DNA of 64,000 bases, taken from the NCBI RefSeq assembly GCF_900110145.1, contig NZ_FOCP01000007.1, positions 62,001-126,000 on the forward strand, read 5' to 3'. The stretch is from Nitrosomonas marina (GTDB taxonomy: Bacteria > Pseudomonadota > Gammaproteobacteria > Burkholderiales > Nitrosomonadaceae). Each line of letters begins with the position of its first letter. Within the stretch, counting starts at the first letter, position 1. The position numbers and the translations under genes were made by a program. The notes below the pieces were generated by a model. It was given only the letters and a program-made list of their open reading frames with translations, was not told where the DNA came from and ran no database searches. Below, piece by piece: positions 1-64,000 of this stretch.

Positions 1-462
1 CATACCGAAAGCGATAGCAACATTTTCGTCATGTTTGAACATCGCCGGATTCATCGACACTTTGTTTCCCATCATCGGTACCATGCTCATACTTTCCGTC
101 CCGCCTGCAATGATAATATCAGCTTCACCCAGGCGGATACGATCGGCCGCAATTGCAACCGACTGCAAGCCTGACGCGCAGAACCGGTTTACGGTCATAC
201 CCGGTACGCTATTGGGCAAACCCGCCAGCAGCAAAGCCACACGCGCCACATTAATTCCCTGCTCTGCTTCGGGCATGGCGCAGCCGGCAATCACATCGTC
301 AACTGCAGCCGGATCAACCCCTTCGCACAACTCCATCACGGATTTCAACACATGAACCAGCATGTCGTCAGGGCGTACATGCTTAAACATGCCGCGCGGT
401 GCTTTACCGACTGGCGTGCGTACAGCAGCCACGATATAAGCATCTTGTATTTGCTTGACCAT
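1..462 (-). CDS. fadA: Acetyl-CoA C-acyltransferase (thiolase), C-terminus beyond window
   Basis: Last step of fatty-acid beta-oxidation: CoA-dependent cleavage of 3-ketoacyl-CoA to acetyl-CoA. The first 154 codons are present. The N-terminus reads QDAYIVAAVRTPVGKAPRG, a thiolase opening, and NRFCASGLQS holds the nucleophilic Cys at about residue 95. The GGTES region follows. The ATG at 462 has an AAGGAGA ribosome site 6-7 bases upstream. It lies 66 bp downstream of the FadN-type gene on the same strand, so the two form a beta-oxidation operon like fadN-fadA of Bacillus. The gene runs off the left edge, so the C-terminal catalytic residues cannot be checked. Family assignment is firm; whether it favours degradation or biosynthesis is inferred from the neighbour. 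Confidence 0.93.
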   Translation of the reverse strand, partial: MVKQIQDAYIVAAVRTPVGKAPRGMFKHVRPDDMLVHVLKSVMELCEGVDPAAVDDVIAGCAMPEAEQGINVARVALLLAGLPNSVPGMTVNRFCASGLQSVAIAADRIRLGEADIIIAGGTESMSMVPMMGNKVSMNPAMFKHDENVAIAFGM

Positions 463-528
463 CAGATTCTCCTTGGATTGCAGACGCCACTCGTCCTGTT
501 ACAAATTTTACCAGGTGTGGATTACCGT

Positions 529-3045
529 TTAGTTTCTAAGTGGTTTGCCTGTTTTTAATGTATGTTCAATGCGAGCCTGTGTTTTCTCCGTCGCGAGTAG
601 TTCCATGAACGCAGCGCGTTCAAGCTCGAGAAACCATTCTTCATCGACCAGACTTCCCGGTGTCAGATCACCCCCACACATGACAAATGCTATTTTTTTT
701 CCGATCAGGAAATCATGATCGGAAATGAAACCGCCTTCATGCATATTGACAAGCATGCTCTCAATCGTTGCAGCACCGGTATTTCCGGCCACAGGTATTG
801 CCCGTTGTCTTAGCGGTGGACGATAGCCCGACTCAGCCAGGGCCAATGCCTGTAATTTAGCAGCGTGCAGCAATTCAAAACGATTCATAATAATAGTATC
901 GGCTGGACGTAAAAAACCGAATTCCTTAGCCTGTTCCGCGCTTTTTGCCAACTCTGCCAATGCTACTGTTTGATAATATTTTTTTAATTGTGGAAACGGA
1001 TCATTTTCCACCGCGGTTTGTGCGGCTCTGAACGCCAGTTCCTTACAACCACCGCCAGCGGGCAGCAAGCCGACCCCCGCCTCTACCAGACCGATATAGG
1101 TCTCCATAGTAGCGACAGTATGGTCACAATGCATGATAAATTCACACCCGCCCCCAAGTGCCATACCGTCCACAGCTGCAACCGTTGGAATCATAGAATA
1201 TCGGAGTGCCTGCGATATCTGCTGAAACTGGGCAATCATGGCCTCCACTTCAGCCAGCTTCCTTGCCATCAGCGCATCCGCCATATCCAGCTCTCGGGCA
1301 GCCTTCAGGACAGTCGCCTGTGCTGATTTTTTAAACTGTTTGAAAAACCTTTCAAATACGGATGGCGGCGCCGGCTCACGTTTTTCAACTTGAGGCGGTT
1401 TCGGACGTTCAGTTGCCTGTTTTAAATTAGCACCCACAGAAAAAGGTGGCTCCGTCTGCCAGATCACCAGGGCCTGCCAGTTTTTCTCGGCTTCCTCGAG
1501 TCCATCCTGAATTCCATTGAGCACATCCTTGCCTATAGTATGCATTTTGCTCTTGAAGCTCAGTATGGCTGTCTTATCACCTGTATGCCACATCCTGACC
1601 GCATCGGTTTCGAAAATGGTCTCACCGTAGGTCTTATCTTCGCCGATCAGCAGATCGGGATACAATTGCCGTCGATAAACGGGCAGTGCCGAACGCTTAT
1701 GCATCGAACCCGATGCCGGAGCGAAGGAGCCACGGGGTGTATGTACAGCTGCTACCTCTTGATCGCTGATTTTCGTAACCCAGGAAGGTAACGGTGTATC
1801 ACGCATACATTTACCTGCTGCGATATCTTCATTGATCCAACCGGCCACCCGTTTCCAACCGGCTCTTTGCCAGATTTCAAATGGGCCGTGTTCCCAGCCA
1901 AAACCCCATCGTAAAGCCAGATCCAGATCACGTGCATTATCGGCGATATGCGCCAGTTGAACGGCACAGTAATGAAATAAATCACGGTGAATAGCCCACA
2001 GGAATTGACCGTGCATATGTTGACTGTTACGCATCACAGCGATTTTATCCGCTGACTTGCTGTATTTAAGCTGCTGTTTTAGCTCATCATTAGCTTCGCC
2101 GCGGGAAACCCGATATGAATTATCGGCCAGATTTAACACCTGAATTTCTTTGCCGACTTTCTGATACACTCCCCGTTTGGTTTTTTGCCCGAACGCGCCC
2201 TCGTCAATCAGTCCGCGTAACCAGTCAGGTGTTTCGAAATATGCATGCCAGTCATCGTCTTTCAACGTGTCGCGCATGGTATGAATGACATGCGCCAGTA
2301 TGTCCAACCCAACGACATCTGCAGTTCTGAAAGTGGCGCTCTTTGGCCGACCAATCAGCGTACCTGTCAGAGCATCTACTTCGTCAAATCCCAGTCCGAA
2401 TGACCGTCCATGGTGCATGGTTGCCAGCAATGAAAACACGCCAATACGGTTGGCAATAAAATTTGGAGTATCTTTTGCACGGATAACACCCTTGCCCAGG
2501 TAAGTAACCAGAAACGACTCCAGGTTATCGAGCATCAGCGCATCGCTGTTCGCACAAGGTATCAATTCAACCAGATGCATATACCGTGGTGGATTGAAAA
2601 AATGAACCCCACAAAAACGATGTCGCAATGTTTCCGGAAATGCCTGCGCCAGCTGATTTATGGAAAGACCGGATGTGTTGCTTGCGAAAATTGTCTGTTC
2701 ACCCAGAAACGGAGCAACTTTTTCGTAAAGTGCCTGTTTCCAGTCCATACGCTCTGCAATCGCTTCGATTACGACATCACACGTTTTAAGCTGTTCAAGA
2801 TGCTGATCATAATTGGCTGCCTGAATAAATCCGGCTTTGGCTTTCACCGCCAACGGCGCCGGTTCATGTTTTTTCAATTTTTCAACCGCCTTAACAGCAT
2901 TGGCGTTAGGATCATCTGCTTCAGCCGGTAATTCAAACAATATGGTTTCAATATTGGCGTTAACCATATGGGCTGCAATTTGTGCACCCATGACGCCCGC
3001 ACCCAGCACCGCTACCTTGCGCACAATAAATTGAGCGTTATTCAA
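529..3045 (-). CDS. fadN: 3-hydroxyacyl-CoA dehydrogenase / enoyl-CoA hydratase, FadN type
   Basis: Bifunctional beta-oxidation enzyme: hydration of enoyl-CoA and NAD-dependent oxidation of 3-hydroxyacyl-CoA. The domain order is dehydrogenase first, hydratase last, the reverse of E. coli FadB. The NAD-binding motif VAVLGAGVMGAQIAAHM is at the N-terminus. The dehydrogenase helical domain follows (FCGVHFFNPPRYMHLVEL). An enoyl-CoA hydratase domain lies near residues 490-720, with VDGMALGGGCEF and GVGLLPAGGG around 630-660. Length is about 838 residues, near the usual 790-840. An ATG at 3060 has no ribosome site. The TTG at 3045 has a perfect GGAGG five bases upstream and gives an N-terminus of family-typical length, so I prefer it. 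Upstream partner of the thiolase gene. Confidence 0.9.
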   Translation of the reverse strand: MNNAQFIVRKVAVLGAGVMGAQIAAHMVNANIETILFELPAEADDPNANAVKAVEKLKKHEPAPLAVKAKAGFIQAANYDQHLEQLKTCDVVIEAIAERMDWKQALYEKVAPFLGEQTIFASNTSGLSINQLAQAFPETLRHRFCGVHFFNPPRYMHLVELIPCANSDALMLDNLESFLVTYLGKGVIRAKDTPNFIANRIGVFSLLATMHHGRSFGLGFDEVDALTGTLIGRPKSATFRTADVVGLDILAHVIHTMRDTLKDDDWHAYFETPDWLRGLIDEGAFGQKTKRGVYQKVGKEIQVLNLADNSYRVSRGEANDELKQQLKYSKSADKIAVMRNSQHMHGQFLWAIHRDLFHYCAVQLAHIADNARDLDLALRWGFGWEHGPFEIWQRAGWKRVAGWINEDIAAGKCMRDTPLPSWVTKISDQEVAAVHTPRGSFAPASGSMHKRSALPVYRRQLYPDLLIGEDKTYGETIFETDAVRMWHTGDKTAILSFKSKMHTIGKDVLNGIQDGLEEAEKNWQALVIWQTEPPFSVGANLKQATERPKPPQVEKREPAPPSVFERFFKQFKKSAQATVLKAARELDMADALMARKLAEVEAMIAQFQQISQALRYSMIPTVAAVDGMALGGGCEFIMHCDHTVATMETYIGLVEAGVGLLPAGGGCKELAFRAAQTAVENDPFPQLKKYYQTVALAELAKSAEQAKEFGFLRPADTIIMNRFELLHAAKLQALALAESGYRPPLRQRAIPVAGNTGAATIESMLVNMHEGGFISDHDFLIGKKIAFVMCGGDLTPGSLVDEEWFLELERAAFMELLATEKTQARIEHTLKTGKPLRN

Positions 3046-3262
3046 TTCTGCCTCCTGCATGATTCGGTTTTCAAATAGTTTGTCCGCTCTTTCGCTTTAT
3101 CCAGCATAGCAGTTCAATATCCACCTTCTACCATAGGCGCCGGTAGAAAATTGTATATCTTACCCCCACTGATACTTTTTCTGCCACCAATATTCAGCAA
3201 GGAATACTCCGTAAAGTTGTCTTTTTCGAAATCAGTCAGCGTATCAATTAATGCCAGTCAGA

Positions 3263-4081
3263 CTAATACAAAGCAACTGTAGTATTGTTTTCCAGGCTGC
3301 CACTGGGTTGTTCAGCACGTTGTGTTTTTCCAAACAGTCTGCGCACAGCGAACCGGGGACGCCGCTGCCAGTTTGATAAAGATCCATCCTTTACCTGTCC
3401 GTCCAGATCAGAAACCTGGCGTGTCTGATCAAGCAAAAACTGTCCGGAATCTGCACAACTACAAAACAGTTGCCGATAAAATGTTCGACGCTTCCATATA
3501 GAAACGTGAATACCATCAATACTCATCCATTCTGGCTTTGGCTCGTACAATACCAGCTGATGCTGCTCAGCCAATGTATGCAAACCCTGATACACTGTGG
3601 ACGCTCGCTCAATTATCTGGTCACGGGAGAGTCTGCATGTTGGAAACAAAATATTTCGCAATAACATGAACCGGCGTTCAGACATCGCCCTGACAGAGGC
3701 CATCGGCAAATTCGTCATAACAATACGCGCACCACTTTGATGCAACTGATGAATACACCAAGATACCCAGGACAGAATCCGGTCTGGCGAATAACCGTAC
3801 AGAATATCGTTTCCAACATCCGTCAAAAAGGCATACACAGGCATCGGCCTTGCTGAATCCAACTGTCGCCATAAACCACACTGAACAATCCCCGGTAATT
3901 CACGCACCAAGACCAGACTATTTTGTCCGTATGAGCGCCCATGTCCCGCTGCAACCAGCACCTCACTTGGTGACCCGCAATGCTGTTGCATCAATTGGAT
4001 AATCATACGAAGCGAAAAAATCAGATTGCTTGCACCGAGTAAAACAATTCGATTTGCGGGTGTTTGCAACCGACTATGCAT
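3263..4081 (-). CDS. SGNH/GDSL-like hydrolase, substrate unknown
   Basis: Probable esterase or lipase-like hydrolase. I recognise the fold, not a named enzyme. The pattern of SGNH blocks is visible: LLGASNL near residue 14-20 (candidate nucleophile Ser18), a glycine block GHGRSYG, VGND near residue 90 (block III Asn), and DGIHVS near 190 (catalytic Asp and His). No convincing signal peptide is seen, so it is likely cytoplasmic or membrane-associated. Its ATG lies inside the last codons of the upstream CDP-alcohol phosphatidyltransferase gene (8-bp overlap), which argues for translational coupling and a shared lipid-related role. The last 60 or so residues (RQVSDLDGQVKDGS onwards) look low-complexity. 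Substrate is unknown. Confidence 0.6.
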   Translation of the reverse strand: MHSRLQTPANRIVLLGASNLIFSLRMIIQLMQQHCGSPSEVLVAAGHGRSYGQNSLVLVRELPGIVQCGLWRQLDSARPMPVYAFLTDVGNDILYGYSPDRILSWVSWCIHQLHQSGARIVMTNLPMASVRAMSERRFMLLRNILFPTCRLSRDQIIERASTVYQGLHTLAEQHQLVLYEPKPEWMSIDGIHVSIWKRRTFYRQLFCSCADSGQFLLDQTRQVSDLDGQVKDGSLSNWQRRPRFAVRRLFGKTQRAEQPSGSLENNTTVALY

Positions 4082-4646
4082 TCCTCATACCACGATAAAA
4101 ATCATTTTTGACAAACAACTGAACATAATCCAGTGCCGAGACGACACTCATGACAATTGTCAAAATCAGCAGCCATTGTGGAATCATATGCAGGCCGACA
4201 AAGCTTAAAAAAACCAGAAATTGAAATACAGTCGCGATTTTACCGGGAACTCTGGGAATCACATTAAAAAAAGCCCGCCAGTTTTTTTCCCATGCGATAA
4301 ACGTTGCACCACAAAATACAGCAATATCACGCGCACCAAATAATAAAAACTGCCACCAGGTCATGTTGGTTTCCAGAAACATGATTACAGCAACTGATAG
4401 AACAAAGCATTTATCGGCTATCGGATCCAGCAACGCACCGAGAGGTGTTTGCAGATTAAACCAGCGGCTCAAGGCACCGTCGAAATATTCAGTTGCCAGC
4501 GCCAAAGCAACGATAGCCAAGCGGTATTGTTCTGGCGCAAACGGAAAAACAAAGGCCAGCGCCAGACGTAACAAGGACAATGTATTTGGCAGATGTTTCA
4601 GCATTTTAGTTAATTTTTTCCAGATTGAACTACTCGAACCCTTCAT
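4074..4646 (-). CDS. CDP-alcohol phosphatidyltransferase family membrane protein
   Basis: Integral membrane enzyme of the family that transfers a phosphatidyl group from CDP-diacylglycerol to an alcohol. The signature is present as YFDGALSRWFNLQTPLGA followed by LLDPIADK: D-G-x2-S-R-x8-G-x3-D-x3-D, with Ser where most members have Ala. Several hydrophobic helices follow (FVLSVAVIMFLE, LLILTIVMSVVSALDYV). About 190 residues, the usual size for PgsA-like proteins. The open frame extends to a GTG at 4673 but neither start has a ribosome site; I use the ATG at 4646. It is not the main phosphatidylserine synthase, which is at 56.2 kb, and may be PgsA-like or of unknown alcohol specificity. It overlaps the SGNH hydrolase gene by 8 bp. 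Confidence 0.8.
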   Translation of the reverse strand: MKGSSSSIWKKLTKMLKHLPNTLSLLRLALAFVFPFAPEQYRLAIVALALATEYFDGALSRWFNLQTPLGALLDPIADKCFVLSVAVIMFLETNMTWWQFLLFGARDIAVFCGATFIAWEKNWRAFFNVIPRVPGKIATVFQFLVFLSFVGLHMIPQWLLILTIVMSVVSALDYVQLFVKNDFYRGMRNA

Positions 4647-4947
4647 AGTGTAATTGCGTTCTAAATTACACACGCCTTACAACAGACAATTGTAGAGATG
4701 CAGTACAGTGTGATTCTAGGCGTTATTTACCATTCGCAGCAGTAATAATATTATCAGAGGGGCAACAGTTGCGTTGAAAAATTACCGCATTATCGGCATG
4801 TTCGTCATTAAGCGTTTTCGCGCCATTACTGTATTTGGAATCAACAGGGTATTGGCTATATCAACTGAAGCTGATACGCTTTCAACTTTAAAAACATTAA
4901 GCCTGTTTTTGCATTTTCAACTGATTACTCAATAAAGGACAAGTCAT

Positions 4948-5601
4948 ATGAATCAGGAAACACCTCCGTTAGATCCGCATCCTCTCAGTGAATATGTTGC
5001 CTGGGCGGGCGGACGTAACCGCGAACCGATATTAGGGGTACTAAAGGAAAAATTACCCAAAGACCCGGAACGGGTGCTGGAAATGGCCAGCGGCAGTGGC
5101 ATGCATATCAATTATTTCGCACCACATTTCGAACATTTACATTTTCACCCGTCCGACATGGATACCGAAGTGTTTGACAATATCAGGAACCTGGCCACTC
5201 AGCAAGGTAATAACAATATCGCCGACCCTGTGCATCTGGATTTGACCAGCCCCGACACCTGGTTCAATCCCGGCCCGGAAAAATCATTTGCTGTGATTTT
5301 CTGTATCAATATTTTCCAGGTTGCACCCATTTCAATTGCAGACAGTATGATGAAATGCGCATCACATCTGCTGAAGGACGATGGTTTTCTGCTGATATAC
5401 GGTCCCTTCCAGATAGAAGGCAAATTCACAACGGACTCCAACAAGGAATTCCACGATACGTTGAGTTCCGCCGGTGTAGCTGAATGGGGACTCAAGGATA
5501 TCGCTGATTTAAAGAAAGCGGCCGCAGATCATGGTATGGAGCTTAAAGAAATCATTGACATGCCAAGCAACAACTTTTCATTAATCTTCGGAAAAAAATA
5601 A
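4948..5601 (+). CDS. DUF938 family SAM-dependent methyltransferase-like protein
   Basis: Predicted methyltransferase of unknown substrate. The N-terminus DPHPLSEYVAWAGGRNREPI and the SAM-binding loop VLEMASGSGMH (residues 43-53) are typical of the DUF938 family, as are HPSDMD (acidic residue after strand 2) and FCINIFQVAPI. The length of 217 residues is normal. A good AAAGGA ribosome site sits 8 bases before the ATG. It is first in a same-strand run: the SDR gene starts 3 bp after its stop. A 300-bp AT-rich spacer upstream, shared with the divergent phosphatidyltransferase gene, must hold the promoter, but I see no clear sigma-70 boxes. Family assignment is good; function is unknown. Confidence 0.8.
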   Translation: MNQETPPLDPHPLSEYVAWAGGRNREPILGVLKEKLPKDPERVLEMASGSGMHINYFAPHFEHLHFHPSDMDTEVFDNIRNLATQQGNNNIADPVHLDLTSPDTWFNPGPEKSFAVIFCINIFQVAPISIADSMMKCASHLLKDDGFLLIYGPFQIEGKFTTDSNKEFHDTLSSAGVAEWGLKDIADLKKAAADHGMELKEIIDMPSNNFSLIFGKK

Positions 5602-5604
5602 CTG

Positions 5605-6339
5605 ATGACGTCATCCGGTTCAGCCATCGTTGCAGGCGTCGGACCCGAACAAGGCCTGGGCGCTGCACTTGCACGCTGTTTCGCCAAAAACGGTTTGCAT
5701 GTCTTCATTTTCGGTCGCAGTGAAGATAGACTGCATCGTGTTGCATCAAATATTCAGCGATCAGGCGGCGCTGTAACCCCGATTACAGCCGATGTTACAA
5801 TTGAAAACAGCGTGCAATCGCTGTTTGACCAGATACGCGCACGTTGCGACAGGATCCATGTTGCAGCTTATAACGTCGACAGCAATATTCCCGCGCCTTT
5901 TCTTGAAACCAGCACTGAAACATTTACGCGTTTATGGCAACAAAACTGTCTGGGCGCTTTTTTATTCGCCAAACAATTGATGGCGATCATGCAGACCCAG
6001 AAACAGGGAACGGTATTTTTTACCGGTGCAACCGCATCGCTCAGAGCCAAGCCCCCTTTCACGGCGTTTGCATCTGCCAAAGCAGGATTACGGGCGTTGG
6101 CGCAGGGACTTGCACGGGAATTCTCACCACAAGGCATACATATCGTGCACACGATTATTGACGGCGTGATCGACGGTGATCGGGCGCGACAGCAATTTCC
6201 TGAATTTGTGCAGGCCAAAGGCATCGACGGTTTGCTTAAACTCGACGCAATCGCCCAAACTTACTGGGCGATACATCAACAACCACGCAGCGCATGGACA
6301 CACGAGCTTGATCTGAGACCGTACAAAGAAATTTTTTGA
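5605..6339 (+). CDS. Short-chain dehydrogenase/reductase lacking the catalytic tyrosine
   Basis: Rossmann-fold SDR protein of 244 residues. The nucleotide-binding glycine motif is the variant GVGPEQGLGAAL (residues 11-22). The second motif is AAYNVDS (residues 87-93) in place of NNAG. The Ser of the active site is present (TGATAS, Ser145), but YxxxK is FASAK: Phe155 replaces the catalytic Tyr, with Lys159 kept. A group of SDR proteins related to glucose dehydrogenase-like members is known to lack this Tyr, so this may not be decay. It is probably not a normal oxidoreductase. It starts 3 bp after the DUF938 gene and is likely co-transcribed with it. Confidence 0.78.
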   Translation: MTSSGSAIVAGVGPEQGLGAALARCFAKNGLHVFIFGRSEDRLHRVASNIQRSGGAVTPITADVTIENSVQSLFDQIRARCDRIHVAAYNVDSNIPAPFLETSTETFTRLWQQNCLGAFLFAKQLMAIMQTQKQGTVFFTGATASLRAKPPFTAFASAKAGLRALAQGLAREFSPQGIHIVHTIIDGVIDGDRARQQFPEFVQAKGIDGLLKLDAIAQTYWAIHQQPRSAWTHELDLRPYKEIF

Positions 6340-6378
6340 AACCGAGTGGATTGAAGAAACCATTACTGGACTTTAACA

Positions 6379-6987
6379 ATGAATACAATAACAGACTGGA
6401 AACTGCATGGCAGTTATTTTGAGGCATGTAACTGTGAAACCGCATGCCCGTGTATCTGGTTGCAACCGCCTTCGGAAGGTAATTGCAAACTACTGGTGGC
6501 CTGGCACATAGATAGCGGTTATTTAAATGGAGAGTCGCTGGACGACCTGAATGTAGCACTCGCCTGTTTCTCTCCCGGACACATGAAAGATGGCAACTGG
6601 CAAGCAGCGCTTTATGTAGACGAGCGCGCCAGTGACGGACAGTTTAATGCGGTTACTGAAATTTACAGCGGCAGGCATGGCGGCCATCCCGCCGTTCTTA
6701 TGAGCTTCGTCACCGAAATCTGGGGCATCCGAAAGGTAAAAATCGACTATTGTGCGCGTGGCAATCAGCGTGAGCTGTCAATACCCGGTATTGCGGAAAT
6801 GGCAGTCGAATCCATCCAGGGCATCCAGGACGGCGAAGCGACAATCGAAAATCCACCTTTATGTGTAGTTGCCAGTCATCCTGCAGTTGTCGCACGCTCA
6901 TCCAATTATGCGTATCATGATTTTAACAAATCCTGGAAATTCTCAAACCGTAACAGCTATTTTTCCCAGTTTACCTATCAACCCTGA
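6379..6987 (+). CDS. DUF1326 domain protein
   Basis: Protein of unknown function, 202 residues, no signal peptide or membrane helix. The N-terminus has the cysteine-rich signature FEACNCETACPCIW (Cys17, 19, 23, 25), characteristic of DUF1326. These four cysteines look fit for metal binding, but this is inference. The rest is beta-rich with no motif I recognise. The next gene is DUF2182; DUF1326 and DUF2182 genes are often neighbours, and DUF2182 proteins are annotated as predicted metal-binding membrane proteins, which supports a shared metal-handling or redox role. The spacing to the SDR gene upstream is 39 bp, consistent with one operon. Confidence 0.8.
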   Translation: MNTITDWKLHGSYFEACNCETACPCIWLQPPSEGNCKLLVAWHIDSGYLNGESLDDLNVALACFSPGHMKDGNWQAALYVDERASDGQFNAVTEIYSGRHGGHPAVLMSFVTEIWGIRKVKIDYCARGNQRELSIPGIAEMAVESIQGIQDGEATIENPPLCVVASHPAVVARSSNYAYHDFNKSWKFSNRNSYFSQFTYQP

Positions 6988-7059
6988 TTACTCGCACAAT
7001 ACTGCCGGTCCCATCATTGGCCGGCAGCAAATCCTTTGTGTGGTCGTTCAGCTCAAATC

Positions 7060-7809
7060 ATGTCCAGAAATCAAGCAACAATCCTCTTAACCCTGTTGAT
7101 TGCTATTATTGCCGCCTGGTTTTATTTATATTACCAGCATTGGTTGATGACATCGCTGCCGATGTCGGAAATGTGGATGCCTTCGGCTGACATTTACAAC
7201 TGGCAGTGGACGGACTTCTGGCTGGTTTACACAATGTGGGCCGTGATGATGATCGCGATGATGCTGCCAACCGCGATCCCAATGGTGGTTGTGTACACAA
7301 AAATTTGCGAACAACGCTACCAAACAGCCTATCCTAATACCTTATTGTTTGTTTTTGCTTATCTTGTCGTCTGGCTCGTATTCAGTATAGCCCTGTCAGT
7401 AATGCAATGGCAGATGCATGGTCTGAATTTCTTAACCCCCATGATGGACTTGCAACATGAGCAGCTGGCAGCGACCCTTTTTTTATTGGCAGGCTTTTAT
7501 CAATTCACGCCACAGAAAAACAAGTTTCTACAGTTATGCCGCACGCCGATGGGGTTTGTCTTGACCGAATGGCGTGAAGGTGGCATTGGCGCTTTCCAAA
7601 TGGGTATAAAGCACGGCAGCGCATGTCTTGGCTGCTGTTGGGCGCAAATGCTGATTATGTTTGCAATCGGTGTAATGAGCCTGCTGGGTATGGCGCTCAT
7701 CACACTGCTTGTTTTCGTTGAGAAAATCGCCCCGCCCCGGTACCGTTTTTTTTCCAAAGCAGTCGGTATTCTGTTTATAGTATGGGGTTTCTGTCTTTTT
7801 TTCTCATAA
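7060..7809 (+). CDS. DUF2182 predicted metal-binding integral membrane protein
   Basis: Polytopic inner-membrane protein of about 249 residues with roughly six hydrophobic segments (ILLTLLIAIIAAWFYLYY at the N-terminus; TMWAVMMIAMMLPTAIPMVV; LLFVFAYLVVWLVFSIAL; TLFLLAGFYQF; MLIMFAIGVMSLLGMALI; VGILFIVWGFCLFF). Two family hallmarks are present: the Met-rich MMIAMMLPTAIPM and GSACLGCCWAQM with three close Cys, both plausible soft-metal ligands. The frame is open to a TTG at 7036, but the ATG at 7060 gives a cleaner N-terminus. It follows the DUF1326 gene by 72 bp and precedes the DUF3422 gene by 9 bp. The transported or bound metal, if any, is unknown. Confidence 0.82.
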   Translation: MSRNQATILLTLLIAIIAAWFYLYYQHWLMTSLPMSEMWMPSADIYNWQWTDFWLVYTMWAVMMIAMMLPTAIPMVVVYTKICEQRYQTAYPNTLLFVFAYLVVWLVFSIALSVMQWQMHGLNFLTPMMDLQHEQLAATLFLLAGFYQFTPQKNKFLQLCRTPMGFVLTEWREGGIGAFQMGIKHGSACLGCCWAQMLIMFAIGVMSLLGMALITLLVFVEKIAPPRYRFFSKAVGILFIVWGFCLFFS

Positions 7810-7818
7810 CCTACGTCT

Positions 7819-9159
7819 ATGAATGCTGATCCCTTGTCATCACAAACGGCCAACCATCGTTTCAACGATGACCTGTTGGGTATTGCCCAGTACCAGCAAA
7901 GAAAGGAGCTTCATTATGAGTTGAACGCAATCGCGTATGAGTTCCTGGCCATTCCCGCACAGCTTTCGCATCTTGTTCTCTTATCAGACAGGCAATTTAT
8001 CGGCCAGGAACGCAAGCTGCTTGGCCAGTTGTGCGACCAGTACAATACCACACCACCCAATAGCAACACCAATGAATTCACTGTCGTAATGGGTGAAGTA
8101 CAACTCAGATGGGAACGCCACACAGAATATTCAACATACACAGTTTATCAGGCGGGATCATTCGAAATCCCTTTTGAACAGCCTCCGATCAAACGACTGC
8201 CACGCAAATGGTTGGCCAGCCTGCCGGGAGAGGTCCTCGTTGCAACACATATAGCGCTCGACGACCGTGCACGTCCCAAGCGCAGCTTAAATGAGATGGC
8301 GCAACTGTTTTCTTCCAATACCGTCATCGGTTCCAGAGTGGCCGGCGGTAGCGCCAGTGTATGGAGCGATAATCAAATTCATCAAGATGGTTTCGGCCGC
8401 ATACTGATACATGATGACAATTTACGCAGTCGCCAGGTCGGGCGCTTGGTCCAGCGACTGCTCGAAATAGAAACATATCGTATGCTGGCGATGCTGCCGC
8501 TGCCTTTGACCCGGGATATGATACCCAAGCTCGCACAAGCTGATCACCGTCTGGCTATGCTAAGAAACGCAGAACTCAACAACATTGATGATGAACAGCA
8601 ACTGCTGGACGAATTAACCACGCTGGCAGCCGAGATTGAAGTGCTGTCGGCCCAGACCAGCCATCGGTTTAACGCTTCCCGCGCGTACTATGATATTGTC
8701 AAACTACGCATCAGGGAATTACGCGAGGAACGCATTGAAGGTTTGCAAATGCTGCAAGAGTTCATGATACAGCGGTTATCTTCAGCGATGGGAACCTGCG
8801 AACTGGTGCATTCGAAACTGGAAAATTTATCCTTGCATGTCGCACGCGCTTCAGAGCTGTTGAGAACGCGCGTTGATATTTCCATGGAAGCGCAAATTCG
8901 CGATCTGCTCAAATCGATGGACAATCGCGCGCATCTGCAACTGCGTTTGCAGGAAACTGTAGAAGGGCTGTCTGTAGTAGTTTTGAGTTATTACCTTCTC
9001 GGCCTGATTGGTTATGGACTCAAGGCCATCAAAGCAACCGGTTATATGATCAATGTCGAATTGATCACTGGCATTGCCATTCCGGTTGTCGTCATCGGTG
9101 TATTTCTTGCTGTCCGGCGCATCCGCAACCTGGTAAACAAGCAGCATTCAAAAAAATAA
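7819..9159 (+). CDS. DUF3422 family membrane-anchored protein
   Basis: Protein of unknown function, 446 residues. The long N-terminal soluble part (about residues 1-360) includes a helical, partly coiled-coil section from about 250 to 370 (ELTTLAAEIEVLSAQTSHRF; EMLQEFMIQRLSSAMGTCE region). Two C-terminal membrane helices follow (SVVVLSYYLLGLIGYGLKAI; LITGIAIPVVVIGVFLAV), ending in a basic tail. This soluble-then-two-helices arrangement matches DUF3422 proteins of Proteobacteria, in which the bulk of the protein probably faces the cytoplasm. It is last in the DUF938-SDR-DUF1326-DUF2182-DUF3422 run and converges on sdaA with only 28 bp between. No ribosome site is evident. Confidence 0.8.
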   Translation: MNADPLSSQTANHRFNDDLLGIAQYQQRKELHYELNAIAYEFLAIPAQLSHLVLLSDRQFIGQERKLLGQLCDQYNTTPPNSNTNEFTVVMGEVQLRWERHTEYSTYTVYQAGSFEIPFEQPPIKRLPRKWLASLPGEVLVATHIALDDRARPKRSLNEMAQLFSSNTVIGSRVAGGSASVWSDNQIHQDGFGRILIHDDNLRSRQVGRLVQRLLEIETYRMLAMLPLPLTRDMIPKLAQADHRLAMLRNAELNNIDDEQQLLDELTTLAAEIEVLSAQTSHRFNASRAYYDIVKLRIRELREERIEGLQMLQEFMIQRLSSAMGTCELVHSKLENLSLHVARASELLRTRVDISMEAQIRDLLKSMDNRAHLQLRLQETVEGLSVVVLSYYLLGLIGYGLKAIKATGYMINVELITGIAIPVVVIGVFLAVRRIRNLVNKQHSKK

Positions 9160-9187
9160 CACCGCCCGCACGGCCCGCCATTAAACA

Positions 9188-10564
9188 TTAGCATTCAGTA
9201 ATACTGACAGCCAGACCGCCAAGTGATGTTTCCTTGAATTTGACTGACATTTCCAGCCCGGTCTGTTTCATCGCTGCAATACAGTTGTCCAGTGACATAA
9301 AATGCTGACCATCGCCACGAATCGCCAGCGATGCAGCAGTATATGCCTTGATCGCACCAAACCCGTTGCGTTCAATACAGGGTACCTGGACCAGGCTACC
9401 CACCGGATCACAGGTCATTCCCAGATGATGCTCGAGTGCAATTTCCGCCGCATTTTCAATCTGTTCAGTTGTACCACCTTTAATTGCGCAAAGTCCAGCA
9501 GCCGCCATCGCTGAAGCTGACCCCACTTCTCCCTGACACCCTACTTCAGCACCCGAAATAGAGCTGTTATGCTTGATCAGTCCGCCAACGGCTGCTGCAA
9601 CCAGCAGAAAATCCCGCACCTGTTCATGTGTCGCTCCCTCATGCTTTACCGCGTGATAAAGAACGGCAGGTATAACACCGGCAGCGCCATTCGTCGGCGC
9701 TGTGACGACCATATGGCCAGCGGCATTTTCTTCATTCACAGCCATTGCATAGGCACACAACCAGTCATTTAGACTTGCCTGTTGTGGCTTTTCCTGCAAT
9801 TGGCGGTACAACGCCTTGGCGCGCCTTTGCACCTTGAGTCCGCCAGGTAGAGTGCCATCAGCTGACAGCCCATTCTGTATGCAGGTGTGCATGGCTTCCC
9901 AGATAGCATCCAGCCCAGCATTCAATTCCTCTTCACCAAAACGCTCCAGTTCATTGCTGCGTTTCATCATGGCAACAGATAGTTTACTGTCAGTCGACAT
10001 TTTCATCATCTGGTTCGCGTTTTCAAAAGGATAACCACAGGAATTTGTCACCTCCAGTTTGATCGGCGCCACCAGTTGGCTGATCTCGGCCAATGTTGCA
10101 ATAAAACCGCCGCCAATTGAAAAATAGGTTTCCTGCAATACGGTTTTTCCAACTGCATTCATCAGCTGAAAAATCATTCCGTTCGGATGTTCCGGAAGCG
10201 GTTCACCACGGTCGAATACAATATCATCTACTGGAGAAAAGATGACATCCACGCCTTTGAAATCGATTACTGCTCGTGAGGAAAGATCATCAATCAATGT
10301 ATTGACATCTTCTTTGGCCAGTTCCTGAGGTGTGTAATCATTTAGACCCAATATAACAGCACGGTCGGTTGCATGACCTTTGCCGGTAAATGCCAGCGAA
10401 CCTTTTAGCGTACACCGCACATGAAAGGGCTGATCGCTGCTGTCATCGTCCATATACTTCGTGCAGCGAGTACGGAAATCCTTAGCGGCAACCATCGGCC
10501 CCATGGTATGGGAACTGGAAGGACCAACGCCAATTTTAAAAAGATCAAGAACACTGATGAACAT
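9188..10564 (-). CDS. sdaA: L-serine ammonia-lyase (iron-sulfur dependent)
   Basis: Deaminates L-serine to pyruvate and ammonia using a 4Fe-4S cluster. It is a single-chain enzyme with fused beta and alpha domains. The N-terminus [20 protein letters not shown] is the canonical SdaA opening. The cluster cysteines lie in [13 protein letters not shown] and in [14 protein letters not shown]. The 458 residues match E. coli SdaA (about 454). The frame opens at a TTG 12 bases earlier; the ATG at 10564 gives the family-standard start. A weak promoter (CTGACA, 17 bases, TATGGA) lies about 50 bases upstream. In an ammonia oxidiser it would supply pyruvate and release ammonia, which is inference. Transcribed toward the DUF3422 gene. 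Confidence 0.96.
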
Positions 10565-10751
10565 AAAAGAACCCAAAAATTGAATAAATAAGCACTACAA
10601 TATCCATATTCGATACCGTATTGATTGTCAGACAGATATACGTACTGTTCCGTTCGCAGGGAAAATTTTAATACTTTTTCATCAAAAACGCTTGTGTAAG
10701 TTACATCTGCACCGTTCCCCGAAAACTGCTGTAAAAAAGCACCAGGAAGTA

Positions 10752-12218
10752 TTAATAAGCGCTGATTGTATGAACATTTTCTCTATTTGAAAAACCGCGC
10801 AACCACAACTCAAGTTTGCGCGTAGCTATTACATCGTCTCGATTATATGTCAGCAATTCAGTTTTTAGCTGTTGCCTAGTCCACTTGTCAGTGGTTTTCT
10901 GAAACCGGTTGAACTGTACAACAGACCACTGTGAACCGGATGACTCAAGCTCCCACTGAAAATTCACCAGTTTCGGATGTTTACAGATTTCTTTTAATCC
11001 ATAACCCGCTACCGGCAGCACGAGATTGTCAAGCACCGCATTTTGTATATCATACAGCGGGCTTGCTTCACCATGCAGACCCAGCAGCCACTTTACAGTA
11101 TCGTCGTCGATCATGCTGTATCGTTCAGCATATTTTCTGATAATGACTTTTTCATGGTTCGAATAATGCGCGATAACCAGCGAATTATGCTTTGCACGAT
11201 ACTGTTGGATTTTTTCCAGAAACACCTGCCAGCCTGTGTAATCCTGCGTCTCGTCATCTGTCCATACATAATCAAAATCGTCATGGCTATAAGGTGGCGC
11301 CAACAATCCCCATAAATAAACATGCCTGTCGCACGTCCGTGCCATTGGATTGTCTTCAATATCAAAATGGACCCAGGTGCCATCCGGCAAATTGATAGCG
11401 TTTAATTGAACGATATTATCATGCAAAACCGATTGTGCCTGCCGGACAATACGCTGTTTCTTTTTCAGACTGCTCAGATGTGGAACATCAGGAATGTTTT
11501 CAGGGTCCTGAGCAGCGAGCTGCGCAATTGTCCTGATTCCTGTCTGCGCAAGAAGTTCGGCTGTACGCCCGTGCATGCCGTGGAGCATAGAAGTGTCCTG
11601 GCTGGCTTCAAATTCTGTACGGCACCGCGACAAATAAGGGCAAATACGGCAACGACTGTGACTATATCGTGCAGGCGGCTGTTCCGACAAGGTACGCAAC
11701 TGATGCATGTCCCCGATAAATTCATCAACAAGCACATCAACCTCGCAGCCAATACCCGCAGTACGCCCATTTCCAAGAAAAACGACAACGGGCAACTGAT
11801 TCCCCAGTAATCGCCGGTACACACCCAGTTGAATCTGAAGCGCTTTTTTATTTTCACGCTGCGTCAGTTTAGCATCGGCAGCCTGATAAAAGCCGTTTTC
11901 TTGACGAATCAGAAAATCAGGAAAACCTATCAGACCTATCTCATAATCCTTTAACCGCGCCTGATAAATAACCGGCACACCCTGTTCCATCAATGCAAGT
12001 GTATCGTCAAACGATGTCGCCTGTTGAACAACATGCTCGCTTTGGAGCCGTTGCAAGACACGGCGCTCATGCTGCAAACCTGCATCACTCAATAACTGAA
12101 TGAATGGATCGACCTCACATCTGATCGGCTGGTGAAATTCCAGCCACATGCGTCGCCTGCAGAAAACCCATGTAACGGCATCACTGGCTTTGATCGTTGG
12201 CGAACTGGTAATGTGCAT
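10752..12218 (-). CDS. TM0106-family RecB-like nuclease with Fe-S cysteines and RNase H-like domain
   Basis: Predicted nuclease of unknown role, 488 residues. The N-terminal half is a PD-(D/E)xK RecB/Cas4-like domain: GFPDFLI and then DAKLTQ give the catalytic Asp and D-x-K. Cys20 (FCRRRMW) together with SRCRICPYLSRC near residue 190-200 supplies four cysteines in the arrangement that binds a 4Fe-4S cluster in Cas4/AddB-type nucleases. A helix-hairpin-helix-like middle (TGIRTIAQLAAQDPENI) precedes a C-terminal RNase H-like exonuclease domain starting at HFDIEDNP, with HYSNHEKV and NRDDV as later motifs. No CRISPR genes are near, so this is not a Cas4. It lies 187 bp upstream of sdaA, with no functional link evident. 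Confidence 0.75.
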   Translation of the reverse strand: MHITSSPTIKASDAVTWVFCRRRMWLEFHQPIRCEVDPFIQLLSDAGLQHERRVLQRLQSEHVVQQATSFDDTLALMEQGVPVIYQARLKDYEIGLIGFPDFLIRQENGFYQAADAKLTQRENKKALQIQLGVYRRLLGNQLPVVVFLGNGRTAGIGCEVDVLVDEFIGDMHQLRTLSEQPPARYSHSRCRICPYLSRCRTEFEASQDTSMLHGMHGRTAELLAQTGIRTIAQLAAQDPENIPDVPHLSSLKKKQRIVRQAQSVLHDNIVQLNAINLPDGTWVHFDIEDNPMARTCDRHVYLWGLLAPPYSHDDFDYVWTDDETQDYTGWQVFLEKIQQYRAKHNSLVIAHYSNHEKVIIRKYAERYSMIDDDTVKWLLGLHGEASPLYDIQNAVLDNLVLPVAGYGLKEICKHPKLVNFQWELESSGSQWSVVQFNRFQKTTDKWTRQQLKTELLTYNRDDVIATRKLELWLRGFSNRENVHTISAY

Positions 12219-12354
12219 GTAAAAATTTCTCGATTTACCATCCCGATCTTACAGATTGACTATTTTTACAGATCAGGTAATGATAACTGCAATAGATTCC
12301 AGGATACGCAAGCATGAACGCAGCTGATTAAAAGAGAAGAGGATAAAAAATACT

Positions 12355-12672
12355 ATGGGAATTGTATCAGGATTTGCCGCAACAATGGTTATGGCCCTCC
12401 AGATTTCACCTGTGCTTGCCGCTCCGCTGAATAAATATACGGATGATGATTCACCAACGCCATTTATCCAGCAGCAGCCTGCTCCCGACGATATCAGGCG
12501 GCGCCTTAACGATAAAATGCAGCGCTCAATTCAAATTTTGAATAATATGAAGGCAGAGGAAAAATCTCAATGGATTCGGGAATATGAAAGAAGGCTGGAA
12601 CAGGCAGTCGAGGCCGGCGATTATTTAAAGGCAGCCTACTACAGGGGCATTCTGGAACAAATTGAGCGCTAA
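12355..12672 (+). CDS. Small exported protein of unknown function
   Basis: I do not recognise this 105-residue protein. The first 23 residues look like a signal peptide (hydrophobic FAATMVMALQISPV ending in LAAP) although the usual N-terminal positive charge is missing. The mature part is charged and helical, with a likely helix or short coiled coil from about 45 to 105 (DIRRRLNDKMQRSIQ, EEKSQWIREYERRLEQAVEAG). No other in-frame start exists upstream before a stop. A possible promoter, TTGACT with 16 bases to TAATGA at 12256-12283, precedes it. The next gene starts 4 bases after its stop, so the two are co-transcribed. Confidence 0.6.
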   Translation: MGIVSGFAATMVMALQISPVLAAPLNKYTDDDSPTPFIQQQPAPDDIRRRLNDKMQRSIQILNNMKAEEKSQWIREYERRLEQAVEAGDYLKAAYYRGILEQIER

Positions 12673-12675
12673 CGC

Positions 12676-13176
12676 ATGAAATCCTTGAATATATTCTGTT
12701 TCTTGGCAATATTCTGCTCAACCATCTACGCTCAGGATTTTGACACCGAAAGCAGTGAACAAAACGGTGCAACCGAACTTAACGCACTCTCTTTTGACAA
12801 GGTATTCGACAAAATCGTACGCGAGGAGTCGGCGCCAGCGGTAGACTCCGCTGATTCAATTAGTTCCATTCGGCACATACGTGTAGCAAATGAATTTTAT
12901 TATGTCATTATTTTGTCCGTTATGTGCCTGCTATCTCTCAGTATTGTGCTGTATTTCTTGATTAAGCTTAAAGATGACGCCCAGCCTCAGGATATTGTCA
13001 GCGGCGCGGGTCTGATCCTGATTGTTTTCGGTACAATTATTCTGGTTCTTATCGTAGACACCTCTGAACAATTGACGGCGGCTATCGGCATACTTGGCGC
13101 TATCGCAGGCTATCTGTTCCGGACCGCACAGGAAAACGGCCGTGAATCCAAACCCAAACCGGCTACGGATAAATAA
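12676..13176 (+). CDS. Small membrane protein of unknown function with signal peptide
   Basis: Unrecognised 166-residue protein. There is an N-terminal signal peptide (KSLNIFCFLAIFCSTIYAQ), then an acidic periplasmic stretch of about 60 residues. Three hydrophobic segments follow: YYVIILSVMCLLSLSIVLYF, DIVSGAGLILIVFGTIILVL and LTAAIGILGAIAGYLF. It ends in a short charged tail (ENGRESKPKPATDK). It follows the small exported protein gene by 3 bp. The pairing of a secreted helical protein with a small membrane protein suggests that the two work together at the inner membrane, which is inference only. Confidence 0.6.
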   Translation: MKSLNIFCFLAIFCSTIYAQDFDTESSEQNGATELNALSFDKVFDKIVREESAPAVDSADSISSIRHIRVANEFYYVIILSVMCLLSLSIVLYFLIKLKDDAQPQDIVSGAGLILIVFGTIILVLIVDTSEQLTAAIGILGAIAGYLFRTAQENGRESKPKPATDK

Positions 13177-13234
13177 GCCCAATCTGCTAACTTCAGTGTC
13201 AATTTGGATCGCGTGCTCAAATCGCGCAAAGCAC

Positions 13235-13263
13235 TTTGTTTAGTAACCGTGTACTGGTATACT
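13235..13263 (+). promoter_or_regulatory. Sigma-70 promoter of the 4.5S RNA gene
   Basis: TATACT at 13258-13263 as -10 and TTTGTT at 13235-13240 as -35, separated by 17 bases. Transcription would start near 13270, about 30 bases before the conserved 4.5S stem, consistent with a 5'-processed precursor. The -10 is strong and the -35 weak. Confidence 0.5.
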
Positions 13264-13299
13264 CTCGCTTCTTGGGCACACAACCCGACCAAGATCAAA

Positions 13300-13395
13300 G
13301 GCGGGCCTCCCCGCATTGCAAGGTAGTGAACCTGGTCAGGTCCGGAAGGAAGCAGCCACAGCTAATTTTTGCAAGTGCCGGGGGTCTGGCTCGCC
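13300..13395 (+). ncRNA. ffs: 4.5S RNA of the signal recognition particle
   Basis: RNA partner of Ffh for co-translational targeting of membrane proteins. The conserved apical domain is present: CCTGGTCAGGTCCGGAAGGA at 13331-13350, followed by AGCAGCCA, then GTGCCGGGGGTCTGG on the 3' side. The ends pair: GGCGGGCC at 13300-13307 with GGCTCGCC at 13388-13395, giving a long single hairpin of about 96 bases typical of bacterial small SRP RNA. It lies directly upstream of dnaX, the arrangement seen in many Proteobacteria. A T-rich run after 13408 may end transcription but no separate hairpin is obvious. Confidence 0.95.
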
Positions 13396-13490
13396 ACCCT
13401 GCCCTGTTGTTTGAATTTTTATCTCGCGTACGCAGTCACATTCTTATTTAAACCCTGATTGACGAATTGATGCATAGCAATTACGTGACC

Positions 13491-13499
13491 TGATATAAT
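13491..13499 (+). promoter_or_regulatory. Extended -10 promoter of dnaX
   Basis: TGATATAAT gives a perfect TATAAT at 13494-13499 with an extended TGn motif before it. No good -35 box is seen at 16-18 bases, as is usual for extended -10 promoters. The start would be near 13506, about 28 bases before the dnaX GTG. The ffs transcript could also read through into dnaX. Confidence 0.55.
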
Positions 13500-13533
13500 A
13501 TGCGACAGGCACACCATTTATCAATTATTCGAC

Positions 13534-15171
13534 GTGTCACAATCACAAGTCCTTGCACGCAAGTGGCGACCAAAAAGCTTTTCTGAACTGACCGGGCAGG
13601 ATCATGTCGTCAGGGCATTGACGAACGCGCTGGCACATAACCGTTTACATCATGCATATCTGTTCACAGGAACGCGCGGTGTGGGTAAAACAACGGTAGC
13701 ACGCATTCTTGCTAAAGCGCTGAATTGTGAAACCGGAATAACAGCAGCACCATGTGGCAACTGTAGCGCCTGTACTCAAATTGATCATGGACATTTTATA
13801 GATTTGATCGAATTAGATGCTGCATCAAATACACAGGTCGACCATATGCGCGACTTGCTGGAAAATGCTCTATATGCACCGACTGGAGCGCGATTCAAGA
13901 TTTATATAATCGACGAAGTGCATATGCTGTCCAAGTCGGCTTTTAACGCAATGCTGAAAACACTCGAAGAGCCACCTGCACACGTCAAATTTATTCTGGC
14001 TACGACAGACCCGCAGAAAATCCCCGTAACCGTTCTTTCCCGATGTCTGCAGTTCAATTTAAAGCAAATTCCAGTAGCGTTAATTACGGAGCATCTCAAA
14101 CTGATTCTGACCCATGAGGGTATACCGGTGGATGGGGCAGCATTGACACTTATTGCGCAGGCAGCCCAGGGCAGTATGCGTGATGCTTTGAGTATTTTGG
14201 ATCAGGCGATTGCTTTTGGTGAAGGAAATGTAACGGAGCAGTCTGTCCGAAACATGCTTGGCGCCGTTGACCAGCATTATCTACACGACCTTCTGGACGC
14301 GCTGAAACAAAAAAACGGATCACAAATGTTAGCCATTGCAGATGAGATTGCATCGCATGGCTTATCGTTTGATACTGTACTGCATGATGTCTCAGCACTG
14401 TTACATCAAGTAGCGCTGGCGCAAGCAGTGCCCCAGTCAGTTCATGAAGACATGCCGGCATACCAGCGCATAAAGGAGTTCGCGGAAACATTTACAGCCG
14501 AGGATATTCAGCTGTTTTACCAGATAGCACTGCATGGACGCCGTGATTTAAGCCTTGCTCCCGACGAATTTTCTGGCTTTACCATGACGCTAGTCCGCAT
14601 GCTCGCATTTATGCCTGATAACCCGCCACTCAATCCGGCAATACAACAGGTAACCTCAACACATGAACAGCCAGGTACAATAAATACTTTTAATGGATCG
14701 GCTCAGACCAGTCATACAATGATTGCTTCCGGTTCTTCAGCAAGCGTCGAGAAGCTACCGGCAGCGCAGAAAATGTCTGCAACCGCACCGGTATCAAATT
14801 GGCATGACCTGGTTAAACAACTGAATTTGATCGGCATGGCCAAAATGCTGGCGCAGCATAGTGAAGCAAAATTATTATCAACAGATACCATTGAATTGTT
14901 GGTTCCCGATGCCCATAAACATTTACTCGACAAAAAATACCAGAATGCCATTCAGACCGCACTGAACGATCACTTCGGAAAACCGGTCGCGCTAAGCTTC
15001 AAAGTTGGCAGCATTACGGGGATGACACCGGTTGCATTACAGCAACTAGAAAACCAGCAAAAACAGACAGAGGCAATTGCCGCCATTGAAAAAGATCCGG
15101 TCGTGCAGGATCTGGTAGACAGTTTTGACGCAAAAATCATAGAATCCTCCATCAAACCTATTCGAAATTAA
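13534..15171 (+). CDS. dnaX: DNA polymerase III subunits gamma/tau
   Basis: Clamp-loader ATPase that assembles the beta clamp and tethers polymerase cores. The N-terminus LARKWRPKSFSELTGQDHVV is canonical. Walker A is GTRGVGKTT (residues 46-54), zinc cysteines are at 65, 74, 77 and 80, Walker B is IIDEVHMLS near 128, and the arginine-finger motif is LSRCLQF. Domain III reaches about residue 370. The C-terminal third is the tau-specific, low-conservation part ending in EKDPVVQDLVDSFDAKI, the polymerase-binding end. At 545 residues it is shorter than E. coli tau (643) but normal for the group. The start is GTG with no strong ribosome site. It precedes ybaB by 12 bp; the usual third gene, recR, is absent. 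Confidence 0.97.
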   Translation: MSQSQVLARKWRPKSFSELTGQDHVVRALTNALAHNRLHHAYLFTGTRGVGKTTVARILAKALNCETGITAAPCGNCSACTQIDHGHFIDLIELDAASNTQVDHMRDLLENALYAPTGARFKIYIIDEVHMLSKSAFNAMLKTLEEPPAHVKFILATTDPQKIPVTVLSRCLQFNLKQIPVALITEHLKLILTHEGIPVDGAALTLIAQAAQGSMRDALSILDQAIAFGEGNVTEQSVRNMLGAVDQHYLHDLLDALKQKNGSQMLAIADEIASHGLSFDTVLHDVSALLHQVALAQAVPQSVHEDMPAYQRIKEFAETFTAEDIQLFYQIALHGRRDLSLAPDEFSGFTMTLVRMLAFMPDNPPLNPAIQQVTSTHEQPGTINTFNGSAQTSHTMIASGSSASVEKLPAAQKMSATAPVSNWHDLVKQLNLIGMAKMLAQHSEAKLLSTDTIELLVPDAHKHLLDKKYQNAIQTALNDHFGKPVALSFKVGSITGMTPVALQQLENQQKQTEAIAAIEKDPVVQDLVDSFDAKIIESSIKPIRN

Positions 15172-15183
15172 AGGAGATTTACC

Positions 15184-15513
15184 ATGAAAGCTAATCTGGC
15201 AAACATGATGAAACAGGCACAGCAGGTTCAAGAAAGCATGAAACAGATGCAGGAAAAACTGGCCACACTGGAAGTTGAGGGCCAGTCAGGTGCTGGAATG
15301 GTTAAGGTTGTCATGACCTGTCGCCATGATGTCAAAAGCGTACAGATTGATGACAGCCTGGTTGGAGATGGCGACGACAAGGAAATGCTCGAAGATCTGA
15401 TAGCTGCGGCATTCAACGATGCTGTTCGACGCGTTGAAACCACGACTCAGGAAAAAATGGCCGAACTAACCGGTGGTTTGGGTTTACCGCCCGGTATGAA
15501 GCTTCCGTTCTGA
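15184..15513 (+). CDS. ybaB: YbaB/EbfC family nucleoid-associated protein
   Basis: Small dimeric DNA-binding protein of the nucleoid, 109 residues. The N-terminal helix [20 protein letters not shown], the glycine-rich turn [20 protein letters not shown], and the C-terminal [13 protein letters not shown] are all family hallmarks. An excellent AAGGAG ribosome site lies 8 bases before the ATG. It is in a conserved operon with dnaX upstream (12-bp gap). In most relatives recR follows; here an rluB-type gene follows after 22 bp. Confidence 0.95.
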
Positions 15514-15535
15514 TTACTACCGATCAAACAGATTT

Positions 15536-16354
15536 ATGCGCACACATAAACCGACCAGATCAGGTAAATCCAAATCTCCACTTCGGGCATCTGATAAAGA
15601 CAAATATGGTGTTCCGGCCTCTGCAGTCACCCACAAATTGCAGAAATTGCTGGCCCAGAAAGGGCTGGGGTCCAGACGCGAAATGGAGGCGCTGATTGCC
15701 ACTGGCCAGGTTAGCATCAACGGCAGAAAGGCTGTTCTGGGAGACCGTGTTGGCGCACAAGACCGAGTCCAGATCGGTAAGCGCATCATCCGTTTTGACT
15801 TTGCCGATCGACTACCGCGGATTTTACTGTACCATAAACCTGAAGGTGAAATTGTCAGTCGACTTGACCCTGAAAACCGTCCGACTGTATTCGACAAACT
15901 GCCTCATCTTAGATCTTCCAAATGGATCGCAATCGGCCGCCTGGATTTTAATACCAGTGGCCTGTTAATTTTCACTACCGATGGGTCGCTCGCTAACCGG
16001 TTCATGCATCCGCGATTTGAAGTAGAACGTGAATATGCCGTTCGTATAATCGGGAAATTATCGGACGAACACATCACCCAGCTGACTACCGGCATCCAGC
16101 TCGAAGACGGTACCGTATCTTTCGATCAGCTGATCGAACAGGGCGGCGAAAACGTCAACCATTGGTATAGAGTTATCCTGAAAGAAGGCAAAAACAGAGA
16201 AATCAGGCGCATGTTTGAAGCACTTGGGATAACTGTTAGCCGTCTGATACGCGTGCGGTTTGGTCCGATTAATCTGCCAGCACGTATCAAGCGCGGGAAA
16301 TGGCTGGAACTTGAAGAAAAAGAAACCCGGAAACTGTTAACGTTGCTAGCCTGA
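15536..16354 (+). CDS. rluB: 23S rRNA pseudouridine synthase, RluB type
   Basis: Isomerises a uridine of 23S rRNA helix 90-93 (position 2605 in E. coli numbering for RluB). A basic N-terminal leader is followed by an S4 RNA-binding domain (LQKLLAQKGLGSRREMEALI, about residues 34-80). The catalytic domain contains GRLDFNTSGLL near residue 135, whose Asp is the catalytic nucleophile, and ends with KNREIRRMFEALG. The length of 272 residues fits RluB rather than the shorter RluE/RsuA, but the two families are close. It lies 22 bp after ybaB, where recR would be expected. It converges on prmB with 9 bp between the stops. Confidence 0.9.
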   Translation: MRTHKPTRSGKSKSPLRASDKDKYGVPASAVTHKLQKLLAQKGLGSRREMEALIATGQVSINGRKAVLGDRVGAQDRVQIGKRIIRFDFADRLPRILLYHKPEGEIVSRLDPENRPTVFDKLPHLRSSKWIAIGRLDFNTSGLLIFTTDGSLANRFMHPRFEVEREYAVRIIGKLSDEHITQLTTGIQLEDGTVSFDQLIEQGGENVNHWYRVILKEGKNREIRRMFEALGITVSRLIRVRFGPINLPARIKRGKWLELEEKETRKLLTLLA

Positions 16355-16363
16355 ATGAATTTG

Positions 16364-17260
16364 TCAGCCTGCAAGCTGTTCGCGGCTTATCAAAAAGACA
16401 AAACTGTCACCGGAACTGGTTTCCAACCATGTGAACGGCAATTCTGGATACATGTTCAGCAATGCATCCCTGTTGTGGCCAATTTCCACAATCAACATTC
16501 CTCGATCAGTCAGATAGTTGGTCGCGACCGATAGAATACAACGAGTCGCATCCAATCCATCTTTCCCACTGGCCAGCGCACCGGATGGCTCATGGCGATA
16601 CTCATCAGGCAGAGTTGCCATCGACACTACATTGACATAGGGCGGATTACTGACAATCAGATCGTATCGCTTCCCGGACAAACCATCGAACATATCAGAG
16701 TGTATCAAATGGACTCGATGTGACAATTGATAATCGTCAACATTTTTTCTCGCAACTGCCAACGCATCTTGAGAAATATCTACTGCGTCGATTTCAGCCT
16801 CTTCAAACACCTGCGCCATCAGAATGGCAAGACAGCCAGAACCCGTACACAAATCCAATGCATGCTGAATATGTTCGGGTTCTGCGATCCAGGGTTCCAG
16901 GTGACTATGTAACAGTTCCGCAATAAATGAACGTGGAATTATTACTCGCTCATCTACGTAAAAAGAGTAGTCACCCAGCCAGGCCTCACGTGTCAGATAG
17001 GCCGCTGGCTTTCTTTCTTGAATGCGCCTTTGAAGTACTTTTTCAACTTCATTCTGTTCATCACGAGTGAGTCTAGCATCAAGAAACGGCTCGAGTTGAT
17101 CCGAAGAAAGATGCAGCGTATGCAAAATAAGATATGCCGCTTCATCGTAGGCATTCGTGCTGCCATGACCGAAAAAAAGTCCGGCCTTGTTAAATTTACT
17201 GACTGCATAACGTAACCAGTCGCGGACGGTGATTAACTGATCTGTTGCCTGTATATTCAT
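16364..17260 (-). CDS. prmB: Ribosomal protein L3 N5-glutamine methyltransferase
   Basis: Methylates a glutamine of ribosomal protein L3. The N-terminal helical substrate domain includes KPAAYLTREAWLGDYSFYVDERVIIPRS, which distinguishes PrmB from PrmC. The SAM site is LDLCTGSGCLAI, and the catalytic NPPY is within DLIVSNPPYVNV near residue 200. The frame is open to 17314 but the ATG at 17260 (MNIQATDQL) gives the usual PrmB length of about 298. No strong ribosome site is present at either start. It converges with rluB, and its promoter must lie in the roughly 110 bp shared with tadA. Confidence 0.94.
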   Translation of the reverse strand: MNIQATDQLITVRDWLRYAVSKFNKAGLFFGHGSTNAYDEAAYLILHTLHLSSDQLEPFLDARLTRDEQNEVEKVLQRRIQERKPAAYLTREAWLGDYSFYVDERVIIPRSFIAELLHSHLEPWIAEPEHIQHALDLCTGSGCLAILMAQVFEEAEIDAVDISQDALAVARKNVDDYQLSHRVHLIHSDMFDGLSGKRYDLIVSNPPYVNVVSMATLPDEYRHEPSGALASGKDGLDATRCILSVATNYLTDRGMLIVEIGHNRDALLNMYPELPFTWLETSSGDSFVFLISREQLAG

Positions 17261-17327
17261 ATACCAATAACTGTCATTAAACCGAAACAGAACTAGACTG
17301 CCGAAATGTATCATAAAACTTACTTAG

Positions 17328-18349
<1,022 letters not shown>

Positions 18350-18482
18350 TTTCCTGAATACAGATTTTCATTGACAATGGGGCCCAGATTGCTATTTTGC
18401 AATTAAATCCATTAACACCGAAATTCTGAGAATATACATTAGGCAAATCTTTCCAATCTGTAATTTTTGACGAGGAAATGGC

Positions 18483-20153
18483 ATGCAATTGGATTTTATT
18501 TATCACGGAACAAACCTGCTTCAAAACCGCTTACTTTGCTGTTTGTATACTCTCTTATTATGTTTACCAGCTCATGCGATCGCTGATGAATGGATATATA
18601 CGGTAAAACCCGGGGACAATCTATGGAATCTGTCGGAGCGTCATCTGACAGGTGTACAGTATGTCCAGCGTTTACAAAAGTTGAATCGCATCGAAGACCC
18701 TTATGTCATTCCTCCAGGCAAGAAACTCAGAATACCGGTTGCCTGGTCACGTATATCCGATGCAGTTACTGCACGAGTCATCCATGTCCAGGGCACAGTA
18801 CTCATTGAACGTAGCAACCGTGGTAAAATTTTTGCAGAACCGGGAATGGAATTATATACAGGCGACACTATTCGATCCGAGAATGACTCGTTTGTCACCA
18901 TTGAGTTCGCAGACAATTCTCGTATGCGCGTTCAGGATAACAGCCGAATTCGTCTGGATAAAATGCGTATATACGGTAATTTTGGCCTGATCGACACGCT
19001 GATTCAGCTTGAGCAGGGGCGAACTGAAAACTCTGTACCACATGGCACTCAGCAGGATAAGCGTTTTCGTATTCAAACACCATCGGCTGTCAGTTCCGTT
19101 AGGGGCACCGATTTCCGTGTTGGTACAGTTGAAATGCGATCCGGAACCGCCAGCGAGGTGCTATCCGGCATCATCAATGTCAGTGGCTCCAAAAAACACG
19201 TCATTGTTCCTGCCGGTTTTGGCACAGTCACTTCCCGGGATGAGCCTCCCATGACACCCGTCGTCCTTTTACCGCCACCTGATTTGTCCGGGACGTCCGG
19301 TTATTACGAGAGTCTTCCACTGGTTATTCATTTGAACGCCCTTAACGGGGCCCATGCCTACCGTACGCAAATAGCACTGGATCCGGACTTCGACAATCTT
19401 GTTTCTGAATTTACTACAACGACGCTCCCATTTCGCGATGGCGACATACCTGACGGTGAATACTGGCTTCGGATACGTGGCATTGATAAATTCGGTTTAG
19501 AGGGAAAAGACGCCGTCATGCCTTTTGCGCTGAATGCCCGCCCCGAGCCACCTTTTGTCACAGCTCCGCTTCCCGGAAGTGCAACGACACCCGACAATCA
19601 GGAATTCACCTGGACCAGTCAATCCGAACCGGTACATTATATATTGATGATTAGTAAAAACGCCGATTTTAGCGATCTGGTCTACTATAATCCTGAACTG
19701 AAAAAAAATGCCCTGGCGCTATCCAAGGCCGAGTCGCTCGCACCCGGCCATTACTTCTGGCAAATTGCTGCAGTTTCACCAACAGAAGGTGCAGGTCCGT
19801 TCAGTGATGCCATGCCCTTCAGAGTCCCTTTCCCCGGTCCCGCTCTGGAAAAAACAGAAATTGATGAGCAGGATCTGACGTTTGCCTGGCGAGCCGCTGC
19901 AGAAGGGCAGCGATTTCATTTTCAATTTGCGCGCGACGAATCATTTTCTGACATTATCCATGAAGAAACAACGGAAGCTTCCAGTATCACAATCCAGAAG
20001 CCTGCGGGCGGGACATACTTTTTGCGCATCAAAACAATTGAGTCCGATGGTTTTGAAGGGCCTTGGGGGTTGCCACAAATAGTTGAAATACCGCGCGACT
20101 TTCCTTACTGGATGATGTTATTGCTGCTTCTCCCGCTGTTAGTGCTGATATGA
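18483..20153 (+). CDS. Exported LysM-FecR protein with fibronectin-like repeats
   Basis: 556-residue envelope protein. It has a signal peptide (LLCCLYTLLLCLPAHAIADE) and a LysM peptidoglycan-binding domain from about 38 to 90 (YTVKPGDNLWNLSERHL through YVIPPGKKLRIPV). A FecR domain spans about 105-240 (TGDTIRSENDSFVTIEFADN, TPSAVSSVRGTDFRV). Three beta-rich, fibronectin-III-like repeats with recurring ALDPDFDNLV, SKNADFSDLV and ARDESFSDII follow. It ends with a C-terminal membrane helix ([15 protein letters not shown]) and almost no tail. The stop overlaps the start of the CHASE2-GGDEF-EAL gene (ATGA). LysM-FecR proteins are commonly next to CHASE2 sensor genes, so it is a likely partner that links cell-wall state to the sensor. 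Confidence 0.85.
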   Translation: MQLDFIYHGTNLLQNRLLCCLYTLLLCLPAHAIADEWIYTVKPGDNLWNLSERHLTGVQYVQRLQKLNRIEDPYVIPPGKKLRIPVAWSRISDAVTARVIHVQGTVLIERSNRGKIFAEPGMELYTGDTIRSENDSFVTIEFADNSRMRVQDNSRIRLDKMRIYGNFGLIDTLIQLEQGRTENSVPHGTQQDKRFRIQTPSAVSSVRGTDFRVGTVEMRSGTASEVLSGIINVSGSKKHVIVPAGFGTVTSRDEPPMTPVVLLPPPDLSGTSGYYESLPLVIHLNALNGAHAYRTQIALDPDFDNLVSEFTTTTLPFRDGDIPDGEYWLRIRGIDKFGLEGKDAVMPFALNARPEPPFVTAPLPGSATTPDNQEFTWTSQSEPVHYILMISKNADFSDLVYYNPELKKNALALSKAESLAPGHYFWQIAAVSPTEGAGPFSDAMPFRVPFPGPALEKTEIDEQDLTFAWRAAAEGQRFHFQFARDESFSDIIHEETTEASSITIQKPAGGTYFLRIKTIESDGFEGPWGLPQIVEIPRDFPYWMMLLLLLPLLVLI

Positions 20154-23074
20154 TTGCTCCTCAAAATCCGGGACGCTACATAAATACGTATGTTTTACGT
20201 ATTACGATACTCCTGACGAGTGTTGGTATTCTAGCGTTTACAGAGATTTTGGAGCGACTTGATTTCATGATCTACGATAAATTATCGACGTTTATCCCCT
20301 ATTCACAAGATTCGGATGTCGTTATCATAGCCATAGATGATCAGAGTCTCGGTATTATCGGTAGATGGCCATGGCCTAGAGACATTCATGCAGCGTTTAT
20401 CAACCGTATGAATTTGATTGACAATCAGCGTCTCGCTCTTGATCTGCTTTTTTCAGAACCGCAATCCAGCAATCCGCATGCCGATCAGTTACTGGCTTCG
20501 GCGATTGCATCGCATGGCAATATCGTGCTCCCACTGGCACCGGTATCCACAGCGCACACCGATTCGATTCACATCGTCGCTCCGCTTCCGCTTTTCAGAA
20601 ATCACGCCATAATGGGGCATGCCGATGTAGAAATTGATAGTGATGGCGTAGTCCGGCGCGTGTTTCTCAACGCCGGCATTAATTCTCCGACATGGCCCGC
20701 CTTGGCGCAGGCACTGATCAGTCCGGCATCAGCAAAACAGGATTTTCTCCGAGAAGAAGATGAAAAACCGTCAGAACAAAGTAAACAATGGTATCGTGCC
20801 GATGAAGTATTAATACCCTATCTCGGCAGACCTGGCAGTTTTACTCAGATATCCTACGCAAGTGTTCTATTCGATGATGATATTCTCGCCAGCCTGAAAG
20901 ACAAGACAATCATTGTCGGAATGACCGCTGCAGGTATCGGAACACGTTTTGCAACGCCGGTATCTTCCTTGAACCATCAGTTCATGTCGGGAGCCGAGTG
21001 GCATGCGAATGTTTACTCAATGTTGCAGCATGATCGCGCTATACATCCGGTTCCAAACACGTGGGTTGTCATCATCTCTATCGCATGGATCATGCTAGTG
21101 CTGCTGGGCATCAGTTTGACAAAAAAAAACCTGACTGTTCCACTACTGACTCTCATGTCGATAATCGGTATTTTTTCAATTTATCAGTTACTTAAATCCG
21201 TTCATGTGTGGATCCCCCCCGGCGCGGCCTTACTGGGGACACTGGCGGCTTATCCCTTGGCAAACTGGCGGCACATTAATCAGTTTGTGCGCTCTTTCCT
21301 GATCAATAAATTACGTTCCAGCACGGCGCTGGAATCGATAAAAGATGGCGTCATCATAACCGACGCCAACGATCTTGTCGTCTATGTCAACAAAGGTGCA
21401 GAGAATATATTGCGTACAGAATTCAAACATATCAAGGATAGAAATCTTCAGCAGATATTGCATATACACTCAAATTGCGCCAGCCAGCCCGACAAAAGCG
21501 CCGTGAACAAAATATTGACCCGCGATCCCGACAAGCCCGGTACCCTGGAATGCAACCTGAAAACCCGATATGGCGATGAACGTTCGATAAGAATTACGCG
21601 TAATCAATTATATGATGAACAAAAAATGTTGATCGGTTCTGTTATCGCAATTACTGATCTTACCGATACAATCGAACTGGCCCAGCAGGTTGCATACCAG
21701 GAAAGTTACGACGCGTTGACCAAACTGCCAAACCGTTCAAAATTATTATCACAGTTTGACCAGATGATCCAGGAAGCTGAAGATACTGGCAAAACAATCA
21801 CTGTTTTCTTTGTTGCACTGGATAATTTTAAAAAAATCAATGATGCCATGGGACATCAGGCTGGAGATAAATTACTTAGGATGGTGTCTTTCCGTCTGTT
21901 TGAAACAGTACGGCACAACGATTGTATTGCCCGCTGGGGTGGCGATGAATTTATTGTGTTGTTCAATCACCTGGATAATATTGATTCGTCTGCTGAAATG
22001 GCGCAGCAGATTTTAGATGCCGTTAAACAAAAATTCGAAATTGATGGTATGGAAATTTTTGTCGCCGCCAGTATCGGAATCAGTCTCTATCCGAATGACG
22101 GATTGGTCACTGAAACTTTGCTAAAAAGAGCGGAAACGGCCATGCACACTGTAAAACGGGATGGAGGCAACCGTTTTGAATACTATTCTCCCGAATCATC
22201 CATAGCGTGGACCCGTGATCGTCTGGAACTGGAAAAGGAACTGCGGACTGCTATTCTTAATGATGAGCTTCAGGTTTTTTTTCAACCCATCATTAATGCC
22301 AAAACCCACCAGATAACCCGCATGGAAGCACTGGTTCGCTGGCCGCATCCCACGAGGGGATTTTTATCTCCCAGCGAATTTATCCCGCTGGCAGAAAAGG
22401 TTGGTTTGATTGAACAACTGGGCGAACTGGTGCTGAGAATGTCCTGCCTCTCAGCTTATCGACTTCTGCAACAGGGATATCAGGTCAATGTAGCAGTCAA
22501 TGTTAATCCTCGCCAGTTAATGAATAAAAATTTTCTACAAACTATTTTGAAAACGCTGCAGGATACTCAGTTACCTGCCGGTTATTTGATACTTGAAATC
22601 ACTGAAAGCTCCATAGTCAATAACATTGAGCGCGTAGGCATTATCCTGAAAACACTCAAGCAGTTGGACATTCTTATTGCACTGGATGATTTTGGCACAG
22701 GTTATTCTTCACTAACGCTATTGCGCGAACTGCCGATTGATATTTTAAAAATCGATAAGTCCTTCGTGCGTACACTCGATCAGAATCAAAGCGATCTAAC
22801 AATTGTCCAGGCCATTATTGGCCTGGGAAATAACATGGGGCTAATGGTTGTCGCAGAGGGTGTCGAAACGGCAGAGCAGAACCAGATATTACTGCAGCAT
22901 CAGTGCTATCATCAACAAGGATATTATTTCAGCCGCCCTGTTCCCTATAATGCACTGGTTGAATTGATGCACGCCAAAAATAAAAGTCGAACACCTGCGA
23001 GGGATCTATACGGGGTCGCCGCGAGTAGTGCGATCCAAACTAGAAAGGCAATAATCCGTTCGGATCACCAATAG
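20150..23074 (+). CDS. CHASE2-PAS-GGDEF-EAL cyclic-di-GMP signalling protein
   Basis: Membrane-bound c-di-GMP enzyme of 974 residues. Order: N-terminal helix about 15-35, periplasmic CHASE2 domain about 40-300 ([20 protein letters not shown]), three membrane helices about 303-380, PAS domain about 395-520, GGDEF about 530-690, EAL about 710-955. The GGDEF signature is intact ([11 protein letters not shown], near 598). An RxxD product-inhibition site (RHND) lies five residues before it. The EAL domain is also intact (MEALVRW near 724; [19 protein letters not shown]). It could make and break c-di-GMP. It is translationally coupled to the LysM-FecR gene. Its 3' end overlaps the convergent nagZ by 35 bp. 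Confidence 0.93.
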
Positions 23075-24086
23075 CAGCCACCTCTCGGATAGCCTGGGCA
23101 TACGTTTCATTCTCCCGCAGCTTCACCATTGAAGTAAAATACCTTTTAGCATGCATACGCGCCATTCGAGCGATACTAGTCGCCGAACTATCCCATTGTA
23201 GTGTATCCAGTAATTCGTCAACGGCATCGGAATTGTTACAAACCAGAATCATATCGCATCCCGCCTTAAGCGCAGCCGAAGCGCGCGCAACAATAGAACT
23301 GTAATACGCCGCACCTTGCATACTTAAATCGTCACTAAAAATGCAGCCTTCAAATTGCAGCTGCTGTCGTAGTATGCTTTCAAGCCATCTGCTCGAGAAC
23401 CCTGCAGGATATTGATCCACTTGTGGATAAATCACATGCGCCACCATGATGCCAGCCAATCCAAAATTGATCATGCGCTGAAACGGAACCAGGTCGTCCA
23501 TCTCGATATCAGCATACCGACGCAGATCAACGGATTTCTCAAGATGCGAATCGGCCTGTATACCGCCATGACCTGGAAAATGCTTGCCAACTGCCTGCAT
23601 CCCGCCGGCTTTCAGGCCGGTCATTAGTGCATGTCCAAGTGTTGAGACAATCTGAACGTCCCGATGAAACGCCCGATCGCCAATGACACTGCTTTGTCCA
23701 TGATCAATATCCAGTACAGGAGTAAAGCTCAGATCAACTCCGGCGACCACTAATTCAGCTGCAAGTACAAACCCTGCCTGTCTGGCAAGATGACGCGCCC
23801 GCACCTGATTCTGATCCCATATTTTCCCCAGTTCACGCATCGCAGGCAATCGGGAAAAATCTGCTTTAAAACGCTGTACCCGACCACCCTCCTGATCAAC
23901 AGCGATCAGTAAATGCGGTGTTCTGAGTGCTTTAATCTCCTGAGTCAGCGCCATCAGCTGTTTCCGGGAAGTGTAATTTCGCGAAAATAGAATAACGCCG
24001 CCGGTCAGAGGGTGCATCAATCGCCGCTTATCCTCATCTGTCAGTTCAGTGGCGCCGATATCCAACATGATTGGCCCAAGAGCCAT
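23040..24086 (-). CDS. nagZ: Beta-N-acetylhexosaminidase
   Basis: Cytoplasmic family 3 glycosidase that removes N-acetylglucosamine from recycled muropeptides. Motifs: [14 protein letters not shown], the KHFPGHG signature, and the catalytic Asp in [11 protein letters not shown]. 348 residues from the ATG at 24086, which starts 4 bases after the acpS stop. The longer frame to 24116 would run into acpS and adds nothing familiar. Last gene of the long minus-strand block. Its 3' end overlaps the GGDEF-EAL gene. Confidence 0.95.
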
Positions 24087-24090
24087 ATTG

Positions 24091-24471
24091 CTATTTCTCC
24101 AGCACAACAAAGGCACAGGCGGCGTTCATTTCATCGCTGATAGACAGGAAATGACCAACAATTCCCTGATCACAAACATACCGGTTGAGTACGGGATGAA
24201 ATTCAAAATAAGGTCTGCCAAGCTTATCATGTGCAATCGTAATGAAATCAAGATTTACAGGATGACGCAAACCTGTGCCTATTGCTTTTGAAAATGCTTC
24301 TTTGGCTGCAAACCGTCCTGCCAGAAACAATACAGGCTTACTACTGCTCTGGTACTCCTGCCATTCAGGCTGCGTTAATATACGACGCGCAAATTTATCG
24401 CCGTAGCGCTCTATCGAACGCGCGATCCTCGCCGGATCGACAAGATCGGTACCGATTCCATAAATCACCAA
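24091..24471 (-). CDS. acpS: Holo-[acyl-carrier-protein] synthase
   Basis: Transfers phosphopantetheine from CoA to acyl carrier protein. IYGIGTDLV gives the magnesium ligand Asp9, and [15 protein letters not shown] gives Glu58. 126 residues, normal for AcpS. Its start overlaps the pdxJ end by 7 bases, the same coupling found in many Proteobacteria. nagZ follows 4 bases later. Confidence 0.97.
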
Positions 24472-25190
24472 CTTGCCTCGGAAATCAACTGTTTCATTTC
24501 TCTTACTGCCTTATCAAGCCCCACAAAAATAGCCTGACCGATAATGGCATGACCAATATTAAGCTCCGATACACCTGGGATTGCAGCTATCGCCTGCACG
24601 TTCTGGTAATGAAGCCCGTGACCGGCATTAACTTTAAGATTTCGCTGAATCCCAAAAGCAACAGCATGCTTTATTTTCTCCAGCTCTTTGATTCTTGATT
24701 CTTCAGTTGTTGCATCGGCATAACTACCCGTATGAATTTCAATGACAGATGCACCCGATTGAGCGGCAGCATCGATCTGTTCAGGATCTGCATTGATGAA
24801 AAGTGAAACACGTATACCCGCTTCTTTTAATTGCCGGCAAGCGCGTTTAATCTGTTCAAACTGTTTAACAACATCAAGACCTCCTTCCGTAGTCAACTCT
24901 TCACGGCGCTCTGGTACAAGGCATATATCTTCCGGTTTGATGCGCAGCGCAATTTCAATCATTTCAATTGTCACCGCACTTTCAAGATTCATTCGTGTTG
25001 TCAGTAAAGTGCGCAACTCTTCCACGTCGCTGTCCTGAATATGACGCCTGTCTTCACGCAAATGCAGCGTTATCGCATCGGCACCTGCCGATTCAGCGAT
25101 GCGTGCCGCTTCGATTGGGCTCGGATAGATTGTGCCACGTGCTTGTCTGAGTGTTGCCACATGATCAATATTAACGCCAAGTTCCACCAT
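24465..25190 (-). CDS. pdxJ: Pyridoxine 5'-phosphate synthase
   Basis: Condenses 1-deoxyxylulose-5-phosphate with aminoacetone phosphate to pyridoxine phosphate, the last ring-forming step of vitamin B6 synthesis. The N-terminus [18 protein letters not shown] and THLHLRED-like block [15 protein letters not shown] are diagnostic; the glycine-rich [11 protein letters not shown] binds phosphate. 241 residues, full length. It follows era after 105 bp and overlaps acpS. recO, which usually lies between era and pdxJ, is missing; the spacer holds no coding remnant I can see. Confidence 0.97.
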
Positions 25191-25295
25191 ATTGTTTCAT
25201 TCCACGTTTAAGGTCTTTTAAAGCCAGACTTGTTACTAATCGGTTTTCAAAATGTTGCTTGCCGATTCCTCAGGTGAATTGCTACTAAAGCAGGG

Positions 25296-26189
25296 TTATT
25301 CATGGCCAAGCTGTTTCAAAACGTGCGCATCATTTGCCCATCCGCTACGCACCTTCACCCAAACCTGCAAAAAAACCTTTTTATTAAACAGCAATTCCAT
25401 TTCTTTACGCGCCTGACTCGAGATCAGCTTCATTTTTTCACCATTTTTTCCAATAATAATAGCTTTCTGACCGGGTTTATCAATCAGAATTGTCGCATAT
25501 AGCGTGATCAGCTTATCTGTTTCGACAAACCGATCAATAATCACGCTTGTGGAATAAGGTATTTCATCTCCAATCAAACGAAAAAGCTTCTCTCGCACCA
25601 GTTCAGCTGCAATAAAGCGGACATTTCTATCGGTTACATCGTCTGCATTATACAAAGGTGGGTTTTCCGGCAAATACGGACGAATTGCATCAACCAGATC
25701 CGTCAGCTGCAATCGACCAGCTGCACTGACCGGAGACAACGCCACAAAATCAAATTGCCTGCTCATCTTGTCAAGAAATGGCAGCAACATGTTTTTATCC
25801 GTTAACCGGTCAATTTTGTTCACCACCAGTATAACCGGCACTGTCTTGGGTAATCGTTCGAGCACAAGACTGTCTCGCTCATCGAAACGCAACGCCTCAA
25901 TGACAAATAAAATCACATCGACTTCCTGCATGCTTTGAGCCACAACCTTGTTCATCGCGGTATTCATACGATTTTTGTATCGCACCTGAAAGCCTGGTGT
26001 ATCCACAAAAATGATTTGTGAATGCTGTTCTGTCAAAATACCGTGTATTCGATAACGCGTTGTTTGAGCTTTCCGGGATGTTATGCTGATTTTTTGTTGA
26101 ATCAGACTATTAAGCAAGGTCGACTTGCCAACATTTGGCCGACCAACAATAGCGACATAACCGGTGCGAAAATGAGTATCAGACTGCAT
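25296..26189 (-). CDS. era: GTPase Era
   Basis: Ras-like GTPase with a KH domain that binds the 3' end of 16S rRNA in 30S subunit maturation. G1 is GRPNVGKS (residues 16-23), G3 is FVDTPGFQ, G4 is VVNKIDRL, and the C-terminal KH domain contains [17 protein letters not shown]. 297 residues from the ATG at 26189; the open frame runs to 26225 but only this start gives the family N-terminus. It follows rnc after 53 bp, the standard rnc-era pairing. Confidence 0.97.
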
Positions 26190-26242
26190 AACGAGATCTG
26201 CTATTCTATATACTTTCCAATACAAGCTATCATCAAAAACGA

Positions 26243-26944
26243 CTAAGAAAGAGAATCAGCAGCGCAGGCAATCTCGTAAGCTTTTTTTGCAGCGGCCTGT
26301 TCAGCATTGCGGCGGCTGGAGCCTTCTCCAAACGTACGAATATTGAATTCCGGTATGACACACTCCACTCTGAATTTTTGCTGATGTGCTTTCCCTGTTG
26401 TAGTGACCACAGTATATGCCGGCAAATTCAGCCTCTGACTTTGCATTAACTCCTGCAACAGGGTTTTGGGGTCTTTTCCATGTGTGGAATGATCGATTGT
26501 TTCAAGGACGGGCGTATATAACCTGGCAATAACAGTCTCTGCCTGGGTAAAACTGCTATCCAGATAAATCGCGCCAATAACAGCTTCCAGAGCATCGGCC
26601 AGAATTGACGGCCGCCGGTCTCCTCCGCTTCGGATTTCGCCTTCGCCCAACCGAATCAACTGATCCATCCCCAACTGCATTGCCATTTCAGACAAAGCTT
26701 TCTGATTAACCATACTCGCACGCAAGCGGGAAAGTCGTCCTTCAGGAAGGTCATGAAATTTTTTGTAGATTAACGCGGCAACCGCACAATTGAGCACACT
26801 GTCACCCAAAAATTCCAGACGTTCGTTGTGCACTATACTGTGACTACGATGCGTTAAGGCTTCATGCAGCAACTCGGGGCTGGCGAACTGGTATCCAAGC
26901 CGGTTGCAGAATAAATTCACATTGTTTTCCCGATTGGTCTGCAT
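26243..26944 (-). CDS. rnc: Ribonuclease III
   Basis: Double-strand-specific endoribonuclease that processes rRNA and regulates mRNAs. The nine-residue signature is present as ERLEFLGDS (residues 41-49), and [17 protein letters not shown] supplies the remaining metal ligands. A double-stranded-RNA-binding domain covers about 155-230 ([34 protein letters not shown]). 233 residues, normal. It lies in the lepB-DUF4845-rnc-era order and is probably autoregulated through its leader, as in relatives; this was not checked here. Confidence 0.97.
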
Positions 26945-26983
26945 GTTATTTCTATAGTAATAATTTTCAATTTCTTTGCTTCG

Positions 26984-27355
26984 TCAGTTAGTTTGCATAT
27001 CAAAATCGAATTCCAAAGAAATATTTGCAAACAGAGGTACTTTTTCTGAATAAACCACACTCAGAATGTTTTGTCCGTTCTCACGGGCTATCGTAATGTC
27101 TTTTGCTGTAATCGCCGTAATACCATCGATCTGTGCACGCTTGGAGAATGCAAGCCTGATCTGGGTGGGAGTTGCTTTATTTAGCGTGGAATCACTAGCA
27201 ACCGCCACCAGATTTTTTTTAATCGATGCATTTTCAATATAAACCGGCGCTACTTTCATGCCCAGCAACACAAACAGAATCAGCACTACAGACCAGAACA
27301 GCATACCTGTCAAAGTAACACCGTATTGATTTGCATGTTGCCCACACAGATTCAT
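26984..27355 (-). CDS. DUF4845 family small membrane protein
   Basis: 123 residues with one N-terminal membrane helix (GMLFWSVVLILFVLLGMKVAP) and a short extracytoplasmic domain. This family is found between lepB and rnc in many beta- and gammaproteobacteria, and position and size both fit. Function unknown; the location next to signal peptidase suggests an envelope role, which is inference. 27 bp from lepB, 39 bp from rnc. Confidence 0.85.
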   Translation of the reverse strand: MNLCGQHANQYGVTLTGMLFWSVVLILFVLLGMKVAPVYIENASIKKNLVAVASDSTLNKATPTQIRLAFSKRAQIDGITAITAKDITIARENGQNILSVVYSEKVPLFANISLEFDFDMQTN

Positions 27356-27382
27356 GACACCTCCCGAGAAAAATGGACCAGA

Positions 27383-28186
27383 CTACTGAATAAACTGACC
27401 GATGCGATCAAAATCACCAAAATTCCACCAGATCATAAATGCCTTGCCTACAATATTTTCGTCCGGCACAAATCCCCAATACCGACTATCGCTACTGCTA
27501 TCCCTATTATCACCCAAAGTAAAGTAGTTTCCGGGCGGAACTGTACAGGTAAATCCAGTTCGGCTGTATTGACAGTTTTCGCGAAAAGGAAACTCGCGCA
27601 CGCTGGCATATTGCAAGCCATTGACTTCTCGGCTCACCAAAATCGAATGATTGGCTTCTCCAAGATATTCAGTATATTTTTCGGAATAAATGTAACCCAG
27701 TCCGGGTTCTACATATTTATAATCACCCTCATACGCCTGCTCAACTATTTGATCATTAATAAACAACTGCTTATTATGATAAGTAACAACATCACCGGGA
27801 ACACCGACAACACGTTTAATGTAGTCTATGGAAGGGTCCTCAGGAAAACGAAACACCAGAACATCTCCGGCTTCCGGGCTATCCATGTCGATTATTTTTT
27901 TATTAATAACCGGCAGCCGAATACCATACACATATTTATTGACCAGGATAAAATCGCCAACAATCAAAGTTGGAATCATGGAACCTGATGGGATCTTGAA
28001 TGGTTCAATAATAAACGAACGCAAACAGAATACAATTAAAATGATTGGAAAAAAACTCTTAGGATACTCAATCCACCAAGGCTCATCTTCATCCTGCTTG
28101 CGTTTATGGCGCCATATTAAATAATCAAGCACCCATACGGCACCGGTAATCACCAGCAAAGAAAACAAAATCAAAGGAAAATTCAT
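27383..28186 (-). CDS. lepB: Signal peptidase I
   Basis: Membrane serine protease that removes signal peptides from exported proteins. Two N-terminal helices (FPLILFSLLVITGAVWVL; SFFPIILIVFCLRSFII) are followed by the catalytic Ser69 in IPSGSMIPTL and the general-base Lys124 in YIKRVVGVPGD. The C-terminal GDNRDSSSDSRYWG box is intact. 267 residues, usual for the group. A clear AAAGGT ribosome site precedes the ATG. It follows lepA by a 232-bp spacer in which I see no gene. Confidence 0.97.
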   Translation of the reverse strand: MNFPLILFSLLVITGAVWVLDYLIWRHKRKQDEDEPWWIEYPKSFFPIILIVFCLRSFIIEPFKIPSGSMIPTLIVGDFILVNKYVYGIRLPVINKKIIDMDSPEAGDVLVFRFPEDPSIDYIKRVVGVPGDVVTYHNKQLFINDQIVEQAYEGDYKYVEPGLGYIYSEKYTEYLGEANHSILVSREVNGLQYASVREFPFRENCQYSRTGFTCTVPPGNYFTLGDNRDSSSDSRYWGFVPDENIVGKAFMIWWNFGDFDRIGQFIQ

Positions 28187-28418
28187 GTAATTACCTTTCT
28201 GTGTTTTTTTATGTAATTATTATCAGGCAGCCGAGAAACCATCCATGTTGACACTGCTGCGTTAAAAAGTAGCATGTTCGCTTATCACACAGCCCATACA
28301 TCTCGATTCACCTGCTTTAGCCTTGTTTCTCAACTGCATCGAATATATTGAACGATCAGTCCGGCTTCAATTACATTTCCCTTGGGATTGAATCTTGTAT
28401 TTTTCGGCATGCTGCCTT

Positions 28419-30215
28419 TTACGATTTGGCGTCAGTTTGTAAAATTGCCAAAAAAGCTTCCTGAGGAATCTCCACATTACCGACCCGTTTCATCCTTTTT
28501 TTACCAGCTTTTTGCTTTTCTAGCAATTTACGCTTGCGGGTGATATCACCTCCGTAGCATTTTGCCAGTACATTTTTCCGCAAAGCTTTGACAGTTTCTC
28601 TGGCAATAATATGTGCGCCTACGGCTGCCTGCACGGCTATATCGAACATTTGTCTGGGAATAAGTTGTCGCATTTTTTGCACCAGTTCCCGACCACGGTA
28701 TTGACTGCTGCTGCGATGAACAATTAACGATAACGCATCGACCCTGTCACCGTTTATCAGTATATCCAACTTGACCAGATCCGATGCACGGAATTCTTTA
28801 AATTCATAATCAAGTGATGCGTAACCGCGGCTGGTCGATTTTAGTCGGTCAAAAAAATCCATCACAACCTCATTTAAAGGCATTTCATAGGTCAGCATGA
28901 CCTGTTTACCCATATATTGCATGTTTTTTTGGATACCACGCTTATTGACGCAAAGGGTTATTACAGCTCCGACATACTCTTCAGGCACCAGAATGGTCGT
29001 CGAAATAATAGGTTCCCGAATTTCGGCGATTTTTGACAGGTCCGGAATTTTTGATGGGTTGTCGATTTCAATTACTGATCCGTCCCGCATTTGAATCTGA
29101 TAGACAACGGTAGGCGCTGTCGTGATCAAATCCATATCATATTCTCTTTCGAGGCGTTCTTGCACAATATCCATATGCAATAGCCCCAGGAACCCGCAGC
29201 GGAATCCAAAACCGAGTGCCTGAGAAGTTTCCGGCTCGAATTGAAGAGAAGAATCATTGAGCCTGAGTTTTTCCAGGGCTGATCGTAATGCATCATATTG
29301 GTTGGATTCCACCGGATATAATCCGGCAAAAACCTGTGGCTTGATCTCTTTAAAACCCTGTAAAGGTTTTTTTGCAGGATTTTGTGCCAATGTAACGGTA
29401 TCGCCCACTTTGGCAACGTCAAGATCTTTAATTCCAGAAATTACAAAGCCAACTTCGCCTGCATTCAGTGCATCCCGATTTAAAGACCTGGGTATAAATA
29501 CACCGACTTGTTCACAAAGATGGGTAACGTTGCTGGCCATCAACAGAATCTTGTCTCCGGGTTTGAGTACGCCGTCGAAAATACGCACCAGTATGACGAC
29601 ACCGACATAATTATCGAACCAGGAATCAATAATGAGCGCTTTTAACGGCGCATCAGAATCACCCACCGGAGCTGGAATCCGGCTCACAACAGACTCTAGG
29701 ACTGCTTCTATACCAACGCCCGTTTTGGCACTGACATGTAAAGCGTTATGCGCATCTATGCCAATAACATCCTCGATATTTTCAATGACTCTTTCAGGAT
29801 CGGCGGCCGGCAAATCAATTTTATTCAGAACAGGTACCACCTCTACGCCCTGATCGATTGCAGTGTAGCAATTTGCAACAGTCTGCGCTTCCACGCCTTG
29901 AGATGCATCAACCACCAGTAAAGCACCTTCACAAGCAGCCAAGGATCGTGAAACTTCATACGAGAAATCCACATGGCCGGGCGTATCAATCAAATTAAGC
30001 AGGTAGATCTCGCCATCTCTCGCTTTATACTGCAACGCGACTGTCTGTGCCTTAATGGTAATACCTCTTTCACGCTCCAGATCCATAGAATCCAGAACCT
30101 GCTCTTCCATTTCCCGTTCCGACAGACCCCCACAGTATTGAATAAGACGATCCGCAAGTGTCGATTTGCCATGATCAATATGGGCAATAATGGAGAAATT
30201 ACGTATTCGCTGCAT
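28419..30215 (-). CDS. lepA: Elongation factor 4 (back-translocase)
   Basis: Ribosome-associated GTPase that remodels stalled or mistranslocated ribosomes. The N-terminus [20 protein letters not shown] holds G1; [10 protein letters not shown] is G3; [11 protein letters not shown] is G4. The specific C-terminal domain ([15 protein letters not shown], and [18 protein letters not shown] near the end) marks LepA rather than EF-G. 598 residues from the ATG at 30215; the extra 8 codons upstream in the frame are not family-like. It follows the glutaredoxin-like gene in the sigma-E block, the order usual in Betaproteobacteria. Confidence 0.97.
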
Positions 30216-30321
30216 TATGATTCCGAGGGAATGATCCAACTAGTCAATTGAACAGAAGTTATCTGAGCTCCGGCTATTTAACAGCCGGACCATCCATGAT
30301 TCTGAATTACGATGCAGCATT

Positions 30322-30591
30322 TTATCGAAATCTGGCGAGATAATCATCCAGAGCATTCATATCCAGATGATAATGACAGATTATCTCTTGATTGGAGGGT
30401 GACACTAAAACGGGTATCTTATCGTTAAATCTACTCACCAGTTCTGGATCCGCATCAATATCAATTACTTTAAAATCAAACGATAACCGTGCCTGACACT
30501 CCTTCAGTGCTTGTATCATTTGTGTACATAAATGACACGCTTCACGACTGTAAACAACCAGATCGTCGACAGCCGAATCTGTTTTTATCAT
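30322..30591 (-). CDS. Glutaredoxin-like protein (DUF836)
   Basis: 89-residue thioredoxin-fold protein. The redox motif is REACHLC (Cys19 and Cys22) near the N-terminus, and the cis-proline is in KIPVLVSP. It lies between mucD (16 bp away) and lepA, as in other Betaproteobacteria. Likely a small cytoplasmic thiol-disulfide protein; its partner is unknown. Confidence 0.85.
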   Translation of the reverse strand: MIKTDSAVDDLVVYSREACHLCTQMIQALKECQARLSFDFKVIDIDADPELVSRFNDKIPVLVSPSNQEIICHYHLDMNALDDYLARFR

Positions 30592-30607
30592 GACTAACTA
30601 AACACCA

Positions 30608-32017
30608 TTATTCGTCGTTATTTAATTTCATAGTAATAAAGGTCGTCAGATCACCCCGTTTGACCAACAGGGCAATATTGCGTCCGCTTTCCACTTTTTC
30701 CAGTAACTGATTAAATTGTTTAACACTACCAATATCTTTACTGTTAAAACCTAAAATGATATCACCTTTGCGCACACCTGATTGGCTTGCAATTCCCGGT
30801 TGTATATCTTCCACCAGCAGACCATTTTCTATTTCCAGTTGCTTTTTCTGTTCACCAGTCAATTCGATCAACACAAGTCCCAGACGATTGGATTTATCGG
30901 TTTTTTGATTTTGTTTATTTTGAGTGTGCTGATCTGATTCCTCGGTAGGAATTTCCCCAACTTTCAACTGAAGCATCTTGATGGAGCCATCACGCCAGAT
31001 TTTTACCTTTACTTTCGAGTCGGGCGCTGTATTTCCAACGATGCGCGGCAAATCAGCTGAAGCCTCAACTTCCTCACCGTTGAAAGACAAAATAATGTCA
31101 CGCGCCTGTACACCGGCGACATCTGCAGGACCATTTTTTTCAACTGACACAACCAATGCTCCACGTGTATCAGACAGACCAAATGAATCAGCCAATTCCT
31201 TGGTTACTTCTTGTATTAGCACGCCGATTCTTCCACGCCGAACAACCCCGGATATTTTAAGCTGATCAGCTATATCTGTTGCAACATTGATCGGTATAGC
31301 AAATGACAGTCCCATAAATCCGCCTGTTCGGCTGTAAATCTGTGAATTGATACCAACCACTTCACCATGCATATTGAATAAGGGGCCACCGGAATTACCC
31401 GGATTAATGGCAACATCAGTCTGAATAAACGGCACATAATTTTCCTGTGCCAAAGACCGTCCTTTTGCACTGACAATACCGGCTGTAACACTGTTTTCAA
31501 AACCAAATGGCGATCCAATCGCAACCACCCATTCTCCGACTTTGAGTTTTTCCGGATCGCCTCGATTGACAGTTTGTAAATTTTCGGCGTCAATTTTAAT
31601 CAACGCTATATCAGTTTTTTTATCAGTACCGATCACTTCACCAATAAACTCACGTTTATCATTCAGTTTAACGGTAATTTCCTCCGCTGACTCAACGACA
31701 TGCGCATTTGTTAAAATGTAGCCATCAGAACTGATAATAAAACCGGAACCCATTGATCTTGGTTCAGATTTTCTGGGCGTAGCAAATGGCTCCATGTGTC
31801 GTCGAAAGAATTCGTAAAATGGTGAATCCTTGGGAAGGTTTGGGATCTCTGGAAAAAATTGGGTAACTGCGTTCTGCTGTGACTGCGTTGTACTAATATT
31901 AACGACAGTCGCGCCGTATTTTTCCACGAGACCTGTAAAGTTTGGCAACTCATTCGTCTGAGCAGCAACAATCCCTGTGGTTACAATTAACCACATCCCT
32001 ATTAAGTTACGCACCAT
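30608..32017 (-). CDS. mucD: Periplasmic serine protease, DegP/MucD type
   Basis: Envelope quality-control protease and chaperone. There is a signal peptide (LIGMWLIVTTGIVAAQ), a trypsin-like domain with His106 (TNAHVV), Asp135 (KTDIALIKI) and Ser208 (GNSGGPL), then two PDZ domains about 270-360 and 375-465. 469 residues. The ATG at 32017 has AGAGG nine bases upstream and is preferred over the frame start at 32044. Downstream of rpoE-rseA-rseB but separated by a terminator-like hairpin, so it probably has a promoter of its own as well. Confidence 0.95.
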   Translation of the reverse strand: MVRNLIGMWLIVTTGIVAAQTNELPNFTGLVEKYGATVVNISTTQSQQNAVTQFFPEIPNLPKDSPFYEFFRRHMEPFATPRKSEPRSMGSGFIISSDGYILTNAHVVESAEEITVKLNDKREFIGEVIGTDKKTDIALIKIDAENLQTVNRGDPEKLKVGEWVVAIGSPFGFENSVTAGIVSAKGRSLAQENYVPFIQTDVAINPGNSGGPLFNMHGEVVGINSQIYSRTGGFMGLSFAIPINVATDIADQLKISGVVRRGRIGVLIQEVTKELADSFGLSDTRGALVVSVEKNGPADVAGVQARDIILSFNGEEVEASADLPRIVGNTAPDSKVKVKIWRDGSIKMLQLKVGEIPTEESDQHTQNKQNQKTDKSNRLGLVLIELTGEQKKQLEIENGLLVEDIQPGIASQSGVRKGDIILGFNSKDIGSVKQFNQLLEKVESGRNIALLVKRGDLTTFITMKLNNDE

Positions 32018-32164
32018 TATTATTAACCTCTGTATTTCCATCATATTTAAGCTGTGTATAACATAAACTAGTTTTTTCTATAAAGTAAAGGAACGGGGAG
32101 TTCGTCGCATTTCCCGTCCGGCTGCTGAGAGTGATAACAGGTCTATTTCATTTGACCCGCCAAT

Positions 32165-32185
32165 AAAAAAGCGCTTACATAGCGC
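32165..32185 (-). terminator. Rho-independent terminator after rseB
   Basis: On the minus strand GCGCT-ATGTA-AGCGC (32185-32171) forms a 5-bp hairpin, followed at once by TTTTTTATT. It lies about 70 bases past the rseB stop and about 150 bases before mucD, so part of the rpoE-rseA-rseB transcript should end here. Short stem, hence moderate confidence. Confidence 0.6.
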
Positions 32186-32254
32186 GATTCATAGCAAGTG
32201 CAATTTTGTTTCACGTATTGTCGAAACTACGACAGATTGTGACAGGAGTTTCCT

Positions 32255-33235
32255 TCATTTGCGTGCAAACACGGCGTCACCAATTAGCTTAATCGTGTTT
32301 AGCGGGACCTCTCCTACAGTTGTTATTTTGTTATTTTCCAGTTCGCGCACGTAAATATTTATCGCGCCACGACTTGAATAGAAACCTGGAACCGGAGGCG
32401 TATCATCTGTCTTGACAGGTTCAATAAAAATAGACACGGTAGCTATATCATCAGATAAAACAATATGATCAATCATCGCGCTCTTTCCTGCCAGCTTACG
32501 TCTCATTTCAGCAAGCTTTTCAAATCCCGCGGGCAGTTCTTCCAATTGCCATTTCAGCTCACCTTTATCCAGATGCTCTGTCGTTAGATCTACCTGCTTC
32601 CAGTTTTGGGTTGATATTGACTCTGTACTCAGCAATTCTTCGTCAATATCTTTACCAATTTTCAGCTGAGCAAATGCATACTGTTCAACGATATCTTCTT
32701 TGTCTGTTACAGCGGCTTTCAACAGCAGGCCGCTGTCAATATCAATCCAGAACTTGTGCCCATATCGCAAGTTATCTTTTGGTATCAGTTTTATCATCTG
32801 GGCGTCATGTCCTGCAATACGCTCCTGGCCGTCAACCTCCATTTTATAATTATCACGTATTCGCACGGTTGGATGCGGCAGCAAATCCGGAAAAAACTTT
32901 CTAAACCAACGTGTTTCAGTATAGACTTTCTTGCTGCCCGGCATGTAGCATTTCATCTCATCGTTGTAGCGATAAACAATACGCGCCATGCCATCCAAAA
33001 TCTCTATTTTGTCATACTCATCATCATGATCCACGCGATGCGTAATTTGTGATGTTTCTATATGACCATCGGCATAATACACAAAGGTTCCGTGATAATT
33101 TTGTTGACGCGGTGCTTCAGCGATTCTCTGTAACCAGTCGTATGCACGTGCATAGGACTGGGATTGAGGTTCAGCGCCAACCGCCTGGAATGTCAGTACA
33201 AGTAACAAAAAAACGGGTAATGCAGGGTTTTTCAT
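32255..33235 (-). CDS. rseB: Sigma-E regulatory protein RseB/MucB
   Basis: Periplasmic protein that binds the anti-sigma factor RseA and shields it from proteolysis until lipid or lipopolysaccharide signals release it. Signal peptide ALPVFLLLVLTFQAVGAEP; lipoprotein-like N-terminal domain with YHGTFVYYADGHIETSQI; C-terminal MucB domain (QLEELPAGFEKLAEMRRKL; TVGEVPLNTIKLIGDAV). 326 residues, normal. Its ATG overlaps the rseA stop by 4 bases. Confidence 0.93.
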   Translation of the reverse strand: MKNPALPVFLLLVLTFQAVGAEPQSQSYARAYDWLQRIAEAPRQQNYHGTFVYYADGHIETSQITHRVDHDDEYDKIEILDGMARIVYRYNDEMKCYMPGSKKVYTETRWFRKFFPDLLPHPTVRIRDNYKMEVDGQERIAGHDAQMIKLIPKDNLRYGHKFWIDIDSGLLLKAAVTDKEDIVEQYAFAQLKIGKDIDEELLSTESISTQNWKQVDLTTEHLDKGELKWQLEELPAGFEKLAEMRRKLAGKSAMIDHIVLSDDIATVSIFIEPVKTDDTPPVPGFYSSRGAINIYVRELENNKITTVGEVPLNTIKLIGDAVFARK

Positions 33236-33849
33236 CTACCATATTGATCATGGAAATTATCGTGAGCGCCAGTCACTGGATAAATATAGGCTGATTGACT
33301 GCCGTATTTGGCATGTCCAGAAGATAACTCTTTATAATGGTTTTGAAAATTATGATAAAAGAGATAGTTGTTCATTTCCTCTGCTGAGGTATTTGGATAT
33401 GGATGAGTAACCTGATAAGGTCGAGCAGTTTGTGGATGAGACACCAGCATCGAACCTGAACCTACAGGCCTATCAGTATCTACTTGGCTGCGTGATTGAT
33501 CCGCCACAACGACTGGTTGTGTTTGCAAGTATACATCATGCATGACAAACCACGCGGTTACCATTGCCACTACTGATGCTGCTGTTGCAAATGCGAATAC
33601 CTTTGTTTTGGAATTTCTATAGACGGGCTTGTTTGGTGTAAGTACTGTAGGTTCTGTTTCGAGTTGTTGTCTGACACGATAGGTGAGGTCTGCCGGTGAA
33701 GTGTCCGGTTGCCTTAGGACATCACCGATTAAATGAAAAGTTTCCCAATCCTGATGCAATTCCTGGTTCTTTTTGAGTGCTTCAATTATTTTACTGGCAT
33801 CTGAGCCAGTGAGTTCACCATCCATTAATTCGGAAACCTTACTTTTCAC
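33232..33849 (-). CDS. rseA: Anti-sigma-E factor RseA/MucA
   Basis: Inner-membrane protein that holds sigma-E inactive and is degraded under envelope stress. The cytoplasmic N-terminal domain starts KSKVSELMDGELTGSDASK, with QDWETFHLIGDVLR, the sigma-binding part. One membrane helix (KVFAFATAASVVAMVTAWFV, about 90-110) and a periplasmic tail follow. The frame is open far upstream into rpoE; the GTG at 33849 has AGAGGTGG just before it and gives the family-type start, so I use it. It starts one base after the rpoE stop region and overlaps rseB by 4 bases. Confidence 0.88.
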   Translation of the reverse strand: MKSKVSELMDGELTGSDASKIIEALKKNQELHQDWETFHLIGDVLRQPDTSPADLTYRVRQQLETEPTVLTPNKPVYRNSKTKVFAFATAASVVAMVTAWFVMHDVYLQTQPVVVADQSRSQVDTDRPVGSGSMLVSHPQTARPYQVTHPYPNTSAEEMNNYLFYHNFQNHYKELSSGHAKYGSQSAYIYPVTGAHDNFHDQYGR

Positions 33850-33850
33850 T

Positions 33851-34450
33851 TTACCACCTCTTGTCTTTGCTTGTACCCAGTAACGGGCGTAGTTTCTCAG
33901 AAATTGCTTCACGCGCTCTAAAAATACGCGAACGAACTGTACCTATCGGACATTCCATGATGTTTGCAATTTCTTCATAACTCAGCCCTTCTATTTCTCG
34001 CAATATAATTGCAGTTCTTAACTCATCCGGCAATTCTTCCAACGTCTGGTTCACTGTTTGAGCAATCTGTTTACTCATCAGTTCACTTTCAGGCGTATGC
34101 ATCTCACGCAAAACGCCGCCTTCTTCAAAATTTTCAGCTTCGTCACTATCAATGCCATGCAAGGTCGGCGCTTTTCTACCTTGAGACACCAGATAGTTTT
34201 TAGCAGTATTTATACCTATTCGGTACAACCAGGTGTAAAAGGCGCTGTCACCTCGAAACGAAGGCAGTGCCCTGTAAGCTTTGATGAAAGCCTCTTGCAC
34301 TACATCTTCAACTTCGGACGAATCCCGTATGAACTGTGATAGTAAACGTGTCAACTTACGTTGATATTTAGCTACCAATAGGTCAAACGCGCGTTTATCG
34401 CCATTTTGTACCCGCTCCACTAATTGCTGATCGATTTCACGATCGCCCAT
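33851..34450 (-). CDS. rpoE: RNA polymerase sigma factor RpoE (ECF type)
   Basis: Extracytoplasmic-function sigma factor for envelope stress. Region 2 contains DLLVAKYQRKLTRLLSQFI and VQEAFIKAYRALPSFRGDSAFYTW; region 4 contains GLSYEEIANIMECPIGTVRS. 199 residues from the ATG at 34450, which has AAGGA about nine bases upstream; the extra 27 codons of the open frame are not family-like. First gene of rpoE-rseA-rseB. Autoregulation is usual for this family, and a weak sigma-E-like promoter is seen upstream. Confidence 0.95.
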   Translation of the reverse strand: MGDREIDQQLVERVQNGDKRAFDLLVAKYQRKLTRLLSQFIRDSSEVEDVVQEAFIKAYRALPSFRGDSAFYTWLYRIGINTAKNYLVSQGRKAPTLHGIDSDEAENFEEGGVLREMHTPESELMSKQIAQTVNQTLEELPDELRTAIILREIEGLSYEEIANIMECPIGTVRSRIFRAREAISEKLRPLLGTSKDKRW

Positions 34451-34577
34451 CCTGCCTGATCCTTGCGCATTAAGAATTAATAAAACTGCTTTAATTGCAA
34501 TATGGCCTTGATTAAAAGCCAGCGGGATCAAGTATACCTATTCAAAGGGATCACGAAAACCAATCAGCTACTTTACT

Positions 34578-34606
34578 GAAGACAACAAACCAAGTGAAAT
34601 AGTTCA
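34578..34606 (-). promoter_or_regulatory. Possible sigma-E-dependent promoter of rpoE
   Basis: Reading the minus strand, TGAACTA (34606-34600), 16 bases, then GTCTTC (34583-34578). This resembles the sigma-E consensus GGAACTT-N15/16-GTCTAA at most positions. It would give a leader of about 120 bases before the rpoE ATG. Single-site match by eye only. Confidence 0.3.
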
Positions 34607-34910
34607 TTGATCATCCGCTACAATTGATAACTAATGCCAAATTCCTGACGGAATTCCTGCACATGTATTACAAACATCATTCGGAACTATCCGGCAATAC
34701 AACCGCTTGAAATAGTTTCTGCTACAACACTGAAGCTTTGCTCATAATAATAGCGTAAAAGATTATTAAATACCTCTCTCATATGATTATTGGAGCTCTA
34801 TGCACCATAGTATGTGGATTCTGGCTCGAAGAAATGCGCTATTGCTGTTCACTTCTGTCTGAATCCACGATCTTCGGAATGATTACAATACAGTATACAG
34901 CCTAAATCCG
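34607..34910. other. AT-rich spacer between queF and rpoE, no gene seen
   Basis: About 300 bases with no plausible coding frame on either strand. It holds a 6-bp inverted repeat (AATTCC/GGAATT around 34640-34655) not followed by a T-run. I see no terminator or RNA gene that I can defend. Confidence 0.5.
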
Positions 34911-35330
34911 TCATTTCCTTGTGTTTGACTGCTCATCACAATGATGCAGCGATATAATCGGTTGCGGGGTCCAACCGGATTTTCGATGATCAACAATCAC
35001 ATTGGTAAATATACCACCGCGCACAAAAAAGCGTGCAGTCAAACGGATATATCTCGGTTTTAACACACCTACAAGATCTTCAAGTATCTGGTTAGTCACC
35101 GCTTCATGGAAAGCAGCTTCGTCTCGATATGACCAGATGTACAATTTAAGGCTTTTAAGCTCGATACATTTTTTATCTGGAATATAATCCAATATCAAAG
35201 TGGCGAAATCAGGCTGACCGGTTTTAGGACATACACATGTAAACTCTGGTATCTCCATATGAATTTGATAATCCCTTTTAACGAAAGGGTTGGGAAATGT
35301 TTCTAACTGTTTGCTGGGCTTAGTTGACAT
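34911..35330 (-). CDS. queF: NADPH-dependent preQ0 reductase
   Basis: Reduces 7-cyano-7-deazaguanine to 7-aminomethyl-7-deazaguanine in queuosine synthesis. 139 residues, the single-domain (B. subtilis-like) form. [11 protein letters not shown] supplies the nucleophilic Cys34 and the catalytic Asp41; [20 protein letters not shown] is the QueF signature that binds NADPH. Divergent from smc across about 120 bp. Confidence 0.96.
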
Positions 35331-35449
35331 TCAGCATTCTCTTATTACGGTTAATTCAGTTACAATAAAACAAATATCGCTACATGCAGTTATCGCATGC
35401 AGTACATACTAATGAATTGTCCTATTATAACTGTATCCAGCTCATTAAA

Positions 35450-38400
35450 TTGCGCCTTACTAAAATCAAACTTGCCGGCTTTAAATCATTCGTTGAACCG
35501 ACTGTTATTCCGGTAAACAGCGATCTGGTCGGTATTGTAGGTCCCAATGGCTGCGGCAAATCCAACATAATAGATGCTGTACGCTGGGTACTGGGTGAAT
35601 CCAAAGCCTCGGCATTACGCGGCGAATCCATGCAGGATGTTATTTTCGGCGGCACTGCGCAACGAAAACCTGTTGGCCGGGCCAGCGTCGAACTGGTATT
35701 TGACAACAGTCAGGGTAAAGCAGTCGGCGCCTGGTCCGGTTACACGGAAATTGCCATAAAACGCATTATTCAACGAGAGGGTAATTCGAATTATTACATC
35801 AACAATATTCATGTCAGGCGCCGCGATGTAGCCGATCTTTTTCACGGCACCGGTGTCGGTGGCCGCGGTTATGCCATAATTGAGCAAGGCATGATTTCAC
35901 GCATCATAGAAGCGAAACCCCAGGAATTAAAATATTTTCTTGAGGAAGCAGCGGGCATCTCCAAATATCGTGAAAGAAGGCATGAAACAGAATTAAGGCT
36001 TGCTGATACTCGCAAAAACCTCACTCGCGTTGAAGACATCCTGAGTGAACTTAACAAGCAGATAGACCACCTAAGCGGTCAGGCTGAGATCGCCTGCAAA
36101 TACAACTCACTCAAGCAGCAGCTGAATAAAACACAACAAATACTCTGGCTACAACAAAAAAAAGAAGCCATTCACAAACGCCAGCGCATAGAAAAAGAAA
36201 TTAAGACAGTCGAACAGGCACTAGAAGCAGAAATTTCCTCAACACAATCCTGCAGAGCCCAAAGGGAAACAGCACGGACACACGAGCATCAACTTGGCGA
36301 AGAGTTGCATGAGCTGCAGGGAAAATTATATGCAGCCAACGCAGACAAAGCGCGTATCGAACAGGAAATAACACAATTTCATAAAAACAGGGAACGACTT
36401 GCAGCCCAGATACTTGATCTAGAAAAACAGATCACTCGAAATCGACAACAAATCGACGCTGCTAAAGACAACCTGAAGCACTGGCATGAGGAAAATAATC
36501 AGGCACAGGCCTTGCGCGAAGCCGATATGCAAATCTGCCAAGCGGAAAATGACAAGTTACCTGAATCGGAGAAAGCTTATGATCAATGTCAAAAAGCATT
36601 CGATTCACTTCAACAAAAGCTAATCATGGCTGAAAGAGCCGGTAGTCTGGAGCGAACCCACATTCAGCATGCAAACAGAATGATTCAGCAACTACAATCG
36701 CGCAATAACCGCTTGCTTACAGAATTCAATACGCTGCCAACTCCTGATCACGAGACATTACAAAACCTTGAACTGAATTCTGAGCACATACGCGATCAGT
36801 TGTGCCAGGCAGAAAATACATTAAAACAGACAGAGGCGGATTATTCTCTAGAGAGCGGCCGTAAAGATAAAGTCGCCTCACAAGTATACGAACTTCAGAA
36901 AAAAATATCTCATTCACAGGCCCAATTTAATGCGCTGCAGAGTTTACAGCAAAAAATTGAAAATAATGATGCGCTAAAAGATTGGCTACACAAACATAAT
37001 CTGGAAACTCAGCCGCGCTTATGGCAGTGCATACATATCGAGAAAGATTGGGAAAACGCACTTGAATCCATTTTACGCGAACGCCTCAACAGCCTGGGAT
37101 TTGCGCAGTTGGAACTCGTCCACGACTGGAAGGATGATATCCCTCCAGGAAAACTGTCTATCTTTGAGTTTCGTCAGCATGAAGACCATAAATACGCTGA
37201 TCATCTGGATTTTCCTGCCAATCGTAAAAACTGGCGAGCTTTGGCAGGCTTTTTGTCGTGCAGCGATCAATCTATTAAACCCGTCCTTAATGAATGGCTT
37301 AGACACATGTTTGCCGTAGATCATATACATGACGCCATTCAGCAAAGAGTCCATCTTAGTTCAGATGAAAAATTTGTTACACCTGAGGGCCACATTATTT
37401 CCCGCAGCAGCATCAACTTTCATTCTCCAGAGTCACAGTTGCATGGCGTTTTGTCCAGGCAGCGCGAACTCGACCAATTACAAACTGAATTAAAAGCGCT
37501 GGAAAAAAAACTAAAAGTTCAACAGTCACTTCTTGATCAGTCTTCGACAAACCTGGACAAGCTCTATGAAGCCACCCAAGCGGAGCGCACACGCTTGCAG
37601 CAACTGACACAGCAACAACATCATTTGCAGCTTGAAAAAACAAAACTCTCTCAAATTCATCAACAGGTCGATCAACGTAAAAGCATGATCACGAAAGAGC
37701 TTGAAGAAATCGATCAGGAACTGGTCACAGAAACTACTCAAAAAGCACGTGCTGAAACACGATCATCAGATTTTCAGAGCCAGATCGAAACTACAAAGCA
37801 ACAAGTTGATTCAGCAAAAAATGCATTGGCAATTGCCCGCCAACAGCTTGCAGACCGTCAGTTAAAAATTCAAAGCTACAATAAAAAAATTCAAGAAGCA
37901 GTTTTTAACGAAAAAATATGTCAGAATAAAATCAGTGATATATCAAACTCAATCAAAGCATGTGAAACAGAAATTACACATCTCTTAGCAAAACACAATC
38001 AAGTATCATCAGAGAAAAACGGGCAGGACGACACGCTGCTAACAAATCAACTACACGAATGCCGGTTACAAAGCGCAGCCCTGGAGCAAAGCGTTACGGA
38101 GAAACGAAGTCTGCTAGATATTGCTAGAAAGCAGATTCAGACGATTGAAAACATGCTGATGGCATCAGAACAAAAACAGACAGCAATAAGAGAATCATTG
38201 AGCCAACTGCACTTAAAAACACAGGAATACGGCCTGCTGGAAGAACGATATGCAGAGCAACTCATCGAATCTCAGGCGACTGAAGCTGAATTGATGGAAT
38301 TCGTAAATCAGAAAGGCATATCCGCTTTGCAGGCTGAGATCAATCAAATCAACAAACACATAGCAGCGATGGGCACCGTTAACCTCGCGGCAATTCAGGA

Positions 38401-39001
38401 ACTCGAAGCTGCCAGTCAACGTTCAGACACGTTAAACACTCAGGTTCGGGATCTTAAAGAAGCCATGAACATCCTGGAAAATGCCATCGACCAAATCGAT
38501 CAAGAAACCAGGAAACGTTTGCAGGAAACTTTTCATACAGTCAATCACAATTTAAACGAAATTTTTCCAGTTATATTCTCTGGTGGAAAAGCCGAGCTGA
38601 TTCTTTGCGAAGGTACAATACTTGAATCCGGATTGATGTTGACCGCGCAACCACCCGGCAAAAAAAACAATTCGCTGCACCTGTTATCCGGTGGTGAAAA
38701 AGCACTTACAGCATTAGCATTGATTTTTGCATTATTTCGCTTAAAGCCTGCCCCTTTCTGTTTACTGGACGAAGTTGACGCACCCCTTGATGATACAAAT
38801 ACGACACGTTTTTGCGAACTGGTCAAAAAACTGTCACAACAAACACAGTTTTTATTTATCAGTCATAATAAAATTACAATGGAAATTGCGCAGCAGCTAA
38901 TCGGCATTACAATGCAGAATCAAGGAATCTCAAGTGTTGTTGCAGTTGATATTGCAAACGCTGTAAATCCGGCCAGAAATAAGGAGACTGCACTATCATA
39001 G
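35450..39001 (+). CDS. smc: Chromosome partition protein Smc
   Basis: Condensin ATPase that organises and segregates the chromosome. The N-terminal head has GIVGPNGCGKSNIIDAV (Walker A). Long coiled coils cover roughly 165-500 and 670-1000. A hinge domain lies near 500-665 (IEKDWENALESILRERL; LHGVLSRQRELD). The C-terminal head has LSGGEKALTALAL (signature) and FCLLDEVDAPLDD (Walker B). The frame opens at 35384, but the TTG at 35450 gives the standard start RLTKIKLAGFKSFV and 1183 residues. It precedes zipA by 83 bp. Confidence 0.96.
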   Translation: MRLTKIKLAGFKSFVEPTVIPVNSDLVGIVGPNGCGKSNIIDAVRWVLGESKASALRGESMQDVIFGGTAQRKPVGRASVELVFDNSQGKAVGAWSGYTEIAIKRIIQREGNSNYYINNIHVRRRDVADLFHGTGVGGRGYAIIEQGMISRIIEAKPQELKYFLEEAAGISKYRERRHETELRLADTRKNLTRVEDILSELNKQIDHLSGQAEIACKYNSLKQQLNKTQQILWLQQKKEAIHKRQRIEKEIKTVEQALEAEISSTQSCRAQRETARTHEHQLGEELHELQGKLYAANADKARIEQEITQFHKNRERLAAQILDLEKQITRNRQQIDAAKDNLKHWHEENNQAQALREADMQICQAENDKLPESEKAYDQCQKAFDSLQQKLIMAERAGSLERTHIQHANRMIQQLQSRNNRLLTEFNTLPTPDHETLQNLELNSEHIRDQLCQAENTLKQTEADYSLESGRKDKVASQVYELQKKISHSQAQFNALQSLQQKIENNDALKDWLHKHNLETQPRLWQCIHIEKDWENALESILRERLNSLGFAQLELVHDWKDDIPPGKLSIFEFRQHEDHKYADHLDFPANRKNWRALAGFLSCSDQSIKPVLNEWLRHMFAVDHIHDAIQQRVHLSSDEKFVTPEGHIISRSSINFHSPESQLHGVLSRQRELDQLQTELKALEKKLKVQQSLLDQSSTNLDKLYEATQAERTRLQQLTQQQHHLQLEKTKLSQIHQQVDQRKSMITKELEEIDQELVTETTQKARAETRSSDFQSQIETTKQQVDSAKNALAIARQQLADRQLKIQSYNKKIQEAVFNEKICQNKISDISNSIKACETEITHLLAKHNQVSSEKNGQDDTLLTNQLHECRLQSAALEQSVTEKRSLLDIARKQIQTIENMLMASEQKQTAIRESLSQLHLKTQEYGLLEERYAEQLIESQATEAELMEFVNQKGISALQAEINQINKHIAAMGTVNLAAIQELEAASQRSDTLNTQVRDLKEAMNILENAIDQIDQETRKRLQETFHTVNHNLNEIFPVIFSGGKAELILCEGTILESGLMLTAQPPGKKNNSLHLLSGGEKALTALALIFALFRLKPAPFCLLDEVDAPLDDTNTTRFCELVKKLSQQTQFLFISHNKITMEIAQQLIGITMQNQGISSVVAVDIANAVNPARNKETALS

Positions 39002-39084
39002 TAGTGAAAAGTTTCACCCGGCAGCCATGAAAATGATTGCCTTTTCAGGAATATTCATGTGTATCGAGATGGTAAGGAAATAGT

Positions 39085-40269
39085 ATGGATTTATTGAATA
39101 TGAGCGACTTACAAGTCAGTTTGATTTTTATCGGCATAGTTATCATTGTCGGCGTTGCTATTTTTAACTGGGTACAGCAATTACGTTACCGACGCAAAAT
39201 TGAATCTACCCTGGATCATCAACATGATGATGCCCTATTTAAAAAAAACAGTGACCACAAACAGCGTGAACCGCACAAAAGAATAGAACCAGAACTCGGT
39301 CAAGGCTTCTTTTCAAACAATCCATCCCCGCCCCAGCATTCTCTAGTCGACGAACCAGACAGTCTCTCTGAAGAAAATAACTTGCAAACCGACAGTTCCG
39401 AAGTTGACACATCTTCTTCGACAGAAGCTTTACCTACTGCAGACGTTTATGATAGCCGTTCAAATTATGTTGTTATCATATCCGCAGACGAAATAATTCC
39501 CGGTATGGAACTAAACAAGCTACTACAAAGAAAGTATGAATTTAGCAAACCATTGATTTGGCTGGGAAGAAGAGAAAAATCCAGCACATGGGAAGAAATT
39601 GCTGCGGGAACAACGGCAGAGAATTCAGATTATATCAGCCTGAAAGGCTGTCTTTTATTGGCTGATAGATCGGGACCGATCAGAGAAATCGATCTATCGA
39701 AGTTTCGGGATACGGTACAGGATTTTGCTTCGCACGTCAGAGCGAGTGCCGATTGTCCTGATATCGTAAACGCTCATGAACAGGCTATTATTCTCGATAA
39801 ATTTTGCGCTGATGTCGATGTGATGATTGGCATCAATATTATCAGCAAAGACAACGGCGCTTTTGTCGGCACAAAAATCAGAGCACTCGCAGAGGCATCC
39901 GGTTTCAAGCTCGAAGCCGATGGTATTTTCAAATATCGTGATGAAAATAATCATGTTTTGTTTACACTTACGAATTATGAGTCGGATTCCTTTAAACCTG
40001 AAAATATGAAAGCAATTACCACGCACGGTGTTACCTTTTTACTGGACGTGCCCCGGGTAGCCAATGGCGAAAAAGTTTTTGATCAGATGACACATCTGGC
40101 AAAGATTTTTGCCAATACACTTGGGGGTATTATGGTTGATGACAACCGCGTTCCACTCAGTGAGAATGGGCTTGCTAGAAGTAAGCAGCAGTTGGTCAAT
40201 ATCCAGACATCCATGAAAGAAAATAATATTGTCGCTGGCAGCTCTAATGCATTGCGTTTATTCAATTGA
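39085..40269 (+). CDS. zipA: Cell division protein ZipA-like, FtsZ-binding
   Basis: Anchors FtsZ to the membrane at the division site. An N-terminal membrane helix (LQVSLIFIGIVIIVGVAIFNWV) is followed by a charged, Pro-rich linker to about 125 and then a C-terminal FtsZ-binding domain. That domain contains FTLTNYESDSFKPENMKAI and THGVTFLLDVPRVANGEKVF, ending in a helix (GLARSKQQLVNIQTSM). 394 residues, like other betaproteobacterial members. It follows smc, the usual place, but ligA, the usual next gene, is not here. An alternative ATG is at 39100. Confidence 0.88.
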   Translation: MDLLNMSDLQVSLIFIGIVIIVGVAIFNWVQQLRYRRKIESTLDHQHDDALFKKNSDHKQREPHKRIEPELGQGFFSNNPSPPQHSLVDEPDSLSEENNLQTDSSEVDTSSSTEALPTADVYDSRSNYVVIISADEIIPGMELNKLLQRKYEFSKPLIWLGRREKSSTWEEIAAGTTAENSDYISLKGCLLLADRSGPIREIDLSKFRDTVQDFASHVRASADCPDIVNAHEQAIILDKFCADVDVMIGINIISKDNGAFVGTKIRALAEASGFKLEADGIFKYRDENNHVLFTLTNYESDSFKPENMKAITTHGVTFLLDVPRVANGEKVFDQMTHLAKIFANTLGGIMVDDNRVPLSENGLARSKQQLVNIQTSMKENNIVAGSSNALRLFN

Positions 40270-40367
40270 AAAACTGTACTGATTCCTGATTCATAAACCG
40301 ATTACACAAACTTAATCCGCCCGTCTAAATCAACCGAATACCATAACAAATAAACTGGAGCACGCAT

Positions 40368-40607
40368 ATGAACCAAGAAAGTAAAAAAACCTTTTCGCCG
40401 ATCGAAGTTCAGTTGGAAGCAAGCAAGCAATACTTTTGGTGCACATGTGGTCGCAGTCAATCACAGCCATTTTGTGATGGATCGCATAAAAATACGACTT
40501 TTACACCCAGAGCTTTCTCCGTCAATGAAAATAGATCAGCCTGGCTTTGTACATGCAAAAAAACAGGTAATGCACCATTCTGTGATGGTACACACAACAA
40601 ACTATAA
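40368..40607 (+). CDS. CDGSH iron-sulfur domain protein (two motifs)
   Basis: 79-residue protein with tandem CDGSH motifs: WCTCGRSQSQPFCDGSH and WLCTCKKTGNAPFCDGTH, the second with Thr for Ser. Each C-x-C-x(n)-C-x3-H set binds a 2Fe-2S cluster. Probably a small cytosolic redox or cluster-transfer protein. It sits between zipA and the ZapB-like gene, with no known link to cell division. Confidence 0.9.
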   Translation: MNQESKKTFSPIEVQLEASKQYFWCTCGRSQSQPFCDGSHKNTTFTPRAFSVNENRSAWLCTCKKTGNAPFCDGTHNKL

Positions 40608-40688
40608 TGGGTGTGGTAGACTTGAAGTAATCCCTATTGTCGAATAGTCTTACCTGAGCATTGTCTTGCAGATCTTCCTAGGATATTC

Positions 40689-40886
40689 ATGGACTCAGAA
40701 CTCAAATTTCTAGCGGAGGAAGTCGACCGGCTCATACGCCTGTATCAGGAGATCAGCATTGAAAATACAAAGCTACGTCAGCAGCTTGCAGAAACCAGTG
40801 CCAGGAACGAAAAATTAACAGAAAAAATTCATATTGCCAGCAGTCGTCTAGAAATCCTTTTACAGCATCTACCTGATCATGAATAA
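40689..40886 (+). CDS. ZapB-like coiled-coil cell division protein
   Basis: 65 residues, nearly all one coiled coil (LAEEVDRLIRLYQEISIENT, LRQQLAETSARNEKLTEKIH). Small coiled-coil proteins of this kind precede zapA in many Proteobacteria and are called ZapB-like or TIGR02449 family. Its 3' end overlaps zapA by 8 bases, so the two are coupled. A role in Z-ring assembly is inferred from position. Confidence 0.75.
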   Translation: MDSELKFLAEEVDRLIRLYQEISIENTKLRQQLAETSARNEKLTEKIHIASSRLEILLQHLPDHE

Positions 40887-41175
40887 GGAAGATATTCTAA
40901 AAGTCACAATCATGGGACGCGATTTCAATATCAGCTGTTCCGAGCAAGAACGCGCCGAACTATTATTAGCTGCAGAATTACTGGAAAGCAAAATTCAAAA
41001 AATCAGGCAGGAGGGCAAAATGATTGATTCTGACCGAATTGTTATTGCCGCCGCACTGAGCATAGCGCACGAACTGCTTGTTCTGCGCCAATCAAGCGGC
41101 TTTGACATTGACGAGATTAAGCGTAGAATAGCCCATATACGTAAAAGAATTAATGATGTATTGATTAAGAAATAG
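40879..41175 (+). CDS. zapA: Cell division protein ZapA
   Basis: Crosslinks FtsZ protofilaments at the Z-ring. 98 residues: an N-terminal domain with VTIMGRDFNISCSEQERAEL and LLESKIQKIRQEGKM, then a C-terminal helix for dimerisation (IVIAAALSIAHELLVLRQSS). Family-typical length. 6S RNA follows at once, as in many beta- and gammaproteobacteria. Confidence 0.92.
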   Translation: MNKEDILKVTIMGRDFNISCSEQERAELLLAAELLESKIQKIRQEGKMIDSDRIVIAAALSIAHELLVLRQSSGFDIDEIKRRIAHIRKRINDVLIKK

Positions 41176-41240
41176 CTTTGATGTTTGATAATCAGCGTAT
41201 CTGTTTATTAGTGATCAAGCATATATCCGTTTAATAAAAA

Positions 41241-41418
41241 TAGCTCCCTGCTATGTACGTTTAAGGCTGAAATTCTTTGAACCAATTATCATATTTGGTT
41301 GTTGACTAAAGTGGTGCTGGTGTGCGAGCCTGTACGGGCTTGCCTGATGTACCCGGGAAACGACCACCTTGAACCATCAGGTTCAAGATGATGGCCTGAC
41401 GGCATCTGCGGGGAGCCC
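41241..41418 (+). ncRNA. ssrS: 6S RNA (regulator of sigma-70 RNA polymerase)
   Basis: Mimics an open promoter and sequesters the housekeeping RNA polymerase, mainly in stationary phase. Its position right after zapA is conserved. The 3' half carries the signature CACCTTGAACC...GGTTCAAG...GGCCTGACGGCATC. The ends pair as a 9-bp closing stem: GCTCCCTGC (41243-41251) with GCGGGGAGC (41408-41416), one G-U pair. An apical hairpin GCGAGCC-TGTAC-GGGCTTGC lies in the middle. About 175-178 bases, the usual size. A T-rich run follows at 41420-41428. The ygfA gene normally found after it is absent. Confidence 0.9.
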
Positions 41419-41595
41419 CTTTTATTTTAATCTGCACCCGTTCCAGTTAAGACTGTTGTTTTAAGAGCTTGCATTATATTCAGGCACAGATTAAATAATC
41501 CATTCAGCAGCTGGCCTGCTCTGAAAAATGTACTATTATGTGTGGGTCAACACATTTCCTCCGAACCGCAAACAGTCTGAATGGACGGGATATAT
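41419..41595. other. Spacer after 6S RNA, no gene seen
   Basis: No plausible coding frame. The first ten bases are T-rich and may end 6S RNA transcription. The rest is AT-rich with no hairpin I can support. Confidence 0.4.
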
Positions 41596-41646
41596 GGTGT
41601 GTACATATAAGCGGTGTGTACATATAAGCGGTGTGTACATATAAGC
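41596..41646. repeat. Three perfect tandem copies of a 17-bp unit
   Basis: The unit GGTGTGTACATATAAGC occurs three times without a mismatch (41596-41612, 41613-41629, 41630-41646). It lies in a non-coding spacer between 6S RNA and a thioredoxin-fold gene. The 17-bp period is not a multiple of three, so a coding explanation is unlikely. Function unknown; may be a variable-number repeat. Confidence 0.9.
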
Positions 41647-41802
41647 ATGTAAAACAGTGTGTCAGCTTCCCTGACAGTTCCATGGCCGGCAAAACTGAAT
41701 TCTGCAAAATGCTGGCAGGAAGATCTCTCAAAACTACCGATTAATCTGGCATGAAACTTTATGCACTTATCATAATGTTGCTAGCTTTGATAATCAGCAT
41801 AT

Positions 41803-42459
41803 TCAATTTTGGGCCAAAAGCTGTTCAATGGCTGACTGTTTATGAGCAACTTGACCAAATGATACATCCTGTAGCGTTCCTTTTCTGTCAAACAGAATAG
41901 CCGAAGGCGTCCCTTGTAATGAGAAACGCTCAAATGTTTCAGCTTTCATATGTTTTTGTTCAAGAAAAGTCTGGATTTGGTTCTTGATTGCCTGCTGTTG
42001 ATCCTCTCGCAACTGATCAAATTGCTCCAGTAACTGTCGCGCGTAAGCCAGCACACGTTCTTCTGTTACCGGCTCATTATCCGGTTCTATTCGATCCATA
42101 CCCACTGCAAAAGGAAGTCTCCATGGCAGTTTGGAATGATCAACCAGCAAGCCGCGTTGATTGAGTGCTTTAAGTGTTTCCCCGATCACCTCTCCGGTTC
42201 CAACAAGCTGACGAAGATTTTCCAATGTATTTTTATCATAATCTTCAAAAGCAGTTGCCAGGGCAACTATTACAAGGCCATGGTCACTATATTTTTCATG
42301 GAGTTGTATTGCATTCGGAAGTGCATACAAAAAACAACCCGGGCAATTTACCTGAAAAACCTCAATCAGCACTACGGAGCCCAGTAAATCCTCCATCCTT
42401 GCCGGACCGTCTTGCACCCATGTATCTACAGCCACATCAGTAAGGTATAAATTATTCAT
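41803..42459 (-). CDS. Thioredoxin-fold protein of unknown partner
   Basis: 218 residues, no signal peptide. The redox motif is FQVNCPGCF (Cys39, Cys42) after a short N-terminal strand. The late LQGTPSAILFDRKG provides the cis-Pro loop. A helical insertion of about 80 residues in the middle makes it longer than TlpA or thioredoxin. It resembles TlpA/AhpC-like reductases, possibly a peroxiredoxin-like protein; specificity unknown. Transcribed alone, downstream end near the triple repeat. Confidence 0.75.
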   Translation of the reverse strand: MNNLYLTDVAVDTWVQDGPARMEDLLGSVVLIEVFQVNCPGCFLYALPNAIQLHEKYSDHGLVIVALATAFEDYDKNTLENLRQLVGTGEVIGETLKALNQRGLLVDHSKLPWRLPFAVGMDRIEPDNEPVTEERVLAYARQLLEQFDQLREDQQQAIKNQIQTFLEQKHMKAETFERFSLQGTPSAILFDRKGTLQDVSFGQVAHKQSAIEQLLAQN

Positions 42460-42759
42460 GCATATTTACTCTAAGAATTGAGATTTTCAGAAGAATGAAC
42501 GTCACCAAGAATTTGTGTAAATGAAACCCTAGCAGAATGAATGGATCGTTACAATTGAACCCAAATAACAGTCGAAATATTTTGTGACTCGATGTACCTG
42601 TCTGTTCAAATTTTAAACTCAAAATGAATTAAATACCTGCTAGCCAGCTTCAGTCATATTTTTCATTATGCTGAACTCCATTGATCTACAAATATTGCCA
42701 CGTGTTCAATTACCAAACGTTATACTGAAATATGACCCTAATGAATGACACTCTTCCGA
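42460..42759. other. 300-bp spacer between purA and the thioredoxin-fold gene, nothing seen
   Basis: AT-rich, no credible coding frame, no hairpin with a T-run, no clear promoter boxes. It must hold the promoter of the thioredoxin-fold gene (41803-42459) and the 3' end of the purA transcript. Confidence 0.4.
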
Positions 42760-44073
<1,314 letters not shown>

Positions 44074-44080
44074 TCATCCT

Positions 44081-45247
44081 CTAATTTTCAATGAATTCAA
44101 TCTGCTCTACATTCCACGTACCGTTATGCATGACAAGTCGTCTGTCACAATTCAAGGCAACTTCTGATTGCCCCGGTAATTCAATGATGACAATATGCCC
44201 TTCCTGACGTAAACGCGCTATTATAGAATTCAATTCCTTGTCTTTTTTGTTATAGGGAGCACTTATACCCTTCGGATATGATTTTTGCTCAACAAGCCTG
44301 GATAACTCACGCAAATCCATGCTGAAGCCAGTAGCAGGCCTAGCCCTGCCAAATGCCTTACCAATCTCATCATATCGCCCGCCCAGTGCGATGGCATTCG
44401 AACAGCCTCGTGCGTATGCGGCAAAAACCATGCCAGTATGATAGTGATACCCACGCAAATCTGCCAAATCAAAGGCAACGGTTTCCACAATCGGCTCGAG
44501 TTCTTCACTGATCCACTCGAGCTGATCAATGGCTGATAAAATTTCATTCTGCGAAGGCAGACGCTTCTTTGCCTCCTGTAAAATTTCTATACCGCCATAT
44601 AATTCGGGCAGTAACAACAATGCCTCCCGCGTACTTTGTTTAAGTTTTCGACAAATTTCTTTCAGCGCAGAAATATCTTTTGCCTGCAGTACTGTAAACA
44701 GTTCAGCTTCCATTTCTGATGAAATATTGGCATTTTTGATAATTCCTCTGAAGACTGCCACATGTCCAAGATCCAGATGTACTTGATTCAGTCCGGCAAT
44801 CGCAAGACATGCCAACATCAACTGCTGGATTTCAATGTCGCTTTCCATCCCCCCATGACCATAAAGCTCTGCACCGACCTGTAACGGTTCACGTGTTTGT
44901 GTCAGACTGATTGGGACCGTATGTAACACACTGTTCGCATAACAGAGCCGAGTGATACCATCACAGTTTAATAAATGCGCATCAATCCGCGCTACTTGTG
45001 GAGTCATATCAGCACGCAAACCCATCATTCTGCCACTAAGCTGATCAATTACCTTGAACATTTGCAGACTCATGTCGCTTCCACTACCGGTCAACAAAGA
45101 TTCCTCATATTCGAGTAAGGGCGGAAAAACCTGTTGATAGCCATGGAGCAGCAGCAAATCAATAATGCGTCGTCGCATCGTTTCAATATGCAACGCCTCT
45201 GCAGGCAGAATATCTTCAATATACTCAGGCAGTAGCCAGTTACGCAT
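44081..45247 (-). CDS. hisZ: ATP phosphoribosyltransferase regulatory subunit
   Basis: Histidyl-tRNA-synthetase-like protein that works with a short HisG to make phosphoribosyl-ATP, the first step of histidine synthesis. N-terminus NWLLPEYIEDILPAEALHIE; GLRADMTPQVARIDAHLL is the class II motif 2 equivalent; RGYHYHTGMVFAAYA and ALGGRYDEIGKAFG are motif 3-like. 388 residues. It lacks the C-terminal anticodon domain of HisS. HisG itself is not in this window. Stands between a DUF2065 gene and purA, the usual betaproteobacterial order. Confidence 0.95.
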   Translation of the reverse strand: MRNWLLPEYIEDILPAEALHIETMRRRIIDLLLLHGYQQVFPPLLEYEESLLTGSGSDMSLQMFKVIDQLSGRMMGLRADMTPQVARIDAHLLNCDGITRLCYANSVLHTVPISLTQTREPLQVGAELYGHGGMESDIEIQQLMLACLAIAGLNQVHLDLGHVAVFRGIIKNANISSEMEAELFTVLQAKDISALKEICRKLKQSTREALLLLPELYGGIEILQEAKKRLPSQNEILSAIDQLEWISEELEPIVETVAFDLADLRGYHYHTGMVFAAYARGCSNAIALGGRYDEIGKAFGRARPATGFSMDLRELSRLVEQKSYPKGISAPYNKKDKELNSIIARLRQEGHIVIIELPGQSEVALNCDRRLVMHNGTWNVEQIEFIEN

Positions 45248-45281
45248 GGTAAAACTATAGAAATGAGTAAAATTTAAAAAA

Positions 45282-45467
45282 TCAGCTCAGTATCAAAAAC
45301 AACGCCAACCCGATGAGCATTGATGTCAATCCGATAAATCGAATCTGACCATCATGTATCTCAGTTAATTTCTTGAATGTCTCACGCCAAATGCGTGGCG
45401 AAATGAATGGTAACAAACCTTCTAGAATCAGCATAAGTGCAAATGCCATCAGAAAAGTCTCAAACAT
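45282..45467 (-). CDS. DUF2065 family small membrane protein
   Basis: 61 residues with two membrane helices (FLMAFALMLILEGLLPFI; FIGLTSMLIGLALFLIL) joined by a charged loop with RIWRETFKKLTEI. Always close to hflC and hisZ or purA in Proteobacteria. Function unknown. 34 bp before hisZ and likely co-transcribed. Confidence 0.88.
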   Translation of the reverse strand: MFETFLMAFALMLILEGLLPFISPRIWRETFKKLTEIHDGQIRFIGLTSMLIGLALFLILS

Positions 45468-45525
45468 AAAACACTTCCCCTCACCAAACTCAGAATAGTT
45501 GAAATTTATAGGATTATTACGCTGT

Positions 45526-45588
45526 AAAAAAACAAAGGCGCCGCAAATGGAAGTAAAACTATCTTCTTCAGCGAGCGCCTTTTGTTTT
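45526..45588 (-). terminator. Long-stem terminator after hflC
   Basis: AAAACAAAGGCGC (45529-45541) pairs with GCGCCTTTTGTTTT (45575-45588) over 12-13 bases with one bulge, around a loop of about 33 bases. On the minus strand it ends in TTTTTTTAC, suiting the end of the hfq-hflX-hflK-hflC transcript. The plus-strand reading also ends in a T-rich run. It lies about 165 bases past the hflC stop. Confidence 0.65.
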
Positions 45589-45752
45589 ATTGATAAACTG
45601 ATCTAGGTAAAAAGCTGATATACCAATAATCAATCAGATTCACTATTCTGTCACGAACGTAATTACTGCCACAACGAAGCAACAGGTTTAGCTATCGAAT
45701 CAGTAAAGCTTGTATAAAAATTGTCTCTCAACAAAATTTTTGCCATCACGAA

Positions 45753-46625
45753 TCAATTGCTAGTCGGATCTTTAAGATACTTGAAAAATTCTGATTTAGG
45801 CTCCAATACCATCATATCGTTTTTATGCTTAAAGGTATTTTTGTAGGCATCCATACTACGCCAGAATGAATAAAATTCAGCATCTTGTTCAAATGCACTC
45901 GCATAGATCGCTGCAGCTTCCCGGTCTCCCTCACCCATAGTTGTCTGGGCCTCCCGATAGGCTTCTGCCAAAATAACTTCACGCTGGCGATCTGCGTCAG
46001 CACGAATTTTTTCTGATTCGGCTGCACCCGTCGAACGGAGTTCATTCGCTACGCGCTTACGTTCTGCCTCCATTCTGCGATAGACAGACTCGCTTACTTC
46101 CTGCGGCAAATCTACACGTTTCAAGCGCACGTCAACCACCTCTACGCCAATGGTTCGTGCATCGACATCAGCTTTCTGACGCATAATCTCCATGATCACG
46201 TCCCTTTCACCGGACACCACGTCATGAACCGTTCGATTACCAAATTCGTCACGTAAGCTCGCGTTGATTGTTTGTGCCAGACGGATCTGTGCCAAGCTTT
46301 CATCTCCGCGGACACTAATGAAATATTGTTTCACATCGATGATACGCCATTTTACAAACAGATCCACAAGAACGTTCTTTTTCTCAGAAGTAATAAAGCG
46401 CTCCGGCTCCTCTGAATCCATCGTTAAAATACGCTTTTCAAAAAAACGTACATTTTGTGCGATTGGAATCTTGAAATACAAACCAGGCTCAGTTTTGACA
46501 TCGACAACCTCACCCAGTTGGAACAAAATTGCCTGCTGTCTTTCATCGACAATATAAATTGCAGAAGTGGCCAGCAAAAAACCCACCACTACAATACCCA
46601 TTAAAACTGATGTAACACTTTTCAT
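45753..46625 (-). CDS. hflC: Protease modulator HflC
   Basis: SPFH-domain membrane protein that with HflK forms a large cage around FtsH and limits its action on membrane proteins. N-terminal helix SVLMGIVVVGFLLATSAIYIV, then a prohibitin-like domain (IAQNVRFFEKRILTMD; VKWRIIDVKQYFI; VVSGERDVIMEIMR) and a helical end (EAYREAQTTMGEGDREAAA). 290 residues. The ATG follows the hflK stop with no gap. Confidence 0.96.
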   Translation of the reverse strand: MKSVTSVLMGIVVVGFLLATSAIYIVDERQQAILFQLGEVVDVKTEPGLYFKIPIAQNVRFFEKRILTMDSEEPERFITSEKKNVLVDLFVKWRIIDVKQYFISVRGDESLAQIRLAQTINASLRDEFGNRTVHDVVSGERDVIMEIMRQKADVDARTIGVEVVDVRLKRVDLPQEVSESVYRRMEAERKRVANELRSTGAAESEKIRADADRQREVILAEAYREAQTTMGEGDREAAAIYASAFEQDAEFYSFWRSMDAYKNTFKHKNDMMVLEPKSEFFKYLKDPTSN

Positions 46626-47813
46626 TTATCTCATCTCCCTTTCGCGTCCACGAAACGACTCGCGCGACCGGATACTATTATTGTCTGTCATCGTCTCAGG
46701 TACCATGGATGATTGTGTTGTATTCTTTGCAGGCGAGCCTGTTGAGGCTGAGCCACTGCCAATTAACTTATCCAGAGGCAGGTACAACAAATTGTTGCCG
46801 CTTTGCTGATCGACCATAATTTTACTGGTGCTGGACAGTACCTGCTGCATCATATCCAGATAAAGACGCTCACGAGTCACGCCCGGTGCCTTGCTGTATT
46901 CCTGAAGAATTTGTTCAAAACGGCTCGCATCACCTATTGCACTTGAAACAACGCGCGCTTTATAACCTTGCGATTGTTCAATCAAGCGTTCAGCTTCACC
47001 TCGCGCCCTTGGTATTACATCATTAGCATATGCCTGACCTTCATTCTTTTGGCGCTCTCTATCCTGGCCAGCTTTAACAGCATCATCGAAAGCTGCCTGG
47101 ACCTGTTCAGGCGGTTGCGCATTCTGCATTGTTACTCTACTGATTGCTATACCGACCTGGTAGCGGTCAAGAATTTCCTGCATCAAAACTGTTGCAGCCG
47201 ACGCAACCTGCTCACGACCTTCGTATAGAACATAGTCCATTTTACTTTTACCGATGATCTGCCTGATCGCCGTTTCAGCAGCCTGTAGTACGGAATCGTC
47301 TGGGTCCCTATTATTGAACAGAAATTTTTCTGGATCATTCAAGATATACTGTACAGCAAACTGTATATCAATAATATTCTCATCGTCAGTCAGCATCAGT
47401 GACTCGCGCAAAACTTTACTTCTGACGTTATTACGATAACCGATTTCTACCGTACGGACCTGGCTGACATTAACAAGCTCAACTTGCTCAATCGGATATG
47501 GCAAATGCCAACGCAAACCAGCCGGAGTCGTATTGACATATGCGCCAAAACGCAAAACGACACCTCGGTGACCTTCGTTGACAATATAAAACCCACTGGC
47601 AACCCAGACAACAAGCAATAAACCCAGGATCAGAATAATACTACCGCGGCTGTGCTGCTTTGGCTCTTTACCTCGTGAACCGCCACCGCCTTTGCCTTCC
47701 TTAGAACCAAATATGTTATTAATTTTTTTATTAACGTTACGTAAAACCTCATCCAGATCAGGTGGCCCGGAATCACCTTTGTTTTTTCCCCATTGAGGAT
47801 CATTTAAACCCAT
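46626..47813 (-). CDS. hflK: FtsH modulator HflK
   Basis: Partner of HflC in the FtsH complex. The N-terminus is cytoplasmic and glycine-rich (GKGGGGSRGKEPKQH) and precedes a membrane helix (IILILGLLLVVWVASGFYIV). The SPFH domain covers about 80-290, with YPIEQVELVNVSQVRTVEIG. The C-terminus is low-complexity. 395 residues. 54 bp after hflX, and directly joined to hflC. Confidence 0.96.
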   Translation of the reverse strand: MGLNDPQWGKNKGDSGPPDLDEVLRNVNKKINNIFGSKEGKGGGGSRGKEPKQHSRGSIILILGLLLVVWVASGFYIVNEGHRGVVLRFGAYVNTTPAGLRWHLPYPIEQVELVNVSQVRTVEIGYRNNVRSKVLRESLMLTDDENIIDIQFAVQYILNDPEKFLFNNRDPDDSVLQAAETAIRQIIGKSKMDYVLYEGREQVASAATVLMQEILDRYQVGIAISRVTMQNAQPPEQVQAAFDDAVKAGQDRERQKNEGQAYANDVIPRARGEAERLIEQSQGYKARVVSSAIGDASRFEQILQEYSKAPGVTRERLYLDMMQQVLSSTSKIMVDQQSGNNLLYLPLDKLIGSGSASTGSPAKNTTQSSMVPETMTDNNSIRSRESFRGREREMR

Positions 47814-47867
47814 AATTCTTCCTGTTTCATTTGTTTAAAATTAAATCAAACCACAGCACTTCCGCGC

Positions 47868-49022
47868 TCAATTATTACAGCCCGCCAGCGTCTTATTCAT
47901 TGATTCAACTTCTTCCGAAAGCGCCTCAGACAGGGCCTGTCTAATAAAATCCAGCCCCTCCCCTGTTTTAGCACTTAGTCGTATGCGCGATATTCTATCA
48001 TATTCATCCCGCATAAAACCCACGCACTTTGCTGGCGAATCGCATAAATCAATTTTGTTATACACCATAATTTGGGGAATTTTGTCTGCTCCTATTTCCG
48101 CCAAAAGTTTATTTACTTCTTCTATCTGCTCATCTTTATTTGGACTGCAAGTATCCACGACATGCAACAATATGTCGGCCTCTACAGTCTCTTCAAGAGT
48201 TGCCCGAAATGCTGCAACCAGTGTATGAGGTAATTCTCGAATAAACCCTACTGTGTCCGAAATGACGACCGGGCCGCGCTCAGGAATGAACAGTTTTCTC
48301 GTTGTCGTATCCAGTGTCGCAAACAATTGATCCGCTGCATATGTTTCTGATCTCGTCAGCCGATTAAATAACGTTGATTTCCCTGCATTGGTATAACCTA
48401 CTATGGAAACCGACAAAACTTTTGATCGTCTTCTAGAACGACGTTGAACCTTGCGTTGGCGCTCCAGATTCACTAGCTTTTCCTTAAGCAGTTTGACACG
48501 CTTTCTCAATAAGCGACGATCTGTTTCCAGCTGCGTTTCTCCTGGTCCACGCAGACCGATGCCACCTTTTTGTCGTTCCAAGTGAGTCCAACCACGGACT
48601 AATCGTGTTGCCAGATGTTCTAGTTGCGCCAGTTCAACCTGCAATTTTCCTTCGTGACTCTTGGCTCTCTGCGCAAAAATGTCCAGTATCAAACTGGTAC
48701 GATCAACTACTGGACAATCCAGCTGCTGCACCAAGTTACGTTGCTGTGCAGGACTGAGATCATGATTAAAAATTACCATGTTAGCACCAGCGCTTGTGAG
48801 CAGTTGCTCAATTTCTGCAACTTTTCCGCTGCCTACATATGTTTTCGCATCTGGGCATATACGTTTTCCTTCAACGACAGCACACACTGTAATCTGATCG
48901 CTGGCTGCAAGCTGCTGCAATTCTTGCAGGCGTTCTTTGCTCATGCCGTCACCAAAGTCCAGATTGACCAAGATCGCGGCATTCATGTTTCGTGTATGTT
49001 GAATACCTGACCTGTCAGGCAT
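47868..49022 (-). CDS. hflX: Ribosome-associated GTPase HflX
   Basis: GTPase that splits stalled 70S ribosomes, notably in heat stress. The N-terminal HflX domain (SGKVAEIEQLLTSAGANMVIF; HDLSPAQQRNLVQQL) is followed by a linker RGPGETQLETDRRLLRKRV and the G domain (VGYTNAGKSTLFNRL; ISDTVGFIRELPHTLV; VYNKIDLCD). 384 residues. The ATG at 49022 overlaps the hfq stop as TAATG with GAGAGA upstream, so translation is coupled; an inner Met at 48986 is less likely. Confidence 0.96.
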   Translation of the reverse strand: MPDRSGIQHTRNMNAAILVNLDFGDGMSKERLQELQQLAASDQITVCAVVEGKRICPDAKTYVGSGKVAEIEQLLTSAGANMVIFNHDLSPAQQRNLVQQLDCPVVDRTSLILDIFAQRAKSHEGKLQVELAQLEHLATRLVRGWTHLERQKGGIGLRGPGETQLETDRRLLRKRVKLLKEKLVNLERQRKVQRRSRRRSKVLSVSIVGYTNAGKSTLFNRLTRSETYAADQLFATLDTTTRKLFIPERGPVVISDTVGFIRELPHTLVAAFRATLEETVEADILLHVVDTCSPNKDEQIEEVNKLLAEIGADKIPQIMVYNKIDLCDSPAKCVGFMRDEYDRISRIRLSAKTGEGLDFIRQALSEALSEEVESMNKTLAGCNN

Positions 49023-49267
49023 TAAGTATCTCTCGATTCAGGAACTTCAATAGGCAGGGTCACTGCTCTCGCAGGTACGACAGTTGATATAGCATGTTTA
49101 TATACCATTTGTGTCACCGAATTTTTTAACAACACAACATATTGATCAAAAGAATCAATATGTCCTTGCAATTTAATGCCGTTTACTAAATAAATCGATA
49201 CAGGTATATGTTCTTTACGCAAAATATTCAGAAACGGATCCTGCAATAACTGGCCCTTGGTACCCAT
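49022..49267 (-). CDS. hfq: RNA chaperone Hfq
   Basis: Hexameric Sm-like protein that helps small RNAs base-pair with mRNAs. Sm1: [20 protein letters not shown] with [19 protein letters not shown]; Sm2: [16 protein letters not shown]. 81 residues, short C-terminal tail, usual in Betaproteobacteria. Ribosome site AGGGAG seven bases before the ATG. First gene of hfq-hflX-hflK-hflC. A strong -10 box (TATAAT) lies about 25 bases upstream. Confidence 0.97.
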
Positions 49268-49292
49268 GCGTGGCTCCCTGTTTTAATTATTA

Positions 49293-49298
49293 ATTATA
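49293..49298 (-). promoter_or_regulatory. -10 box of the hfq promoter
   Basis: A perfect TATAAT on the minus strand, about 26 bases before the hfq ATG. No good -35 hexamer at 16-18 bases (AAATCA at 17). The 12-bp palindrome at 49323-49334 sits about 25 bases further upstream. Confidence 0.45.
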
Positions 49299-49322
49299 GG
49301 AGTAATGACTCTACTTGATTTT

Positions 49323-49334
49323 GATTTGCAAATC
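49323..49334. promoter_or_regulatory. 12-bp palindrome upstream of hfq
   Basis: GATTTGCAAATC is a perfect palindrome centred about 33 bases upstream of the hfq -10 box, at the place of a -35 or activator site. A possible operator; the protein is unknown. Confidence 0.35.
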
Positions 49335-49468
49335 CAGTACCCCTGATACTTTTCAGAATACTAGTTTTTCTTAGCAAGTCATTAGCACCTCAATATAATT
49401 AAAAAGCGTAAGGCTAAAATGATTCCCAGCCCGGTTAAATAAAGCAATTGCTTCATGTTATCAAGATA

Positions 49469-49492
49469 CCCAGACTGATTAAACAGCCTGGG
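49469..49492. repeat. Inverted repeat between ccp and hfq
   Basis: CCCAG (49469-49473) pairs with CTGGG (49488-49492), and the inner CTG/CAG continue the stem past one mismatch. It lies about 65 bases past the ccp stop. Not followed by a strong T-run, so a terminator role is uncertain. The 12-bp palindrome AAGCAATTGCTT is just beside it (49442-49453). Confidence 0.45.
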
Positions 49493-49556
49493 AAATACTA
49501 ACTAACTGACAAAATAGTTTACTTCCTTTTCTGAAACAAACCAAGTCATTTAATCC

Positions 49557-50552
49557 CTAAAATGGCTGGGGTCTTGGTGTATCGTTATTGGATGGTGGAA
49601 GAATAGGTAATTGAATATCAGGTTGTTCGCCTGTGAGTGTTTTCAGAAAGGCGACAATGCTGTCGATCTCTTTTTTATTGAAATCACGGTCGAGCTGCAG
49701 CTTACCCATTATTTTAACAGCTTCCTCAAGCGTCCAAACCGCACCGTCATGAAAATAGGGATAGGTCAATTCGATATTGCGCAACGTTGGCACTTTGAAA
49801 ACATTTAAATCCGTATCTTTGCCGGTTACAGCTTTACGACCCTCAATTTTACTATCCGTTTTGTACTGATGATGAACACCAAATTTTTGGTAGAGAGCCC
49901 CACCCACAGCTGGACCATTGTGACAACCTGTACAGCCACTGCTCTTGAATAGCTTGTAACCATCAAGCTCTTGTTTATTCAGTGCGTTATTGTCTCCCTC
50001 AAGCCATTTATCGAAGCGTGATCCCGGGGTAACCAAAGTTTCCTCAAACGCAGCAATTGCCGTCGTCACACGATCGATATCAACCTTATCAGAGCCAAAA
50101 GCCTTTTCAAATTTTGCCCGATATTGCGGTATCGAATTTAAAACACTAACAGCCAGTTCATGTGTAGAAGCCATTTCACCTGGATTCGCGATTGGCCCGC
50201 CAGCTTGCTCTTTCAAATCTTTAGCGCGCCCATCCCAAAATTGCGCAAGATTCATGCTTGAATTCAACACTGTCGGCGCGTTAATTGGTCCCTGCTGCCA
50301 GGCATGACCTATTGATGTCGGAATATTATCTGTTCCACCCATGCTCAAATTATGACATGAGTTACAGGAAATCCAGCCTGACTTGGATAATCGCGGATCA
50401 AAAAACAACATTTTACCTAACTCTACAAGAGCAGGCTCTTTTGGTGTAACAGCCTTGATGGGTTGAATTGGTTCATTTGAAGCAGACACAGTGAACGAAA
50501 CGGCAAGCGTGCTGATTAATAGCAACGATGCCATCAGTGTACGTATCATCAT
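49557..50552 (-). CDS. Di-heme cytochrome c peroxidase
   Basis: Periplasmic enzyme that reduces hydrogen peroxide to water with electrons from c-type cytochromes. Signal peptide MASLLLISTLAVSFTVSAS. Two heme sites: CNSCH (Cys63, Cys66, His67) and CTGCH (Cys207, Cys210, His211). Family motifs MLFFDPRLSKSGWISCNSC, NAPTVLNSS, FWDGRAKDL and PTLRNIELTYPYFHDG all fit. 331 residues. This type is well known in Nitrosomonas europaea. A 10-bp perfect hairpin lies about 130 bases upstream. Single gene. Confidence 0.95.
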   Translation of the reverse strand: MMIRTLMASLLLISTLAVSFTVSASNEPIQPIKAVTPKEPALVELGKMLFFDPRLSKSGWISCNSCHNLSMGGTDNIPTSIGHAWQQGPINAPTVLNSSMNLAQFWDGRAKDLKEQAGGPIANPGEMASTHELAVSVLNSIPQYRAKFEKAFGSDKVDIDRVTTAIAAFEETLVTPGSRFDKWLEGDNNALNKQELDGYKLFKSSGCTGCHNGPAVGGALYQKFGVHHQYKTDSKIEGRKAVTGKDTDLNVFKVPTLRNIELTYPYFHDGAVWTLEEAVKIMGKLQLDRDFNKKEIDSIVAFLKTLTGEQPDIQLPILPPSNNDTPRPQPF

Positions 50553-50677
50553 CGATAATCTCCCTTAAATTCCTACGGCTAATAAAGGCGCAGCCGATTA
50601 CGCCTAATATAAAAATTCAGCGGGAACTCAATAAAAAAGGAGCATGATCCTGCCCCTGTTCCTCTTGTTATTGTCCT

Positions 50678-50703
50678 GCGTATCCTTAAAGTAAAGGATA
50701 CGC
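50678..50703. repeat. Perfect 10-bp inverted repeat between rppH and ccp
   Basis: GCGTATCCTT (50678-50687), loop AAAGTA, AAGGATACGC (50694-50703). Neither side has a strong T-run, so this is not a standard terminator. It lies 85 bases past the rppH stop and about 125 bases before ccp. It may be a hairpin in the ccp leader or a protein-binding site. Confidence 0.6.
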
Positions 50704-50787
50704 ACGAAAAATCTTTCCATTTCTATAAACTTTTTCGATCCATACACACAAACCTACAATAACCAGACCAGACATGCCGAAGTATCG

Positions 50788-51285
50788 CTATTTATCAGTC
50801 GTGTTCTCCACGTTAACAGACAACAAGCGAGACAGCTCCGTCAATGCCTGCTTATATACCTTACGTTTAAATTCAACCACGGAATCAAGTTCCACCCAGT
50901 ATTGGTTCCACCGCCAAGCATCAAACTCGGGATGGGCGCTTTTACGCAAAGACACATCACTGTCCTTGCCAATCAGTCGCAACAAATACCAGATCTGCTT
51001 TTGTCCTTTATAGTTCCCACGCCATTCGCGTCTGATCCATTTTTCTGGCACCTCGTAACGCAACCAATCTCGGGTACGACCTACAATCTTGACATGGTCG
51101 GGAAGCAAACCGACCTCTTCGGCCAATTCCCGATACATAGCCTGCTCAGGGCTCTCTCCCGATTTTATGCCCCCTTGTGGAAATTGCCATGAATTTTGCC
51201 TGATTCGTTTTCCCCAAAACACCTCATTTTTCGAATTTAGCAAAATAATGCCGACATTTGGGCGATATCCATTACGGTCAATCAT
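50788..51285 (-). CDS. rppH: RNA pyrophosphohydrolase
   Basis: Nudix hydrolase that removes pyrophosphate from mRNA 5' ends and so starts decay. The Nudix box [20 protein letters not shown] followed by VGL (residues 38-60) is complete. [12 protein letters not shown] and WQFPQGGI are RppH-type. The end has [12 protein letters not shown]. 165 residues, usual size. Divergent from proS across about 220 bp. Confidence 0.94.
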
Positions 51286-51507
51286 GCAAACAATCCATCT
51301 GACCCATTAAAATAATGTGGATTTTTTCATACTTTGGTGCAGATTAAAAGTATCATTGAAACAGCAATAGATTAAACCGACGCAATAAGCATTTATTCTA
51401 TGTGAAATCAAGAATAATCCCTGTGTTACAAACAAGAATGACTATTTATACCTGCAAATACAATTCACGGTAGAATTGCTTCCTTTTTAATCATAATGGA
51501 ATCTGGC

Positions 51508-53217
51508 ATGCGCGTCTCGCAATTTTTTATCTCCACGCTTAAAGAAGCACCTGCTGAAGCCGAACTTATCAGTCACAAGCTGATGCTACGTGCAGGGTTG
51601 ATTAAACGACTGGGCAGCGGTCTATATACATGGATGCCGATCGGCCTGAAGGTTTTACGGAAAATTGAGTCTATCGTCCGCGAAGAAATGAATCGAAGTG
51701 GTGCTATCGAACTGCTTATGCCAGCCATACAGCCTGCCGAATTATGGCAAGAATCAGGCAGGTGGGATGTGTTTGGCCCACAAATGTTAAAAATAAAAGA
51801 CCGCCATGATCATGATTTTTGCTTTGGCCCGACCCACGAAGAGATTATTACTGATATTGCCCGTCGTGAGATCAGCAGTTATCGTCAACTGCCACTCAAT
51901 TTTTATCAAATACAAACAAAATTCCGCGATGAAATCAGACCCCGTTTTGGGGTCATGCGGGCACGGGAATTTCTAATGAAAGACGCCTATTCATTTCATG
52001 CCAATCCCACCAGTCTGGATGACACATATCAACTAATGCATGAAACTTATAGCCGGATTTTTACCCGGCTTGGGCTCAACTTCCGTTCTGTTTCGGCTGA
52101 TCCAGGCGCTATTGGCGGAAGCGGGTCACATGAATTTCACGTTTTGGCAGAATCGGGAGAAGACATCATAGTTTTTTGCCCTGACTCGGATTATGCTGCA
52201 AATATAGAACTTGCCACATCGCGGTTACCTGATACAACACCGGAAGATCCAGTCGATGAAATACAAAAAATATCCACTCCCGATCAGAAAACCTGCACTG
52301 AAGTTGCGGATTTTCTTGCTATACCGCTACACAAAACGATTAAAACACTCGCAGTCTCTGCAAGCGGCACATTGTACTTATTATTATTACGAGGCGATCA
52401 TCAGCTAAATGAACTCAAGGTTCGGAAAATACCTTTTTTAACTGATTATGAGATGGCCGATGAGGCAGCTATCCAGAATGAAACCGGCACAGTTCCGGGC
52501 TATATCGGGCCCGTGGGACTGAAAACTACAGTTATTGCTGATACCGCAGTCATGGATATAAATAATTTCGTCTGTGGCGCCAATGAGAAAGGTTTTCATT
52601 TCATAAATGTCAACTTTGGGCGTGATCTTGAGCGGCCTCAGCATGTATTTGATATTCGCAACGTAACCGCAGGTGAGTTATCACCTGATGGCAAAGGAGT
52701 TCTGGAAATCTGTCGAGGTATAGAAGTAGGTCACATATTCAAATTGCGCACAAAATATTCAGAGATGATGAAAGCGCAATATCTGAATGAGCACGGACAG
52801 GCCCTAAACCTTGAAATGGGTTGTTATGGCATTGGTATTTCTCGTATCGTTGCAGCGGCAATAGAGCAAAATAATGATGATCAAGGTATTATTTTTCCTG
52901 AATCCATGGCGCCGTTCCAACTGGCTATTATCCCCATCGGTATGCATAAAAGTGAACAGGTACGTTCCGAAGTTGAAAAACTTTATACGCAATTTTTAGG
53001 CGCAAGCATTGATGTATTGCTGGATGACCGCAATGAGCGGCCTGGTGTCATGTTTGCCGACATGGAGTTGATTGGCATACCTCACCGGATCGTCGTCAGT
53101 GAACGCAGTTTAAAACAGTCATGCGTTGAATATAAAGGACGCACCGATCAAGAAGCACAAACAGTCGCCCTGGATGAAATCAACACTTTTGTCAAAGCAA
53201 AACTATGTATCACTTAA
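51508..53217 (+). CDS. proS: Prolyl-tRNA synthetase
   Basis: Charges tRNA-Pro. Class II synthetase with the bacterial architecture: motif 1 and 2 region ([40 protein letters not shown]) and an editing insertion domain of about 180 residues in the middle. Motif 3 is [18 protein letters not shown], and the anticodon domain lies at the C-terminus. 569 residues from the ATG at 51508, which gives the family N-terminus [20 protein letters not shown]; the ATG four codons earlier is possible. Its last 13 bases overlap the next gene. Confidence 0.97.
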
Positions 53218-53801
53218 CAGCTATTTTTTTACTCTTATTACTTCCTGTCACCGCATACGCCAGCATTCAGCGTTATGAACACGTCATTATCAGCACGCAA
53301 ATCTTCACACAAACGGAGATTAATGATATTGCAGTGACTAACCAGGAATATGCCAAGCTAGCGACAGACAATACATGGCTAACTGTAATGAGCGAACGCC
53401 TTAAACGCTTTAAACCAAATAAGGACGAACGCGAATCATTTTTACGAACCGTTTATTATGAAGCAGCACGTGCCGGTCTCGATCCACAGCTTGTGCTCAG
53501 TGTAATTCAGGTTGAAAGCGGATTTAGGAAATACGCTATATCTCATGCCGGTGCGCGAGGATATATGCAAATTATGCCATTCTGGATTGAAACAATCGGA
53601 GACGAAACGCATAACCTGTTTCATCTTCGTGTCAATTTAAGATATGGCTGCATGATACTCAGGCATTATCTCAACAAAGAAAACGGTGACTATTTTCGCG
53701 CACTCGGCCGTTACAATGGCAGTCTGGGACAAGCCACATACCCACAGCTTGTATTTAATTTATTACACAGCACCTGGCAATATTCACAACCAGCCATATA
53801 A
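53205..53801 (+). CDS. Lytic transglycosylase, SLT family
   Basis: Cleaves peptidoglycan glycan strands in the periplasm. Signal peptide [18 protein letters not shown]. The catalytic domain holds the Glu104 in [12 protein letters not shown] and the companion motif [24 protein letters not shown] and [10 protein letters not shown] are typical. 198 residues, a small MltE-like or Slt-like member. Starts inside proS (13-bp overlap), so its translation depends on it. Confidence 0.92.
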
Positions 53802-53829
53802 ACGAGGCGATCGATGTTCGACGCAGGCT

Positions 53830-54282
53830 TTATCTTGAGTTGATAAAATCCTCGATGCTCTCACGCGTTACGATCCCTCGCTGACGAGCAGCAGGCTTTC
53901 CCTCAGGATCAAAAAAATAGGTGCTTGGCAGCAGTGAAATATCATCTAGCTGCGAAGCTATTCGCCTGTTACCAAGCACTGTCGGATAAGTAATTTCCAA
54001 AGACCGGGCAAATTCCATTACCACGGCCGGATCAGTAAACTCCATGGCAACACCAATTACCATCACATCCTTACGGTCTTCATACAAAGCTATCAGGTCA
54101 GGAATTTCCTCCAGGCAGGGAGGACACCATGTTGCCCAGAAATTGACAATTACCCAGCGCCCCTTATAGTCAGCCAGCGCATGGACTTTTCCGTCAGTGT
54201 CTTTGAATTGAAATGCCTGGATTTCAATCGCGAGCAACAGCATCAGAATACCACACGAAAAACTGAAAATTCGTCCGGACAT
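53830..54282 (-). CDS. TlpA-like thiol:disulfide protein
   Basis: Exported thioredoxin-fold protein of 150 residues. N-terminal signal sequence or anchor (FSCGILMLLLAIEIQAF). Active site FWATWCPPCLEEI with Cys53 and Cys56. The cis-Pro loop is LLPSTYFFDPEG. Likely reduces or delivers electrons to periplasmic apo-cytochromes or other thiols, as TlpA/CcmG-like proteins do; partner unknown. Convergent with the transglycosylase gene. Confidence 0.88.
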   Translation of the reverse strand: MSGRIFSFSCGILMLLLAIEIQAFQFKDTDGKVHALADYKGRWVIVNFWATWCPPCLEEIPDLIALYEDRKDVMVIGVAMEFTDPAVVMEFARSLEITYPTVLGNRRIASQLDDISLLPSTYFFDPEGKPAARQRGIVTRESIEDFINSR

Positions 54283-54449
54283 GCTTAGTCGTTACCTTTT
54301 AATTTTTAGTCAAAACACCTACAGCTCTAAAACAGTCAGCGCCACTGTCTCTCAATGTCTTCCAGGAATCCGTCTGGTCTTCATTTCAATTCCTGCACCG
54401 CATTTTCAATTATGGCGCTGTCGCCAGCAACCAGGGTAATAGCGATATT

Positions 54450-55982
54450 CTATACCTGTGGGTGCGCGCGTTCCAGCTTGCTGTGCAATTTATTCAGTGC
54501 ACTCAAATAAGCCTTAGCAGAAGCGACGACTATATCCGTATCTGCGCCATGACCGTTGACGATACGATCGGATTTTTGTAAACGGACAGTCACTTCTCCT
54601 TGTGCATCGGTTCCACTGGTAATATTGTTAACCGAAAACAGTTGAAGCTGCGCTCCGCTTCTCAGGAGTTTTTCTATGGCGCAAAATGTCGCGTCAACCG
54701 GACCGCTACCGTCCGATTCCGCCTGCATTTCATTACCATGATCGGAAATAACGATACAAGCATATGGAGTTTCACCCGTTTCACAACGTATTTTTAAAGA
54801 CAACAGACGATACCGTTCCTGCGGCACAAGCGCTTCATCCGAAACCAACGCCTGCAGGTCCTCATCAAAAATTTCATGCTTTTTATCTGCTAACTCTTTA
54901 AATCGCATAAATGTATTGTTCAGCACTTCTTCAGAATCCAGCTCAATACCGAGCTCTTTTAACCGGCTACGAAACGCATTACGACCGGAATGTTTGCCGA
55001 GCAGCAATTTATTCGCTCCCCAACCCACGTCTTCTGCTCGCATAATTTCATAAGTTTCACGATGCTTTAATACACCATCCTGGTGAATGCCAGACTCGTG
55101 CGCAAATGCATTGGCACCCACAATCGCCTTATTGGGTTGCACAGGAAAACCTGTAATACCTGAAACGAGTTTACTGGCTGGCACGATGTGTTTCGTGTTG
55201 ATTTTTGTATCACACGTGAAGTAATCCTGGCGTGTTCGAACAGCCATTACGATTTCCTCCAATGATGCGTTTCCAGCGCGTTCACCAAGTCCGTTAATGG
55301 TGCACTCAACCTGGCGCGCTCCATTCAATACTGCTGATAATGAGTTTGCGACAGCAAGTCCAAGATCATTGTGACAGTGGACTGAAAAAACAGCCCGGTC
55401 CGAATTGGGTATCCTTTCACGCAATGTACGGATTAATTTGCCAAATTGCTCAGGCATGGTATAACCAACAGTATCCGGAATATTAATTGTTTTAGCTCCA
55501 GCCTCGATAACTTTCTCAATGATTCTGCATAAAAAATCAATTTCAGAACGTCCCGCATCTTCAGGTGAAAATTCGATATTGTCGGTATATTCACTTGCCC
55601 ATTTGATTGCTTTAACCGCTTGCTCTATCACCTGCTCTGGCGACATACGCAGTTTATTTTTCATATGGATGGGAGACGTCGCAATGAATGTATGAATACG
55701 CGAAGGGCCGGTATTATCAAGGGCATCCCCTGTTCGTCTGATATCCGCCTCTATTGCACGTGCCAAACCGCAAACTATACTTTCCTTGACCGATTCGGCC
55801 ACAGCCCTGACCGCCTCAAAATCACCATTAGACGCTGCAGGAAAGCCTGCTTCAATCACATCTACACCCATTTGCTCCAGTTGCCATGCAATGCGCACCT
55901 TCTCTTCCTTGGTCATGGAAGCACCTGGGCTTTGCTCACCATCACGCAATGTCGTATCAAAAATAATTAAATGTTCTTGCAT
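54450..55982 (-). CDS. leuA: 2-isopropylmalate synthase
   Basis: First step of leucine synthesis: acetyl-CoA plus 2-ketoisovalerate. The N-terminus [18 protein letters not shown] holds the metal-ligand Asp; [14 protein letters not shown] supplies the His ligands; [14 protein letters not shown] follows. A C-terminal allosteric domain (from about 395) binds leucine. 510 residues from the ATG at 55982, which has GGAG about ten bases upstream; ten more codons of open frame are not family-like. The 230-bp leader holds a candidate leucine-rich leader peptide and hairpin. Confidence 0.97.
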
Positions 55983-56015
55983 CTGTAGCTCCGTTCCTGG
56001 ATGAAATATCATACT

Positions 56016-56048
56016 CGGGATATAAAACCCGTTCAGTGGGATTTTATA
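56016..56048 (-). promoter_or_regulatory. Attenuator-like alternative hairpins upstream of leuA
   Basis: On the minus strand TATAAAATCCC (56048-56038), loop ACTGAAC, GGGTTTTATA (56030-56021) gives a 10-bp stem with one bulge ending in a U-rich arm, as in an intrinsic terminator. CGGG at 56031-56028 can instead pair with CCCG at 56019-56016, which would break that stem. The hairpin lies 33 bases after the leader-peptide stop and 39 bases before the leuA ATG. Roles are inferred. Confidence 0.45.
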
Positions 56049-56080
56049 AGTTTGAAAGAAAAAGGAGGGATTCTAGATAT

Positions 56081-56170
56081 TCAGCGCACAAGGCGCAGCA
56101 GCCACCAGAATTCTAAAGAACTTGGCAACAGGGCAAGGAAATAATTAGGATATGAGAATGGTATACACAT
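56081..56170 (-). CDS. Candidate leuA leader peptide, leucine-rich
   Basis: 29-codon frame on the minus strand, too short to be found by usual gene callers. It encodes seven leucines, with a C-terminal cluster LEFWWLLRLVR that includes adjacent CTG-CTG codons and a nearby CTT. A second ATG directly before it (56173) may be the start. No ribosome site is present, and the apparent promoter would start transcription only about 3-6 bases upstream, so it would be read as a leaderless message. A short GC hairpin (GCGC-CTTGT-GCGC) covers the leucine codons. I infer attenuation by leucine supply; not proven. Confidence 0.45.
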   Translation of the reverse strand: MCIPFSYPNYFLALLPSSLEFWWLLRLVR

Positions 56171-56181
56171 CATAATTCAGA

Positions 56182-56210
56182 AATATAAATACTTTTTTTA
56201 TTTTGTGCAA
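56182..56210 (-). promoter_or_regulatory. Sigma-70 promoter of the leuA leader
   Basis: TTGCAC (56210-56205), exactly 17 bases, then TATATT (56187-56182) on the minus strand. The -10 matches the consensus at five of six positions. It begins 4 bases after the pssA stop, so leuA can be expressed apart from pssA. Start of transcription is expected near 56175. Confidence 0.5.
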
Positions 56211-56213
56211 TAG

Positions 56214-56993
56214 CTATGATGATAAATCCGAAGAATCATTTTTTTTTCTGCTCTTACCGAACCGCCATACTTTAATTATATATCCTGACAACGCATATCC
56301 CAAAAACAGACAAAATAACACCACAGGCGGATGACTTGGAATTAATACGAAAAAGAACAGTACCAGCAGCAAAATTGTAACAAACGGTACTCTTTTTTTC
56401 AGATTAATATCTTTACCACTGTGAAAGGGAATGTTACTGACCATGGTCAATCCGGCGAACAGCGTCACAATTAACGCAAGCCACTTGATATCAGTTCCCG
56501 ACACCTGAAAATCAAGCATCACCCATACCAGGGCTGCAATTAGGGCGGCGGCTGCAGGGCTGGGTAGCCCTTGAAAAAACCGTTTATCAATAACATGAAT
56601 ATTGGCATTGAAACGTGCCAGTCTCAATGCCGCACAAGCGCAGTAAATAAATGCTGTAATCCAACCCAGTTGTCCCATTTCTTTTAACGCCCATTCGTAC
56701 ATTATCAGTGCAGGAGCAACTCCGAATGAAACCATGTCTGACATACTGTCGTATTCAGCGCCAAATTCGCTTTGTGAATGTGTCATTCTTGCAACACGGC
56801 CGTCTAGGCCGTCAAGCACCATAGCAATAAAAACGGCAACTGCAGAATGCTCAAAATTCCCGTTCATCGCTTGAACAATCGCATAAAAACCGGCAAACAA
56901 CGCTGCGGTTGTAAACAGATTGGGCAGCAAATAAATACCGCGGCGGCGTAACCGCGATTGTGTCACGACAGGTTCCGGCTGAGATTCAGACAT
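56214..56993 (-). CDS. pssA: CDP-diacylglycerol-serine O-phosphatidyltransferase
   Basis: Makes phosphatidylserine, the first step to phosphatidylethanolamine. Integral membrane enzyme with the CDP-alcohol motif DGLDGRVARMTHSQSEFGAE followed by YDSMSD. Several membrane helices (IYLLPNLFTTAALFAGFYAI; WVMLDFQVSGTDIKWLALIV; FVTILLLVLFFFVLI). 259 residues from the ATG at 56993, eight codons into the open frame. Follows psd, whose product acts on its product. Confidence 0.94.
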   Translation of the reverse strand: MSESQPEPVVTQSRLRRRGIYLLPNLFTTAALFAGFYAIVQAMNGNFEHSAVAVFIAMVLDGLDGRVARMTHSQSEFGAEYDSMSDMVSFGVAPALIMYEWALKEMGQLGWITAFIYCACAALRLARFNANIHVIDKRFFQGLPSPAAAALIAALVWVMLDFQVSGTDIKWLALIVTLFAGLTMVSNIPFHSGKDINLKKRVPFVTILLLVLFFFVLIPSHPPVVLFCLFLGYALSGYIIKVWRFGKSRKKNDSSDLSS

Positions 56994-57129
56994 GTTGTGA
57001 TTTCTCAGAAAAATCAAATAAAAATGCTATACCACAAATTATTCGGACATCACGTGAATCAATATCAAACTCCTCTAACAGAAGATATGGATAATACGGC
57101 TGATTTAGCAATACGTGTAACCCTACGGT

Positions 57130-57780
57130 TTATGCTTTTCTTAGTTCCGCCAAAACTGTTGTCGTCGCGTACACCTTATCACCAATATTGACGTTAATTT
57201 TTGTTTCGGGCGGCAAATATACGTCAACACGCGAACCAAACCGAATGAATCCAAATCGTTGGCCTTTAGACAGATGATCACCAGGTACTACACTGCATAA
57301 TATTCGTTTGGCAATAAGGCCCGCCACCTGCACACACGTCACATCAGAGCCATCATCGGTTTTGATCCATAATGCGTTACGTTCATTTTCCAGGGAAGCT
57401 TTGGGTAAATCCGCATTAAAAAATTTTCCTGGGAAATACCATTTGTCATGTACATTACCCTCTACCGGACTACGGTTGGAATGTACATTAAAAACATTCA
57501 TAAACACACTGACTTTGACGGCCTCTCGGTTTAAATAAGGATCGCGCACTTGCTCTACAGCAACGACCCTGCCATCGGCTGGTGATAGTACTGCGTTGGG
57601 AACCAGAGGCACTTCACGTGGTGGGTCACGGAAAAACTGCAGAACAAAAACAGCGATTAACCAGAAAAATACCGCCCAGATAAAACCGGCATAAATGTTT
57701 ACCAGGATAGCGGCCAGAAAAGCAATCGCGATAAAAAGCCAGCCTTCTCTGGCAATCAATGGATGCGGATAATTTGACAT
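57130..57780 (-). CDS. psd: Phosphatidylserine decarboxylase, short form
   Basis: Turns phosphatidylserine into phosphatidylethanolamine with a pyruvoyl group made by self-cleavage. The cleavage site is FIRFGSRVD (Gly182-Ser183). N-terminal membrane helices ([34 protein letters not shown]) precede the conserved [11 protein letters not shown] and [16 protein letters not shown]. 216 residues: the small Psd type. Adjacent to pssA (136 bp) and ilvC (62 bp). Confidence 0.95.
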
Positions 57781-57842
57781 AAGACTCTATAACAAAAAGT
57801 GTGTAGTAACCGACATAACCTTAATGATCGCATCACATCGAA

Positions 57843-58868
<1,026 letters not shown>

Positions 58869-58955
58869 TTATAAGTAATTACAATCAGCCAAAGCCAGGC
58901 AGGCTGTTTCTGGTCTCGAGTAACTGAACCGCCATCTGTTGAGAATAAACGCAGA

Positions 58956-59447
58956 TTATACCTTCAAAACCCAATCTCCGCGTCCAATACCGGAAGCACC
59001 CGTTCGAACCGTCTCTAACACAGCGCTATTATCAATAGCTTCCAGAAATGCATCCAGCTTGGAACTGGTTCCCGTCACTTCAATCGTATACGATTTATCC
59101 GTAACATCGATAATGCAGCCGCGAAAAATATCGGCCAGTCGTTTTATTTCATCACGATCCGCACCGACCGCTTTTACTTTTACCAGCATCAGCTCACGTT
59201 CAATATGATTTCCATCGCTCAGGTCGATCACTTTAACAACTTCAATCAACTTGTTAAGCTGCTTAGTAACCTGCTCAATCACTTCATCGGATCCAGATGT
59301 TACCAGTGTCATCCGAGATAACGTCGGATCTTCGGTAGGCGCCACCGAAAGCGATTCAATATTATACCCTCGAGCAGAGAAAAGGCCTGCTACACGAGAT
59401 AACGCGCCCGCTTCATTTTCCATTAACAGTGAAATAATATGTCGCAT
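58956..59447 (-). CDS. ilvH: Acetolactate synthase small (regulatory) subunit
   Basis: Binds valine and controls the large subunit. An N-terminal ACT domain (RHIISLLMENEAGALSRVAG; FSARGYNIESLSVAPTED) is followed by a second ACT-like half (RELMLVKVKAVGADRDEIK; FRGCIIDVTDKSYTIEVTG). 163 residues, the usual size. Starts 5 bases after ilvB. Confidence 0.97.
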   Translation of the reverse strand: MRHIISLLMENEAGALSRVAGLFSARGYNIESLSVAPTEDPTLSRMTLVTSGSDEVIEQVTKQLNKLIEVVKVIDLSDGNHIERELMLVKVKAVGADRDEIKRLADIFRGCIIDVTDKSYTIEVTGTSSKLDAFLEAIDNSAVLETVRTGASGIGRGDWVLKV

Positions 59448-59452
59448 TTGTT

Positions 59453-61156
59453 TTATACCAGAATCATTTCCGAGAGACCTTTACCGCCCGGCACCATTGG
59501 GAACACATTCTCAGCCTGGTCAGTAATAAAGTCCAGAAATACCAGCTGATCCTTAAGCTTGAATGCTTCCTGCAACGCACCTTCCACATCTTCAGGACGT
59601 TCTATTCGCATACCGACATGGCCGTAGCTTTCTGCAAGCTTGATAAAATCAGGCAATGCATCCATATAGGATTCGGCATAACGGTTACCGTGAAAAAATT
59701 CCTGCCATTGCCTTACCATACCCATATAACGATTATTCAGATTAACGATTTTTAGCGGCAGTTTATACTGCTTGCATGTCGATAATTCCTGTATGCACAT
59801 TTGAATGCTGGCTTCACCCGTTATACATGCAACCTTACCCTTGGGATTGGCAAGTTGCACGCCCATGGCGGCTGGCATTCCAAAACCCATCGTGCCTAAA
59901 CCACCCGAATTAATCCATCGACGCGGCTTATCAAATTTGTAGAACTGTGCAGCCCACATTTGATGCTGTCCAACATCGGATGTTACAAACGCATCTCCCT
60001 TGGTAATCTCATAAAGTTTCTCAACGACCATCTGTGGCTTGATTATTTCACTTTGTCTGTCAAACTTGAGACAGTCGCGTTCGCGCCACAAATCAATCTG
60101 CTTCCACCACTCGGCTAATGCAGTCTGATCCGGATCTTCCTTGGTGCTCTTTAGCAGTTTAATCAGTTCCTTCAGGACATCCGGCACATTACCGACAATC
60201 GGTATATCGACTTTTACACGTTTTGAAATCGACGACGGGTCAATATCAATATGGATGATTTTCCGGTTTTCATTGTAAAAATGTTTGGGATTCCCGATGA
60301 CACGATCATCAAAACGCGCCCCAATGGCAATCAATACGTCACAATACTGCATCGCCATATTGGCCTCGTATGTACCATGCATACCCAGCATGCCGATAAA
60401 CTGCCTGTCCGTGGCAGGGAAACCACCCAACCCCATTAATGTGTTGGTACAGGGAAAATCCAGCATTTTAACCAGCTCGGTCAACTGTTTCGCGGCATCA
60501 CTGAGTATAATGCCACCACCGGTATAAACAACCGGTCTTTGCGCACTCAGAATCAGCTCCACTGCTTTTTTGACTTGTTTCAGATTACCCCGAATGACGG
60601 GGTTATATGACCGCATCGAAACTTTTTCCGGGTATGTGAAACTCATTTTTTGCTGTGTCACATCCTTGGGAATATCGACCAGCACCGGACCTGGCCGACC
60701 GGTTGCCGCAATATAAAACGCTTTTTTTATCGTAATGGCCAATTCACTGATATCGTTGACTAAAAAGTTATGCTTTACACAGGGGCGTGTGATGCCAACG
60801 GTATCGACCTCCTGAAAAGCGTCCAGCCCGATCGCATTGGTTGGCACCTGCCCGCTGATCACAACCATCGGAATCGAGTCCATGTAGGCTGTTGCTATGC
60901 CTGTAACGGCATTGGTTACACCAGGCCCTGATGTCACCAACGCCACGCCCACTTTATTGCTGGACCGCGCATATCCGTCAGCTGCATGCACTGCAGCCTG
61001 CTCATGTCTGACGAGAATATGTCTTACTTTGTCCTGCTTAAACAATTCATCGTAAATAAACAGTACTGCCCCACCGGGATAGCCGAAAATACAATCAACT
61101 CCCTCCGCTTGCAGGCAGCGAATTGTAATCTCCGCTCCGGTTAATTCCTCATTCAT
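59453..61156 (-). CDS. ilvB: Acetolactate synthase large (catalytic) subunit
   Basis: Thiamine-diphosphate enzyme that makes acetolactate from pyruvate. The catalytic Glu52 is in RHEQAAVHAADGYARSS; FAD-domain motif GIATAYMDSIPMVVISGQV. The thiamine motif is ITGEASIQMCIQELSTC, with GEA where most enzymes have GDG. LNNRYMGMVRQWQEFFHG follows. 567 residues. First of ilvB-ilvH-ilvC. The 57-bp gap to the tldD stop leaves little room for its own attenuator. Confidence 0.96.
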   Translation of the reverse strand: MNEELTGAEITIRCLQAEGVDCIFGYPGGAVLFIYDELFKQDKVRHILVRHEQAAVHAADGYARSSNKVGVALVTSGPGVTNAVTGIATAYMDSIPMVVISGQVPTNAIGLDAFQEVDTVGITRPCVKHNFLVNDISELAITIKKAFYIAATGRPGPVLVDIPKDVTQQKMSFTYPEKVSMRSYNPVIRGNLKQVKKAVELILSAQRPVVYTGGGIILSDAAKQLTELVKMLDFPCTNTLMGLGGFPATDRQFIGMLGMHGTYEANMAMQYCDVLIAIGARFDDRVIGNPKHFYNENRKIIHIDIDPSSISKRVKVDIPIVGNVPDVLKELIKLLKSTKEDPDQTALAEWWKQIDLWRERDCLKFDRQSEIIKPQMVVEKLYEITKGDAFVTSDVGQHQMWAAQFYKFDKPRRWINSGGLGTMGFGMPAAMGVQLANPKGKVACITGEASIQMCIQELSTCKQYKLPLKIVNLNNRYMGMVRQWQEFFHGNRYAESYMDALPDFIKLAESYGHVGMRIERPEDVEGALQEAFKLKDQLVFLDFITDQAENVFPMVPGGKGLSEMILV

Positions 61157-61213
61157 CCTGTTTGCATCCCAAAATCAATTTCTGTTAAATATAAAACACC
61201 CTTTTATCAGCGG

Positions 61214-62674
61214 TTATTCATGTCCTGTACCGCCCACTGTAAGGCCATCAACACGCAGTGTTGGCTGGCCTACACCAACAGGAACGCTTTGCCCGTCTTT
61301 ACCGCAGGTACCAACACCCGGATCCAAAGACAAATCATTTCCGATCATGGATACACGGGTCAACACATCGGGACCGTTACCTATCAGTGTCGCACCTTTT
61401 ACCGGGCTGGTAATCTTACCATTTTCTATCAGGTAGGCCTCGGCGGCAGAAAAGACAAATTTACCACTGGTAATGTCAACTTGACCGCCGCCGAAGTTGA
61501 CGGCATAAAGCCCGTCTTTAACGGATGCAATAATCTCCTCTACGTCCATATCGCCATTATGCATGTAGGTGTTCGTCATGCGAGGCATCGGAATATGTGC
61601 AAAAGACTCACGACGCCCGTTTCCCGTGACCGGCAAATTCATCAGGCGCGCATTCAGACTGTCTTGCATAAAGCCCCGGAGAATGCCATCCTCAATAAGT
61701 GTCGTACACTGCGTAGGATTACCTTCGTCATCAATATTTAACGAACCCCTTCTGCGCGGGATCGTTCCGTCATCCACCACAGTGACACCCGGAGCTGCTA
61801 CGCGCTGCCCAATTCGTCCTGAAAACGCTGAACTTCCTTTACGATTGAAATCACCCTCGAGACCGTGTCCGATCGCTTCGTGCAGCAATACACCAGGCCA
61901 GCCGCTGCCGAGAACAACTGTCATCGTTCCTGCCGGCGCAGCACGCGCCTCGAGATTCGTTACAGCCTGATGCACGGCCTTTGCCGCATATTCCTGCAAT
62001 ACGGCATCTGAAAAATAATCATAGTCAAACCGGCCACCGCCACCGGCCACGCCCTGTTCCCTGCGCCCATCTTCCTCAGCAATAACCTGCAACGACAAAC
62101 GCACAAGCGGCCTGACATCGGCTGCCAGCACACCGTCACTTCTCGTCACCAGAATGACCTCATATTCACCGGCAAGAGACGCCATCACCTGAATCACACG
62201 TGTATCCTGTGCACGGGCAAACTTTTCAAGTCTTTCCAGGATTGAAATCTTGTCTTTATCGCCCAGACTCAACAAAGGATCTTCGGGTGCATACAGTAAA
62301 GACCGGCCCTGAATATTCACACTTCGACCTACTTTTACCGATCGATTTTCACCCTGATTTGCAATCGCCCGTGTCGCTTTAGCGGCTGACTCCAGCGCTG
62401 CCATACTAATATCGTCTGAATACGCAAAAGCCGTTTTGTCACCACTGATTGCCCGCACACCAACGCCCTGCTCGATATTAAAACTGCCGGACTTGACAAT
62501 ACCCTCTTCCAGCACCCAGCTCTCCGAGCGGTGATACTGAAAATACAGATCCGCATAATCAATTTTATGCCTGAGTATCTGGCCGAAAACCTGTTGCAGG
62601 TTATTTGTGTCGATATTATAAGGCGATAACAAGCAATTATCAGCTATAACAAAAAAATCGGATACTTCGGTCAT
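61214..62674 (-). CDS. tldD: Metalloprotease TldD
   Basis: With TldE (PmbA) forms a protease known from peptide maturation and antitoxin decay. The zinc motif [15 protein letters not shown] gives His and Glu ligands; [20 protein letters not shown] and [20 protein letters not shown] are conserved. 486 residues, full length. PmbA is not in the window. It lies between the nitrilase gene (53 bp) and ilvB. Confidence 0.95.
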
Positions 62675-62727
62675 GATCTCACTATTCGCTTTTTATTTGA
62701 ATTCAACCAGCACAATTGCGGTTATGT

Positions 62728-63585
62728 TTACATACAATGCAGTTTACGATGTTTGAGCGCCGGCAGACTTTTACGTATCCGGGCCTGGTATTCCGGATCC
62801 AGTTTAGCCACGACCGCACCCGATCCTCGCGGCAGACGTTTAATTACACCCCCCCAGGGATCCACAATCATACTGTCCCCATTGGTTTCGCGCCCGTTGA
62901 CATGATATCCGCCCTGCGCTGGAGCAATCACATATGCCAGATTTTCAATCGCACGGGCACGCAGCAGAACTTCCCAGTGCGCTTTACCGGTAACGGCGGT
63001 AAATGCCGCAGGTGCAAGAATGATATCTACAGCTCCCATCTTGCGATAAAGTTCCGGAAACCGTAGATCATAACAGATTGACAACCCGATTCGGCCAAAA
63101 GGGGAATCCAGGGTCACAATTTCATCACCTGCCATGATGGTTTTATCCTCCGCATAGTTTTCCTGCCCCATGCTCAAACCAAACAGATGAATTTTATCGT
63201 ATCGCGCTGCCAGATTGCCATCGTCAGCATATACCAGACAACTATTGTAGACTTTATTCGGATCGGGAGAAACCAGGGGCACAGAACCACCGACCAGCCA
63301 TATGCCGAAACGTTTTGCAGTTTCGCTGAGAAAATTCTGAATCGGTCCGTCCCCAAACTGTTCCATCACCAATAACTTATCAGCATCCTTCATCCCCATA
63401 ATGCAGAAATACTCTGGCAGTACAACCAGTCTTGCCTGTTGCGAAACTGCATCTTCAATATGGCGGGCCGCTTCTTCCAGATTCGCATCAACACTGGGGC
63501 CCGACGCCATTTGTATGGCTGCAACCAAAAATCCCTTGTCAACTTCGGAAGCAACATGGCTATAATTTTCTGGATCGTTCAACAT
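62728..63585 (-). CDS. Carbon-nitrogen hydrolase, Nit-type amidase
   Basis: Probable deaminated-glutathione amidase or omega-amidase-like enzyme. Catalytic triad: Glu in LVVLPEYFCIMG, Lys in YDKIHLFGLS, Cys in GLSICYDLRFPELYR. 285 residues from the ATG at 63585, where the family N-terminus (FLVAAIQMASGPSVDANLEE) begins; the frame is open further upstream but not family-like. Sits between tldD and a divergent gene, the usual betaproteobacterial neighbourhood. Confidence 0.9.
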   Translation of the reverse strand: MLNDPENYSHVASEVDKGFLVAAIQMASGPSVDANLEEAARHIEDAVSQQARLVVLPEYFCIMGMKDADKLLVMEQFGDGPIQNFLSETAKRFGIWLVGGSVPLVSPDPNKVYNSCLVYADDGNLAARYDKIHLFGLSMGQENYAEDKTIMAGDEIVTLDSPFGRIGLSICYDLRFPELYRKMGAVDIILAPAAFTAVTGKAHWEVLLRARAIENLAYVIAPAQGGYHVNGRETNGDSMIVDPWGGVIKRLPRGSGAVVAKLDPEYQARIRKSLPALKHRKLHCM

Positions 63586-63843
63586 GGTCAAACAGTTTTT
63601 ATTTTCAACTATCTTATTCTTATATAGAAATACCGGAGTTTTAGTTGCAAATTGATTGATACGCAAAACAATCGGTACGACATGCTTCGCACTAAAACCA
63701 AACACTGATTCTAACATCTACTCTGGTGTGATTCTAATTTCAATTGCCTGATGGCATTACTTTGTTTTATGCAATTCAATAACTGCGGCATATAACTAAA
63801 CACCATTTTTTCGAAAATCATTTCACTCGCGTTAAAATAAGCC

Positions 63844-64000
63844 ATGCACACAAACGATCCGACAATCACTATCGATTTCGAACAGGCAATCTCATTCAGC
63901 CGGTTTCTTCAACGTATTATCAACAGCGATCCTTCGCAAAAAACCAGGTTACTCAGCAACGCATCCCGCCCTTTCCACAAGACCGAAATGCTGGATTTTC
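63844..64000 (+). CDS. glnE: Probable start of glutamine-synthetase adenylyltransferase
   Basis: First 52 codons only. The frame opens with an ATG at 63844 and reads TITIDFEQAISFSRFLQRII and SDPSQKTRLLSNASR without a stop. In Betaproteobacteria glnE is often divergent from the nit-tldD genes, and the SRFLQRII block resembles the GlnE N-terminus. No later motif is visible, so the call rests on position and a short stretch. It would control glutamine synthetase by nitrogen state. Confidence 0.5.
   Translation, partial: MHTNDPTITIDFEQAISFSRFLQRIINSDPSQKTRLLSNASRPFHKTEMLDF

Follow-up and report, generated by a model that had tools for sequence, protein, structure and literature searches.

The leuA gene of Nitrosomonas marina is preceded by a short, Leu-rich leader frame which, as judged by comparison across genomes, is real and widespread. 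We consider it quite probable that this leader is a leader-peptide, ribosome-based leucine sensor for leuA. It lies on the minus strand of the stretch of DNA analyzed here, 64,000 nucleotides in all, which we call the window and in whose numbering all positions are given.

Layout of the leuA leader

The leader sits between pssA and leuA. The leuA gene itself (54450 to 55982, minus strand) encodes 2-isopropylmalate synthase, with matches above the cut-offs to the NCBIfam models NF002087, NF002086, and TIGR00973, and is 99% identical to that of Nitrosomonas marina strain Nm71. Its Shine-Dalgarno sequence, GGAG, can be read at 55989 to 55992 (minus), and in all 61 genus loci the 18 nt that precede the leuA ATG contain GGAG. 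We recognize the adjoining frames as what we take to be ilvB, ilvN, ilvC, psd, and pssA; a glance by eye upstream of 61156 revealed nothing clear in the way of an ilvB leader. Elsewhere in the window, 6S RNA (Rfam RF00013, 41242 to 41418, plus strand) and the bacterial small SRP RNA (RF00169, 13300 to 13398, plus strand) scored above gathering.

Toward leuA, and always on the minus strand, the leader region opens with a promoter read from the sequence (56182 to 56210), in which the −35 box TTGCAC (56210 to 56205) and the −10 box TATATT (56187 to 56182) are 17 nt apart. Eight nucleotides beyond it, as the initial annotation had described, the doublet ATG ATG begins at 56173 and opens the leader frame (56081 to 56173), for which a near-leaderless start is predicted. 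The frame has 30 codons plus TGA from the first ATG and the 29 originally counted from the second, seven of them for Leu, a content of cognate codons such as a classical attenuator would have. It closes on W-W-L-L-R-L-V-R, with TGA at 56083 to 56081, so that the LLRL ending and the stop noted earlier are there as well.

Within the frame, immediately 5′ of a Leu-Leu codon pair (CTG CTG, 56096 to 56101), lies hairpin A (56101 to 56129), recognized by a folding scan and by covariation. Hairpin B (56084 to 56096), with the form GCGC-N5-GCGC, covers the last codons of the frame. Then come a G-poor, pyrimidine-rich, unstructured tract (56049 to 56080), delimited by base composition and folding windows, and, 5′ of leuA, hairpin C (56021 to 56048), identified by its folding window and the strongest covarying column pair.

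Conservation in the genus, order, and class

The core (C/T)TGCGC-N5-GCGC, which belongs to both the leader frame and a hairpin and includes the second Leu of the pair, served as the search anchor. We searched 61 genomes, comprising that of the window and 60 others from its genus. A full leuA was found in 60 of them (the other, G057, gave a weak match only, to another gene or a fragment), and the core precedes the gene in 59 of these 60, the window's own included. The sole genus genome with leuA and without the core (G048, locus L036) carries other DNA upstream of the gene, possibly an insertion, and is perhaps a natural loss of the leader.

The wider collection held 145 loci, with some genomes present twice; 99 have the anchor and 46 do not. 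The anchored loci are 60 from the genus (59 genomes, with G022 contributing a second, partial copy, L061), four (L062 to L065) retrieved by a pattern of the anchor itself, and 35 others. Removal of near-identical loci left 81, and these, together with 29 of 65 order-level loci that were not thinned for likeness, make up a set of 110. Order and class are here what we take to be the Burkholderiales and the Gammaproteobacteria in the GTDB sense.

Leaders were also sought by an anchor-free scan, requiring an ATG or GTG with a −10-like box 5 to 11 nt before it, a frame of 15 to 48 codons, and a Leu-rich end, with the expectation taken from dinucleotide shuffles. The resulting counts are non-independent because the genomes are related. 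The scan recovered 94 of the 99 anchored loci (3.05 expected) and 22 of the 46 loci without the anchor (0.45 expected). At the order level outside the genus it recovered 40 of 65 loci, where shuffles predict 0.55, and at the class level 29 of 69, where they predict 1.2. Two of the order-level hits (L225 and L232) look spurious and three of the class-level hits (L263, L283, and L288) doubtful; L165 to L167, which are the genus again, were left out of the order-level scan. The initial annotation had staked its reading on Leu codons and a frame that recur upstream of leuA in relatives, and both are conserved there. Nitrosospira, Nitrosovibrio, Aromatoleum, and Methylophaga are among the named carriers; Nitrosomonas eutropha and Aromatoleum are examples of carriers that can be cultured.

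The scan fails at 25 of the 65 order-level and 40 of the 69 class-level loci. Several of the class-level misses (L237, L242, L256, L260, L269, and L287) show a Leu-rich end and a stop hairpin by eye. At the order level, the scan leaves leuA without such a leader at L187, L191, L207, L218, L219, L226, L227, L230, and others. Since the scan is negative there and the DNA before leuA looks coding by eye in several of these loci, the leader was lost or never gained in those genomes.

Promoter and predicted near-leaderless start

In all 99 anchored leaders, an in-frame ATG stands 6 to 11 nt behind a −10-like box (mostly TATATT), start finding having favored ATG over other starts. The spacing is 6 nt in 13 leaders, 7 in 29, 8 in 20, 9 in 3, 10 in 32, and 11 in 2. 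From this ATG the frames run for 26 to 34 codons, with a single exception of 40 (L145), and the −35 boxes agree with TTGACA at 3 to 5 of six bases. Given this spacing and the usual distance from a −10 box to the start of transcription, the 5′ untranslated region (UTR) would be about 0 to 4 nt long. The proposal that the leader message has almost no 5′ UTR is in this way supported by promoter spacing across relatives.

The same proposal had called a missing 5′ UTR unusual for an attenuator. Two counterexamples, in the parts of their sources available, speak against this: S. meliloti trpL (PMC7298713) and S. lividans leuL1 (PMC8079986). Leaderless mRNAs are also on record in the Betaproteobacteria, again in partial sources, for Cupriavidus metallidurans, where they account for 4.67% of primary starts (PMC7563307), and for Burkholderia cenocepacia (PMC4603805).

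A promoter scan of 501 bases returned four box pairs, compared to 1.6 expected by shuffle. A rival box pair, TTGGGA-17-TATAAT (56303 to 56275, minus strand), lies inside the end of pssA and rates 10/12, compared to 9/12 for the leader promoter.

Leu codons and signs of translation

The first Leu of the pair falls outside the anchor and is Leu in 105 of the 110 loci, encoded by CTG in 72, TTA in 14, TTG in 11, and CTA in 8. The residue is kept while its codon varies, as a tRNA sensor would need. Over 43 close genus pairs, which are not independent of one another, pN/pS was lowest at the end of the frame (0.27), 0.50 in its first part, and highest over hairpin A (0.89). This substitution pattern, with its ratio of 0.50 in the first part, suggests that the leader frame is translated.

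Hairpins and the unstructured tract

Taken whole, the leader of the window is no more stable than its shuffles (z = −0.67), 46 of 200 of which fold at least as well. Over the 81 loci, hairpin A has a mean z of −1.43, compared to 0.05 for an upstream control, and a z of −1.58 in the folding-scan window from −30 to 0; it is also more stable than synonymous-codon shuffles (z = −1.26). Covariation in a fixed register reaches 0.272, compared to a shuffle mean of 0.159 (0 of 500 shuffles reach it) and at most 0.145 when the register is slid, and cells changed on both sides number 128, compared to 71.2 in shuffles (again 0 of 500). The number of hairpin A pairs with two-sided change, 8, is not above shuffles (492 of 500 reach it). 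The share of paired cells is low, 54.5 and 62.5% in the two parts of the hairpin, because the register shifts between genomes.

Hairpin B, in the window from 0 to +30, has a mean z of −2.10 over the 81 loci; its sequence is invariant by choice of the anchor, and its conservation is circular within the anchored set. In the 110 loci, the first 35 nt after it are 25% A, 28% C, 7% G, and 40% T. The C/G ratio of the tract, 3.84, exceeds those of the first part of the frame (1.93), of the sequence beyond hairpin C (1.51), and of a control that lies further upstream, mostly inside pssA (0.96). The folding energy of windows from +6 to +48 is about −0.2 kcal/mol, and the alignment shows that the tract is similar in sequence within the main clade.

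Hairpin C, in the window from +48 to +78, has a mean z of −3.40 over the 81 loci, and its end lies mostly 30 to 52 nt (range, 19 to 59) from the leuA ATG. In a column-wise covariation search of 50 loci, in which 14 column pairs were listed, it holds the strongest pair; in the other 13 no helix was seen, and hairpin A was absent. The initial annotation had named a strong hairpin with a U-rich arm. The hairpin stands, at 56048 to 56021 with −7.7 kcal/mol and a U-rich 3′ arm, against a leader that as a whole folds no better than shuffles.

An RNA model of hairpins A and B (R1) proved weak outside the order. It gave 18 class-level matches besides the window's own, of which two (L149 and L152) precede an ordinary leuA and two (L147 and L148) bear a similar leader; of the other 14, eight lie inside frames of more than 150 codons and four (L154, L160, L161, and L163) have no frame line. 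In five genus genomes the leuA leader was the top match each time, all five being in the model's own alignment. By eye, hairpins A and B do not keep the consensus bases of an RNA polymerase pause signal, and this candidate was dropped.

Search for pairing partners of hairpin C

The initial annotation held leuA to be attenuated by mutually exclusive stems. The 5′ arm of hairpin C pairs with upstream sequence no better than shuffles (z = 0.12). When nine leader segments were set against each other in the 110 loci (36 pairs), the strongest pairing was that of hairpin A's own arms (z = −1.03, t = −8.1). Slight excesses were seen for the 3′ arm of hairpin A with the tract (z = −0.35, t = −3.2), for the tract start with hairpin C (z = −0.24, t = −2.3, the best pairing of any segment with this hairpin), and for the first half of the tract with the leuA start region (z = −0.24, t = −2.5). 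A few isolated column pairs link the hairpin A region to hairpin C by covariation (6.3 sd), and they form no helix. The segment-pairing tests yielded no antiterminator that would compete with hairpin C.

The alternative stem, which we take to be CGGG at 56031 to 56028 facing CCCG at 56019 to 56016, does exist, but over the 110 loci the hairpin C region pairs with the segment that follows it at a level near chance (mean z = −0.20, t = −1.7). A second strand mimicking the 5′ arm of hairpin C, seen by eye in some loci, was dropped since it is missing from others. Outside the main clade, inspection of the tails by eye found no conserved U-tract after hairpin C, and the terminator scan of the window made no minus-strand call there, its sole match at that site being on the plus strand. 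With hairpin C pairing upstream at most slightly, and with neither the U-tract nor the alternative stem kept, classical attenuation of leuA is not supported by these sequences.

The gamma branch and a leader before another synthase

In a set of 151 loci that lack the beta anchor, a hairpin covers the stop codon of a Leu-rich frame in 40, compared to 1.05 expected. A more specific arrangement, a 4-pair stem with a G-N-CG loop and CG soon after, is present in 34 of the 151 (5.65 expected) and in 1 of the 110 beta loci. On reading, 30 of the 34 matches look like a single motif. The loop base and the downstream base are G and C in 26 of the 34, G and T in three, A and T in two, and something else in three. 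The A-T cases (L278 and L291) are the covariation expected of an H-type pseudoknot, which is the likely structure in about 30 gamma loci. Example loci for the stop-codon hairpin or pseudoknot, among L062 to L301, are L277, L278, L287, and L291.

At L148, a leader of the beta kind is followed after about 230 nt by a 2-isopropylmalate synthase of the yeast type, which scores above the cut-off of NF002991. This locus belongs to another family of the class, and its genome (G205) also bears an ordinary leuA, whose upstream region (L262) fails the scan. L147 has a similar leader, its sequence ending too early to identify the downstream gene. Since a similar leader precedes a different synthase, the leader would seem to belong to leucine synthesis rather than to one gene lineage.

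Discussion

We imagine that the leucine sensor would work as follows. The transcript would begin at the leader ATG or no more than a few bases away, and a ribosome would enter at its 5′ terminus. A shortage of charged leucine tRNA would stall this ribosome at the Leu pair, where it would keep hairpins A and B open; with leucine plentiful, it would complete the leader frame and leave. The position of the ribosome would then set leuA expression. Transcripts reading through from pssA, having no 5′-terminal ATG, would presumably escape the sensor.

As no competing antiterminator was found, our leading guess for the output is that Rho terminates transcription on the tract, hairpin C serving as a pause site or 3′ boundary. 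The tract has features of a Rho loading site, being unfolded and G-poor with a C/G ratio of 3.84, but C is only 28% of it, which makes Rho somewhat less likely; within the sensor reading it is a tentative guess, falling short of even odds. A stalled ribosome covers about 12 nt ahead, according to the available part of the source (PMC4833913), so that from the Leu pair it would extend no further than roughly the stop codon. For both reasons, the Rho reading would need a further step.

Several observations count against the sensor as a whole: most of the Leu codons are CTG, pssA contains a rival box pair, the genomes are related, and the scan misses a share of loci. A wider reading would be a class of leucine sensors across the Beta- and Gammaproteobacteria that operates without a competing antiterminator, with entry at a 5′-terminal ATG, Leu codons between hairpins, a G-poor tract read by Rho or in some other way, and, in the gamma branch, a stop-codon hairpin that is in part an H-type pseudoknot. 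We regard this wider generalization as a real possibility, though not yet a probable one. If it is true, much of the Beta- and Gammaproteobacteria would run leucine synthesis through a sensor that family libraries have missed, and a leader-peptide switch would not have to rest on two exclusive stems. Sensing would also be bound to one promoter, since only a transcript starting at the ATG gives the ribosome its start.

That hairpin C is a weak intrinsic terminator of a classical attenuator, its antiterminator pairing having been missed, seems unlikely to us. In the main Nitrosomonas clade this hairpin does have an A-tract and a U-rich 3′ arm (UAAAAUUCG/CGAGUUUUA), and the slight pairing of the hairpin A 3′ arm with the tract and of the tract start with hairpin C, like the single columns covarying between the hairpin A region and hairpin C, could be traces of such a switch. 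Yet these excesses are small beside that of hairpin A's own arms among the 36 pairs, the covarying columns build no helix, the 5′ arm of hairpin C finds no upstream partner beyond shuffles, and both a terminator call at this site and a U-tract conserved beyond the main clade are missing. We would give about the same low weight to a post-transcriptional role, in which the ribosome's position alters how well leuA mRNA is translated or how stable it is, perhaps by way of a site within the tract for ribosome standby or for cleavage. The fairly steady distance of hairpin C and the tract from the leuA start fits this role, and the actinobacterial LEU element has been interpreted as nonclassical, in the part of the source available (PMC1262725). 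Pairing with the leuA start region, however, is not seen for the tract or for the Leu-hairpin B segment (z = 0.40 and 0.43), and in the 36-pair test the second half of the tract (0.41) and the Leu-B segment (0.39) do no better, leaving only the slight excess of the first half of the tract.

Two further readings look for the signal in the leader's products. The ribosome might be stalled by the nascent peptide itself, through endings of the kind LLR-x-(A/V/G)-R in beta and LRLLP-like in gamma loci. The ending is kept, with its pN/pS of 0.27, and peptides resembling LANVLLAxLLLRLAR recur in several order-level families. The LLR-x-(A/V/G)-R ending is present in 101 of the 110 loci, a count that is partly circular, both Arg codons (CGC) and the second Leu being fixed by the anchor, and its intervening residue varies (L in 49, P in 28, R in 10, and F in 8 of 110), which makes this reading improbable in our view. 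Slightly less credible still is a terminated leader that also acts in trans as a small RNA or peptide, in the manner of S. meliloti rnTrpL/peTrpL, a precedent taken from the available part of PMC7298713, with the tract as a seed against Shine-Dalgarno sites. An unstructured, pyrimidine-rich tract between hairpins, alike within the main clade, would suit such a seed, but other reasons could keep a tract unstructured. That the frame arose by chance in an AT-rich gap, with no real leader, might be argued from a whole leader no more stable than shuffles; recurrence far above shuffles and codon-level selection so strongly disfavor it that we give it next to no weight.

The leader looks to be little described. 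Among the literature matches listed, we recognized no description of it for Betaproteobacteria or nonenteric Gammaproteobacteria; PMC2965389, PMC3032703, PMC4603805, and PMC7563307 do not describe it in the parts available, and PMC4833913, likewise in part, treats leader genes in general. A search of Rfam (4227 families) gave no match at gathering score in the leader region or in 17 loci. At looser limits, four below-gathering matches in the leader region (E up to 10) and, among six loci, four miRNA models in L234 (E of 0.00033 to 0.32, below gathering) were taken as chance. None of seven leader peptides matched Pfam, and in NCBIfam the two matches obtained fell far below cut-off (E of 0.36 and 2.2).

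Comparison with known leaders

The systems compared here are described as they appear in the available parts of their sources. The leuL leaders of enteric bacteria and Shewanella resemble the present one in placing a small frame with Leu codons before leuA and are taken as sensors of charged leucine tRNA; E. coli leuL has 28 residues, four of them Leu (PMC6123439). The Shewanella leuA attenuator has terminator and antiterminator stems (PMC2659441), whereas no antiterminator was found here, where the start is predicted to be near-leaderless. Campylobacter LeuL, a 28-residue peptide with C-terminal Leu codons before leuABCD, is similar too, and its RNA ends soon after the stop (PMC3847290). A translation start signal has been observed for it (PMC11955535); it was found via an upstream ribosome binding site and is thus not leaderless, in contrast to the start predicted here, and the available parts of its sources mention no hairpins flanking its Leu codons.

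The actinobacterial LEU element is a pseudoknot with a base stem formed by Leu codons and the leuA Shine-Dalgarno sequence (PMC1262725). Its peptides differ from those found here, and a base stem of this type was not seen between the Leu-hairpin B segment and the leuA start region (z = 0.43 and 0.39). S. meliloti trpL has the type of start predicted here, being an attenuator small frame on a transcript that begins with ATG (PMC7298713), and differs in responding to tryptophan, in its classical two-structure attenuator, in its 14-residue peptide, and in its known trans-acting products (PMC7298713). S. lividans leuL1, like the leader of N. marina, places a frame with a run of Leu codons before leuA; leuL1 is reported to be leaderless and to do without a typical terminator (PMC8079986).
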